This document shows positions 1 through 50,830 of a stretch of DNA of 50,830 bases, one piece after another. The stretch is taken from positions 1-50,830 of the forward strand of contig JALUZF010000258.1 in assembly GCA_027012135.1 (NCBI GenBank), read 5' to 3'. The notes beneath the pieces were generated by a model, which worked only from the letters and a program-made list of their open reading frames with translations, was not told where the DNA came from and made no database searches. The number at the start of each line of letters is the position of its first letter. Positions within the stretch are counted from its first letter, which is position 1. Source of the DNA: Gammaproteobacteria bacterium (GTDB lineage Bacteria > Pseudomonadota > Gammaproteobacteria > GRL18). A program made the translations under genes and the position numbers.

Positions 1-209
1 AGAAGGCGCAACTAAGGGGGGGGGGAGCTGCGCCCTTTTAAAAACCACCAAAGGAGGATGGAGGTATAAAATAACTGCTGTCACATCATGTGAACAGTAA
101 TCAGTTGCATAATAATATACTGATATACCCTATATTTGTCAATGTGGTTTTTAATAAAAAGTGAAATTTATGCTAAATTGATGGGGAATTATAGGGTTTG
201 TCTTACAAA
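1..209. other. Left-edge non-coding stretch
   Basis: I see no gene here. A run of 10 G at 16-25 lies in the loop of a weak hairpin (GGCGCA at 5-10 pairing with TGCGCC at 29-34) followed by CTTTT, which could be the end of a terminator for a gene left of the window. An odd-centred palindrome TCACATCATGTGA at 81-93 resembles a regulator site, but no gene start lies next to it to test this. The rest is AT-rich. Confidence 0.3.
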
Positions 210-352
210 AAGAGCAGCGTTGAGCGAAAAAGTATAAAATCCATTTTTCTTCAGTCAAGCAAAACAAAAAATTTTTTGTATTCACTTGAAGACAAATCTT
301 TTTGCTCTGGCTCTTTCTCAACGCTGAACGCTCAGCGCTCAACGCTGCTCTT
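210..352. repeat. 143-bp inverted-repeat element (heptamer family, copy A)
   Basis: The ends form a 17-bp perfect inverted repeat (210-226 and 336-352, AAGAGCAGCGTTGAGCG and its complement). The interior from 231 closely matches the interior of the element at 4381, beginning with AGTATAAAATCCATTTTTC in both. The right part carries the AACGCTC heptamer. It overlaps the last codons and the TGA stop of the leftward ferredoxin gene. It has the size and structure of a MITE or a structured intergenic repeat, and no transposase is nearby. A clear target duplication is not visible. Confidence 0.75.
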
Positions 353-658
353 CAACATCAACCGTTTAACCACTTCCCCTTTAACCAGATGCTGCTCAAT
401 AATATCATCCAGATCTTCCTCATCTACATAAGTATACCAGGTTTCTTCCGGATAGATGACGATAACCGGGCCTTCGCTGCAGCGGCCGAGACAGCCGGCG
501 CTGTTGATTCTTACCAGGCCTTCACCATGGATACCCAGTTCCTTACAACGGTTTTTAACGTATTTGCGCATTTGGCGGGCATTAAAACGCTGGCAGCAGG
601 CGGAACCGTCTTCGCGGTCATTGGTGCAAAAGAATACGTGTCTGGAGTAATAGGACAT
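332..658 (-). CDS. Thioredoxin-like [2Fe-2S] ferredoxin
   Basis: A 108-residue protein of the Shethna-type, thioredoxin-fold [2Fe-2S] ferredoxin family. It is expected to be a soluble cytoplasmic electron carrier; its partner is not known. The cluster ligands are visible as Cys11, Cys22 (Cys21 is adjacent), Cys56 and Cys60 in the motif AGCLGRCSEGP. The start MSYYSRHVFFC is typical for the family. It is divergent from the neighbouring GlcF-like Fe-S protein, so the two may share redox functions (inference). The final residues, KSSVER and the TGA stop, are encoded inside the inverted-repeat element at 210-352, so the native C-terminus has been replaced or trimmed by the repeat. Family assignment is firm; biological role is open. 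Confidence 0.88.
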   Translation of the reverse strand: MSYYSRHVFFCTNDREDGSACCQRFNARQMRKYVKNRCKELGIHGEGLVRINSAGCLGRCSEGPVIVIYPEETWYTYVDEEDLDDIIEQHLVKGEVVKRLMLKSSVER

Positions 659-749
659 TTTGATCAGGTTTTAGGTTTAGATTTTAAAGGCTGTTATAAT
701 AGCAGACTTTTAGACAGATTTTTGCTAATTATTTAAGCGGATTTTATTT

Positions 750-1922
750 TTGACTGTTCAGAAAACCATTTCTCAGCTGGCTAACCAGTGTGTGCTGTGC
801 GGATTGTGTCTGCCGCATTGTCCTACTTATCAGGTGTTTCATACGGAAAATGAGTCTCCAAGAGGACGAATATCGCTGTTTAAAGCGCTGGCGGACGGTG
901 ATTTACACTTAACGGACGAGCTGTTTGAATCTCTGGATCATTGTCTGGGCTGTCGTGCCTGTGAGCATATGTGTCCTTCTGAAGTGGATTATTCAAAAAT
1001 CAGTGATTTAAGCCGGCAGCAGCTGGCACAGTCGATCCAGATACAGCAGTCTGTTAAACAGAAAGTTGCTGAAACCGTCCTGCAGAAGGCCCCCCTGCGC
1101 TCACTGGCCCGGCTGTCTAACAGGCTTACGGGGCAAAGTTCACTGGAGCAGTACTACCCTGTTGATAATACACTTGGGAAGGTGGCACTGTTTACCGGCT
1201 GTACCGGCGAGTTGTTTGAAACTCAGACGCTGCTGGATGGGATCCGGGTATTAAATGCCTGCGGTTACGAGGTGGTGGTACCTGAAAATCAGCACTGCTG
1301 TGGTGCTATTAAGCGCCGTCAGGGGGATCTGGACGGTATGTATGCACAGATCCATAATAATATTGAAGGCTTTAAACCTTACCTTAAAGATTGTCAGGCC
1401 ATTATCAGTTTAAATAATCACTGTTCCGGACAACTGAAAGAATATGCCCATTTAATGACTGGTTCTGACTGTCATAAGGGTTCTGACAGTCAGGCTATGA
1501 CTGAGCATAGTTTTGATATTATAGCTTTTCTGGCTCAGTCCTTCGAACAGCACAGCCCTGACTTTGTACCGCTTGAGCAGGAAGTTATTCTGCATACTTC
1601 CTGCAGCCTGAAAAATGTCCTGCATGAAGCCCCGCTGCTGGAAAAAGTTCTGGCGGCTATTCCCGAACTGAAAATAAACAGGCTGGATGCAAAGATATGC
1701 TGTGGCGCCGCTGGTAGCTACCGGCTGCGGTATCCGGATATTGCCGGACAGCTGCTGGATAATAAATTACAGCAGATTATGGGATATAATAAGAGTAAGA
1801 TACTGGTTTCTTCCAATCTGGGCTGTTCTCTGCATTATAAGCAGGGGTTGAAAAAACTGGGGCTGAATATTGAGGTGGTGCATCCGGTGGGGTTGTTGGC
1901 GAGGCAGTTGAGGAGCGGTTGA
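750..1922 (+). CDS. glcF: GlcF-like (Fe-S)-binding oxidoreductase subunit
   Basis: A 390-residue protein built like the iron-sulfur subunit of glycolate oxidase: two [4Fe-4S] ferredoxin motifs (CVLCGLCLPHCP near residues 14-25 and CLGCRACEHMCP near 68-79), then two cysteine-rich CCG domains (CCGAIKRRQGD near 188, CCGAAGSYRLRYP near 320). GlcF passes electrons from the flavin subunits GlcD/GlcE to the quinone pool at the membrane. GlcD and GlcE are not in this window, so a related 2-hydroxyacid or lactate dehydrogenase Fe-S subunit is possible. The start is TTG at 750, which places MTVQKTISQLANQCVLC as the N-terminus; no strong ribosome site is seen. The TGA stop (1920-1922) is shared with a TTGAGCG heptamer. 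Of the last 19 codons, 18 end in G or T, unlike the gene body. Confidence 0.85.
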   Translation: MTVQKTISQLANQCVLCGLCLPHCPTYQVFHTENESPRGRISLFKALADGDLHLTDELFESLDHCLGCRACEHMCPSEVDYSKISDLSRQQLAQSIQIQQSVKQKVAETVLQKAPLRSLARLSNRLTGQSSLEQYYPVDNTLGKVALFTGCTGELFETQTLLDGIRVLNACGYEVVVPENQHCCGAIKRRQGDLDGMYAQIHNNIEGFKPYLKDCQAIISLNNHCSGQLKEYAHLMTGSDCHKGSDSQAMTEHSFDIIAFLAQSFEQHSPDFVPLEQEVILHTSCSLKNVLHEAPLLEKVLAAIPELKINRLDAKICCGAAGSYRLRYPDIAGQLLDNKLQQIMGYNKSKILVSSNLGCSLHYKQGLKKLGLNIEVVHPVGLLARQLRSG

Positions 1923-2012
1923 GCGTTGAGAAAGAGCATAGAGTGTTAAGTGTTAAGTGTTAAGTGTTAAGTGTTAAGTGTTAAGTGTTAAGTGTTAAGT
2001 GTTAAGAAAGAG
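1921..2012 (+). repeat. Heptamer array: GAGCGTT plus nine GTGTTAA units
   Basis: One GAGCGTT unit and the joining motif GAGAAAGAGC are followed by nine exact tandem copies of GTGTTAA (1943-2005), then GAAAGAGC again. The array starts inside the glcF stop codon and ends about 35 bp before coq7. There is no inverted right half, so it is a single-orientation copy. TTAAGTG differs from TTGAGCG by two transitions, so the two heptamers probably belong to one family. Confidence 0.9.
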
Positions 2013-2047
2013 CGTAAATGTTTATATGGTTTTGACAAGGGGTTGAT

Positions 2048-2704
2048 ATGGGGTTTGAGCAGCTTAATCGGCAGTTTTCCGGGCTGGATCGGTTTTTGAT
2101 TAATATTGACACTGGGGTGCGGACTTTGTTTGGGGCGCCGGAGGTTACGGAGCGGAGTAATCCGGCGGACAGTCAGCCTGAGGGTGAGTTAAGTGAAGCG
2201 GATCGTAAGCTGGCAGGCAGGCTGATGCGTATTAATCATGCCGGTGAGGTCTCGGCACAGGGGCTGTATCAGGGGCAGGCGCTAACGGCTGAGCTGCCGG
2301 AGGTTCGGGAGCAGATGCAGCGGGCGGCACAGGAAGAAAATGATCACCTGGCCTGGTGTGAATCCCGTTGTCAGGAACTGGGGACCCATGTCAGCTGGTT
2401 GAATCCTTTATGGTATCTGGGTTCGTTGACTATTGGAGCTATTGCCGGCAAGGCCGGGGATAAGTGGAGTCTGGGTTTTGTGGCGGAAACGGAACATCAG
2501 GTGGTACGCCATCTGGATGAACATTTACAGCAGTTGTCCCCGGAGGATCATAAAAGCCGGGCCACTCTGGAACAGATGAAGGTTGATGAGCTGCACCATG
2601 CGACAATTGCTGAGGGTGCGGGCAGTGCAGATTTGCCAACGGCAGTCAGGATGGCAATGAAACTGACCTCTAAAGTCATGACTAAGGGAGCTTATTACCT
2701 GTAG
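2048..2704 (+). CDS. coq7: Coq7-type diiron hydroxylase (demethoxyubiquinone hydroxylase)
   Basis: A 218-residue carboxylate-bridged diiron protein. It hydroxylates 2-octaprenyl-3-methyl-6-methoxy-1,4-benzoquinol (demethoxyubiquinol) late in ubiquinone synthesis and associates peripherally with the inner membrane. Ligands are visible: Glu67 in NHAGE, Glu97-x-x-His100, Glu149 in ETEH, and Glu181-x-x-His184. A hydrophobic surface stretch lies near 118-134. Length matches bacterial Coq7. The ATG at 2048 follows AAGGGG at 2037-2042, a good ribosome site. It is aerobic, so its presence suggests respiration with O2. Codons 2-41 end in G or T in 37 of 40 cases, a bias that fades toward the 3' end; see the finding on strand bias near the repeats. 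Confidence 0.95.
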   Translation: MGFEQLNRQFSGLDRFLINIDTGVRTLFGAPEVTERSNPADSQPEGELSEADRKLAGRLMRINHAGEVSAQGLYQGQALTAELPEVREQMQRAAQEENDHLAWCESRCQELGTHVSWLNPLWYLGSLTIGAIAGKAGDKWSLGFVAETEHQVVRHLDEHLQQLSPEDHKSRATLEQMKVDELHHATIAEGAGSADLPTAVRMAMKLTSKVMTKGAYYL

Positions 2705-2726
2705 ACTTGTAGAGAGTGTGCTGGAA

Positions 2727-3554
2727 TCAGATAAAAAAATCGACAAAAGGCCGAGCCTGCTGCAGGACTGAGGCATTCTGAATTTTCTGATAGCTGTCCT
2801 GTATTGATTTTTCGTTTTGTGAAGCGCTCTGGGCAAGGAAATCGGCCTCAGGAGTATTTTCTGAAACGTATTGTGACTGTTTTTCCCGTGCCTGTTCAGA
2901 CAGTTCCACTCTGGCCTGAGCCTCCATACGTGAGGCTTCAGAGGCTACTGAGCGATCCTGGGCTGAAGGGTCGGCCGGAGCTGTTGCAGCACGGCGGATC
3001 TGCTGGGCTTTTCTGAGATTGGCCTGGGGATCATCAGAGGCTCTTGAGGTATCAATATTAACCTCCCCTCCTACAGCATAGCGTTTACCATCGGGACCGG
3101 TTTCATAGTCAAAACTGGCCCCGCCCCGGGCAAGACCGCCGGCAGCGGATAAGTGCGCCTGTTCATGGGCTTTGACTTCACTATCACGATGTTTAAGCTC
3201 TTCTACCTGCTGCTGTTCCTGTTCGGTAAGTTCTTTTTCTGTATTTTTATTGCGGGTAGCTGAATTGCTATCCTTTACTGGTGATGCCTCTTCCTTAACT
3301 TCCTTTTCAGAGGTTTCCTGGGCCGTTGTTTCTCTGGCTTCATTCTCTGTATCAGTATTTCTGGAAGCAAAATTAGCTGAATTTTGAGCATAGACAAGCC
3401 CCTGCTGTGACAGACTGACTCTGTCAGCATTATTATTGCCACGCCCGGCCTGGCTGAAGCTATTATTTAACGGTAGTGGTGTTGGCTGGTTAAAATAATT
3501 AAACGCATTCAGTGCAGCCGGCTTAGCCATCTGAGATAAGGATAATGCCTGCAT
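2727..3554 (-). CDS. SprA-related putative metalloprotease (PF12118-like)
   Basis: A 275-residue protein with the conserved core of the SprA-related putative metalloprotease family. The region DSEVKAHEQAH contains a zincin-type HExxH motif (His130-Glu131-Gln-Ala-His134), followed by AAGG, GGASFDYETGPDG and YAVGGEVNIDTS, all hallmarks of the family. Residues 60-125 are low-complexity, rich in Glu, Lys, Thr and Gln, and probably disordered. The C-terminal part is Gln/Ala/Glu-rich. No signal peptide or membrane segment is seen. The protease activity is predicted from the motif only, and I do not know its substrate. It is convergent with coq7 (22 bp between stops) and divergent from fabA. Confidence 0.8.
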   Translation of the reverse strand: MQALSLSQMAKPAALNAFNYFNQPTPLPLNNSFSQAGRGNNNADRVSLSQQGLVYAQNSANFASRNTDTENEARETTAQETSEKEVKEEASPVKDSNSATRNKNTEKELTEQEQQQVEELKHRDSEVKAHEQAHLSAAGGLARGGASFDYETGPDGKRYAVGGEVNIDTSRASDDPQANLRKAQQIRRAATAPADPSAQDRSVASEASRMEAQARVELSEQAREKQSQYVSENTPEADFLAQSASQNEKSIQDSYQKIQNASVLQQARPFVDFFI

Positions 3555-3744
3555 AACTGCTTTTTATAAGTCCGCTTTTAAGTACATTGTTTTAATTTAT
3601 ACTGCCTCATAGTGATTGGCGGCCGGTGTTCTCAATACTTTAGTATAAACTTTAAAAATTTTTCTGATCAATTGCAAATGGGAATGGGTATTTATTTCTG
3701 TTAGAATATGGCGGTTTAATGATTTTACAACCAAAAGATTTTTT

Positions 3745-4260
3745 ATGAAAAGACAAAGTTCGTTTAACCGGGAAGAATTACTGCAGTGCGGTCGTGGCGA
3801 AATGTTCGGGCCGGGAAATGCTCAACTGCCCCTGCCGAATATGTTAATGATTGACCGTATTATTGAAATTAATGAAGATGGTGGTGCACACGGCAAAGGT
3901 GAAATTATTGCCGAGCTGGATATTAACCCTGATCTATGGTTTTTTGAATGCCATTTTAAGGGCGATCCCGTTATGCCCGGGTGCCTGGGTCTTGATGCCG
4001 TGTGGCAGCTGATTGGTTTTTACCTCGGCTGGCTGGGCAGCCCCGGCCGCGGTCGGGCACTGGGTGTGGGCGAAGTCAAATTTACCGGCCAGGTATTACC
4101 TACTGCTAAAAAAGTAACCTATAAAATTGATTTAAAACGCGTGATCACCCGCCGCCTGGTCATGGGCATTGGCGATGCAAGCATGTCTGTGGATGGTAAG
4201 GAAATTTATACCATGAAGGATCTACGGGTTGGCTTGTTTACTTCTACGGAGAATTTTTAG
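3745..4260 (+). CDS. fabA: 3-hydroxyacyl-[ACP] dehydratase/isomerase FabA
   Basis: A 171-residue hot-dog fold enzyme that dehydrates beta-hydroxydecanoyl-ACP and isomerises trans-2- to cis-3-decenoyl-ACP, the branch point of anaerobic-type unsaturated fatty acid synthesis. The catalytic pair His70 ([14 protein letters not shown]) and Asp84 (LGLDAVWQ) fall at exactly the E. coli positions, and the length matches. FabB, its usual operon partner, is not downstream. Instead a 15-copy heptamer array begins 6 bp after the TAG stop. An AT-rich leader precedes the ATG, with a possible -10 TAGAAT at 3702-3707 but no convincing -35. Confidence 0.97.
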
Positions 4261-4266
4261 CAAGCG

Positions 4267-4371
4267 GAGCGTTGAGCGTTGAGCGTTGAGCGTTGAGCGT
4301 TGAGCGTTGAGCGTTGAGCGTTGAGCGTTGAGCGTTGAGCGTTGAGCGTTGAGCGTTGAGCGTTGAGCGTT
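4267..4371 (+). repeat. Perfect tandem array of 15 GAGCGTT heptamers
   Basis: Fifteen exact head-to-tail copies of GAGCGTT (105 bp), followed by a partial GAGC that runs into the 4381 core. It sits between the convergent stops of fabA and ppdK. The perfect homogeneity suggests recent expansion by slippage or continuing homogenisation. On the reverse strand the array has no stop codons and makes a false open frame of a seven-residue periodic peptide. Confidence 0.97.
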
Positions 4372-4497
4372 GAGCAAAAGAGTATAAAATCCATTTTTCC
4401 TGAGTCAAGCAAAATAGCAAAATATTTTGTATTAATTTAAAGATAAATGTTGCTCCGGGTCTTTCTCTGCGCTCAACGCTCAGCGCTACTCTTCTAA
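4372..4497. repeat. Core and right end of inverted-repeat element (copy B)
   Basis: From 4381 the sequence repeats the interior of the 210-352 element (AGTATAAAATCCATTTTTC, then GTCAAGCAAAA, then the TTTGTATT and TCTTTCTC blocks) with scattered substitutions. It ends in inverted heptamers GCGCTCAACGCTCAGCGCT (4469-4487), which pair with the GAGCGTT array on the left. The right end overlaps the TAG stop of ppdK (4486-4488). Transcribed from either side, it could fold into a large hairpin and act as a terminator for the convergent genes. Confidence 0.8.
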
Positions 4498-7242
4498 GGC
4501 TGCATGCGCCGCCGCCAGTCGTGCGATAGGCACCCGTGGCCCCGAACATGAGACATAGTCCAGCCCAATAGTATGGCAGAACTGGATTGAGTCTGGATGG
4601 CCGCCGTGTTCACCGCAGATGCCTATGGACATATCCTTACGGGTTTCACGGCCCCAGTTAACAGCCAGTTCCATCAGTTTGCCAACGCCTTTTCTATCCA
4701 GCACTTCAAAGGGATTGTCCTGCAAGATACCGCGTTCATTGTATAGCGGCAGGAACTTGTTTTCCGCATCTTCCCGGGAGAATGAGAAGGTAGCCTGGCT
4801 CAGATCATTGGTACCGAAGGAGAAAAATTCTGCCACATCGGCCAGTGACTCTGCCCGCATACAGGCACGCACCACTTCCAGCATAGAGCCGAATTTATAG
4901 TTCACCTTAAGATTATAGGTGCGCTCCACTTCCTCATGAATACTATCAGCAAACTTTTTAATGAACTTCAGTTCCTGTACCGTTGAAACCTGCGGGATCA
5001 TGATCTGGGGGTAAACTTCCATTCCCTTGGCCACACATTCAGCGGCCGCTTCCAGAATGGCGCGGATCTGCATGGAATAGATTTCCGGAAAAGTAATGCC
5101 CAGACGGACACCGCGATGACCCAGCATGGGATTGGTTTCATACAGGGCACGGACTTTTTTCAGCATACTCTGCTTTTTAATAATGGCTTCTTCCACCAGA
5201 TCAGGGTTTACCATAGTTGGCAGGGGAACTTTATCAGTGACCCGGCGTCCCTCTCCGCTTTCAAGCAGGTTCATGGTATTGCACAGGACACTGGCACCGG
5301 CTGCCATTTCATGTAAATGCTGCAGCTGTTCAATTTCTTTCTGTAATTGAGGCTCTGAAGGTAAAAACTCGTGAATGGGCGGATCCAGCAGGCGAATAGT
5401 CACCTTACGTGGTGACATCACCTCAAACAGCCCCTTAAAGTCAGCCCGTTGAATAGGCAGCAGGCGGTTCAGTGCTTCCTGACGCTGCAGTTTGTTTTCG
5501 GCCACAATCATTTCAATCACAATAGGCAGACGTTCAGGATCATTAAACATCCGTTCGGTCCGGCACAGACCAATACCCATAGCACCGTATTTAATGGCCC
5601 TGGCCGCATCGGAAGGGGTATCAGCATTAGCCATAACCTTGAGTCGGGCCAGCTCATCGGCCCAGCTTAACAGGGTATTCAGCTCAGTAGTAAATTCGGC
5701 TTCAACCGTGGCAATTTTGCCCTTATAGACATTGCCGCTGGTGCCGTCAATAGTCAGCCAGTCACCTTCCTTGATCACCAGATCGCCGATATTGGCCTGA
5801 CGCAGATTAATATCCACCTGTATGCCTTCTGCACCCGCTACACATGGCTTACCCATGCCCCGGGCCACAACGGCCGCATGGGACGTTTTACCGCCTCGAC
5901 TGGTCAGAATACCCTGGGAAGCAAAAAAGCCGTGAATATCTTCAGGCTTGGTTTCTTCCCGTAACAGGATCACCTGAAAGCCTTCCTTGCCCAGTTGTTC
6001 TGCTTTATCAGCATCAAATATAGCCATACCACTGGCAGCACCGGGAGAAGCCGGCAGGCCCTGGGCAATGGCCTCAATACGCACATCGGGATCCAGGCGG
6101 GGATAAAGCATCTGTTCCAGATGCTGAGGGTTAATGCGCAACAGAGCCTGTTCTTTAGTAAGCAGTCCTTCACGCTCCATTTCCACGGAGGTTCTGACCA
6201 TTGCCGTGGCATTCATTTTACCGTTACGGGTCTGCAGGCAGTATAAAACACCTCGCTCAATGGTAAATTCAAAGTCCTGAACTTCGCAGTAATGGGTCTC
6301 CAGTCTGGAACGCAGTTCTTCCAGCTGCCGGTATATTTCGGGCATTTCACTGGACAGTTGTTCAATGGGCTTGGGCGTTCTGATCCCGGCCACCACATCT
6401 TCACCCTGGGCATTAGTAAGGTACTCACCGTACAGGCGGTTTTCTCCAGTGCCGGGATTACGGGTAAAGGCTACTCCAGTGGCACAGTCATCACCGCGGT
6501 TGCCGAATACCATGGTCACGATATTGACTGCTGTGCCATTAGCCATTTCCGGGGTGATATTAAATTCACGACGATAATCAATCGCCCGTTTACCCATCCA
6601 GGAATTAAATACGGCTTTAATGGCCAGTTCTAACTGCTCATAAGGATCATCGGGAAATTCTCTGCCGGTCTGCTGTTTAACAATATTAAGAAATTCATCG
6701 CAGACCTGCTGTAAATCATCGGCAGATAAACCAATATCTTCCTGAATACCCTTCTGGGTTTTAATGTCAGCAAAAGCCTCATCAAAGGGTTCATCAGCAA
6801 TACCCAGGGCTACTTTGCCGAATAACTGGATAAAACGTCGATAAGCATCATAGGCAAAGCGGGCATCGCCGGTTTGTTCTATTTCACCTTTCAGCGTGTC
6901 CCGATTAAGCCCCAGGTTTAAAATCGTATCCATCATGCCGGGCATGGACATAGCCGAACCGGAACGTACCGAAACCAGCAGGGGATTATCCGGATCGCCG
7001 AATTTTTTACCGGTTTTCTGTTCCAGCTGCTGCATTTGCTCATGAACTTCAGCCATCAGATTTTCCGGCAGTTCACCATTTTCCGAAGCCAGGTATTGCA
7101 GACAGGTTTCAGTGGTAATAACGAAGCCGGGCGGAACATTAAGACCAATCTGGGTCATTTCACAGAGGTTTGCTCCTTTGCCTCCCAGTAAGGCTTTATT
7201 TTTGCCGTCGCCTTCTTCAAATGCATAGACCTGTTTGTTCAT
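4486..7242 (-). CDS. ppdK: Pyruvate, phosphate dikinase
   Basis: A 918-residue enzyme that interconverts pyruvate + ATP + Pi with PEP + AMP + PPi. Domains in order: an N-terminal nucleotide-binding half (GGKGANLCEMT near 21-30), the swivelling phosphohistidine domain with catalytic His455 in GGKTSHAAVVARGMGKPC, and a C-terminal PEP/pyruvate TIM barrel ending in GICGEHGGHP. His455 coincides with the well-studied clostridial enzyme, and the length is normal. It is the last gene of a leftward glgC-GH57-malQ-ppdK run, which suggests it couples glycogen turnover to PEP supply or gluconeogenesis. The ATG follows AAAGGA. Its 3' end touches the repeat element, but the family C-terminal motif is intact, so only the last few residues could be affected. 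Confidence 0.97.
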   Translation of the reverse strand: MNKQVYAFEEGDGKNKALLGGKGANLCEMTQIGLNVPPGFVITTETCLQYLASENGELPENLMAEVHEQMQQLEQKTGKKFGDPDNPLLVSVRSGSAMSMPGMMDTILNLGLNRDTLKGEIEQTGDARFAYDAYRRFIQLFGKVALGIADEPFDEAFADIKTQKGIQEDIGLSADDLQQVCDEFLNIVKQQTGREFPDDPYEQLELAIKAVFNSWMGKRAIDYRREFNITPEMANGTAVNIVTMVFGNRGDDCATGVAFTRNPGTGENRLYGEYLTNAQGEDVVAGIRTPKPIEQLSSEMPEIYRQLEELRSRLETHYCEVQDFEFTIERGVLYCLQTRNGKMNATAMVRTSVEMEREGLLTKEQALLRINPQHLEQMLYPRLDPDVRIEAIAQGLPASPGAASGMAIFDADKAEQLGKEGFQVILLREETKPEDIHGFFASQGILTSRGGKTSHAAVVARGMGKPCVAGAEGIQVDINLRQANIGDLVIKEGDWLTIDGTSGNVYKGKIATVEAEFTTELNTLLSWADELARLKVMANADTPSDAARAIKYGAMGIGLCRTERMFNDPERLPIVIEMIVAENKLQRQEALNRLLPIQRADFKGLFEVMSPRKVTIRLLDPPIHEFLPSEPQLQKEIEQLQHLHEMAAGASVLCNTMNLLESGEGRRVTDKVPLPTMVNPDLVEEAIIKKQSMLKKVRALYETNPMLGHRGVRLGITFPEIYSMQIRAILEAAAECVAKGMEVYPQIMIPQVSTVQELKFIKKFADSIHEEVERTYNLKVNYKFGSMLEVVRACMRAESLADVAEFFSFGTNDLSQATFSFSREDAENKFLPLYNERGILQDNPFEVLDRKGVGKLMELAVNWGRETRKDMSIGICGEHGGHPDSIQFCHTIGLDYVSCSGPRVPIARLAAAHAALEE

Positions 7243-7292
7243 TCCGTTTTTCCTTTGGGGTTTTGAATATTTGGGTTGTTAGATATAAGTGC

Positions 7293-8792
7293 TTACAGGC
7301 GTCCGTAGAGGGTATTCATTTTCCTGGCTATGGTCTGGGTTTCTTCGGTGATCTGTTCCCAGCCGAAGCGCCATTGCCAGTTGTCTTCTATGGTTCCTGG
7401 GGTGTTCATTCTGTGACCTGCACCCAGTTGCAGTAAATCCTGCAGTGGCAGAACCGCCAGCCTGGAAACAGATGCCATAGTAACGCTCATCAGTACCAGG
7501 TTCAGGCTTTCATAAGGGTAATTAAAATATTCCCGGATAAAGTGCTTTTCGTCTTCACTTATTGTTTCCAGCCAGGACAGGGTGGTATCGTTATCATGGG
7601 TTCCGGTATAAACCACACTGTTTACCTGGTGGTTGTGAGGCAGGTAGGGGTTACCAGGTTCACCGGAAAAGGCAAACTGCATAATTTTCATGCCCGGCAG
7701 ATTAAACTGTTCACGCAGGGCTTCAACTTCTTCGGTAATAATACCCAGATCTTCTGCCACCAGTGACAGCTTAGGATAAGCCTGATACAGGGCTTCCAGC
7801 AATTGTTCGCCAGGGGCTTTGACCCAGTGACCATTAATAGCTGTTTCTTCATGTGCAGGGATCTCCCAGCAGGCTTCAAAGCCTCTGAAATGGTCAATGC
7901 GAATAACATCAAACAACAACTGCTGAGTTTCTATCCGTTCTTTCCACCAGCTGAAACCAGAGGCTGCCATGGCATCCCACTGGTAATGAGGATTACCCCA
8001 GCGCTGACCTGTTTCAGAGAAATAATCCGGCGGTACACCGGCTACCACTTCCGTTTTACCCTCCTCGTCGAGTTTAAAATACTGACGCTGCGCCCAGACA
8101 TCGGCACTGTCATGAGCCACAAAGATAGGCAGATCACCAAACAGGTAGATACCTTTACTATTGGCGTATTCTTTCAGGGCCAGCCATTGCGAGAAAAACA
8201 GGTATTGTTCAAACTGATAAAAAAAGATTTCGTATTTCAGCCGATCCTGGGCCTTGTTCAGGGCTTTCTTTTTACGTTTTTTTAACGATTCCGGCCAGTC
8301 TATCCAGCTTTTATTGAGGTTTTCCTTTTTCAGAGCACTGTAGAGCGCATAGTCATCCAGCCAGAAAGCCTGATCTTTAATAAACTGTTTAAACTTCCGG
8401 CACTCCTCATCATCTTCCTGCTCTTCAGACAGGCGTCTGAAGGTATTAAAGGCGATTAAAATACATTTGGAACGCCCCAGCACATCGGCAAAACAATTGT
8501 ACAGATCATGTTCTTCCAGCCAGCCTTTATCCACCAGCCACTGCAGGTCAATCAGGCCGGGGTTTCCGGCATGCACAGACTGCGACTGATAGGGCGAACC
8601 GTCGCCATGAGTCGGCCCCAGGGGCAGGGTCTGCCAGACACTGAAACCGTAATCATTAAGAAAGTCCACAAAACGATAGGCATCGACTCCCAGAACCCCG
8701 GAACCGTATGGACCGGGCAGCGAGGTAGGATGCAATAAAATGCCGGCACGTCGTTTATCCAGTGGTACACCACGATTATATCGTCTGGCCAT
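7293..8792 (-). CDS. malQ: 4-alpha-glucanotransferase (amylomaltase, GH77)
   Basis: A 499-residue GH77 enzyme that transfers maltodextrin segments between alpha-1,4-glucans and releases glucose. The family motifs are clear: HPTSLPGPYGSG near 21-32, the nucleophile Asp300 in VIRIDHFRGF, the acid/base Glu347 in LVAEDLG, and the transition-state stabiliser Asp400 in GTHDNDT. Length is typical of the short bacterial form. It starts 2 bp after the GH57 gene ends and lies 50 bp from ppdK, so co-transcription with both is likely. The context points to glycogen/maltodextrin recycling rather than uptake of external maltose, since no transporter is nearby. Confidence 0.96.
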   Translation of the reverse strand: MARRYNRGVPLDKRRAGILLHPTSLPGPYGSGVLGVDAYRFVDFLNDYGFSVWQTLPLGPTHGDGSPYQSQSVHAGNPGLIDLQWLVDKGWLEEHDLYNCFADVLGRSKCILIAFNTFRRLSEEQEDDEECRKFKQFIKDQAFWLDDYALYSALKKENLNKSWIDWPESLKKRKKKALNKAQDRLKYEIFFYQFEQYLFFSQWLALKEYANSKGIYLFGDLPIFVAHDSADVWAQRQYFKLDEEGKTEVVAGVPPDYFSETGQRWGNPHYQWDAMAASGFSWWKERIETQQLLFDVIRIDHFRGFEACWEIPAHEETAINGHWVKAPGEQLLEALYQAYPKLSLVAEDLGIITEEVEALREQFNLPGMKIMQFAFSGEPGNPYLPHNHQVNSVVYTGTHDNDTTLSWLETISEDEKHFIREYFNYPYESLNLVLMSVTMASVSRLAVLPLQDLLQLGAGHRMNTPGTIEDNWQWRFGWEQITEETQTIARKMNTLYGRL

Positions 8793-8794
8793 AG

Positions 8795-10546
8795 TTATTC
8801 CTGTCCCGGCCGCATAGTGCCACCGGCAGCCGGCGACCCGCTGCCATAGGTAAAGACCTGGGTAAGATAGCTTGGAGGCAGTACGCCAAGATATTGATAT
8901 AAAATGGACAGGTTAAGACGAAACAGTGATTCAAAACTACTGACTGAATCTGCTGGATTGTAATCACCGAACCACCAGAACCAGTCAGAGCCTTCACAGA
9001 CCGCCAGCTGCTGTTCAGCCCGGGCCAGCTGGCCATGATCCAGCTCACCTTTGGCAACCACTTCATCAAAACATTGCTTGGCTTCTATAAGCATATCCCA
9101 GCCCCGGTTCTTGGCCTGGTCACCAATCCAGGTGGAAAATGAGCCGTAAACCCAGCTGCCAGCAACCAGGGAAGGCAGCATGGTTGTTTCTGAATGGCTA
9201 TTGACACATTCAGCAAAAGTGCTCAGGTCAAAACGCGGATGCTCTGCCAGCCGCTTGTATAAGGCCGTCAGGAAATAATAGCCGTTTTCAGGATAATATT
9301 CCCAGGCATTTTCACCATCAAGAATAATAGAAACCACCCGTCCAGATTGATCTTTTCGATTGTGTAAAATGGCTTCCATGTGTTCAATTAAATTATTAAC
9401 CGCATCGTCCGCATGCCACTTGGAGTAAGTAAAACCGATAAGATCAGACAGGCCGTCATCGCGGAAAAAACAGTTGATCAGGCCTTCTTTAGTAGCTGGT
9501 CTGTCTTCCCCGTCCTCCTCCTTAGGCTGCACGGTATAGCCGCGATGCACACCGATATTATTGTACACATCATCAATCATACCCGCCTGACTAAGACTGT
9601 TGTTCAGGACACTGCCGCCGGTAGCCACCCATTTGAAACCATATTCTGACAGGATTTCCAGGGTCTCATTACTGACCGCCCCCTCTGAAGGCCAGCAACC
9701 CACCGGCTTAAAGCCAAAATGGTTTTTAAAGATGTCCAGGCCCTTTTTAATATGCCAGTGAACCCGTTCACGACCACCGGGATATTCAGGATGCTCCGGC
9801 AGTGCCACATCAGGCATAGCCTCCCGGGCAGAATTCAGATCCAGCAGCAGGGGAACAATCGGGTGAGCATAAGGCGTGACGGATAATTCAATCTGACCTG
9901 ACTGTGCCAGGCGGCGGTAGCGATCAATAATAGTATTAAGGATATCGCCAATCACTTCCAGCAATAAATAACGATCATTGAGCGTATAGTCATTTTCCTT
10001 GTATATTAAACGCTTGATGCGGGGATCATTACGTCTGACCGTTTCGCCCATCCAGGCCAGATGATACCAGGTGAGCAGGTCAAACAGGTACTGATCCTCC
10101 AGATAAAAAATAGTGTCCTGGTTATTCACAAACCATTCTGACATATTCGCCAGTTTCTGATAAGCGGGAAAACGATCGATTAGCCGTTCCCGATTGGCTT
10201 TTAAACAATCCTGAATGATCTGCAGACGCAAAGGCGGACTGGACGGCAATTTACTGCAGGTCAGGTGAGCCAGCATTGGATCACGCAAAGGGGTGTTATG
10301 CTGCAGGAAGTCATTGACCTGGTGTTTATAATCTTCAATCTGTTCAAGCAGGGTCGGGGTGAAATTGACTACTGCTCGTGCCCCTTTTACATTTTCCAGA
10401 TGTTCGACCATATCAATATAGTCTTTAATAACATGCAGATAGGTCCAGGGTAGCTGGAATTCATTTTTTCTGAGATCCCGGTATTCCGGCTGGTGCATGT
10501 GCCAGCATATAACGACTTTGAGCTTATCTTCAACAGACGATGTCAA
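8795..10546 (-). CDS. Glycoside hydrolase family 57 alpha-glucan enzyme
   Basis: A 583-residue GH57 protein. The family opens with HMHQPEY (16-22). The nucleophile is probably Glu288 in GCWPSEGAVS, and the acid/base Asp410 in IILDGENAWEYY. The C-terminal third contains the helical region usual for this group (WGxx-type WFWWFGDYN near residue 525). GH57 members act as alpha-amylase, amylopullulanase, 4-alpha-glucanotransferase or branching enzyme; the exact activity cannot be read from the sequence. Its position between glgC and malQ supports work on glycogen or maltodextrin inside the cell, and no signal peptide is seen. The start is TTG at 10546, preceded by AAAGGGAA; the next in-frame Met lies inside the HMHQP motif, so TTG is required. 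Confidence 0.9.
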   Translation of the reverse strand: MTSSVEDKLKVVICWHMHQPEYRDLRKNEFQLPWTYLHVIKDYIDMVEHLENVKGARAVVNFTPTLLEQIEDYKHQVNDFLQHNTPLRDPMLAHLTCSKLPSSPPLRLQIIQDCLKANRERLIDRFPAYQKLANMSEWFVNNQDTIFYLEDQYLFDLLTWYHLAWMGETVRRNDPRIKRLIYKENDYTLNDRYLLLEVIGDILNTIIDRYRRLAQSGQIELSVTPYAHPIVPLLLDLNSAREAMPDVALPEHPEYPGGRERVHWHIKKGLDIFKNHFGFKPVGCWPSEGAVSNETLEILSEYGFKWVATGGSVLNNSLSQAGMIDDVYNNIGVHRGYTVQPKEEDGEDRPATKEGLINCFFRDDGLSDLIGFTYSKWHADDAVNNLIEHMEAILHNRKDQSGRVVSIILDGENAWEYYPENGYYFLTALYKRLAEHPRFDLSTFAECVNSHSETTMLPSLVAGSWVYGSFSTWIGDQAKNRGWDMLIEAKQCFDEVVAKGELDHGQLARAEQQLAVCEGSDWFWWFGDYNPADSVSSFESLFRLNLSILYQYLGVLPPSYLTQVFTYGSGSPAAGGTMRPGQE

Positions 10547-10632
10547 TGTTTACTATTCCCTTTAGAGTTAGAGCAGGTTTAAAAATCTGAGTATCAGGTA
10601 AAAAGGCTTACTTGTCTATAGTCTTTTCATGC

Positions 10633-11901
10633 TTATCGAACAGTATGCAGTTTGTCACCGATCATATCCGGGGTCACCAGGACAATGCCGGTTTCACTGA
10701 TCCTGTAATGTTTACGGTCTTCCTCGGGATTAACTCCGATTTGAGTACCGGCAGGGATTATAGTGCCTTTATCAATAACCGCCCGTTTAATAATACAGTT
10801 TTGACCGATATTGACATCCGGTAAAATCACGGAGTCTTCCACCAGAGAATAGGAGTTAACCCGGACATTGGAAAACAGCAGGGAGTGGGATATTTTGGCA
10901 CCTGATATAATACAGCCGCCGGAAACCATGGAATCTACCGCCATACCGCGGCGGTCATCATCATTAAAGACAAACTTGGCCGGAGGCAATTGTTCCTGGT
11001 AAGTCCAGATAGGCCACTTTTCATCATACAGGTTCAGTTCCGGTGACACACCAATCAGTTCCTGGTTGGCTTTCCAGAAAGCGTCAATGGTACCGACATC
11101 CCGCCAGTATATCTGGTTCTGCTCTTCCTTATTATTAAAGGAATAGGCAAAGGCACGGTATTTCTTTACCACACTGGGAATAATATCCTTACCGAAATCC
11201 CGGGTAGATGTACTATTGTCAGCATCTTTAATGAGCTGTTCAATTAAAAAACGGGTATTGAAAATATAAATACCCATAGAAGCCAGTGCCCGATCGGAAT
11301 TACCAGGCACATGTTTGGGCTGCTCGGGTTTTTCAGTAAATTCGATAATACGCTTGTTTTCATCAATGGCCATCACCCCGAAGGCTTTGGCTTCTTCAAT
11401 AGGGACTTCAAAACAGCCTACAGTCAAATCGGCCTCATTCTCACTGTGCTGGGCCAGCATAACGCCATAGTCCATTTTATAAATATGATCCCCCGCCAGC
11501 ACCAGAACATACTCTGGATTATGGGCACGGATAATATCCAGATTCTGGTACAGAGCATCGGCCGTGCCCAGGTACCAGTTATCCTTAATCCGCTGCTGAG
11601 CAGGCAATAGCTCCACAAATTCACCGAATTCACCCCTGAAATGCCCCCAGCCCTGTTGAATATGACGGATTAGAGAATGAGACTTATACTGGGTCGCGAC
11701 AGCAATACGGCGGATTCCTGAATTAACACAATTGGACAGGGGGAAGTCAATAATTCGGAACTTACCGCCAAAAGGCACACCGGGCTTGGCACGCCAGGCG
11801 GTTAATTCTTTAAGGCGAGAACCCTGCCCGCCAGCCAGAATAATGGCCAGGGTATCACGGGTAAGACGACTGACATAACGATGGGGATTTTCAATGGACA
11901 C
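10633..11901 (-). CDS. glgC: Glucose-1-phosphate adenylyltransferase
   Basis: A 422-residue ADP-glucose pyrophosphorylase that makes ADP-glucose from glucose-1-phosphate and ATP, the committed step of bacterial glycogen synthesis. The nucleotide-binding loop [11 protein letters not shown] is at 24-34, and Lys39 in [11 protein letters not shown] matches the fructose-1,6-bisphosphate activator site of E. coli GlgC. The C-terminal third is a left-handed beta-helix with hexapeptide-like repeats. It is the first gene of the leftward operon with GH57, malQ and ppdK (86 bp to the next gene) and is divergent from glgB-glgA, so the intervening region can control both arms of glycogen metabolism. Confidence 0.97.
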
Positions 11902-12280
11902 TGAGGACTCCTGTAACTATTATGCTGACATTAAGAATTATTTAAACCATTCCCTGATTTAATGAATAGATTATGGAACATTTTATAAGAAAATACAGTC
12001 TTTTATTCTGAAGAAATAATAAAAAGTTAATTATTTATTATCTCAGGTACAAAAAAAGATAACCATGATCACCATCAACAGTTCTTATAATCATTCTAAA
12101 AAAACAGTTCTCACTCGCTGACAAAGCAGGATCACCTGCCATTTATCAAACGTCTTATTCATAAAGGACTATTATAATAGGCTGAAATGACAGTATAATG
12201 AAAGGATTAAACAGGCTGCTTTCATCTGTTATCAGATGAACTTTGGTTATTACTGTTCCACCCATTCGGAAACTGAGTCC
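11902..12280. promoter_or_regulatory. Divergent glgC / glgB control region
   Basis: An AT-rich region between divergent glycogen genes. Two TATAAT boxes face glgB, at 12173-12178 and 12194-12199, without consensus -35 boxes at 16-18 bp. A small inverted repeat, AGCAGGATCACCTGC-like, lies near 12126-12140. A possible upstream in-frame ATG for glgB at 12236 falls within it, but has no ribosome site. I see no small gene here. The promoters are tentative. Confidence 0.35.
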
Positions 12281-14467
12281 ATGATAAAGAAATACAAAAA
12301 ATCACCTCTCCAGGAAGAACTGTCCCGAATTACCGAGGCCAGACATCATGATCCTTTTTCTGTGCTGGGTTTTGACCGGGAACATCAGCTGATCAGAGTG
12401 TACCTGCCGTATGCAGAGCAGGTGAACCTGGTTCTGGATGACCAGCATAAAGCCCCTTTTAAACGCCTGCCTGACAGTGATTTTTTTGAATGGCAGGGTG
12501 ATATTGACCAACTGGGTGATCATTATCAGCTTAACTGGATCGATAAAAGCGGCTATGAACACACCCATTACGACCCTTATTGTTTTGAGCCGCAGATTTC
12601 TGAATATGATCTGCACCTGTTCAGTGAAGGCAAATTACTGCAGTGCTACAATATTCTGGGTGCGCATGAGAAAGAAGTCGATGGTATAAAAGGCATTTTA
12701 TTTGCCACCTGGGCACCTAATGCTGAACGGGTCAGTGTTATTGGTGACTTTAACCAGTGGGATGGCCGCACCAATCCCATGCGGGTGCGTGGCGGCAGCG
12801 GAGTCTGGGAATTATTTATTCCCGGTCTGCAGGCCGGCTGTCTGTACAAGTATGAAATCCTTAACCGGCACACGGGCGAACTGCTGGAAAAAATTGACCC
12901 CTATGCCCGCCAGTTTGAACAACGCCCCGCCACTGCATCCATGACTACAGCCAGACATACCTGGCAGTGGCAGGATCAGGACTGGATTAAAAACCGCCAG
13001 GAAGATCGCTGGCTGCACAGCCCCATGTCCATTTATGAAATGCATCTGGGCTCCTGGCAGCGGGATGATGAGGGTCACTTTCTCAATTACCGGGAAATTG
13101 CCCATCGCCTGGTGGATTATCTTGGACCGCTCGGGTTTACCCATATTGAGCTGATGCCCGTAACTGAACACCCTCTGGATGCCTCCTGGGGTTACCAGGC
13201 CACAGGTTATTTTGCCCCCACCAGCCGTTTCGGCTCCATTGATGACTTTAAATATTTTGTCGATTACTGCCACCAGCACGGCTTTGGCATTCTGGTGGAC
13301 TGGGTTCCGGCGCATTTTCCCAAGGACGCTCACGGACTGGCCCGTTACGACGGCAGTGCTCTGTATGAGCATGAAGATCCCCGCCTGGGAGAACATCAGG
13401 ACTGGGGTACGCTGATTTATAATTTCGGCCGTAACGAGGTTAAAAACTTTCTGTTTGCCAGCGCCCTGTTCTGGATGGATGAATTTCATATTGACGGTCT
13501 GCGGGTAGATGCCGTGGCGTCCATGCTGTATCTGGATTATTCCCGGGAAGACGGCCAGTGGCTGCCCAATAAATACGGTGGCAATGAAAACCTGGAAGCC
13601 ATTGATTTTCTCAAGGAGCTTAATCACCTGACTCATGTAGAATACCCCGGTACGGTAGTTATTGCTGAAGAATCGACCTCCTGGCCCCAGGTAACCCGTC
13701 CCGGCTGGCTGGGCGGACTGGGCTTTACCATGAAATGGAATATGGGCTGGATGCACGATATTTTAAATTATATGCAGAAAGATCCGGTCTATCGTCACTA
13801 CCATCACGATCAGCTGACCTTCGGCCTGCTATACAGTTTTACGGAAAACTTTTTACTGCCCTTCTCCCATGATGAAGTGGTTCACGGCAAAGGTTCCATG
13901 CTGGAAAAAATGCCCGGTGATGACTGGCAGAAGTTTGCTAATCTGCGCCTGCTGTACACCTTTATGTTTGCTTATCCCGGTAAAAAACTGCTGTTTATGG
14001 GCTGTGAATTCGGCCAGCGGCGGGAATGGGATTTTAATAGTCAGCTTAGCTGGAATGAACTGGACTCCCCTTATCACCGTGGTGTAAAAGACCTGGTGGC
14101 TCAGCTGAACAAATTATACACCGAGGTACCGGCACTGCATTATTACGATTTTGATGCCAGGGGCTTTGACTGGGTAGACTGCCATGATTCAGCCCAGTCG
14201 GTCTTGATATTTCAACGCAACGGCCCGGATGACTCGGTTATTATTGCTCTGAATTTCACTCCCATAGTCAGAGAAAATTATCGTATCGGGGTGCCTTTCG
14301 GCGGTCATTATGAAGAAATACTAAACTCTGATTCCAGCTATTATAACGGCTCCAATACCGGCAATGACGACCCCATTGTCAGCGAACCCGTTCCCTGGAT
14401 GGGCAGAGATCATTCCATCAGTATTACTCTGCCGCCTTTAGCCGGACTGATCATCAAATTAAAATAA
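12281..14467 (+). CDS. glgB: 1,4-alpha-glucan branching enzyme
   Basis: A GH13 branching enzyme of 728 residues from this start; it cuts alpha-1,4 chains and re-attaches them as alpha-1,6 branches. Order: an extra N-terminal N1 domain (PFSVLGF), CBM48 ([20 protein letters not shown]), and the catalytic barrel with nucleophile near Asp410 ([12 protein letters not shown]) and acid/base near Glu463 (IAEESTSWP). The conserved [10 protein letters not shown] and a C-terminal beta domain follow. I chose ATG 12281 because it gives [14 protein letters not shown], typical of the family, and has GAG/GGA spaced upstream; an in-frame ATG at 12236 would add 15 poorly conserved residues. glgA follows after 21 bp. 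Confidence 0.95.
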
Positions 14468-14488
14468 GCGCCTGTTAAGGAGACCATT

Positions 14489-16249
14489 TTGGCAAGCACT
14501 CAAAAAAGTAAAGCAAAAAATAAAGCAGATCCCGTATCCACCCCGGGAAAAAGCGATAAAAAGACTGGCAGTAAAGCGAAAAAAACAGCATCTAAAAAAA
14601 GTGTCAGTAAGAAAAAAGCCATTAGCGGGAAAAAAAAGACCTCCAGCGTAAAGAAAAAGGCTGTTAATACTAAAAAAGCTTCTAAAAAATCAGCCGCTGC
14701 CCTGGCACCGCGCTATAAGATTTTATTTATCAGCAGCGAACTGCATCCCTTTGCCAAAACCGGCGGACTGGGCGATGTATCCGCCAGCCTGCCCAGGGCG
14801 CTCAAGGCCATGTACCAGGATATCCGGATTTTAATACCGGCTTACCCTAACGCTATCCAGAAAGCTGAGTCCCTTAAGTACGTGGATCGTATTAAATTAC
14901 CTGAAAGCGGTTTTCCCGGCGACCTTGGTCTGCCCGAAGGCACCCGCAGCATATCCATTATTGAAACCCGCCTGCCTTCCAGTCATGTTAAGGTATGGAT
15001 GATTGAAAGTGAGCTGTATAACCGTTCCGGCGGTCCCTACCAGGATGAAAATGCGCAGGAATGGCCGGATAATGACAAGCGTTTTGCACTGTTAAATTAT
15101 GTCGCCACAGAGATTGCCATGGGCCGCAGCGGCCTGAAATGGCAGCCGGATATAGTACACGCCAATGACTGGCAGACCGGCCTGACCAGTGCGCTGCTGG
15201 AGCAGGAATTTATTAACCACCACCGTCAGCGCCCTGCTACTGTATTCACTATTCATAATATGGCACACATGGGAGTGTTCTCCCGTGAGCAGTTTGATGC
15301 ACTGCAACTGCCGGCTTCCCTGTGGAACCATCATGAACTGGAGTTTCATGACAATTTTTCCTTTATCAAGGGCGGCCTGGTATTTTCTGACCGGGTCAAT
15401 ACGGTCAGTCCTACCTATGCCAGAGAAATACAGACTGAAGAATTTGGCTATGGTTTATATGGCCTGCTGGCCTATCGCAATGAACGCCTGTCCGGGATCC
15501 TCAACGGCATTGATATGAAGGAATGGGATCCGGCCAAAGATCCCTTAATCAGGAAAAATTATTCCATTAAAACCCTGGCCAGTAAACAGAGCAATAAATC
15601 CGCCTTACAGAAACATTATAATCTGCCACGCAAGAAAAATGTGCTGTTATTAGGCATGGTAGCCCGCCTGGTCTACCAGAAAGGAGTGGATTTATTACTG
15701 GAACATATGCAGGAAATTCTTGAGCTGCCGGTACAGATTGTTATTCTCGGTTCCGGCGATCTGGAACTGGAGTCCCGTCTGCATCAGTGGTCTTATAAAT
15801 ACCCTGAACAGCTCCAGGTACAGGTAGGCTATGACGAAGCCCTGTCACATTTAATTGAAGCGGGCAGTGATGCCTTTTTAATGCCCTCCCGGTTTGAGCC
15901 CTGCGGTCTGAACCAGCTTTACAGCCTGCGTTATGGCACCATCCCCATTGTACGCAAAACTGGCGGACTGGCGGATACGGTAGTGCATGCCTCCAGGGAA
16001 AACCTGAACCAGGGCACAGCCACAGGTGTAGTGTTTCATGAAGAGAAAGGTTCCAGTCTGTTTGACGCCGTCAACCTGACTCATTTACTGTTCCAGGATA
16101 AAAAACTCTGGAAAAAACTCATGGTTACCGGCATGAAACAGGAATTTTCCTGGAAGGAAAGTGCTAAACAGTACCTGGAGTTATATGCACAGGCACTGGG
16201 AGACAGGGATCAATATAAAAACGGAGTTTATCCAACGGTTCCTGAATAA
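14489..16249 (+). CDS. glgA: Glycogen synthase with lysine-rich N-terminal tail
   Basis: A 586-residue GT5 glycogen synthase that extends alpha-1,4-glucan from ADP-glucose. The glucosyl-donor motif KTGGL is at 90-94, and the C-terminal GT-B half carries PSRFEPCGLNQLYSLRYG. The start is TTG at 14489 with AAGGAG at 14477-14482, a perfect ribosome site, so the long N-terminus is probably real. Residues 1-70 hold 25 lysines, mostly in KK/KKK clusters with Ser, Ala and Thr, like histone H1 or AlgP/PAAK-type tails. The GT5 domain begins only near residue 75; a standard bacterial GlgA starts there. The tail might bind anionic polymers (nucleic acid, polyphosphate) or the granule surface (inference). 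Downstream, a palindromic terminator-like element separates it from zwf. Confidence 0.95.
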   Translation: MASTQKSKAKNKADPVSTPGKSDKKTGSKAKKTASKKSVSKKKAISGKKKTSSVKKKAVNTKKASKKSAAALAPRYKILFISSELHPFAKTGGLGDVSASLPRALKAMYQDIRILIPAYPNAIQKAESLKYVDRIKLPESGFPGDLGLPEGTRSISIIETRLPSSHVKVWMIESELYNRSGGPYQDENAQEWPDNDKRFALLNYVATEIAMGRSGLKWQPDIVHANDWQTGLTSALLEQEFINHHRQRPATVFTIHNMAHMGVFSREQFDALQLPASLWNHHELEFHDNFSFIKGGLVFSDRVNTVSPTYAREIQTEEFGYGLYGLLAYRNERLSGILNGIDMKEWDPAKDPLIRKNYSIKTLASKQSNKSALQKHYNLPRKKNVLLLGMVARLVYQKGVDLLLEHMQEILELPVQIVILGSGDLELESRLHQWSYKYPEQLQVQVGYDEALSHLIEAGSDAFLMPSRFEPCGLNQLYSLRYGTIPIVRKTGGLADTVVHASRENLNQGTATGVVFHEEKGSSLFDAVNLTHLLFQDKKLWKKLMVTGMKQEFSWKESAKQYLELYAQALGDRDQYKNGVYPTVPE

Positions 16250-16291
16250 GTATCTACAGGCAATAAAGCTTTTATACTCTATTTTCTTTTT

Positions 16292-16325
16292 CCTGGAAGC
16301 GCGGGCAGGATGCCCGCACTCCAGG
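16292..16325. repeat. REP-like palindrome / bidirectional terminator
   Basis: Nested perfect arms: CCTGGA (16292-16297) with TCCAGG (16320-16325), and GCGGGCA (16301-16307) with TGCCCGC (16311-16317), around a GGA loop. It lies between the convergent glgA and zwf. Palindromes with a GCGGGC-NNN-GCCCGC core are familiar REP-type intergenic repeats in gammaproteobacteria. It may terminate transcription from both sides, although no strong T-tract follows. Confidence 0.75.
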
Positions 16326-16346
16326 GTTTATCATATCCCCAAAAAA

Positions 16347-17867
16347 TTAATCCTTATCACAAATACTATGCTCCAGCTTATTGCGCCAGAACTGATCATT
16401 GCTGTCAAACAGTCTGGAGGATACTTCCGGTCCCCAGGTGCCGGCAGGATAGGTATGGATATAATCCTGTTCTTCCATCCAGGAACGCAGCACCGGATCA
16501 ACGATCTGCCAGGCCCAGGAAACTTCATCAAAACGCAGGAACTGAGACTGATCACCCTCCATAACTTCCAGTAATAAGGCTTCATAAGCATCTATTTTCT
16601 GTGTTTTATCACAACTGCTGGCTTCCAGCTGGGTGGTCTGGGTTTCCAGTTCCAGACCGGCTTTTTTGACCTGCATTTCAATACGCAGCGATTCTTCCGG
16701 CTGAATATTCAGGAAAATCCAGTCCGGCTCTATCTGTTCCAGCGCAGTATCCTTAAATAGCTGCTGGGGTGGCCGCTTAAAGCGAATACTGACCAGAAAG
16801 TTATCAGCCTCCATTCTTTTACCAGTACGCAGATAAAAGGGTACGCCTTTCCAGCGCCAGTTATCCACATACAGTTTCATGGCAGCAAAGGTTTCTGTGG
16901 TACTGTTTGGTGCCACATAGCCTTCTTCCAGATAACCGGGTACCTTCTCACCATCTATCTGACCGGAAGCGTACTGGGCACGAAAGGCATGCATATTAAC
17001 CGCATTACGGCTGATGGGTCGAATAGAACGCAGAACTTTTACTTTTTCATCACGCAGAGCATTTGCGTCCAGGTATGCCGGCGGCTCCATAGCCACCAGG
17101 GCCAGCAACTGCAGCAGGTGACTCTGGATCATATCCCGCAGGGCACCGGCTGAATCATAATAGTGAGCACGTCCGGCTACCCCGGCTGTTTCCGCATGAG
17201 TGATCTGTACATGATCAATGTAATTGCGGTTCCACAGGGGTTCCAGCAGCAGGTTGGCAAAACGGAAGACTAAAATATTCTGCACGGTATCTTTGCCCAG
17301 ATAGTGGTCAATCCGGTACAGTTGTTCTTCCCGGAAATTTTTATGCAGCTGGGTATTCAGTACTTCCGAGCTTTCCAGATCATGCCCAAAGGGCTTTTCA
17401 ATTACCAGCCGGCAATAGCCGTTATCCTCACTGTGCAAACCACTGACGACCAGGTTTTTGATAGCAAAATTATAGTCCTGGGGACGAATGGCCAGATAAA
17501 AGATATGATTAGGATGAAACTCCTCGCCCTGTTCCAGTCGCTGCTTCATATCTTTAAAAGACTGTTCCTGGCTCAGATCACCTTTCTGAAAGTGCAGGCG
17601 CTGACGAAAACGCTGAAAAACGGCTTCATTCAGACCGCCCCGGGCGTGTTTTTTTATTTCTTCCAGAACCTGATCGGCCCATTGTTCATCACTCCAGTCT
17701 CTGCGCCCAAAGCCCAGGATAGTCACTTCTTCCGGCAGGCGGTCCGATGCTTCCAGGTGATACAGGGCCGGTAATAACTTGTTAATACTCAGGTGACCGG
17801 TCACTCCGAAAATAATCAGGGTACAGGGCTGTGTTGGAATGTTATCGGTTCTGATATGTGCATTCAT
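16347..17867 (-). CDS. zwf: Glucose-6-phosphate 1-dehydrogenase
   Basis: A 506-residue enzyme oxidising glucose-6-phosphate to 6-phosphogluconolactone with NAD(P)+. The substrate-binding active-site motif RIDHYLGK is at 185-192 and EKPFGHDL at about 157-164. The N-terminal dinucleotide loop reads FGVTGHLS (20-27), whereas the family usually has GASGDLT or similar, so the Asp is replaced by His. Length is normal. It lies 12 bp after gnd and is probably co-transcribed with it. No 6-phosphogluconolactonase gene is in the pair. Confidence 0.96.
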
Positions 17868-17879
17868 ATTAAATCCTCT

Positions 17880-19307
17880 TTATTCTTCAGCCGCCCAGTT
17901 ATAATGAAAGAATTCGCCACGAGGCTGATCCACCCGTTCAAAGGTGTGCGCACCAAAATAATCCCTCTGCGCCTGCAGTAAATTGGCCGGTACCGTTTCA
18001 GCACGGTAACCGTCATAAAACGTCAGTGCTGCCGCAAAACCCGGTACCGGGATGCCGGATTCCACTGCATGGGCCACTGTTTTTCGCCAGCCGTTCTGTG
18101 TATCGCTGATGGCCTGCTGGAAAAAATCATCCAGCAGCAGGCTTTCCAGTTGCTCATTATTATCATAGGCCTGCTTGATACTGCCCAGAAAACGGCTGCG
18201 GATAATACAGCCGCCGCGCCACATCAGGGCAATACCGCCGTAATTGAGGTTCCAGCCATATTCCCCGGCCGCGTGACGCATAAGCATATAGCCCTGGGTA
18301 TAGGAAATAATTTTGGAGGCATACAGGGCATCATGAACGGCTTCAATATAAGCCGCTATATCATCCTCATTTAAATTAAACTGCACCTGCGGACCGGCCA
18401 GCACTTTAGACGCTTTGGCCCGTTCAGATTTCAGAGCCGACAGAAAACGGGCAAACACTGCTTCACCAATCAGGGTCAGTGGAATTCCCAGCTCCAGTGA
18501 ATTAATAGCAGTCCATTTTCCCGTGCCCTTCTGCCCGGCGGTATCAAGGATTTTATCCACCAGCGGCTGGCCGTCAGAATCTTTAACCCTGAGAATATGA
18601 CTAGTAATTTCAATCAGATAGGAATTTAATTTGCCTTCATTCCAGCGGCTAAATATATCGGCAATAGCATCCACACCCAGGGACATACCTTCACGCATAA
18701 AGTGGTAGGCCTCACAGATTAACTGCATATCGCCATATTCAATGCCGTTATGCACCATTTTAACGTAGTGTCCGGCACCCTCTTCACCAATCCAGTCACA
18801 GCAGGGCTGACCATCCACCTTAGCGGCAATGCTCTGCAATATATCCTTAACCAGCGGCCAGCCTTCCTTATTGCCGCCGGGCATAATCGAAGGGCCATTC
18901 CGGGCACCTTCTTCACCGCCGGAAATACCGGTACCCATATAGATTAGCCCCTGCTCCGCCAGAGCATTGACCCGACGAGTGGTATCCGTATAGAGGGAGT
19001 TACCGCCATCCATAATAATATCGCCTTTATCAAGATGCGGAACCAGCAGTTCAATAAATCGATCCACTACTTCACCGGCCTTCACCATTAAAATAATTTT
19101 ACGCGGTGAACTGAGCTGGCTGACAAAATCTTCTATAGAATGGGTACCGATAATCTGCGTACCTTTAGCCGGACCATTGATAAAATCATCCACTCTGGAT
19201 GTGGTACGATTGAAGACGGCCAGACGATAGCCGTGATCATTAATATTCAGGGCCAGATTCTGCCCCATTACTGCCAGTCCAATTAAACCAATATCGGCCT
19301 TTTCCAT
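17880..19307 (-). CDS. gnd: 6-phosphogluconate dehydrogenase, decarboxylating
   Basis: A 475-residue enzyme converting 6-phosphogluconate to ribulose-5-phosphate, CO2 and NADPH. The Rossmann loop GLAVMGQNLALN is at 10-21, followed by GGNSLYTDT, the signature GISGGEEGARNGPSIMPGG, and the catalytic Lys region HYVKMVHNGIEYGDMQ. Length matches the long (E. coli-type) dimeric form. It heads a two-gene operon with zwf. Its upstream region (19308-19476) is G-rich on the plus strand and holds a short heptamer element. Confidence 0.97.
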   Translation of the reverse strand: MEKADIGLIGLAVMGQNLALNINDHGYRLAVFNRTTSRVDDFINGPAKGTQIIGTHSIEDFVSQLSSPRKIILMVKAGEVVDRFIELLVPHLDKGDIIMDGGNSLYTDTTRRVNALAEQGLIYMGTGISGGEEGARNGPSIMPGGNKEGWPLVKDILQSIAAKVDGQPCCDWIGEEGAGHYVKMVHNGIEYGDMQLICEAYHFMREGMSLGVDAIADIFSRWNEGKLNSYLIEITSHILRVKDSDGQPLVDKILDTAGQKGTGKWTAINSLELGIPLTLIGEAVFARFLSALKSERAKASKVLAGPQVQFNLNEDDIAAYIEAVHDALYASKIISYTQGYMLMRHAAGEYGWNLNYGGIALMWRGGCIIRSRFLGSIKQAYDNNEQLESLLLDDFFQQAISDTQNGWRKTVAHAVESGIPVPGFAAALTFYDGYRAETVPANLLQAQRDYFGAHTFERVDQPRGEFFHYNWAAEE

Positions 19308-19399
19308 GGTGACTCCAGGTTGGGTTTGTTAGGGAAAAAAGAATGTAGCTAGTATAGTTTGAATGGGGGGGTTTGTCAGGGGGAGGGGGATTTTATTTT

Positions 19400-19430
19400 G
19401 AGCGTTGAGCGTTCAGAAAGAGTTTAGAGC
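19400..19430 (+). repeat. Short heptamer element (two GAGCGTT units)
   Basis: Two GAGCGTT units (19400-19413) are followed by CAGAAAGAGTTTAGAGC, a variant of the GAGAAAGAGC joining motif seen at 1928 and 32875. It lies between gnd and panD. Plus-strand DNA around it is G-rich with several G-runs (19360-19390), and the end of panD shows the same strand bias. Confidence 0.8.
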
Positions 19431-19476
19431 TTTTCTGGGGCGCGGGAAAAGGATGTCTGTGCGCCCGGCGAAGAGG

Positions 19477-19860
19477 TTAGCTTACGGCCTGGATGGGGAT
19501 TGAGGTGTTGGTGTGGGTTATATTGTTTTTTGCATCTACATAGACCAGGGTGGGTTTGAAGGTTTTTAGTTCCTGCTCATTTAATATGGTGTATGCAGCG
19601 ATAATGATTAAGTCGCCCGGGCTGGCTTTATGGGCGGCTGCACCATTGATAGAGATAATGCCGGAACCCGCTTCTGCTTTAATGGCATAGGTGGAAAAGC
19701 GTTCGCCGTTGGTAATGTTGTAGATTTCAATTTGTTCGTATTCAAGAATACCGGCGGCGGCCATTAGCTGAGTATCAATGGCGCAGGAACCTTCGTAGTC
19801 AAGCTCAGAATGAGTGACGGTAAGCCGGTGTAGTTTGCATTTAAGCATTGAGCAGTGCAT
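19477..19860 (-). CDS. panD: Aspartate 1-decarboxylase (pyruvoyl enzyme)
   Basis: A 127-residue proenzyme that decarboxylates L-aspartate to beta-alanine for pantothenate. It self-cleaves between Gly24 and Ser25 ([10 protein letters not shown]), making the pyruvoyl cofactor; the position is canonical. Length is typical. It lies 160 bp downstream of panC on the same strand, so it could be co-transcribed with panB-panC or have its own promoter. In its last 29 codons, 24 third positions are A or C, i.e. G/T-rich on the plus strand next to the heptamer element. Confidence 0.97.
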
Positions 19861-19916
19861 TTTAAAGTATTCCCAAACCCGTTTTATACAAAATGGGCGG
19901 CAATTTTATCATAAAG

Positions 19917-19938
19917 GGCTGATTTTTCAAAATCAGCC
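19917..19938. terminator. Hairpin between panC and panD
   Basis: GGCTGATTTT (19917-19926) pairs with AAAATCAGCC (19929-19938), a tight ten-pair stem. On the minus strand it lies after panC and before panD, with only a short T-run behind it, so it may attenuate rather than end transcription. Confidence 0.4.
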
Positions 19939-20020
19939 GGGTTGCTGACTTAAACCTGGAAAAATCAGTTGACATCGTAGCGAAACAGTCTTAGGGGCTG
20001 GAGATAAAAGGTTTTACAGG

Positions 20021-20884
20021 TTAAAGTGACAGTTGAAGGTTATCAATCAAACGGGTATTGCCCAGCCAGGCAGCCGCCAGAATAACCAGTTGTTTTGAAT
20101 CCAAAGTGGGTTTGCTTAAATCTGTATTACGAATTTGTATATAATCGGGCTTAAAACCGGATTGCTGTAGTTGTTCAACAGCTTCCTGCTCAAGCTGTTG
20201 ATAATCCCGGTTGCCGGACTGAAGTTTTTGAGCCATGGCCTGCAGGGTCCGGTAAAGAGCTGAAGCCTGCTGTTTCTGCCCGGTACTTAAATAGCCGTTT
20301 CTGGAACTCATAGCCAGACCGTTTTCTTCCCGCACAATGGGGTGAGACAGTATGTCTACCGGGAAGCAAAGTTCATTAACGAAACGTTTGATCACCAGCA
20401 GTTGCTGGTAGTCTTTTTCTCCGAAAACCGCCAGATCAGGCTGCACCATATTAAACAGTTTACCCACAACCGTGGCCACACCGGTAAAATGACCGGGACG
20501 GGAAGCCCCCTCAAGGATATCGCTGATCCCTGGAACCTCTATCTGACTTTGTGTTGCTCCCGCTTTACCTGCAACAGAACTGCCTGGGTACATTTCTTCA
20601 ACGGAAGGCGCAAATACAATATCACAGCCCAGTTGCTGTAATTGTCGGGTATCATCCTTAAGGGTTTTTGGGTATTTATCAAAGTCTTCACCTTCACCAA
20701 ACTGCAGGGGGTTGACAAAAATACTGCAAACCACAATTTCTGCCTTGGTCTGAGCCATACTGACCAGTTGCAAATGCCCTTCATGCAGATTGCCCATGGT
20801 GGGTACGAAGGCAATTTTTTTTCCCGCCTGTTTAAAGGCCTGGATAACTTCGCGTAACTGCCTGATAGTATGGATTACCTGCAT
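20021..20884 (-). CDS. panC: Pantothenate synthetase
   Basis: A 287-residue cytoplasmic ligase joining pantoate and beta-alanine with ATP. The nucleotidyl-transferase fold signature PTMGNLHEGHLQLV is at about 28-41, the HIGH-like element being HEGH. Further conserved stretches are FVNPLQFGEGEDFDKYPKT, VFGEKDYQQL and MSSRNGYLS (with the KMSKS-like role). Length is normal. It follows panB by 54 bp in the same operon. Confidence 0.97.
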   Translation of the reverse strand: MQVIHTIRQLREVIQAFKQAGKKIAFVPTMGNLHEGHLQLVSMAQTKAEIVVCSIFVNPLQFGEGEDFDKYPKTLKDDTRQLQQLGCDIVFAPSVEEMYPGSSVAGKAGATQSQIEVPGISDILEGASRPGHFTGVATVVGKLFNMVQPDLAVFGEKDYQQLLVIKRFVNELCFPVDILSHPIVREENGLAMSSRNGYLSTGQKQQASALYRTLQAMAQKLQSGNRDYQQLEQEAVEQLQQSGFKPDYIQIRNTDLSKPTLDSKQLVILAAAWLGNTRLIDNLQLSL

Positions 20885-20938
20885 GAGTTCTTAGCTAAAT
20901 AAAGTGTATCAATTATACACATCCGTATAAGGGTTGGC

Positions 20939-21736
20939 TTATTCAAAGATGTGCTCAGGTGTTGGGAATTCCCCGGTTTTAACCTGATGCACATAATCTC
21001 TAAAAGCCTGTTGAATGGAATGGGTTTCGGCCAGAAAATCTTTGACAAAACTGGCCGGACTGCCATGATGCAGACCCAGCATATCATAACAGACCAGTAC
21101 CTGACCGTCACATTCAGAACCGGCGCCAATGCCAATAACGGGGATACTGACAGACTCGGTGATTTTTGCTGCAAGCTCTGCTGGTACACATTCCAGCAGT
21201 AAAATATCACTTCCTGCTTCTTCCATGGCCCGGGCATCTGCCAGTAATTGTTTCGCTTCTTTTTTATTGCGCCCCTGGATCCGGTATCCACCCAGCTTGT
21301 TTATCGACTGAGGCAGCAGTCCCAGGTGGGAGCAGACCGCAATACCCCGTTCCGATAAAAAGCGGACAGTATCAAGCATCAGGGCACCACCCTCAATTTT
21401 AACGATCTGGGCGCCGCCTTCGGCAATCAGTCGGGCAGAATTAAGGTATGTCTGTTTAACACTGACATTGGCGGCAAAGGGTAAATCGGCCATAATCATG
21501 GCTTTTTTACAAACTCTGGAAACATTTCTGGTGTGGTAAATCATGTCTTCCATGGACACTGACAGTGTAGTTTCCTGGCCTTTAACCACCATGCCCAGGG
21601 AATCACCTACCAGTATAACTTCTACTCCAGCCTCTTCCTGAGCCCTGGCAAAACTGGCGTCATAGGCCGTCAGGCAGGCAAAACGCTCTGCTTCACGTTT
21701 GAGTTTCATTAGGGTTTTAATGGTAATTTTATGCAT
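20939..21736 (-). CDS. panB: 3-methyl-2-oxobutanoate hydroxymethyltransferase
   Basis: A 265-residue TIM-barrel enzyme that adds a hydroxymethyl group from 5,10-methylene-THF to alpha-ketoisovalerate, the first step to pantoate. The signatures LTAYDASFARAQEEAG, LVGDSLGMV (metal-binding Asp), KIEGG and the GIGAGSECDGQVLV segment are all present. It sits 16 bp after folK, and its product path leads to panC next door; a folate-pathway gene upstream makes sense because PanB uses a folate cofactor. Confidence 0.97.
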   Translation of the reverse strand: MHKITIKTLMKLKREAERFACLTAYDASFARAQEEAGVEVILVGDSLGMVVKGQETTLSVSMEDMIYHTRNVSRVCKKAMIMADLPFAANVSVKQTYLNSARLIAEGGAQIVKIEGGALMLDTVRFLSERGIAVCSHLGLLPQSINKLGGYRIQGRNKKEAKQLLADARAMEEAGSDILLLECVPAELAAKITESVSIPVIGIGAGSECDGQVLVCYDMLGLHHGSPASFVKDFLAETHSIQQAFRDYVHQVKTGEFPTPEHIFE

Positions 21737-21752
21737 GGCTTTTTACCTGAGT

Positions 21753-22244
21753 TTAGTTAGCCTGAATTGTATTGAGTCCTGCCCAGTCGGTCTGTTCAGC
21801 CAGGCGAGCGAGAGAACCTAATCCGGGGATATTGATATCACCGGCAATTTCAAACAGGGGATGAATGACAAAATTTCGAAACCTTAGCTGTGCATGGGGA
21901 ATGGTTAAATACTCAGATGCCACTGTTTCATCTCCGTATAACAGAATATCCAGATCCAGTGTTCTGGCACCCCACTTTGCAGTTCTAATCCGCCCCTGAG
22001 CATTTTCAATAGCCTGTAACTGCGCCAGTAATTGCTCTGCACTTAAGCCAGTATCCAGACTGGCCACGGCATTGATATAGTCATTTTGTGGTGCACTGCC
22101 GGGCAGAGTCAATGCAGCACTCAGATAAAGAGCTGAGTTCTTCAGCAGCACTGTTTCCGGTAGATTATTCAGGCTTTGCAGTGCTCTTAAAATCTGCTGT
22201 TCAGGCTGTTCGAGATTACTGCCCAGCCCGATATATGCTATCAT
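21753..22244 (-). CDS. folK: 6-hydroxymethyl-7,8-dihydropterin pyrophosphokinase
   Basis: A 163-residue HPPK that transfers pyrophosphate from ATP to 6-hydroxymethyl-dihydropterin in folate synthesis. The start MIAYIGLGSNLEQPEQQI and the motif WGARTLDLDILLYGDE (with the paired metal-binding Asp residues) identify it. Its ATG overlaps the pcnB stop by 4 bp, so the two are translationally coupled. Confidence 0.96.
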   Translation of the reverse strand: MIAYIGLGSNLEQPEQQILRALQSLNNLPETVLLKNSALYLSAALTLPGSAPQNDYINAVASLDTGLSAEQLLAQLQAIENAQGRIRTAKWGARTLDLDILLYGDETVASEYLTIPHAQLRFRNFVIHPLFEIAGDINIPGLGSLARLAEQTDWAGLNTIQAN

Positions 22245-23629
22245 GCCCTGGTATTGCCCGGTTGTGCCGATACCGGTTCCACTAATAATTTTACTGCTTT
22301 TCGCTTTTTTCTGCGTCGGCTTTTTTTTGCACCATGGCTGTTTTCTGTGCCACGGCGTCTTTTAGGGCCGCCCAGCTCACTGCACATCTGTTCCTGTTCC
22401 TCCGGTGAATGGGTCTGGATATCGGTCCACCAGTCACAGATGGTTTTTAATTCATGCTCACCCACCGACTCCCTGAGTAGTAAAAAATCATAACCGGCGC
22501 GAAAGCGTTTATTGGTCAGGGTACGCAGGGCTCTTTTTTTAGTAGGATGCTGCAGCTGGCTCTGCATATGCCAGATATCCCGCATCATCATACTGAAACG
22601 TTTGGGAATCGATGTATGTGCCTGCTGGCGGGTAATCACCTCCCGGCTGGCACTGATCAGGGCTTCTACTTCATGTTGCCCCCGTTCAATAAAGCGGTTT
22701 TTATAATCCTGCACAGGATACCAGAGCAGCACGGCCATAAAAAAGGCCGGATTAACGGATTTACCCTGGGCAATGCGCTCATCGGTATTAATCAGAGCCT
22801 GCTCAACCAGTTTTAAGGTTGCTGAATTCTGTTCCCCGGTCTCTTTTATCAGAGTTTCAGTCAGGGGGAATAACAGCTCAAACAACTGGTACCGGCGCAG
22901 CAGCCTGAAGCAGTTCAAACCATAACCGCCCTGAAACAGCTTAACCGTTTCATCAAACAGCCGGGCAACGGGGATCCCCTCCAGCAGCTCTTTCCGTTCA
23001 AAAATCAGCTGATGTGCTTCGGGTTCAATGGTAAAATTCAGTTTGGCGGCAAAACGGACAGCTCTGAGCATACGCACCGGGTCTTCACGATAACGGGTCG
23101 ATACATCACCAATCATACGCAGCACTTTATTATGCAGATCCTGCATACCGCCCGTGAAATCAACAATAGAATCATCCCGGATATTGTAATACAGGGCATT
23201 AACAGTAAAGTCCCGGCGTATGGCATCTTCTTCCAGGGAGCCATAGACATTATCCCGGATAATCCGGCCTTCTTCGTTCTTACCGGCATGAGGTGATGTC
23301 CCGCCCTCATGCGGCCCCCTGAAAGTGGCTACTTCAATTACATCACGGCCAAACAGGATATGCGCCAGCCTGAAACGCCGGCCAATCAGCCGGCAATTAC
23401 GAAACAGAGCCCTGATTTCATCGGGATGGGCATCGGTGGCCACATCAAAATCCTTGGGCTTTTTTCCAAGCAGCAAATCTCTGACCCCACCACCCACCAG
23501 ATAAGCCTGGTAACCAGCATCCTTTAAACGATACAGGACTTTCAGGGCGTTTTTACTGATATCATCCCTGTCTATCGAATGTTCATTCTGTTTAATTATT
23601 GTTTTTTTTAGTGTCTTATTTATAGTCAT
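22241..23629 (-). CDS. pcnB: Poly(A) polymerase I
   Basis: A class II nucleotidyltransferase of 462 residues from this start. It adds 3' poly(A) tails that promote RNA decay. The nucleotidyltransferase motif GGGVRDLLLGKKPKDFDVATDA holds the catalytic Asp-x-Asp, followed by the RRFRLAH and RRDFTVNALYY motifs. The C-terminus is strongly basic (RRRG, KKSRRRKKRK), as in PcnB rather than CCA-adding enzyme, and the pcnB-folK-panB order supports this. I chose ATG 23629 because AGGA lies 11 bp upstream; an in-frame TTG at 23689 would add 20 residues and lacks a ribosome site. Confidence 0.93.
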   Translation of the reverse strand: MTINKTLKKTIIKQNEHSIDRDDISKNALKVLYRLKDAGYQAYLVGGGVRDLLLGKKPKDFDVATDAHPDEIRALFRNCRLIGRRFRLAHILFGRDVIEVATFRGPHEGGTSPHAGKNEEGRIIRDNVYGSLEEDAIRRDFTVNALYYNIRDDSIVDFTGGMQDLHNKVLRMIGDVSTRYREDPVRMLRAVRFAAKLNFTIEPEAHQLIFERKELLEGIPVARLFDETVKLFQGGYGLNCFRLLRRYQLFELLFPLTETLIKETGEQNSATLKLVEQALINTDERIAQGKSVNPAFFMAVLLWYPVQDYKNRFIERGQHEVEALISASREVITRQQAHTSIPKRFSMMMRDIWHMQSQLQHPTKKRALRTLTNKRFRAGYDFLLLRESVGEHELKTICDWWTDIQTHSPEEQEQMCSELGGPKRRRGTENSHGAKKSRRRKKRKAVKLLVEPVSAQPGNTRA

Positions 23630-23701
23630 TATTGATGTTTTCCTAACAATACTTACCACTCCATCAAGTTTTTCAGCGTAACTGCTCAATTACATTTCAG
23701 C

Positions 23702-24283
23702 TTAATAATAAAGCCCGTCCACATTGCCCTTACCGTATTTCATATTCTGAATAATCTCGTTCCGCTTTAGTGGAAAGCCGTCAAAGTCACAGATATAGTT
23801 AACTGCAAAAATTTTACTATAACCCATCACCCCGGTTTCCCTGATGGGTTTCCATGACGCCCCGGTGCGGGGAAACAGGACTTTTTTACCTTGTTTATCC
23901 GTACTGCCATAAGCATAGTTCTTGATTTCACTGGTAGAACAACGCAAACCATCATACATGACATTATCTGCACCTGCCGGAGAACGGATAACCACGGTAA
24001 AACGCACCACATAGTCTTCCCCTAACTGAATACTTTTTTCATCCACCAGGTACTGATAATTGCGATAGGCGGGGGGACCTTCAACCTCTATCAGATTGCT
24101 GTCCTGTGGATAATCAGGAATATTGGCCTTGCCTTCTTTCCAGACATAATCTTCAACATCATTATCCTTGTATTCATCACCCTGAAGCTTGTCCCAGACA
24201 TCCGCCATTAAAGGACTTGCCAGAAACAGGGAGGAACACAGAATAATTGAAAAATGGAACATTTGTTTTAAATATATGGGCAT
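23702..24283 (-). CDS. CNP1-like family envelope protein
   Basis: A 193-residue protein with an N-terminal signal peptide (hydrophobic FSIILCSSLFLASPLMA, cleavage near residue 27), so it is probably periplasmic. The mature part resembles the CNP1-like family (PF08750) known from proteobacteria: acidic start, a YLVDEKSIQLGEDYVVRFTVV segment, NVMYDGLRCSTSEIKNYAYG with a conserved Cys, and a second Cys near YICDF that may form a disulphide. Function is unknown. It is 72 bp upstream of pcnB on the same strand and divergent from xseB. Confidence 0.75.
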   Translation of the reverse strand: MPIYLKQMFHFSIILCSSLFLASPLMADVWDKLQGDEYKDNDVEDYVWKEGKANIPDYPQDSNLIEVEGPPAYRNYQYLVDEKSIQLGEDYVVRFTVVIRSPAGADNVMYDGLRCSTSEIKNYAYGSTDKQGKKVLFPRTGASWKPIRETGVMGYSKIFAVNYICDFDGFPLKRNEIIQNMKYGKGNVDGLYY

Positions 24284-24477
24284 TTTTCTAAACTTTAGTT
24301 AATTATCATAAATTGGTATAGATATCTGGTTTAAAAAGCTGAATAATTGCTTTACCATTAGCCTGTGCAACATTACAATTTCAACACACAAGCTGTTACG
24401 ATTATCCTAAAAAATCAGTTGAAGTATAACGAGTATGATTTATTTAGGATTATACATGAATTTGGGCAGACAGAGCT

Positions 24478-24738
24478 ATGACAGATAAAAACACGGCTAA
24501 ATCCGACGATAAATCCCAATCCTTTGACTTTGAAGCCTCACTAAATAAACTGGAAAAACTGGTGGATGCCCTGGAAGGCGGCGATCTGACACTGGAGCAG
24601 TCCTTAAAAGACTTTGAACATGGTATCAACCTTACCCGCGCCTGTCAGACCGCTTTAACAGAAGCACAGCAGAAAGTTCAGATTTTACTGGAAAAGAACG
24701 GCCAGAACAGCCTGGAAGATTTTGATCCCAAAATTTAA
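24478..24738 (+). CDS. xseB: Exodeoxyribonuclease VII small subunit
   Basis: An 86-residue subunit of exonuclease VII, which degrades single-stranded DNA with the large subunit XseA (not in the window). The core FEASLNKLEKLVDALEGGDLTLEQSLKDFEHGINL is characteristic, and the protein is a two-helix coiled coil. It precedes ispA and dxs, the classic xseB-ispA-dxs order. The first 15 residues are a hydrophilic tail. Confidence 0.96.
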   Translation: MTDKNTAKSDDKSQSFDFEASLNKLEKLVDALEGGDLTLEQSLKDFEHGINLTRACQTALTEAQQKVQILLEKNGQNSLEDFDPKI

Positions 24739-24820
24739 CTGCACCTTATTTAATATAATTTCTAATACCCTGTACCCAATCGCCAGATAACTTAAACCAC
24801 CTTTAAAAGTTGCTTATTAC

Positions 24821-25735
24821 GTGCCTGCTGCCAGCCCTATCAATAATGCTCTGAAACCCTTAATGCACAGCTACCGTCAACAGGTAGATAAAGCACTGGA
24901 ACAGATTCTGAACAATACTCCCGATCGGGCTGCAGAACTGCATCAGGCCATGCATTATAGTGTCTTTAACGGCGGCAAACGGGTACGTCCGCTGCTGGTG
25001 TATTTAACCGGCCAGGCTCTTGGAGTTCCGGCTGCGCATCAGGATATGCCGGCCTGTGCTGTTGAATTTATTCACTGTTATTCCCTGGTGCATGATGATA
25101 TGCCTGCCATGGATGATGATGAACTGCGCCGCGGACAGCCTACCTGTCACAAAAAGTTTTCTGAAGCCACAGCATTACTGACCGGTGATGCACTGCAGAC
25201 CCTGGCATTTGAAACCCTGGCCAAAAACAGTCTGCTTAACGATACCCAGAAACTGGCCATGGTTAAAATTCTGGCTCAGGCCAGCGGCATTGCCGGAATG
25301 GCCGGCGGCCAGGCCATTGACCTGGCCGCTACCGGTCAGGCCCGAAGCATGACGCTGGATGAGCTAAAAACCATGCATGAACACAAAACCGGCGCTTTAA
25401 TCCGCGCCAGTGTTCAACTGGGCGGTTTATGTCAGGCCGATATTTCTACGGATACTTTAAACGCACTGGATCAATACGCCAGAAATATCGGCCTGTCGTT
25501 TCAGATTAAAGATGACATTCTGGACATTGAATCAGATACCGCAACCCTGGGCAAACAACAGGGCGCCGATATCAGTCTGAACAAGGCCACCTACCCTGCC
25601 CTGCTGGGTCTGGACGGAGCCAAAGCTATGGCACAGCAATGTCATGCACAGGCACTGGATAGTCTGAGGGGGTTTGATGAGCAGGCTGATCCGTTACGCT
25701 GGTTGTCGGAGTATATTATTATGCGGGAGTATTAG
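24821..25735 (+). CDS. ispA: (2E,6E)-farnesyl diphosphate synthase
   Basis: A 304-residue trans-prenyltransferase condensing DMAPP/GPP with IPP to make FPP. The first Asp-rich motif DDMPAMDDD is at 92-100 and the second, DDILD, at 231-235; GGKRVRP is at 51-57. The start is GTG at 24821; no good ribosome site is seen, and an internal Met15 is an alternative, but the GTG start gives the usual family length. The TAG stop is 4 bp from a heptamer inverted pair, which probably terminates the transcript. Of the last 25 codons, 23 end in G or T. Confidence 0.95.
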   Translation: MPAASPINNALKPLMHSYRQQVDKALEQILNNTPDRAAELHQAMHYSVFNGGKRVRPLLVYLTGQALGVPAAHQDMPACAVEFIHCYSLVHDDMPAMDDDELRRGQPTCHKKFSEATALLTGDALQTLAFETLAKNSLLNDTQKLAMVKILAQASGIAGMAGGQAIDLAATGQARSMTLDELKTMHEHKTGALIRASVQLGGLCQADISTDTLNALDQYARNIGLSFQIKDDILDIESDTATLGKQQGADISLNKATYPALLGLDGAKAMAQQCHAQALDSLRGFDEQADPLRWLSEYIIMREY

Positions 25736-25737
25736 GG

Positions 25738-25776
25738 TTGAGCGTTGAGCGTTGAGCGCTTAACGCTTAACGCTTT
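25738..25776. repeat. Heptamer inverted pair (GAGCGTT / AACGCTT)
   Basis: Two GAGCGTT units run into GAGCG, then CGCTTAACGCTTAACGCTTTC. The right half, read on the minus strand, is TTAAGCG, the intermediate between TTGAGCG and TTAAGTG. The halves pair with G-T wobbles into a long hairpin immediately after ispA. DNA to the left is G/T-rich and DNA to the right is C/A-rich on the plus strand. Confidence 0.85.
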
Positions 25777-25853
25777 CACCACCTGCTTTTCATTTAAAAA
25801 TACAGTATAATCTCCATTTTACCCCTATTTAAGGCTGCTCAGATTCCAGATTT

Positions 25854-27782
25854 ATGACCAAACTTTTGCATTATCCATTACTGGCCACTATTAACTCACC
25901 GGCAGATTTAAAAACTCTGGATAATGAGCAGTTAACTGTGCTCGCAGAAGAACTGCGCGGTTTTTTACTGGAAACTCTGGATCGTACTGGCGGACACCTT
26001 TCTTCAGGCCTGGGTACGGTTGAACTGACCATCGCCCTGCATAAAATATTTAATACTCCTGAAGATAAAATCATCTGGGATGTGGGGCATCAGGCCTATC
26101 CGCATAAAATTCTTACCGGACGTGCCCGGCAACTGGAAAGTATCCGCAAGAAAGGCGGTTTATCGGGCTTCCCTAAATGTTCTGAAAGCCCGTATGATGC
26201 CTTTGGTGTCGGCCATTCCAGTACCTCTATCAGTGCGGCTCTGGGCATGGCCATTGCCGCCAAGGATACCGGCCAGACACATAAAAGCGTAGCGGTTATT
26301 GGTGATGGCGCCATGACAGCCGGCATGGCCTTTGAAGCGCTTAACCATGCAGGGGATCTGGATGCCGATTTGCTGGTGATCCTGAATGACAATGATATGT
26401 CCATTTCCCCTAATGTCGGCGGGCTGTCTAACTATTTTGCCAAGGTCCTGTCAGGCAAGTTTTACTCAACGGTAAAATCCAATTCCAAAAAAGTTCTGGG
26501 TTCTATGCCTTCCGTATGGGAGCTGGCACGCCGGGCAGAAGAACATATGAAGGGCATGATCGTGCCCGGAACCCTGTTTGAAGAGCTGGGTTTTAACTAT
26601 ATCGGTCCCATTGACGGACATGATATTCCCACCCTGCTGACCACTTTAAGTAATATCCGGGAACTCACCGGTCCGCAGTTTTTACATATAGTCACGCAGA
26701 AGGGCAAGGGCTTTGAAGCTGCTGAAAATAAGCCTACAGAGTACCATGCTGCAGCCCCAGGCTTTTATACCAACGGCCAGGCCAGTACCTCCACTTCAGA
26801 TACACTGACCTATACAGAAGTATTCAGTCACTGGATCCTGGATGCTGCAGCCAGAGATGAACGGCTTATCGGCATCACTCCTGCAATGCGCGAGGGTTCC
26901 GGACTGGTTGAATTTTCGGAGCAGTTTAGTGAGCGATATTATGATGTCGGTATTGCCGAGCAGCACAGTGTCACCCTGGCAGCCGGCATGGCCTGTAATG
27001 GCCTGAAGCCGGTTGTCGCCATATATTCCACCTTTTTACAACGTGCTTATGACCAGCTCATTCACGATGTGGCGCTGCAGAACCTGGCAGTGGTTTTTGC
27101 CATTGATCGGGGCGGTATTGTGGGGGCTGACGGTGCTACTCATACCGGCAGTTTTGATCTCAGCTTTATGCGCTGCATCCCCAATATGACCATAATGGCG
27201 CCGGCTGATGAAAATGAAAGTTATCATATGCTGGATTTTGCCTTTGCCATGAATTCACCGGCTGCAGTACGTTATCCGCGCGGCAAAGGGATTGGGCAGG
27301 CTATTACTGAGCAACTGCCAGAGCCGCTGGAACTGGGCAAAAGTATTATAGTCTATGAGAACCAGAAAGATTTTTCTGCAGCAGAGCTAAAATTAGTACC
27401 GGTTATCAGTATTCTGAGTTTTGGTACCTTACTGAGCGAAGCACTGAGTGCTGTTGAATCACTTAAAAATGAATTTTGCCTGAAAATTATTAATATGCGG
27501 TTTATCAAACCGCTGGATACTCAGATTGCTCTGCAACTGGCACAGAGCAGCGATTTACTGATCACTCTGGAAGACAATACCGTTATGGGTGGTGCCGGTA
27601 GTGCTGTCAATGAAGTATTAGCGAGTCATGGTTCCGTATGCCCGGTACTGAACCTGGGTCTGCCGGATGAATTCCCAGAACACGGCACCCAGCAGGAAAT
27701 ACACCATAATTATGGTCTGGACAGCGCCGGGCTGGTTAAGACCATCAGGGAGCATATTCGCCCTAAGTCCGCAGCTGTCTGA
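25854..27782 (+). CDS. dxs: 1-deoxy-D-xylulose-5-phosphate synthase
   Basis: A 642-residue thiamine-diphosphate enzyme that condenses pyruvate and glyceraldehyde-3-phosphate in the first step of the MEP pathway. His50 (GGHLSSGLG), the TPP motif [18 protein letters not shown] at 150-167, [12 protein letters not shown] and the C-terminal [15 protein letters not shown] segment are all intact. Length is normal. It shares a strand with ispA but is separated from it by the heptamer hairpin and 118 bp, so a separate promoter (a TACAGTATAAT-like box near 25801-25811) is likely. Confidence 0.97.
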
Positions 27783-27786
27783 CTGG

Positions 27787-27826
27787 GTTCCCTGGGAGTG
27801 TGGGCACGATTCCAGTGCTCCCGAAC
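27787..27826. terminator. Imperfect palindrome between convergent genes
   Basis: GTTC-(CCT)-GGGAG pairs with CTCCC-GAAC, with an inner CAC/GTG step. It lies just after the dxs stop and before the end of the convergent DUF2797 gene. A terminator or degraded REP-type palindrome are both possible. Confidence 0.4.
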
Positions 27827-27836
27827 TGGCAACGGC

Positions 27837-28703
27837 CTACTCAGTTTCGAGCTCAATGTGATACCCGGAAAACTTACGGATATTAATCACCCCCGTATCC
27901 AGGATCAGGTACTGCCCTTTAATACCCAGTAACCCCCCTTCAAAAAAGGGCTGTTTATCCAGATTAAAAGATTTAACTTTAGTCGGATATTCCAGTACCG
28001 GGTACTGAATTTCCACCATTTCATTATTATCCAGATGTACAATAGCGTCTTCCGGAATATCTCCCCGCCCGGCAATCAGTTCATCTACCTGGGGGGCTAA
28101 CAATTGATAGAGTTCCGCCTGTTTCTGTTTTAAATCAACAGGTTCTGCCGGTCCCTTCAGCATTCTCTGCCATTGGGTGCGGTCTGAAACCTGCTGTTTA
28201 TATAATACCTCCACCAGACCGGAATAATAACGGGTACTGACCTGAAATACCGGTAAAGCCTGTACTGCCCCCTGATCCACCCAGCGTGTCGGAATCTGAC
28301 TGCCACGGGTGATACCCACCTTGATCCCTGATGAATTGGCCAGATAGACAAAGTGCTTCTGCATACAATTATCCAGGCCCCATTGAGGTTCCCTGCAGGT
28401 GCCCTGATCATAATGGCATTTTTCCGGACTCATAATACATTTGTCGCAGGAAGCCAGACGGGTAAAGCAGGGGTAGCAATGCCCCTGATTAAAACTCTTA
28501 CTGGTTTTACGGGAACAGGCCACACAATGAATTTCCTGTTTATAATGAAAAGACAGCTTTTTACCCAGTAATGGGTTCAGGGCAATTTCCCCGTGACTGA
28601 GCTGCCCCTGCTCATCGTATAAATTTAAAAAGTATTCAACCGGCGTATCAGGGCCGTTGTATTGCACCTGCATTTTACGCAGATGACCAGAATAACTTGC
28701 CAT
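27837..28703 (-). CDS. DUF2797 protein
   Basis: A 288-residue protein of the DUF2797 family. The N-terminal part is cysteine-rich with three CxxC-type pairs (CVAC, CYPC, CDKC) and further Cys/His, suggesting zinc binding. The middle reads HFVYLANSSGIKVGITRG then PTRWVDQGA, which resembles a GIY-YIG-like fold; nuclease activity is not established for the family. No signal peptide. It is convergent with dxs. Function is unknown. Confidence 0.85.
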   Translation of the reverse strand: MASYSGHLRKMQVQYNGPDTPVEYFLNLYDEQGQLSHGEIALNPLLGKKLSFHYKQEIHCVACSRKTSKSFNQGHCYPCFTRLASCDKCIMSPEKCHYDQGTCREPQWGLDNCMQKHFVYLANSSGIKVGITRGSQIPTRWVDQGAVQALPVFQVSTRYYSGLVEVLYKQQVSDRTQWQRMLKGPAEPVDLKQKQAELYQLLAPQVDELIAGRGDIPEDAIVHLDNNEMVEIQYPVLEYPTKVKSFNLDKQPFFEGGLLGIKGQYLILDTGVINIRKFSGYHIELETE

Positions 28704-28753
28704 TACAGTTCCTTAATTTATAGTAACAATTCAGTGTACCTGACCGTAACTGT

Positions 28754-28898
28754 CTACAGGTACTGAATTTCCAGGGGCGCTCAAGTACATCCATGTATCG
28801 GTTTAGAACTTTTCAAAACTTGTTTTGTAAAAAGTTCTTATCCAGGTGATTGTGAAAACATCCATGTTTTCAAAACCCTGTAAATCCAGTACCTGCAG
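28754..28898. repeat. 145-bp nested-hairpin intergenic element
   Basis: Outer 23-bp inverted repeats with few mismatches (28754-28776 and 28876-28898, CTRCAGGTACTGRATTT-type) enclose three smaller palindromes: GTACATCCATGTA-type at 28785-28798, a near-perfect stem of AGAACTTTT with AAAAGTTCT at 28805-28838, and GAAAACATCCATGTTTTC at 28854-28871. It lies between the starts/ends of DUF2797 and ampD on the minus strand. It has no relation to the heptamer family. A non-autonomous element or a structured RNA are both possible. Confidence 0.7.
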
Positions 28899-28942
28899 CC
28901 ATTCACTCTACCTTGCTTTAATTTATACTGAGTAGTTACAAT

Positions 28943-29491
28943 TTATATAAGCTTATTAGCTCTTAATACATTCCAGTCAAACCCCGGACCGGGATCGGTT
29001 TTCCGACCGGGGGCAATATCACTATGACCCACGATTTTTTCTGCAGTTATTTCTGGAAAATAATTTTTCAGGGTTTTCACCACAGCAAGCAGTGTTTCAT
29101 ATTGTGAATTTTCAAACTGACTGTCATCAGTACCTTCCAGCTCAATTCCAATAGAAAAATTATTGCAGTTTTCCTGCCCGGCCAGGCAGGACTGGCCGGC
29201 ATGCCAGGCACGATCGTACAGATTAACATACTGAACCAGTTCACCATTGCGTCGAATCAACAGATGGGAAGAGACCTGTAAACCCTCAATTTCCCTGAAA
29301 TAAGCATGTTCGTTCCAGTCCAGTTGATTACTGAAAAAACGATCGATTTCATCCCCCCCGTACTGTCCCGGCGGCAGGGAGATGCTATGAATAATAATGC
29401 TGTCTATTGTGACATTTTCAGGCCGTTTATTATAGTTTGGAGAAGGGATTTTCCTGGCCTGGGTAAACCAGCCGTCAGATATTTCGTACAT
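28943..29491 (-). CDS. ampD: 1,6-anhydro-N-acetylmuramyl-L-alanine amidase
   Basis: A 182-residue cytoplasmic Zn amidase that cleaves the stem peptide from 1,6-anhydro-muropeptides during peptidoglycan recycling; where an AmpR/AmpC system exists it tunes beta-lactamase induction, but none is seen here. Zn ligands His35, His156 and Asp166 and the catalytic Lys164 and Glu117 are in the expected motifs (IIIHSISLPP, IGIELEG, VGHSDIAPGRKTDPGP). Length is typical. The ampD - DUF1631 - nadC neighbourhood is shared with pseudomonads. Confidence 0.96.
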   Translation of the reverse strand: MYEISDGWFTQARKIPSPNYNKRPENVTIDSIIIHSISLPPGQYGGDEIDRFFSNQLDWNEHAYFREIEGLQVSSHLLIRRNGELVQYVNLYDRAWHAGQSCLAGQENCNNFSIGIELEGTDDSQFENSQYETLLAVVKTLKNYFPEITAEKIVGHSDIAPGRKTDPGPGFDWNVLRANKLI

Positions 29492-29869
29492 AAGATATTC
29501 AAGTTGCTTTTTATTTGATTTTTATAGGAAAATCAGGTGAAAAAAATTAATAAATGTTCTATATTGATAATGTGTGATTATACATTTTCTTTATTATATG
29601 CAGCTATTTTTATTGTGTTAACCTGGTTGTGTTCTTAGCAACCTGTAGTAAATGGCAGCCGTTCCACTAATTTTTTGTTTCTGTGGACAAGCTCAAAGAC
29701 ATTTTAATTGATAAGGATTACAGTTTAACAATACGCTATTTCAATTTATGTTTTTATTTTTACAGTATAAAAGTTCTCAGTTACGCCAATATAAAAAACT
29801 ATGTCAACAATGTCAGAGGCATTGTAAAACCATACTGTTAAAGCTAAAACAAACCGAGGTGTGGTCTAA
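29492..29869. other. Divergent ampD / DUF1631 intergenic region
   Basis: A 378-bp AT-rich gap. I see no credible gene; a 79-codon frame crossing into the DUF1631 start is a shadow. A possible promoter for the rightward gene is TTGATA at 29707-29712 with a poor -10. A ribosome site GAGGTG lies 8 bp before the DUF1631 ATG. No heptamer repeat is present. Confidence 0.5.
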
Positions 29870-32317
29870 ATGCAACCTAAAAACAATATCTTACACTTTA
29901 GCCGGGGTCGTAGCAAACAAGCGGCACCGGATCAGAATTATCACAGAAACAGGTTGTCACAAGCTAGCAGGATACATGATTCAATGATACCAGAAGGTCC
30001 ATTAGGCGATTTAGTCAAGTACACCAGTCAGTGGACAAATGAGGCCATTTCAGCATTATTTGATAATGTTGATACCCAGTTATTTGAAATGGCCGAAAAA
30101 TCAGAAAATGCGACCGATCAAAACACCTATTTTGATGCCATGCGCATTATCCGCCTGCGGCGCAGTGTTGCCCATGAAGAGTTTCTCGCCAAAGTAGAAG
30201 AGAGTTTTGATCCCGAAGTTATCCAGGGCGGCCGTGATTTTCGGGAAGTCACCTCCGATATTGAAAGCCTGTCCTTAATTGCTGATGATAACCTCGAAGA
30301 AGAACTGGCTACCCATAATATGATAGCCAAAGCGGAACGGGACAATAAGGATGAACTGAAACAGCTGAACCAGCGAGTGGCCTATCTCTATAATGGTCTG
30401 AATATTACTACCCAGAACAATCCTGTCAGTCCAACGGCTTTATGTAATGCCTTTGCCGCTGCTGTTGATACCCTGGAAGCCGAAATCAAGGTAAAACTGC
30501 TGGTATTCAAGCTGTTTGATATCAATGTTATTTCTAAGCTGAACGATCTCTATCTGAATCTCAATCATCTACTGGTTGAAAAAGGTATTTTACCGGATCT
30601 GAAAGTCTCCTATGGTTCAGTCAGAAGGCAACCTGCTCCCTCTGGCATGGGCACAGGTGTTCAAGATAATGCACCTGGGACTCCCCAGGCTGATTCCGGT
30701 TTATCTCAGTTTATACAGCAGCCGGTTGGCGGAGGTTACCAGCAAAATTCTGCCGATGCAGAAGCCTTTGCCCTGATTCAGCAGCTGATTGCCCGGAATA
30801 AAACACCACAGCAAAATATCCCACAGGCTCAGTTTGCCAATACTACCGATGTTATGAATACCCTGTCCCAGATACAGATTGATCCAACCCTGGCAAACCC
30901 TTATGACCCTTATAGTGGGCAGCAACACAGTGGTTCTGAAACCAGTGCTCTGTTAAAAGAAGCCCTGAAACAGGCTTTACATAACAACCGGAATAAAGAA
31001 GCCATTAACCAGGCCGATGATGATATGATTGATGTTATCGGTATGCTGTTTGACTTTATCCTGGGTGACAATAACCTGGTTGATTCAGTTAAGTCCCTGT
31101 TAAGCCGTCTGCAGATACCGATTATTAAAATCGCTCTGCAGGATAAAAGTTTTTTCCGTAATAAAAACCATCCGACACGTAAATTATTAAATGAACTGGC
31201 CAATGCAGGCCTGGGCGTTACAGACACTGTTAATTCCCAGAATAACCCCCTGTATCTGAAACTGGAAAGTATTGTTACCCGTGTTACCAATGAACAGACC
31301 GAATCAATTGATGAGGGTTTTTATGAAGAATTACTGGAAGATCTGCACCGCTTCCTGTCTGAATTTAACCAGGGTATAAAAAACAGAAGAACCCCGTCTA
31401 AAGATGCCGCGTTGAAACTGGTTAGCACCGAATTAAACTCCCGTATTGCCCATAAAAATCTGCCTTATAATATTGTTTTATTGCTGGAGCGGGTCTGGAA
31501 AGACGTAATGCTGGATATCTTTTTCAGCGACGGCATGGAAAGTGACGAATGGGATATGGCCATGACCTTCGTGGACACCCTGATATGGAGCGTGGATCCA
31601 AAAACCGATATTCAGAGCCAGAAACAGCTGGTCAGAGTAATTCCTGGAATTTTAAATGCCCTTAATGCCGGGCTTGACCGTATTCAATACCCAAAAGACT
31701 TACGTGAACAACTCCTGCAGGATCTGCAGAACTGCCATCTTGCCTGTATGAAAGGCCAGAATATTAATGATAGTGATCTGTCACAAAATGGTTCCGCCTA
31801 TATTTCCAGCACAATACCTACGGAGCCTGCTGATCAAAGCGAAGCCGCTAATAGTACTGCAGAAACTACTGATGGGCTTTCGGCAGAAGATCTTGCCAGT
31901 ATTGATGCCGGTATTGATGTTATGCTGGACGGTGATCTAAATAACCTGGATGCCCTGGAAGAAGAAGATTTACTGGCTTCCCTGGAAGACGGTTCTGAGC
32001 AGGCCATTGCTGACAGCGATGATGCAGAACTGATTGAAGATGCCTATACTCAGCAGGCCAGAAACCTCACTGCCGGCGCCTGGGTCGAGTTTATCGGTCA
32101 GGACGGCCAGACCTATCGGGCCAAGATCTCCTGGATGAGTGAAGACGCCAGTGCCTATATTTTTGTTACCCAGACCGGCCAGATTGCAGAAAAATCCCTG
32201 CAGGGTTTAAGTACTGCACTGCGGAATAAACAGGCCACCATTCTGGATGAGTCACCGGTATTTGAACGGGCCATGGATGCTGTATTAGAAGAACTGCAGG
32301 AAAAAACCGAACATTAA
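29870..32317 (+). CDS. DUF1631 protein
   Basis: An 815-residue protein of the DUF1631 family (gammaproteobacterial, function not established). The N-terminal part (about 40-230) and the central part (about 360-640) are helical. Linkers near 250-340 (Gln/Pro/Gly-rich) and 645-720 (Ser/Thr/Asp/Glu-rich) look disordered. A C-terminal domain (GAWVEFIGQDGQTYRAKISWMSEDASAYIFV) resembles a small PilZ-like beta-barrel, as usual in the family. No signal or membrane segment. The GAGGTG site supports the ATG at 29870. The retropepsin gene follows after 29 bp. Confidence 0.88.
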   Translation: MQPKNNILHFSRGRSKQAAPDQNYHRNRLSQASRIHDSMIPEGPLGDLVKYTSQWTNEAISALFDNVDTQLFEMAEKSENATDQNTYFDAMRIIRLRRSVAHEEFLAKVEESFDPEVIQGGRDFREVTSDIESLSLIADDNLEEELATHNMIAKAERDNKDELKQLNQRVAYLYNGLNITTQNNPVSPTALCNAFAAAVDTLEAEIKVKLLVFKLFDINVISKLNDLYLNLNHLLVEKGILPDLKVSYGSVRRQPAPSGMGTGVQDNAPGTPQADSGLSQFIQQPVGGGYQQNSADAEAFALIQQLIARNKTPQQNIPQAQFANTTDVMNTLSQIQIDPTLANPYDPYSGQQHSGSETSALLKEALKQALHNNRNKEAINQADDDMIDVIGMLFDFILGDNNLVDSVKSLLSRLQIPIIKIALQDKSFFRNKNHPTRKLLNELANAGLGVTDTVNSQNNPLYLKLESIVTRVTNEQTESIDEGFYEELLEDLHRFLSEFNQGIKNRRTPSKDAALKLVSTELNSRIAHKNLPYNIVLLLERVWKDVMLDIFFSDGMESDEWDMAMTFVDTLIWSVDPKTDIQSQKQLVRVIPGILNALNAGLDRIQYPKDLREQLLQDLQNCHLACMKGQNINDSDLSQNGSAYISSTIPTEPADQSEAANSTAETTDGLSAEDLASIDAGIDVMLDGDLNNLDALEEEDLLASLEDGSEQAIADSDDAELIEDAYTQQARNLTAGAWVEFIGQDGQTYRAKISWMSEDASAYIFVTQTGQIAEKSLQGLSTALRNKQATILDESPVFERAMDAVLEELQEKTEH

Positions 32318-32346
32318 TCCGCTGTTAATACCTTCCCCCAACGACT

Positions 32347-32856
32347 GTGACTGATAATGTAAAAAGTATGGGCAAGGGCATGATTGCCATTGCCCTGGTG
32401 CTTGCCCTTGGACTGCTGACCTGGATTTTTCAGGGGGCTATTAACCGGCAGTACAATCCTAACCAGACCGTTCAGACTGGACAAATCACCGATCAATATA
32501 TAGAAATTGTATTAAAGCGAAACCGTGCCGGTCATTATGTGACTTCCGGCCGGATCAACGGCTATCCATCTGTTTTTCTGCTCGATACCGGTGCTACCTA
32601 TGTAGCCGTTCCTGAACGTCTCGCTGTTAAAACCGGCCTGAAAAAAGGCATGCCGGTCAGCCTTTCTACTGCCAATGGCCGAACAACCGGTTTTCAGACC
32701 ATTATTGATGAACTGGATATAGGTAAGATACGGCTGACTAATATCAGGGCTGTTATTACGCCTAATCTGGATGAGGTGTTGTTGGGGATGTCGGTTTTGA
32801 AGCAGCTTGAGTTTACGCAGAGAGGGGGGGTGTTGAGGGTTAGGCAGTATTTTTAG
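32347..32856 (+). CDS. Membrane-anchored retropepsin-like aspartic protease (TIGR02281 type)
   Basis: A 169-residue protein with one N-terminal membrane helix (about 11-29) and a periplasmic clan AA domain. The catalytic motif is Asp80-Thr-Gly-Ala (FLLDTGATYVAVP); only one such motif is present, so it should act as a homodimer. The second hallmark VLLGMSVLKQL is near the C-terminus. The start is GTG at 32347; an internal ATG at 32368 would still keep the anchor. It follows DUF1631 by 29 bp. 30 of its last 31 codons end in G or T versus 17 of 30 for residues 59-88. The TAG stop is 4 bp from a heptamer element. Confidence 0.85.
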   Translation: MTDNVKSMGKGMIAIALVLALGLLTWIFQGAINRQYNPNQTVQTGQITDQYIEIVLKRNRAGHYVTSGRINGYPSVFLLDTGATYVAVPERLAVKTGLKKGMPVSLSTANGRTTGFQTIIDELDIGKIRLTNIRAVITPNLDEVLLGMSVLKQLEFTQRGGVLRVRQYF

Positions 32857-32860
32857 GGTT

Positions 32861-32903
32861 GAGCGTTGAGCGTTGAGAAAGAGCTTAGAGGGTTAAGTGT
32901 TAA
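32861..32903 (+). repeat. Heptamer element (two GAGCGTT, joining motif, GTGTTAA)
   Basis: GAGCGTT twice (32861-32874), GAGAAAGAGC (32875-32884), then TTAGAGGGTTAA and one GTGTTAA. The order is the same as at 1921-2012, with shorter arrays: TTGAGCG units, joining motif, TTAAGTG units. It lies between the convergent stops of the retropepsin and symporter genes, both of which show strong plus-strand G/T bias here. Confidence 0.88.
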
Positions 32904-32963
32904 GGGAGAGCACAGGGTTTTTCCGGGAGAGTGGGTGGCTTGTTTGTGCTCCCGGTATTTGAA

Positions 32964-34292
32964 TTACTTTTGTCTGGTTAGTTTGAATACTACCGGGCTT
33001 AGTAAGAGTAATGCGATTAGGTTGGGCAGGGCCATTAGGGCGTTTAGGGTGTCGGCTAGTAGCCAGATGAAGTTAAGTTCGCCCATGGCGCCGATGGGGA
33101 CGGCTATGATCCATAATATTCGGAAGATCATGACAGAGCGGATGCCAAACAGGAATTCTACGCAGCGTTCACCGTAAACACTCCAGCCTAAAATGGTGGT
33201 AAAGGCAAAGACCGCCTGGGCAAGGCTAACTATCATGCCGCCGGTTTCGGGTAATACCTGGTCAAAAGCCGCCATGGTCAGTGCCGCACCTTTAACACCA
33301 CTGGTCCAGACGCCGGTCAGTACAATAGCCAGGCCGGTAATGCTGCATACTATAATGGTATCTATAAATGTACCCAGCATGGCAATTTTTCCCTGTCGAA
33401 CCGGATCATCAGTTTTTGCTGCAGCATGGGCAATGGGTGCACTGCCCAGCCCCGCCTCATTGGAAAAAATCCCCCTCGCCACGCCCCATTGTATGGCCAT
33501 AATAATACTGGCTCCGGCAAAACCTCCGGTCGCCGCTACAGGATTAAAAGCACTGTCTATTATCAGGGAAAAGGCTGCGGGTATTTCAGAAAAGTGGCTG
33601 GCCAGTACCAGCAAACCCGCCAGAAAATAAGCAATAGCCATAAACGGCACCAGCTTACCAGCCACCTGGGCAATACGCTTAATGCCGCCTAATACCACGG
33701 CACCGGTTAAAATAACTAAAACCAGGCCGGTTAACCAGACAGGAATATTAAACTGGGTCTGCATGGCATGAGCCACCGAATTGGCCTGTACGGTATTACC
33801 AATACCAAAGGAAGCCAGGGCGCCAAAGACGGCAAACAGAACACCCAGCCATAGCCAGCTTTTACCCAGACCATTTTTTATATAATACATGGGTCCGCCC
33901 AGGTAACTGCCCTGCTCATCCACTTCCCGGTAATGCACTGCACAGACGGCCTCAGCATATTTAGTCGCCATGCCAATTAAGGCCGTAAGCCACATCCAGA
34001 ACAGGGCACCGGGGCCGCCAATAAAAATAGCCGTTGCCACACCGGTAATATTGCCAGTACCAATGGTTGCTGAAAGTGAAGTCATCAATGCATTAAACGG
34101 CGAGATTTCCCCTGCTTTATGATCGCCTGCCCTGCCCTGCCATAACAACTTAAATCCCTTACCCAGGTTTAGTAATGGCATAAACCTCAGTCCCAACATT
34201 AAAAACAGCCCGGTACCAAAAATCATAAACAGCATGGGTTTTCCCCAGACCACAGCGTTTATATTATTCAGCAATGCCGTCAGCCAATCCAT
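32964..34292 (-). CDS. Alanine/glycine:cation symporter (AGCS family)
   Basis: A sodium:amino-acid symporter of 442 residues from this start with about ten hydrophobic segments, an inner-membrane protein expected to import alanine or glycine. Family motifs: NALMTSLSATIGTGNITGVA, GGPGALFWMWLTALIGMATKYAEA, and GSYLGGPMYYIKNGL. I chose ATG 34292 because AAAAGG lies 9 bp upstream; the ATG at 34301 would overlap that ribosome site. It separates the retropepsin gene from nadC, which are close neighbours in related bacteria, and is flanked on both sides by heptamer arrays of opposite orientation. 28 of the last 32 codons end in A or C. Confidence 0.92.
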   Translation of the reverse strand: MDWLTALLNNINAVVWGKPMLFMIFGTGLFLMLGLRFMPLLNLGKGFKLLWQGRAGDHKAGEISPFNALMTSLSATIGTGNITGVATAIFIGGPGALFWMWLTALIGMATKYAEAVCAVHYREVDEQGSYLGGPMYYIKNGLGKSWLWLGVLFAVFGALASFGIGNTVQANSVAHAMQTQFNIPVWLTGLVLVILTGAVVLGGIKRIAQVAGKLVPFMAIAYFLAGLLVLASHFSEIPAAFSLIIDSAFNPVAATGGFAGASIIMAIQWGVARGIFSNEAGLGSAPIAHAAAKTDDPVRQGKIAMLGTFIDTIIVCSITGLAIVLTGVWTSGVKGAALTMAAFDQVLPETGGMIVSLAQAVFAFTTILGWSVYGERCVEFLFGIRSVMIFRILWIIAVPIGAMGELNFIWLLADTLNALMALPNLIALLLLSPVVFKLTRQK

Positions 34293-34373
34293 TAAAACCA
34301 TCCTTTTTATTTAATTTATTTGATCTGTCATTGTTACAGGCACCCCATTATAATACCCTAAGTTCAGGAAGTA

Positions 34374-34413
34374 ACTTAACACTTAACACTTAACACTTAA
34401 CACTTAACACTTA
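34374..34413 (-). repeat. Heptamer array abutting the nadC start (five ACTTAAC units)
   Basis: Five exact ACTTAAC units plus a partial one; on the minus strand this is GTTAAGT, so it faces opposite to the arrays at 1943 and 32897. The array ends 5 bp before the nadC ATG, where a ribosome site would normally be. Confidence 0.92.
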
Positions 34414-34418
34414 TTATA

Positions 34419-35258
34419 ATGCCATCAATACCCCATTCCATTATTAAAAACCAGGTAAGTCAGGCTCTGGCCGAAGATATTGGTTCCGGAGATCTAACCG
34501 CTGAATTAATTCCACAGAATAATCAGGCTACAGCCCATCTTATCTGTCGGGAAACGGCTGTTTTATGCGGTCAGAACTGGTTTAATGAAGTATTCAGACA
34601 ACTGGATGACTCCATTACTATTAAATGGCATGTCAATGATGGTGACAGCATAAGTAATGAGCAACGGATCTGCACCATTAGCGGTAATGCCCGCCATATT
34701 CTAACGGGTGAACGTAGCGCTATGAACTTCCTGCAGACGCTGTCTGGTACTGCCACGTCCACACAGCAATATGTCAGACAACTGGGCAGTACTTCTGTTA
34801 AATTACTGGATACCCGTAAAACCATTCCCGGACTCAGAGAAGCACAGAAATACGCCGTAAATTGCGGTGGTGCCTATAACCACCGTCACGGTTTATTTGA
34901 TGGGGTACTGATTAAAGAAAATCATATTATGGCGGCAGGTTCCATTACTGCTGCTGTAGCGAATGCACGCAAGATTATTCCCCACACGCTGAAAATTGAA
35001 GTGGAAGTGGAAACGCTGGAAGAAGTCACCGAAGCGCTTAATGCCGGGGCCGATATTTTATTGCTGGATAATATGGATAATGCTCAGCTGGAGCAGGCTA
35101 TTGAACTTAATCATGGCCGTGCTCTACTTGAAGTATCAGGTAATATTACTATGGAACGGCTGAGAGAATTAGGCCGACTGGCGATTGATTTTATTTCTAC
35201 CGGGGCGATTACCAAGCATGTAAGGGCTGTGGATTTTTCACTCCGGTTTGAAAAATAA
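34419..35258 (+). CDS. nadC: Nicotinate-nucleotide pyrophosphorylase (carboxylating)
   Basis: A 279-residue quinolinate phosphoribosyltransferase that makes nicotinate mononucleotide from quinolinate and PRPP for NAD synthesis. Conserved: LAEDIGSGDLTAELIP near the start, GERSAMNFLQTLSGTAT, LLDTRKTIPGLR, and GGAYNHRHGLFDGVLIKENH. Length normal. The ATG has no Shine-Dalgarno site; the five-unit heptamer array ends just upstream. Another in-frame start is not apparent, so translation may be weak or use a leaderless or array-affected signal. It is convergent with higA (4 bp between stops). Confidence 0.96.
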   Translation: MPSIPHSIIKNQVSQALAEDIGSGDLTAELIPQNNQATAHLICRETAVLCGQNWFNEVFRQLDDSITIKWHVNDGDSISNEQRICTISGNARHILTGERSAMNFLQTLSGTATSTQQYVRQLGSTSVKLLDTRKTIPGLREAQKYAVNCGGAYNHRHGLFDGVLIKENHIMAAGSITAAVANARKIIPHTLKIEVEVETLEEVTEALNAGADILLLDNMDNAQLEQAIELNHGRALLEVSGNITMERLRELGRLAIDFISTGAITKHVRAVDFSLRFEK

Positions 35259-35262
35259 ATTA

Positions 35263-35580
35263 CTATGCTGCTACCAAAGGATGTGCATGTGCCAGTTTGT
35301 CAGCCAAAAGCTCATTATGCTCAGCCAACCACAGATCATTAACAAGCTGGAGATTGAGCCAAAACTCCGGTGTAGTTCCCAAAACCTTTGCCAGTAAAAA
35401 AGCAGTTTCCGCAGTTACTCCACGCCGATCGCCACATAACTCATTTACAGTCTTACGCCCTACACCCATTGCTTTTGCCAGTTCTCCCTGCGTGATCCCC
35501 AAAGGTTCCAGAAATTCTTCTTTGAGCATTGTGCCCACACTGGTGGGTTGATGAGCTGGAATTTTTAAAATTTCAACCAT
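35263..35580 (-). CDS. higA: HigA family antitoxin (HTH)
   Basis: A 105-residue DNA-binding antitoxin with a central XRE-type helix-turn-helix: GITQGELAKAMGVGRKTVNELCGDRRGVTAETAFLLA is the family's characteristic region (about 28-65), followed by the conserved TTPEFWLNLQ. It should neutralise HigB and repress the operon. It follows the toxin gene by 11 bp; the toxin-first order is usual for HigBA. The likely operator is the palindrome at 35888-35917. Confidence 0.95.
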   Translation of the reverse strand: MVEILKIPAHQPTSVGTMLKEEFLEPLGITQGELAKAMGVGRKTVNELCGDRRGVTAETAFLLAKVLGTTPEFWLNLQLVNDLWLAEHNELLADKLAHAHPLVAA

Positions 35581-35591
35581 GGTGATACCTC

Positions 35592-35882
35592 TTATCTATA
35601 TTTATGCGGATCCAGGTATATCCCTTTTGCCTCGCCCTTATCCCATTGGAAAATCAGACGGTATTGCCTGTTTACACGAATTGAACACCACCCTTTCAGA
35701 TTACCTCCCAGGCGTTCAAATCTGTTACCTGGTGGCACTCTTAAATCCTTTTCTGCTTTAGCAATATGGATAATATCCAGTTTTCTCTTTAGAGCTTTCT
35801 CAATGATGCTGGGCAGGTTAGGTGACTTTACACCTCGAAAGTAGTAGTCATCTAACCATTGCTCACGAAATGTTTTAATCAT
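35592..35882 (-). CDS. higB: HigB/RelE-type mRNA interferase toxin
   Basis: A 96-residue toxin of the RelE superfamily (HigB branch), expected to cut mRNA on the ribosome. The family core is clear: PSIIEKALKRKLDIIHIAK, LRVPPGNRFERLGGNLKGWCSIRVNRQYRLIFQW, and the C-terminal DPHKYR. The start matches the family (MIKTF). The module lies between nadC and thiO, an insertion into conserved neighbours. A perfect palindrome begins 5 bp upstream of the ATG, so no separate ribosome site is free. Confidence 0.94.
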   Translation of the reverse strand: MIKTFREQWLDDYYFRGVKSPNLPSIIEKALKRKLDIIHIAKAEKDLRVPPGNRFERLGGNLKGWCSIRVNRQYRLIFQWDKGEAKGIYLDPHKYR

Positions 35883-35887
35883 ACGTC

Positions 35888-35917
35888 ATTGTATCCTGTA
35901 TCGATACAGGATACAAT
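35888..35917. promoter_or_regulatory. 30-bp perfect palindrome, likely HigA operator
   Basis: A 30-bp exactly self-complementary sequence centred on TATCGATA, with half-site ATTGTATCCTGTATC. It lies between the higB ATG (35882) and the thiO stop (35920). Position and symmetry fit a HigA dimer site giving autorepression. In RNA it would form a 13- to 15-bp hairpin covering the leader directly before the start codon. Confidence 0.85.
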
Positions 35918-35919
35918 AT

Positions 35920-37053
35920 TTAAATTGCGGTACTTAAATCGATTTGCCGGCTGTCTTCTACCAGACGTTCCTCTGTTAATGCATAAGGGGCTGGATCGAG
36001 GATGGGTTGTTGTTCCAGGAGCTGATCCACCAGTAACTGGCAGGATGCCAGGCCAATGACTACGCCGTTTCTAAAATGCCCGGCATTGAGATAAAGGTTT
36101 TTCAGTTCCGGGTGTTCACCAATATAGGGTATTCCATCAACTGAACCGGGACGCAGACCGGCCCATTGTTTTTCTATCGGGTAATCAGCCAGAGCCGGTA
36201 TAATACGGCGGGCTTCCTGTGCCAGTTCCTTAAGAACAGACTCGGTGGTGGTTTTATCAAAATCTTCAAATTCCAGGGTACTGCCCAGCACCACCCGGCC
36301 GTCTTTACGGGGAATAACATAACGTCCCTTGCTTAATACAATACGGCGTACCACACCCGGTTCAGCCTTAAACACTATCATCTGCCCTTTTACCGGGGCA
36401 ATTTTGGGTGTTTTCAGGTATTTTTCCAGCAATTGTGCGCTCCAGGCACCACCTGCTAACACCACCTTATCCGCATAAAACCGGCCTTTATCAGTTACCA
36501 CACCTTTAACACGCTGATCTTCAGAAATAAATGATTGTGCCCGGGTCTGCTGCTCTATTTTTACACCCAGTTTAATTAAATCTTCCCTTAAGGCTCTAAC
36601 CAGACGGGGATTACGTACCTGTCCTATAGAAGGGGTAAACCAGCCCTTCTGGTAGTTATTGTCCAGTCCCGGCTCAACAGCTTTCAGGTCATCACCGGTA
36701 AGAATTTCAAACTCATAAGTAAAACGCTGTTCCCATTCAATAGCCTGCTGTAGCTCATCTTCAATATCAAGATAAAGCAGACCGCTTTGAATATACTCAG
36801 GATCAATACCTGAATTATGGTGAATGTCCTGCAGGACAGCAGGATAGTGTTTCTGGCCCCATTGAGCCAGACAGGTAATCGGATCAGAATAACGCCAGGG
36901 GTATAAGGGAGAGATAATACCCCCACCGGCCCAGGAAGACTCCTTGCCGGCATAGCCCTGCTCAATTATAGTTACAGAGATACCTGCTTTGCTCAACAGG
37001 CGGGCAGTTAACATGCCTATAATTCCGGCACCAATAATAATTACTGACTTCAT
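35920..37053 (-). CDS. thiO: Glycine oxidase ThiO
   Basis: A 377-residue FAD-dependent oxidase that converts glycine to iminoglycine for the thiazole of thiamine. The N-terminal dinucleotide motif GAGIIGMLTARLLSKAG (8-24), SSWAGGGIISPLYPW, and the C-terminal GLRPGSVDGIPYIGEHP / NAGHFRNGVVIGLASC are characteristic of the D-amino-acid oxidase-like family and ThiO in particular. Its start is 16 bp after pilE, so it may be read with the pilin operon, an arrangement known from other gammaproteobacteria. Confidence 0.92.
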   Translation of the reverse strand: MKSVIIIGAGIIGMLTARLLSKAGISVTIIEQGYAGKESSWAGGGIISPLYPWRYSDPITCLAQWGQKHYPAVLQDIHHNSGIDPEYIQSGLLYLDIEDELQQAIEWEQRFTYEFEILTGDDLKAVEPGLDNNYQKGWFTPSIGQVRNPRLVRALREDLIKLGVKIEQQTRAQSFISEDQRVKGVVTDKGRFYADKVVLAGGAWSAQLLEKYLKTPKIAPVKGQMIVFKAEPGVVRRIVLSKGRYVIPRKDGRVVLGSTLEFEDFDKTTTESVLKELAQEARRIIPALADYPIEKQWAGLRPGSVDGIPYIGEHPELKNLYLNAGHFRNGVVIGLASCQLLVDQLLEQQPILDPAPYALTEERLVEDSRQIDLSTAI

Positions 37054-37069
37054 ATAGATTAAAAATTAG

Positions 37070-37510
37070 TTACCAGCAGTCAGCAATACTTTTAGTATTG
37101 TTTGCCAGTCCTTTTGTGCCCAGATTATTTAACGTAAAATCACCACAGGCATCAGATGCCATTCTATTTGTACGCACAGCCTGAAGGGTATAACCGGAAA
37201 CACTGGAGGTTGAAATATTTAAATTATAAAAAACCCGGGTGCCCGTTGCATCTTTCGGTACCACCTGCTCATAGATAGCAGGACTTCCCGTATTTGCACC
37301 ACCCACAGCAGCTCCCTGATAGGTATGGGCCTGAGCATACCATGATTCCATGGCGGCTGAAAATCCAGTCAGTGCTGTTTTAGCAGCTGCACGTCTTGCC
37401 TTTAAGTCGTAATTATTATAAGCAGGAATTGCTATAGCAACCAGAGTACTGATAATAACGACCACAATCATTAGCTCCATTAAAGTAAAACCCTTACTAA
37501 GCTTTATCAT
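37070..37510 (-). CDS. pilE: Type IV pilus minor pilin PilE
   Basis: A 146-residue prepilin. The peptidase site is KG|FTLMELMIVVVI with Glu at +5, followed by the hydrophobic helix and a C-terminal domain with a Cys pair (SDACGDF, ADCW) that should form the D-loop disulphide. It closes the fimT-pilV-pilW-pilX-pilY1-PilY2-like-pilE operon, so it is the minor pilin PilE rather than the major pilin, though the sequence alone would not tell them apart. The leader is only six residues. Confidence 0.88.
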   Translation of the reverse strand: MIKLSKGFTLMELMIVVVIISTLVAIAIPAYNNYDLKARRAAAKTALTGFSAAMESWYAQAHTYQGAAVGGANTGSPAIYEQVVPKDATGTRVFYNLNISTSSVSGYTLQAVRTNRMASDACGDFTLNNLGTKGLANNTKSIADCW

Positions 37511-37546
37511 ATATCTACCATTAAGTTTGTTTTAGTTATTACACGA

Positions 37547-37843
37547 TTATTCAGGCTGTTTATGAATATTAACAGAAGTAATTCTGTCATATGGCGTAGA
37601 TTCAACCCCGGAAAAACCAATCTCAGTACCCTTTTTTAATACATTTATAGCGGGTTGGCCATTATCATTAGAAGAATCATAGACATTCGTTGATAGAAAA
37701 AACTTTGTTTCATTAACAACAACGATCCCCTCTTCAGCTATAACTTTATTAACAATTCCTATTCCATCAAAGCTTTGTGCATAAAGCAAAGGCGAAATAA
37801 ATAGAAAAAGCAAAATATAATATCGGGAAAAAGAAAATAACAT
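37547..37843 (-). CDS. Small exported protein, PilY2-like
   Basis: A 98-residue protein with a signal peptide (hydrophobic YYILLFLFISPLLYAQ, cleavage near 22-24) and a short beta-rich mature part, IGIVNKVIAEEGIVVVNETKFFLSTNV, resembling PilY2-type fimbrial assembly proteins. Its place between pilY1 and pilE is the same as pilY2 in Pseudomonas aeruginosa. Sequence similarity is weak and the function of PilY2 is poorly defined, so the call rests mainly on context. Confidence 0.6.
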   Translation of the reverse strand: MLFSFSRYYILLFLFISPLLYAQSFDGIGIVNKVIAEEGIVVVNETKFFLSTNVYDSSNDNGQPAINVLKKGTEIGFSGVESTPYDRITSVNIHKQPE

Positions 37844-37918
37844 TTAAATATCCTCCAGGTTTATCTTAATTTTGTTTACAGCTAATCGGAAAAGTCCGAC
37901 TAGCTGTACCTAAGATGA

Positions 37919-40900
37919 TTAACGTAACTGTATCCAGGATTTCCTACCACCATAGCCACGTCCATAATTAGCTTTCATAACCCGAGGCGTCCCGCTGGAG
38001 GTATTAATGATAACCTGATCGCCTACCATAGTAGGTGCATCTTCAGAACCTTCTGTGCCGGTTATTTTCACTGCACTGACTATATAAGGATCGGTAGTTG
38101 CTCTGTCATTTGAGTCAACGACACCATCAAAATTCACATCAAAGACATCATTAAGCGGACTGGCTCCTGTTTGAGCAAAAAGTGCATATAGCCAATGATC
38201 CGCTCCTACTTTACAGGGGTCCTCATTAGGTATCTTCGTCTGGAAAAAAAGGATATTGTTTCTAATTGCAAAATCAGAAACACTGATTTCCCCTGAAGCC
38301 GTTCCACTGGCTGTACCGTTATAGCAGTTATCGATACTGGTAGCCTGGTTGTCAGTACAACTTATAATGCGGTTATCTATAAAATCAATATACCAGCCAT
38401 ACCGCTTTCGTGGATTTTTTGCATTAGTTGCTGGTGAGACTGCCGTTGTACTGTTTTTTACATTACTTGGGCAATTACTATCTCCAACCCAGCAGAAAGG
38501 GTGTTTGGAAAACTCTTTAATATCACCCGTCTGACCATTTCCAACAGATACTCCTATACGTACCTTTTCCATAGTCTGTTCCTGTAAATCTTCGCGATCA
38601 ATGGCAGCCAGAGCAGTACCATCATTATAAGTCGCAGAAAAAGCATTACCGGAAGAAGTAAAAGGATCGAGAACCCCATAGACACTCTGGATATTGCTTG
38701 TATCAATTGATGCATCTGTTGTTTCAAAATACTTACCTGTGCCAAATAGAATAATAAAACCTATTCCTGAATTATGAGGAGTTACTGATAGCTTAGCCGT
38801 AATGGGCTGAAGTGTACCGCTGTAATCTTTTGCCTGATAGATTTTGGTAGCACTTTTTGCAGTGGGATTGGTATAAGTTGATGGCAGAGTTCTAATCGAG
38901 GTAAAATCAAAACGCCAGACATTGCCCTGCAGATCACCGGCATAAACATAATCGGTTATCAGGTCACCATTTTTGTCAACCAAAGTAGGAGTTAATATTC
39001 CGTTTGGACGAGATGACAGAGTACCAGCACCGGTATCAAATTTTTCTACTAACAGACCGGTTGCTAAATCCACCACATAAACAACTGCATTACCTGTACC
39101 GCTTATATTGGCATCGGATTCAGTATTATTAATACCATTACCTATAACCACGCCCCAGTCTCCATTATGCAAACGGGCAATCTGAGGTTTTCCATACAAA
39201 TACCCCAGTTCATTATCCATACTGTCGTCAATTTCCCAAAGTAAATTTATATTGGAAGGATCGGTTACATCAAGCGCAAACATGCCCTGAGCACCACCTC
39301 TGAAGGTGCCAACCAACACCGTACGCCATTCTTTTGGAGTAGTTGAATTACGATCATGATCAATATACACATCGGTACTAGTCATACGCCCATCCACAAA
39401 ATAAGTATGACTGTATCCCGGATCAGTCAGGCGACCAATTTTAGTGAACAGCACTGATGGAATAAAAGCAAATTGTTCCTGTCCATTGTCGGCTCTAAAA
39501 GCATGTATCATACCGTCATTGCTTCCAACATATATTAGCTCATCCCTATTTGCCCAGGTTTGTTTAAAATTATTATAGTTACCCCCAAGTGTATCTAACT
39601 CATACAGAGATGGTGCACCAATAAATATAGGTGATGAATGGACAATGTCACCTAAAAGATGAGAACGTACTCTAAAGTTATTAGTATTATTTTCATTGGT
39701 TCTGTCGCCTCTAATATAATTAACCCGATCTTCTGCTCGACCATCAGTCGATAAAGTATCCGGATTAATATCCAGCAATCCCTGCTTGATAGTATCGGTT
39801 TGTATATTACTCCAGTTAAAAACAACCAGATTTGGGTTTGTTCCGGTACCTGAATTAAACTTAATATTACGAGAAGTATAGGTTTTATTATCCAGTAATG
39901 CCTGAGCATCCCACGCCTGAGTACCTATTAGAATATTTCCGGAAACAATGGTGACATCGGTTTTAACCAGACGTCCTGTCCACTCACTACTATCATAATA
40001 AGCGCTGTATATGCCATCCAGGGTATTCAGAGTAAATGCATTAGCCGCAGGTGCAGAGATAGAGCCCTGGCGTGCAGCAATTCTTGATAAAATAGTATCA
40101 AATGCCTCCACTAGATCATTAGGATTATCTGCACTGAAAAACTCACCCCGACTGTTAATAGCCGCATGCCACAAATCATATGGATTATTGTTACTATTTG
40201 AAGATGCAGACGGCCAGGTCTTGGTTCCATTCACTAAATCATCATAATCGCCATTGATTGCATCAAAAGTATGATCGCCATATTTTGGATTAGTTAAAAA
40301 AGTTCCCAGGCCGAAGCCTACAGTAAAGTTAACCAGATGCTGCCAGGTAGCTGGATCATTTTTTGGATTCCAGTATTCTGCATCAGCATCGGAAGAGTTA
40401 GGCTCAATAATATAGGGAGACAATTCATTATTAATATCAGTCCTTGCATCTGTCATCCAGTATTTAAAGGCAATATCTGATAAAGTATTGCTGGCAGAAT
40501 CCTTAAATACATTAGCATAGGCTTCTGTTCTGTCATAATCGTTACCGCCAGGCATAACAATACTGGTACTAAATTGATCAGTATTGTCAACATTGCCAAT
40601 ACTGACAGAATCTGTGTTCCATACACCGTCTGTCATAGCTATATGATAGCTGGCACGACAGGCATATTCCGGAGATGTCGTCACACCGGGCTCTTTTGCA
40701 TAAGGACTATTAACGCCTGTTTTTTTCAATTCTTCACCAACGCGAATAAAAGCCGTTCTTAATGGTGTTGAGCCCTGATAATCAGGAACCCGAGACATCC
40801 AGTCAAAAAAGTTATCCCTGTGAGTACCAGAAAATGTTTTAATACGGTTATCATAAACAGTCCCATTCTGATCTTTACAGGAAGTATTAAAATACTTACA

Positions 40901-41728
40901 GCGCGTCAACGCATGCCATGACACCCTTACATCCTGTGAAAGTGTTCTAAATGAGAGCATAGCAGCACTTTGTGCTGCCAGAGTTCGGTTACGATAAAAA
41001 GAAAACCAGTTGGCAAAGTTCTGTCTTTCATCCGCTTCAGATGATGAAACTGTACCATCACCATTCCTGTCTTTACCTGTATTTGAACCTACAATAACCA
41101 GATCATAACAATCATCATCACCGGTAGTTCCATTACATCCCGCATTGCTTGCATCAAAGTCGTAATAATAAGCCTTACCTTTTCTCCATTTATCATTGGT
41201 ACCGTTGATAGCATTTACATCCGCTGATGGATGATTAACGTACCAGTTACCACAGGATGACCAACCTGGGGCTGAAGGATTTGAATCATAATAGCCTGAC
41301 TTGGAATTATTATGAGCATTGAAAAAACAACCCGGACGATAATAATTAGAAAGATTGATACGATTACCTGAGCTTGTTGGTTTATAACCATTCAATTCCG
41401 CTGAAGTGAAACTGGTAGTATATAAGTTACCATTTTTATCTCTTGGAATTTCATAGGTAACCATTGGATTATAATACATAGGATTAAAAGCTGAGGATTT
41501 ATAACGCCTGGAATTTCTAATTGTAGAAGTGGTTGCCAGATTATCAGGCACATGCATCCAGGACATACTGCCGGAATCATCAAAAGTCAGGAAAATATTA
41601 GGATTTACCCCAACTTTAAGTGAGATAGGCTCTTCAGATAGATTATAGTCGGCACTAACAACCATTGAGATACCAAGTGTTATTGCTCCAATACAGGACA
41701 ACAATAATGTTTTTACTCGAGTGTTCAT
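37919..41728 (-). CDS. pilY1: Type IV pilus tip adhesin/assembly protein PilY1
   Basis: A 1269-residue exported protein. Signal peptide about 1-26; N-terminal von Willebrand A-like domain with MIDAS Asp51-x-Ser-x-Ser (FLTFDDSGSMSW); C-terminal half is the PilY1 beta-propeller (SPIFIGAPSLYELD, YVGSNDGMIHAFRADNGQE, VLVGTFRGGAQGMFALDVTDP). Several acidic loops look like Ca sites: DRNGDGTVSSSE (220-231), DKNGDLITD in the propeller (position equivalent to the known PilY1 Ca site), and DVNFDGVVDSND near the C-terminus. PilY1 sits at the pilus tip with the minor pilins, and promotes assembly, adhesion and surface sensing. Operon partners on both sides support the call. Confidence 0.95.
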   Translation of the reverse strand: MNTRVKTLLLSCIGAITLGISMVVSADYNLSEEPISLKVGVNPNIFLTFDDSGSMSWMHVPDNLATTSTIRNSRRYKSSAFNPMYYNPMVTYEIPRDKNGNLYTTSFTSAELNGYKPTSSGNRINLSNYYRPGCFFNAHNNSKSGYYDSNPSAPGWSSCGNWYVNHPSADVNAINGTNDKWRKGKAYYYDFDASNAGCNGTTGDDDCYDLVIVGSNTGKDRNGDGTVSSSEADERQNFANWFSFYRNRTLAAQSAAMLSFRTLSQDVRVSWHALTRCKYFNTSCKDQNGTVYDNRIKTFSGTHRDNFFDWMSRVPDYQGSTPLRTAFIRVGEELKKTGVNSPYAKEPGVTTSPEYACRASYHIAMTDGVWNTDSVSIGNVDNTDQFSTSIVMPGGNDYDRTEAYANVFKDSASNTLSDIAFKYWMTDARTDINNELSPYIIEPNSSDADAEYWNPKNDPATWQHLVNFTVGFGLGTFLTNPKYGDHTFDAINGDYDDLVNGTKTWPSASSNSNNNPYDLWHAAINSRGEFFSADNPNDLVEAFDTILSRIAARQGSISAPAANAFTLNTLDGIYSAYYDSSEWTGRLVKTDVTIVSGNILIGTQAWDAQALLDNKTYTSRNIKFNSGTGTNPNLVVFNWSNIQTDTIKQGLLDINPDTLSTDGRAEDRVNYIRGDRTNENNTNNFRVRSHLLGDIVHSSPIFIGAPSLYELDTLGGNYNNFKQTWANRDELIYVGSNDGMIHAFRADNGQEQFAFIPSVLFTKIGRLTDPGYSHTYFVDGRMTSTDVYIDHDRNSTTPKEWRTVLVGTFRGGAQGMFALDVTDPSNINLLWEIDDSMDNELGYLYGKPQIARLHNGDWGVVIGNGINNTESDANISGTGNAVVYVVDLATGLLVEKFDTGAGTLSSRPNGILTPTLVDKNGDLITDYVYAGDLQGNVWRFDFTSIRTLPSTYTNPTAKSATKIYQAKDYSGTLQPITAKLSVTPHNSGIGFIILFGTGKYFETTDASIDTSNIQSVYGVLDPFTSSGNAFSATYNDGTALAAIDREDLQEQTMEKVRIGVSVGNGQTGDIKEFSKHPFCWVGDSNCPSNVKNSTTAVSPATNAKNPRKRYGWYIDFIDNRIISCTDNQATSIDNCYNGTASGTASGEISVSDFAIRNNILFFQTKIPNEDPCKVGADHWLYALFAQTGASPLNDVFDVNFDGVVDSNDRATTDPYIVSAVKITGTEGSEDAPTMVGDQVIINTSSGTPRVMKANYGRGYGGRKSWIQLR

Positions 41729-41756
41729 ATATATACTCCTGTGTTGCTTTATCCGA

Positions 41757-42401
41757 CTAGTTATTCACAACTGCGCTTGCCTGTTTTACCGAGTGAGAAT
41801 CACCCGATATATCCTGTGCGGCAGCAACCGTTATATAATAATGAGGTCCAATATGCTTGGTTCTTAAATCAGGATCAAGAACCTTAACATTACCGTTAGA
41901 ATCCGGCAGATCAAAACCATTATACGACAATATATATACCGGTTGAGTTGCCAGTGTTGCCGTTACAGATGAGCTGCCCCGTGTAACGGTCGCCATTTGG
42001 GAAGTTGCAGGCAGACTGCTATGCAGTCCTTCTGCTCCGGCTGTCTGTGAACCTGTACCGACATCCGGGTTTCCATCTCCATTAAGATCACCAATGGGAT
42101 CTGCAAACCATTCCCATGACTGCGTCGCATAATTGCAATTTGTACAATAGGCTGGCGCAACGCTTGGATCGGAATATGGCTGAGGGTCATTTTCATCCTG
42201 GGCGGCAAGCCAGTTTTCTGAAACCCTGATAGCGGTTTCTGCCCCTTCATCAGCCAGAATTCTTTTATAAAAATTATCTGCCATACGAACTTCCATCATG
42301 GATGATTTCATAGCACTGATAGCAACAATAGTAAGAATTAATAACATCATAAGACTTACAAATAAGGCTGCTCCATGTTGTTTATATTTTGCTTTTAACA
42401 T
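41757..42401 (-). CDS. pilX: Type IV pilus minor pilin PilX
   Basis: A 214-residue minor pilin. The N-terminus HGAALFVSLMMLLILTIVAISAM is the PilX form of the class III signal, where the usual Phe after Gly is replaced by Ala, then MKSSMMEVRMADNFYKR, typical of the PilX N-terminal domain. A Ca-binding-like loop DLNGDGNPD is at 105-113, and a Cys pair CTNC at 86-89. It lies 28 bp upstream of pilY1. PilX, PilV, PilW and PilE prime the pilus and link PilY1 to it. Confidence 0.9.
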   Translation of the reverse strand: MLKAKYKQHGAALFVSLMMLLILTIVAISAMKSSMMEVRMADNFYKRILADEGAETAIRVSENWLAAQDENDPQPYSDPSVAPAYCTNCNYATQSWEWFADPIGDLNGDGNPDVGTGSQTAGAEGLHSSLPATSQMATVTRGSSSVTATLATQPVYILSYNGFDLPDSNGNVKVLDPDLRTKHIGPHYYITVAAAQDISGDSHSVKQASAVVNN

Positions 42402-42444
42402 ACATTTATTCCAGAAATAATTAATAGTATTTAATTAAATGAAA

Positions 42445-43257
42445 TTACTGTGCCATATTCTTAACAACAACCGTCATGGTTGTTGATGAATAGTATTCAC
42501 GATCAGGTGCAGTCACTGTTGTTGTACTATCTGCAGGGAAAGCATAGGTCTGATTGGCTGTTACAATATTACTGGCAGACGTGGTACTTTTAGCAACTAA
42601 TGAAATCTGCAAACTAACCGTGTAAAAGTATCCGTCCGATGCTGCTGTAGGCGCTGCTGTATAACTGTCTACAATTTTATCCGGAGGCCCGCCACTACTG
42701 CCCTGAATATCATTACCGTAGGACACCTGCATATTGGAAATACCATCGACAAGAACGGTTGTTCCTGTTGCAGCCCCCCCTGAAAGAACGGAACAGGATA
42801 GCTGGTTGTTTGTCACAAAAATTCTTGAAGTTATCATGTTACCAGCTGTAATGAGATTCCCAAGACAGTCACGAATACCGGCTCCCAAAACACTGGCATT
42901 ATTTTCCTGATAGCGATAACAGATACCCGTCCCTGCAGTGTCAGGCACTACAATCTGACCATTTGCAAATGCTGGACAGGCACCCGATGCAGCCTGATTT
43001 CCATAGATCTGTACTGTTGAATCAGAAGCAACAGGTAGAAAACCAGCCTTTTGTAATTCATTATTTAAAAAATATTGCGCATATCGTAAATTTTCCTGTA
43101 CAGTTCCCTGTCCCTGCTGAAAACGAAACGCCTGTTTATTACTAAGATATATCTGAATTGCAGCCCCAACAAGAACGACACCAATGACAAGGGCTACCAT
43201 TAATTCAACCATTGTAAAGCCCTTACTTAATTTATTTATTTTCTTTTCAGGGAGCAT
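42445..43257 (-). CDS. pilW: Type IV pilus minor pilin PilW
   Basis: A 270-residue minor pilin. The prepilin site is SKG|FTMVELMVALVIGVVLVG with Glu at +5, followed by IQIYLSNKQAFRFQQGQGTVQENLRYAQYFL, the PilW signature helix. The globular part has four Cys (ACPAF, GICYR, DCLG, SCSV) that may form disulphides. Unlike FimT, PilV, PilX and PilY1 it has no clear acidic Ca loop. It sits between pilX and pilV on the same strand. Confidence 0.9.
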   Translation of the reverse strand: MLPEKKINKLSKGFTMVELMVALVIGVVLVGAAIQIYLSNKQAFRFQQGQGTVQENLRYAQYFLNNELQKAGFLPVASDSTVQIYGNQAASGACPAFANGQIVVPDTAGTGICYRYQENNASVLGAGIRDCLGNLITAGNMITSRIFVTNNQLSCSVLSGGAATGTTVLVDGISNMQVSYGNDIQGSSGGPPDKIVDSYTAAPTAASDGYFYTVSLQISLVAKSTTSASNIVTANQTYAFPADSTTTVTAPDREYYSSTTMTVVVKNMAQ

Positions 43258-43299
43258 TTTCTGTACCTTGTTTTTTTATATTATTCATTCAACAGATGA

Positions 43300-43905
43300 T
43301 TATGGATTAAATACAGCATTATAGGATGTACATGGAAAAGTATCTTTATCATTCACAACGGAATCACCATTTAAATCTGAAAATGCTGGTCTGGGTTTTG
43401 CCCAGGCTAAACGAATTAAAACTAATGAGCCGCCATTACATTCTGTACGATCCAGTTCTCCGGCAACGTTGACATTAGGACAGGTCGTTGCATTACCATT
43501 TCCCTGCCGGGTCTGAGCTGTATCAGCCACACCATCACCGTTTGAATCTCCATCAACACCTGTCGTCATGCATATAAATACCTGATTCGTTAACATAGCG
43601 GCATCAACCGGCAAAATATTACTGACCAGGGTCCCCCAGTTATCCAGCCAGGTAGTACCTGTCGGGAAACTGGCACCAGACGCTTTCATGTAGCTGGCAA
43701 GATTTGTTCTGTCTGCCCGAATTCGGCCAACCAGATCATTACTGGCAAAAACTGCTTTACTATAAAATTCTGCCTCAGTATTAAACTTCAGGCTTTGTGC
43801 CTGCATGGCGGCCAGCCCTAATAAGCCGACCGCCAGAATTATTATGGTCACCAGAACTTCTATCATTGTGACACCTTGCTGAACATTTAAATTCAATTTA
43901 ATCAT
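43300..43905 (-). CDS. pilV: Type IV pilus minor pilin PilV
   Basis: A 201-residue minor pilin. The class III leader is MIKLNLNVQQG, cut before VTMIEVLVTIIILAVGLLG (Glu at +5). Two Ca-binding-like acidic loops are visible: DGDSNGDGVAD (118-128) and DLNGDSVVNDKD (177-188). I chose ATG 43905: it has AGGG upstream and a normal leader, whereas the longer frame begins with GTG inside fimT and would give an oversized leader. Confidence 0.9.
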   Translation of the reverse strand: MIKLNLNVQQGVTMIEVLVTIIILAVGLLGLAAMQAQSLKFNTEAEFYSKAVFASNDLVGRIRADRTNLASYMKASGASFPTGTTWLDNWGTLVSNILPVDAAMLTNQVFICMTTGVDGDSNGDGVADTAQTRQGNGNATTCPNVNVAGELDRTECNGGSLVLIRLAWAKPRPAFSDLNGDSVVNDKDTFPCTSYNAVFNP

Positions 43906-43933
43906 TCTTATTAACCCTATCCTACCCGTGCTA

Positions 43934-44470
43934 TCAGGGACATGCCGTATTCGTTTTTGTAATGTCACCACTTGTGGTCAGTGTAACATTGAGTTTTTGA
44001 TTACCTTTACAGTTTGAAGGGGTAAAAGTAAATGTTTTACTTCCTGGAAAACCTCGGGTATTAACAACAATGGCATTAATATTATTAGCAATGAACGCTG
44101 ACTGATCTTTTACACCAGCTCCTGTTGTCAGTAATATCTCTGCTGCATCACGGCTTCCATTTCCATTATTATCAACAAATACAATCCAGCCTGCAGTCCA
44201 GACAGCTGTACCATTACAGGCGGGCAATGGTGTTGCTGGATTATCCGCCTGATTTGGATTATTTGTAGCACAAATGGAAACACTGGTATTTCGTCTTATT
44301 GCTTCAGCTCTGGCTAAATTCACATGACTTTTTAATTTGTTCAATAACTCTGCTGAATTATTAGTAACCACCAGATATTGAAATGAAGAAAAGGCAATCG
44401 CGGATAATATCCCTATTACCGCTACCACTGCCATTAGTTCAACAATTGTATAACCACTATTTTTTTTCAT
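43934..44470 (-). CDS. fimT: Type IV pilus minor pilin, GspH/FimT type (FimT/FimU)
   Basis: A 178-residue pseudopilin-like protein. The prepilin site is SG|YTIVELMAVVAVIGILSAIA, with Tyr instead of the usual Phe, then the FimT helix LNKLKSHVNLARAEAIRRNTSVSIC. An acidic loop DNNGNGSRDAAE is at 100-111, and Cys residues (67, 85, C-terminal pair) may form disulphides. First gene of the pilin operon, 28 bp before pilV, the place of fimU in P. aeruginosa. Confidence 0.88.
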   Translation of the reverse strand: MKKNSGYTIVELMAVVAVIGILSAIAFSSFQYLVVTNNSAELLNKLKSHVNLARAEAIRRNTSVSICATNNPNQADNPATPLPACNGTAVWTAGWIVFVDNNGNGSRDAAEILLTTGAGVKDQSAFIANNINAIVVNTRGFPGSKTFTFTPSNCKGNQKLNVTLTTSGDITKTNTACP

Positions 44471-44593
44471 GCTTTATTTATACTCCTACTGCCTGTATAT
44501 GTCATTGTTAATAAGATTAGTGCATTAAACTTCCTGATAAGCGGTAATTGTTTAATTTTTTGTGTGAACACGTTAACAAAATGTGAATATTTC

Positions 44594-45526
44594 TTACTGC
44601 AACTCCACAGGTAATGAAAATACCACCTGTTCTTCTGTACCCGTTTCTATATAGTGCTCATCTATTCCCATTTTAATAAGAACTTCTATTACATTTTTCA
44701 CCAGATACTCCGGTGCTGATGCGCCTGCTGTCACTCCGATATTGTGACATTTCTCCAGCCAGCGCGACTGGATTTCTGAGGCATTATCAATCAGATAAGC
44801 TTTAGCTCCCTGACGCTCAGCAACTTCCCGCAGACGATTGGAATTGGAACTATTTGGGGAACCCACAACCAACACCAACTCACAATTTTGGGCAAGATTT
44901 TTTACTGCATCCTGACGACTCTGAGTGGCATAGCAGATATCATTTTTTCTGGGGCCTATTATTTTTGGGAAGCGGGCTTTTAAGGCATCAATAACATCAG
45001 CGGTATCATCCATGGATAAGGTGGTCTGACTGACATAAGCCAGTTTATCCGGATTATTAATCTGAAGTTTTTCAACATCCCGAGGTGTTTCAACCAGGTA
45101 GATAGCCCCACCGTTGTTATTATCATACTGTCCCATGGTACCTTCCACTTCCGGATGCCCGGTATGGCCAATTAAAACGCATTCCCGGCCTTCCTTACTG
45201 TAACGGCTGACTTCAAGGTGTACTTTAGTCACCAGGGGACAGGTAGCATCGAAGACTTTAACATCCCGGTTGTCTGCTTCATCCTTAACGGCTTTTGATA
45301 CCCCATGGGCACTAAAAATGACAATGCATCCATCTGGTACATCAGACAGTTCTTCGACAAACACTGCACCCCGGTTTTTAAGTGACTTAACCACTGCACG
45401 GTTATGTACCACTTCATGACGGACATAAATGGGGGCACCAAAGAGAGTCAGTGCCCGTTCAACAATTTCTATGGCGCGGTCTACACCGGCGCAAAATCCT
45501 CGGGGGTTGGCTAGTTTTAGTTGCAT
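44594..45526 (-). CDS. ispH: 4-hydroxy-3-methylbut-2-enyl diphosphate reductase
   Basis: A 310-residue [4Fe-4S] enzyme, last step of the MEP pathway, making IPP and DMAPP from HMBPP. Cluster ligands Cys12 ([10 protein letters not shown]), Cys96 (FDATCPLVT) and Cys198 ([11 protein letters not shown]) are in place, with His41, His74 and the [10 protein letters not shown] motif around 121-130. Length is normal. Its neighbours (pilin operon on one side, fkpB-lspA-ileS-ribF on the other) are as in pseudomonads. A 442-bp gap separates it from fkpB, which in many relatives is only a few bases. Confidence 0.97.
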
Positions 45527-45803
45527 TTTGAGTCCTCGGTAAAAAGCGTTCAGCTAATAGTTTAAATCAGAATGTTTATTTTGTAGGTATTTTCTGATAA
45601 GAAATCCAGGTGTTTTCTTACACCGGGATTGTTGTTATTCTGATATTTTTCTTTCAGGCTGCATTTTATACTATTTCTCACTGGAACAGGAATGAGGGAA
45701 CAGGCTGATTCAGTTAAAGGAAAAGACTGTGTGAGATTACTGTCTCTGTTTATGGATATGCAGATGTGATCTGAAAAAGGAACTGGATACACAGTATAGT
45801 GGT
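45527..45803. other. Gap upstream of ispH, possible small RNA
   Basis: No credible gene is visible. A small stem (GGTGT at about 45617-45621 with ACACC at 45629-45633, minus/plus symmetric) is present. Because a strong terminator follows on the plus strand at 45804-45836, an unannotated rightward transcript could start here; I cannot identify its promoter or RNA family. The ispH promoter should also lie here on the minus strand. Confidence 0.3.
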
Positions 45804-45836
45804 AAAAAGGCGTTAATTCATATTAACGCCTTTTTT
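45804..45836 (+). terminator. Rho-independent, bidirectional terminator
   Basis: AAAAA-GGCGTTAAT (stem left arm 45809-45817), loop TCAT, ATTAACGCC (45822-45830), then six T. A-tract and T-tract flank the stem, so it works on either strand. No gene on the plus strand ends upstream, and on the minus strand it could end the fkpB transcript. Confidence 0.85.
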
Positions 45837-45960
45837 ATTTGGAGTTTCAGAATCTCAGGCGAAGGAATCCTCTCCTCTGGAATTATTAAAAGGTAAGGTT
45901 ATTGAATATATTGATCCTGAAGAACCCGTGGGACTGAATGAATGGAAATTACTTTCTTGA
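45837..45960 (+). pseudogene. Short gene remnant without start codon
   Basis: An open frame after the terminator reads ESQAKESSPLELLKGK then VIEYIDPEEPVGLNEWKLLS and stops at TGA 45958-45960, with no start codon. The composition is protein-like. The WKLLS ending loosely recalls the EW-LLT segment of IS4/Tn5-type transposases, which is only a guess. It may be the tail of a deleted gene between ispH and fkpB. Confidence 0.25.
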
Positions 45961-45968
45961 AATAGAGA

Positions 45969-46412
45969 CTATTTAATATCAACCACTTCCACTGAGAATA
46001 TTACTTCATGACCGGCTAAGGGATGATTAAAGTCAACCAGGACTTTATCATCGGTAATTTCCAGTACTACGCCCGGCAGCTGATCACCTGCCGGGGTGGA
46101 AAATTCTATTAACTGACCTTCCTCCAGCGCCATATCCGGATCAAAATCCACCTTATTTATCCAGTGCTGATTCTCCTCACTGGGGAAACCAAAAGTTTCT
46201 CTGGGTTCCAGACTGACCTGTTGTTTATCGCCGGGACTTAAACCGATTAACACTTCTTCAAAGGCCCGGATCATAGTACCGTCACCCAGAGTAAAGGTCA
46301 TGGGTTCACCATCCTGAGTACCATCCACTGGGCTGCCGTCGGCCAGAGTCAGGCTGAAATGGAGGATTACTGTTGAGTCGGGGGTTACCTGGGGTGAGGG
46401 GGGGTTGTTCAT
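45969..46412 (-). CDS. fkpB: FKBP-type peptidyl-prolyl isomerase, SlpA/FkpB
   Basis: A 147-residue SlpA-type FKBP with an inserted IF (chaperone) domain. It opens with the family start TVILHFSLTLADGSPVDGT, then PMTFTLGDGTMIRAFEEVLIGLSPGDKQQVSLEP, and the C-terminal DFNHPLAGHEVIFSVEVVDI. It catalyses cis-trans prolyl isomerisation and acts as a chaperone. Normally lspA is directly upstream; here a 101-bp heptamer element lies between them. Codons 2-20 end in A or C in 17 of 19 cases, the bias seen near the repeats. Confidence 0.94.
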   Translation of the reverse strand: MNNPPSPQVTPDSTVILHFSLTLADGSPVDGTQDGEPMTFTLGDGTMIRAFEEVLIGLSPGDKQQVSLEPRETFGFPSEENQHWINKVDFDPDMALEEGQLIEFSTPAGDQLPGVVLEITDDKVLVDFNHPLAGHEVIFSVEVVDIK

Positions 46413-46430
46413 AGTTCTGAGTCCTGGTAA

Positions 46431-46531
46431 TTGAGCGCTGAGAGTTGAGCGCTGAGAAAGAGCAAAAGCATATAAAGATTTTTATTTTGCTCTGGCTTTT
46501 TCTCAGCGCTCAACTCTCAACGCTCAGCGCT
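46431..46531. repeat. 101-bp inverted-repeat element (heptamer family, copy G)
   Basis: A 20-bp perfect inverted repeat (46440-46459 and 46499-46518, GAGAGTTGAGCGCTGAGAAA and its complement) encloses GAGCAAAA...TTTTGCTC, extending the stem. Outer heptamers GAGCGCT and AACGCTC flank it. The right arm includes the TGA stop of lspA. It is a shorter relative of the copies at 210 and 4372, sharing GCTCTGGCTnTTTCTCA. Plus-strand sequence is G-rich to the left and C-rich to the right. Confidence 0.85.
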
Positions 46532-47029
46532 ATTATTCCTAAAAGCATCAATCACCATCATAACCGCCCCTATACTAATAGCGGTATCGGCAATATTAAA
46601 AGCCGGCCAGTGGATGGTTTTCGTGTCGCTTTGATAGTAAAAATCGAGAAAATCCACTACATAGCCTAAGGTCAGGCGATCCCACAGGTTGCCCAGGGCA
46701 CCGCCTAATATTAAGGACAGGGCAATGGCCAGCCAGCGTTCATGGGGCTGCAGTTTTTTTAGCCAGAAAAAGATAATAGTGCTGACAACAATTGCTACCA
46801 GGGCAAAAAACCAGCGCTGCCAGCCTGATTCATTAGCCAGAAAACTGAAAGCAGCGCCATTGTTGTGGGCCAGGGTCAGATTAAACCAGCCGGGGATCAC
46901 CGGCTGGATTTCATATAACTGGAAATAAGTACTGGCGGCTGCTTTACTGCCCAGGTCAAGGACAATCACCAGAGCCGTCAGCCAGAGCCACTTCAGCCCG
47001 GTTCCCTGGACATTTCCTGGATCAGGCAT
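46517..47029 (-). CDS. lspA: Lipoprotein signal peptidase (signal peptidase II)
   Basis: A 170-residue inner-membrane aspartyl protease that removes signal peptides from prolipoproteins. Four hydrophobic segments; the catalytic Asp pair is in YVVDFLDFY and [11 protein letters not shown], preceded by NNGAAFSF and [12 protein letters not shown] chose ATG 47029, which overlaps the ileS stop region (translational coupling) and gives the usual length; a further ATG at 47059 would add ten residues. The last residues NSAER and the TGA come from the heptamer element, and 20 of the last 23 codons end in G or T. Confidence 0.95.
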
Positions 47030-49838
47030 AATGTCTGACTTCACCTTCTCCGGCCACATTTTCTACGCAGCGACCGCACAGTTCAGGATGCTCAGCATTT
47101 GCACCCACATCTTCACGGTGATGCCAGCAGCGGACACATTTAGGGTATTCCGAGGCTTTGACCACCAGTGCCAGGCCACTGACATCTTCTGCATCTATAG
47201 CATCGGCTGGCTTATCGGCCAGTTTATACAGTTGGGCATAGGAGGTGATCAGGACAAAACGCAGTTCATCTTCCAGTTTTTCCAGGTTTGCCAGCAGCTT
47301 ATTATCACAATACAGATCCACTTCAGCATCCAGTGAAGAACCAATGGTTTTATCCACCCGCAGTTTTTCCATTTCCTTACTGCAGGCAACCCGAACGGCC
47401 AGCACTTTTTGCCAGAAGGCATCGTCCATTTCCTCCTGAATTTCAGGCGGGAAGGCATACCAGCTTTCAAAAAATACCGACTCATCCCGCTCACCGGGGA
47501 TAAAGCCCCAGAGTTCTTCTGCGGTAAAGCTGAGGATGGGTGCAATCCAGCGGGTCATGGCTTCTACAATATGGTACAGCGCCGTCTGTGCGGAACGCCG
47601 TGCAATACTGTCTGGCTGGGTGGTGTACTGACGGTCTTTAATCACATCCAGGTAAAAAGCCCCCAGATCCATGGCGCAGAAGTTATGCACTTTCTGATAC
47701 ACCTGGTGGAAATCGTACTGCTCATAAGCTCCAATAATCTCCTGCTGTAAAAATTCAGCCTTGACCACAATCCAGCGATCCAGCGGCAGCATTTGCTCAA
47801 CATTCAGGCAGTTTTGCGCCGGATCAAAGCCATCCATATTAGCCAGCATAAAACGGGCAGTATTACGGATACGGCGATAGGCATCGGCGGTGCGTTTTAA
47901 AATCTCGTCCGAAACACTGACTTCCCCGGTATAATCAGTAGAAGACACCCATAAGCGCAGAATATCCGCCCCCAGGGTTTTCATGATCTTCTGTGGTGCC
48001 ACTACATTGCCTCTGGATTTGGACATTTTCTTGCCCTGGGCATCCACCACAAAGCCATGGGTCAGCACTTCCTTATAAGGGGCCACATCATTAACCGCTA
48101 CGGAGCTGAGTAATGACGACTGGAACCAGCCGCGATGCTGATCCGAACCTTCCAGGTACAGATCCGCCGGGAACTGCAGTTCTTCCCGCTGCTTAATCAC
48201 ACAGGCATGGGTAACACCGGAGTCAAACCAGACATCCAGGGTGTCACTTACTTTGGTATAGTTCTGCGCATCATCACCCAGTAATTCTGCAGGCTCCAGT
48301 TCAAACCAGGCATCAATGCCTTCCTGTTCAACTTTTTGCGCGACTGTTTCAATTAATGCGTGGGTGTCCGGGTGCAGCTCCTGGGTTTCGTTATGCACAA
48401 ACAGGGCAATGGGTACGCCCCAGGTACGCTGCCGGGAAATACACCAGTCGGGCCGGTTTTCCAGCATGCCCTCAATACGTGCCTGTCCCCACTCGGGCAG
48501 CCAGGTGGTGTGTTTAACCGCATCCAGAGCCAGCTTACGCAGACCATTTTGATCCATACTGATAAACCACTGCGGGGTAGCCCGGAAAATAATGGGTGTC
48601 TTATGACGCCAGCAGTGAGGATAGCTGTGAAACAGATCTTCCTGATGCAGTAAAGCACCTTTTTCTTTGAGCACGTCCAGTACCAGTGGATTAGCCCTGA
48701 ATACATGCTGGCCTTCAAATAACGGCGTACCGCTGACAAAACAGCCATTAGGCCCCACCGGGTTATCCACTTCCAGGTTATACTTCATGCCCACTACATA
48801 GTCTTCCTGACCATGCCCCGGAGCGGTATGCACCGCGCCCGTACCGGAATCAGCGGTCACATGATCACCCAGAATCACAGGCACCTGACGGTCATAGAAA
48901 GGATGCTGCAATAACTGGTTTTCCAGCTGATAGCCCTTACAGCGCCCTGCCACTTCTGACTGTTCTACCCCGTATCGCTGCAGTGCAGATTGATACAGAT
49001 CTTCCGCCAGGATCAACAGTTCTGAACCGGTATCCACCAGTACATAATCAAAATCCGGGTGCAGGGCGACCGCCTGATTGGCCGGCAGAGTCCAGGGGGT
49101 AGTGGTCCAGATCACGGCATTAAGTGGTTTATCCGAATCATCACTGGCATTAAAGACAGCCAGTACCGCTGGTTTGTCCACAGCCGTAAAGCGCACATCA
49201 ATGGCCGGAGAGGTTTTATCTTCGTATTCGACTTCGGCCTCGGCCAGGGCGGAACCGCAGTCAGTACACCAGTGTACCGGCTTGGAGCCTTTATGCAGAT
49301 GGCCCTTATCAATAATTTTACCCAGGGTACGGATAATATTGGCTTCAAAGTCATAGTTCATGGTCAGATATGGATTATCCCAGTCCCCCATAACACCCAG
49401 ACGTATAAAATCGGCTTTCTGTCCAGCCACCTGTTTGGCGGCATATTCACGACAGCCGTTACGGAAGGTTTTTTCATCCACCCTGACACCGGCCTTACCC
49501 AGTTTTTTCTCGACATTCAGTTCAATCGGCAGACCATGACAGTCCCAGCCGGGGATATAAGGCGCATCATAACCGCCCAGGGTCTGGGACTTGATAATAA
49601 TATCTTTAAGGATCTTGTTCACCGCATGGCCGATATGAATATCGCCATTGGCATAGGGAGGGCCGTCATGCAGAATAAATTTAGGTCGGCCGGCCGCTTT
49701 GGCACGCAATTTCTGGTAAATACCGCTGTCTTCCCATTGCTTAAGCATATTGGGCTCACGCTGAGCCAGATTAGCCTTCATGGCAAATTTGGTTTTGGGT
49801 AAATTCAAAGTATCTTTATAGATATTTTGCTTGCTCAC
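47022..49838 (-). CDS. ileS: Isoleucyl-tRNA synthetase
   Basis: A 938-residue class I synthetase charging tRNA-Ile, with the HIGH motif at 68-71 ([10 protein letters not shown]), the editing CP1 domain ([16 protein letters not shown]), the KMSKS motif near 603 ([11 protein letters not shown]), and a C-terminal Zn-binding module (CVRCWHHRE and CGRC). Length is that of the E. coli type. Order ribF-ileS-lspA is conserved. It starts 24 bp after ribF and its stop overlaps lspA. Confidence 0.97.
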
Positions 49839-49862
49839 AATTGTCTCGCTTTTATTTCGGGA

Positions 49863-50830
49863 TTATTCAGAAGCAAAATAATTTTTTGCTTCAACCACAT
49901 CATTTAAAATCTGCTGTTTAAGCGTTTCAAATGAATCAAATTTCATTTCTTCGCGGATTTTATGCAGAAAATCCACATGCACCAGCTTGCCGTATAAATC
50001 CCCATCAAAATCAAACAGGTGGACTTCGAGCAGGCCTTTTTTGCCATCCACAGTAGGCCGGTAACCGATATTGGCAATGCCGTTAATACCCTGCCGACCG
50101 GAATTACCATTTTGTTCATTACCTTCAATCAGGCTTTTACAAACACCTGGCTCCTGTCCCCAGAGCCGTACGGCAAAAACGCCGGACACTGCCGGTGTTG
50201 CCCTATGCAAAGGCACATTGGCCGTTGGAAAACCTATGGTTCTGCCGCGTTTATCACCATGCTGTATATGACCTGACATCCAGTAAGGCCGTTTTAATAA
50301 AGCCCGGGTCAGCTCCAGATCTCCGGCTTCAAGGGCCTGGCGAACCCGGGTACTGCTGACACGCTCACCAAACATGGCAAAGGTCGGAGTATTTTCCACC
50401 TCAAAGCCGGATTGTCTGCCGCTGTTTACCAGGGTATCAAAATTACCGCTGCGGCCTTTGCCAAACTGAAAATCATCACCGACCTGAAGATATTTAATCC
50501 CCAGTTGTGCCACCAGGATCTGCTCAACAAAATCATCTGCTGTGATTTGAGCAAAAGCGTGGTTAAAATGAATCACCAGCAGCCTGTCAATACCACAGTC
50601 TGCAATCAGCTCTGCCTTATCCCGAAAGCGGGTCAGGCGAGCAGGTGCTTGTTCCGGGGCAAAAAATTCCTGCGGCTGCGGCTCAAAGGTAATGACCAGA
50701 GAAGGTAAATTAAAAACCCGGGCTTTTTCCTGCAATTGTGTCAGTATATGCTGATGCCCGCTGTGTACGCCGTCAAAATTACCGATGGTCGCTACACAGC
50801 CGCGTTTGAAGCGGGTTAAATTATGTAAAC
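49863..50830 (-). CDS. ribF: Bifunctional riboflavin kinase/FMN adenylyltransferase (5' end cut by window)
   Basis: The gene runs off the right edge. The visible part continues upstream of the first in-frame TTG: the frame reads TIGNFDGVHSGHQ, the N-terminal nucleotidyltransferase motif, so 49863-50735 is not the true start and only a few N-terminal residues are missing. The C-terminal flavokinase domain is complete (GKRGRTIGFPTANVP, GVFAVRLWG, VHLFDFDGDLYGK). It makes FMN from riboflavin, then FAD. First gene of the ribF-ileS-lspA operon. Confidence 0.96.
   Translation of the reverse strand, partial: LHNLTRFKRGCVATIGNFDGVHSGHQHILTQLQEKARVFNLPSLVITFEPQPQEFFAPEQAPARLTRFRDKAELIADCGIDRLLVIHFNHAFAQITADDFVEQILVAQLGIKYLQVGDDFQFGKGRSGNFDTLVNSGRQSGFEVENTPTFAMFGERVSSTRVRQALEAGDLELTRALLKRPYWMSGHIQHGDKRGRTIGFPTANVPLHRATPAVSGVFAVRLWGQEPGVCKSLIEGNEQNGNSGRQGINGIANIGYRPTVDGKKGLLEVHLFDFDGDLYGKLVHVDFLHKIREEMKFDSFETLKQQILNDVVEAKNYFASE

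Follow-up and report, generated by a model that had tools for sequence, protein, structure and literature searches.

What is the small element at positions 210–352 of contig JALUZF010000258.1, and what ties it to the tandem 7-base repeats found around it? The window, i.e. the whole stretch of 50,830 bp that was analyzed, is one contig of a 3.9-Mb draft genome in 325 contigs (G000). A preliminary description, made from the letters of the window, saw a dispersed short element with inverted ends that is tied to heptamers and in which array growth is linked to an end. This outline stands. By the tests run, the element is not a MITE but a variant of a class of heptamer-armed cassettes that lacks a protein gene and carries a predicted promoter. 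In our preferred reading, two inverted heptamer arms lie flush with stop codons and enclose exchangeable cargo; taken as a whole, with all the steps of the mechanism set out below, we give this explanation a probability of roughly one half. The elements of the window and their neighbours are the following.

210–352, minus strand (canonical orientation): copy A, made up of an AAGAGC end, a heterogeneous heptamer arm, the core and an array end, with 17-bp perfect ends
227–317, minus strand: core of copy A
210–226, minus strand: promoter-side array end of copy A, very short
316–352, minus strand: heterogeneous arm of copy A, GTTGAGC GCTGAGC GTTCAGC GTTGAGA and then AGAAAGAGCCAGAGC
253–258, minus strand: candidate −35 box of copy A, TTGACT, from the core sequence
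231–236, minus strand: candidate −10 box of copy A, TATACT, from the core sequence, with a 16-nt spacer and pointing to 226–210
4271–4375, plus strand: array of copy B, 15 GTTGAGC units, beginning 10 nt past the fabA stop codon
4377–4465, minus strand: core of copy B, its predicted promoter boxes aimed into the array
4403–4408 and 4381–4386, minus strand: candidate −35 box (TTGACT) and −10 box (TATACT) of copy B, with a 16-nt spacer
4466–4495, minus strand: heterogeneous arm of copy B, at the stop codon of the convergent pyruvate phosphate dikinase gene
4486–7242, minus strand: pyruvate phosphate dikinase gene, the convergent neighbour of copy B
46430–46531, no strand assigned: short hairpin relative without a core, between lspA and the next gene
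46430–46459 and 46499–46528: arms of the short hairpin relative
46517–47059, minus strand: lspA, neighbour of the short hairpin
1918–2013, plus strand: heptamer array, GTTGAGC followed by nine GTTAAGT units, with AGAAAGAGC on each side, between a glcF-like gene and coq7
25737–25771, plus strand: three GTTGAGC units facing GCTTAAC units, 1 nt past the farnesyl diphosphate synthase stop codon
32858–32905, plus strand: three GTTGAGC units with AGAAAGAGC and GTTAAGT units, 1 nt past a stop codon and ahead of a convergent agcS-like gene
34374–34413, minus strand: array of five GTTAAGT units ahead of nadC

The 17-bp perfect inverted ends described for copy A are present at 210–226 and 336–352 (AAGAGCAGCGTTGAGCG), and the core that it was said to share with a second copy, about 90 bp long, recurs at 4377–4465; copies A and B are 85% identical over 62 bp (216–277 and 4366–4427). 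Copy B does have 15 units, all of them perfect GTTGAGC, but rather than replacing its left end they form an array on the promoter side of the core, where copy A has a very short one. The element at 46431–46531 is a shorter relative as proposed, although its perfect inverted repeat (46439–46459 and 46499–46519) measures 21 bp, one base more than the 20 bp first given. The folds predicted for this hairpin (46430–46531) reach −74 and −69 kcal/mol, one per strand. A ferredoxin-like gene (332–658, minus strand) terminates within the arm of copy A, with the C-terminus ...SVER. An Rfam scan of the window gave no match.

The preliminary description depended on the core being found elsewhere in the genome, and this is the case: a 171-bp query has 88 matches in G000, about 12 of them full length and many of the others to the ends. 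Four of five congeners have full copies (E down to 1e-38) and the fifth has matches to the ends only; the genus as a whole contains more than 40 core copies. The contigs with matches (JALVDE, JANELJ, JALTKC, JALSUJ, JALVAL, JAPVVU) are from Gammaproteobacteria MAGs, and the element was absent from the phages and plasmids searched. Chance is excluded because three consecutive GTTNAGY units occur 162 times in G000, against 0 for the reversed control. Contig ends often fall within arrays in these assemblies, which are draft MAGs. Many contigs of G001–G004 terminate inside heptamer arrays (e.g. L036, L073, L077, L085), so that array counts are lower bounds there, and the arrays are probably a cause of part of the fragmentation of these assemblies.

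Collection and alignment of the genomic copies, which had been proposed as a check, revealed a shared anatomy (40-copy core alignment, one orientation). The first half consists of AAGAGCAGCG, 1–5 heterogeneous heptamers (GYTSAGC), AGAAAGAGCCAGAGCAAAA and about 45 A+T-rich bases, and the second half of TTGACT, 16 bases, TAnnnT, TTTTY, an array (GCTSAAC)n and GCTCTT. The combination TTGRY-N16-TAnnnT is found in 33 of 42 cores and in 0.9% of intergenic windows, i.e. about 90-fold over background. The −10 variants (TATACT, TAAACT, TAAAAT and TACAAT) keep T, A and T at the three most important positions of sigma70 promoters, and the A/T-rich block ahead of the −35 box bears a resemblance to an UP element. 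In diverged cores, as in G001 and at the fabA junction of G003, most other similarity is gone and both boxes are kept. The core thus described looks like a sigma70 promoter pointing into the array, and on sequence grounds most copies in the genus carry such a predicted promoter, firing outward. A start predicted about 7 bases past the −10 box would coincide with the first heptamer, and the RNA made would then consist of the array itself. RNA folding had also been proposed as a check; RNAalifold found no conserved fold in the core, and a structured-RNA reading was dropped. Translation of the arrays was rejected as well, some units placing stops in all frames and others in none.

The likeness to MITEs pointed out in the preliminary description is genuine as far as form goes: copies are dispersed, the inverted ends span at least 17 bp (perfect arms of 17 and 21 bp) and the interior is conserved. 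Insertion is also suggested by C-termini that the element has rebuilt (SVER, SVQR) and by a junction that is array-free in G005 and carries arrays in G000 and G001 (the glcF-like/coq7 spacer lacks an array in G005 and has a (GTTGAGC) array in G001). The copies could then belong to a DDE or HUH transposase that has escaped identification, with heptameric terminal inverted repeats that are fortuitous and arrays that arose by secondary slippage. However, none of 11 bounded copies has a target-site duplication (at least 4 shared flanking bases), and shorter matches occur as in shuffles. There is no consistent transposase either, and the TnpA-REP-type enzyme suggested earlier as a partner comes down to one Y1_Tnp in G000 and none in G002, a 99% complete genome rich in arrays, for which reason a RAYT as driver was rejected. 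The only ORF found inside such ends is a four-helix-bundle ORF (the transposase search covered Y1). Furthermore, stop-to-stop flush placement at convergent genes is unlike random insertion, and the interior changes while the outer junction stays. We consider a MITE unlikely. REP/BIME elements with their RAYT are similar in being extragenic palindromes at gene ends, in their many copies and in their long persistence at the same sites; they differ from the present elements, which show no RAYT dependence (G002 has none) and have heptamer arrays as arms and a predicted promoter in the core.

Placement is strongly biased. Among the 28 core copies with called neighbours, 25 lie between convergent genes, compared with 56 of 418 junctions (13%) in an unselected 451-kb sample of the genome (p 3e-19). 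Intergenic GYTNAGN arrays start −15 to +40 nt from a same-strand stop codon in 24 of 36 cases, and arrays near stop codons read GTTSAGC on the sense strand of the gene concerned. A number of genes terminate within the element, where the heptamers spell SVER or SVQR as their C-termini, and at one junction a C-terminal tail is lost in G000 and G003 and kept in G001 and G005. A location at gene ends and between convergent genes would also suit bidirectional intrinsic terminators grown by slippage, in which case the likeness among copies would stem from selection on hairpins and A/U tracts and the promoter look from A+T-richness. The AAGAGC/GCTCTT and AGAAAGAGC/GCTCTTTCT flanks do resemble A-tract/U-tract stems, long stable folds with short U runs are predicted on both strands, and the heptamers of Xanthomonas also lie near stop codons, paired as inverted repeats (PMC4692102). 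Yet a 90-bp core that is about 80% identical across dozens of unrelated loci needs copying, not convergence, and the enrichment of TTGRY-N16-TAnnnT and the lack of a conserved RNA fold in the core also speak against this reading. As a full account, terminators seem doubtful to us; as a function, termination is compatible with the cassette and the two are not exclusive.

Array growth is one-sided. The longest homogeneous run lies on the predicted-promoter side in 37 of 42 cores (1 reverse, 4 ties), where runs reach 17 units, and the opposite arm never exceeds 3 identical units; the copies were gathered by homology, and this one-sidedness describes the core family rather than all arrays. The earlier proposal that the ends seed array expansion thus applies, in the core family, to one end only, the one downstream of the internal predicted promoter. 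Array growth cannot be due to transcription alone, since some long arrays lack a core; even under loose criteria, 17 of the 47 arrays examined show no match to the promoter.

The repeat unit is a property of the species. Counts of three consecutive GTTGAGC and GTTCAGC units, respectively, are 68 and 34 in G000, 46 and 11 in G001, 2 and 159 in G002, 172 and 62 in G003, and 26 and 229 in G004; G002 and G004 use GTTCAGC, the other three mostly GTTGAGC, also at the same junctions. In G005, AAGTCGN arrays or hairpins occupy junctions that bear GTTSAGC in the others, and the one sister-genus genome has no arrays at the junctions compared. An integron attC core site was rejected on these grounds: GTTGAGC fits GTTRRRY, whereas the units that take its place at the same loci, GTTCAGC and AAGTCGN, break this pattern. 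Descent of the cores locus by locus is not supported. Core distance is 0.192 at orthologous junctions and 0.197 elsewhere. In 42 comparisons, the closest match in the other genome was the orthologous copy 8 times (6.1 expected), the alignment having 92 columns, so that single placements are noisy; synonymous divergence between the species compared is 0.17–0.31. The outer flanks match at one junction where G000 has a promoter core and G003 and G004 have other interiors. Species-specific units and differing interiors at orthologous junctions suggest that cassettes are exchanged in place, and the simplest reading is that interiors and arrays move between loci via shared arms. Covariation of arm and array bases is seen between species and in all 11 copies of G003; within genomes it is weak (32 of 39 matched, 29 expected, p 0.04).

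A protein gene is found within the same arms. In G000 (contig C239), a broken PF05635 four-helix-bundle gene lies between arms identical in kind to those of the noncoding elements, and in G005 (contig C610) a PF05635 gene is open but shortened and has as its arm the sole site with three GTTGAGC units in that genome; these two genomes are the only ones of the genus with such a cassette. The association was therefore tested in other genomes. No PF05635 ORF is present inside the window copies, and the four-helix-bundle cassette is absent from G002–G004, where copies are numerous; the gene thus cannot be needed in trans there now. In the genus the cargo is accordingly nothing (short hairpins), a promoter core, or a four-helix-bundle gene at one locus, and this coding form is the one that is widespread among bacteria.

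We surveyed 398 Pseudomonadota genomes, 58 of which have PF05635, and located 71 loci. A period-7 tandem lies within 130 nt of PF05635 at 44 of these, compared with 1 of 142 control segments 770–900 nt away. Lag-7 identity is 0.351 near the gene and 0.250 far from it, and among the other lags (5, 6, 8, 9, 10, 11) only lag 8 rises above nothing (10 flanks). The flanks are inverted (left against right reverse complement, at least 17/21) at 42 of 71 loci and, when loci are mismatched, at 3 of 71. The arm starts −12 to +40 nt from a stop codon in 34 of the 49 arms toward which a long ORF runs. In random 200-kb samples from six PF05635 genomes there are 0–3 period-7 arrays each; the arm unit is the commonest heptamer in one of the six samples (G167), arrays being too rare there to judge. 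On cyanobacterial plasmids, each of the seven four-helix-bundle genes inspected is accompanied by a period-7 tandem, on one side or both. A Nostoc plasmid has such a gene between the genes for the two ribonucleotide reductase subunits, with GGGAGTA arms in perfect inversion (L338, NZ_CP054697.1 259282–259780). Another lies between cas6 and cas4 (L339, NZ_CP112875.1 46052–46733), where the long arrays on its two sides, (AAAAGCT)n and (AAAAGCC)n, are direct rather than inverted in orientation.

These numbers bear on a further explanation, pure simple-sequence slippage with ectopic gene conversion, in which arrays are neither mobile nor functional and four-helix-bundle cassettes merely use the same neutral gene-end niche. 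Period 7 is indeed the commonest tandem period up to 20 in the 451-kb sample (17 arrays, every one intergenic), and conversion can produce a species-wide unit bias. Inverted pairing at so many four-helix-bundle loci, in genomes where arrays are this rare, argues against it, as do the promoter boxes kept in diverged cores, and we find this explanation very improbable.

The intervening sequence (IVS) of 23S rRNA is the classic home of the four-helix-bundle (S23) protein. In Coxiella burnetii, the inverted stem of the IVS measures 28 bp, and the ORF is preceded by a variable number (two to three) of GACAGAT units in tandem (PMC4990558). The elements of the genus resemble it in their inverted-repeat arms and in a long stem around small cargo, which includes the PF05635 ORF, and inverted, stop-flush heptamer arms are common to them and to the Pseudomonadota four-helix-bundle loci. 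They differ in that the copies are located at gene 3´ ends and not in rRNA, are devoid of an ORF and in several cases have a predicted promoter core; membership of the window elements in the IVS class rests on arms and placement, not on cargo. In the open-access literature, subscription journals being outside the scope of the search, the Coxiella IVS is the only report to link heptamer arms to a four-helix-bundle gene, and we provisionally regard the link between such arms and the IVS protein as new.

The STRR heptanucleotides of cyanobacteria are short tandemly repeated repetitive arrays in intergenic regions, and flanks of this type are found at the plasmid four-helix-bundle genes (seven loci). 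The GGGAATC/GGGGATT repeats of Xanthomonas and Nostoc form intergenic arrays genome-wide that are concentrated, on the sense strand, no more than 50 bp from stop codons. They are often inverted pairs, are transcribed, and were described as G-quadruplex repeats (Rehm et al., PMC4692102). The units seen here (GTTSAGC, GTTAAGT, AAGTCGN) differ in having no G-tract of at least 3 G, and neither core nor cargo was described for GGGAATC/GGGGATT (PMC4692102). Abundant intergenic TAACTGA arrays are found in marine Beggiatoaceae, also gammaproteobacteria, and heptamer arrays in Cyanobacteria and Bacteroidetes (MacGregor, PMC4679880); unlike ours, the TAACTGA repeats lie mostly just upstream of start codons, are almost never inverted and have no core element (PMC4679880).

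Heptamer arrays have so far been reported as separate curiosities with explanations of their own, e.g. quadruplexes or translation control. Similar arms around a four-helix-bundle gene across bacteria suggest that many unexplained 7-base repeats share one origin. Tentatively, and with less confidence than we have in the cassette itself, the scattered heptamers (cyanobacterial STRRs, Xanthomonas GGGAATC and those of this genus) may be arms of one selfish cassette class, the coding form of which, with the four-helix-bundle IVS protein, lands flush with stop codons; the heptamer would be rewritten genome-wide in each lineage, and a protein-free form bearing a promoter would have spread over gene ends here. 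The period-7 arm/PF05635 link and the common stop-flush placement offer a single testable origin and a candidate protein.

The mechanism that we propose for the stop-flush cassette would connect the observed arms, placement, promoter signature, one-sided arrays, species-specific units, differing junction interiors and the arms held in common with the four-helix-bundle cassette. The arms would form a long hairpin at the 3´ end of one or both genes; this may account for the presence of the cassette at gene ends and between convergent genes, where it would be tolerated or of use. Transcription from the core promoter would begin at about the first unit and proceed through the array, yielding an antisense RNA. 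Slippage would add units, to a greater extent on the transcribed side, and interiors and arrays would spread between loci by recombination through shared arms. The noncoding copies may descend from, or once have depended on, a cassette of the four-helix-bundle type. Judged by sequence, the window elements could work like a bidirectional 3´-end hairpin with an antisense promoter. The genus also provides a natural system for the study of repeat expansion, with dozens of arrays built from one unit, many of them downstream of a copy of the same predicted promoter, and a species-wide switch of unit at orthologous sites.

Several minor observations concern the repeats themselves. AAGTCG of G005 (e.g. 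C209, C310, C385), when reversed and uncomplemented, reads GCTGAA, part of the promoter-strand unit of G002 and G004; this is probably a coincidence. Contig C162 of G000 contains a heptamer array of an unrelated unit, TATAACC (6.6 units), placed precisely between two co-directional genes (L150, 4721–4766). Expanded hexamers adjoin a hairpin arm at L122 (2150–2264), L043 (about 206) and L184 (CTGGCTCTGGCTCTGGCTCT, and GAGCTA/GAGCCA runs in G001), and this indicates expansion of a second repeat unit at the AGAAAGAGCC motif. Finally, the hairpin at 25737–25771, located at a co-directional junction, has a predicted energy of −27.5 kcal/mol as sense RNA and −19.6 as antisense RNA. Its arms are of different units (GTTGAGC and GCTTAAC), which in the sense RNA pair only by means of G-U wobbles; this hints that what is kept is pairing of RNA rather than of DNA.
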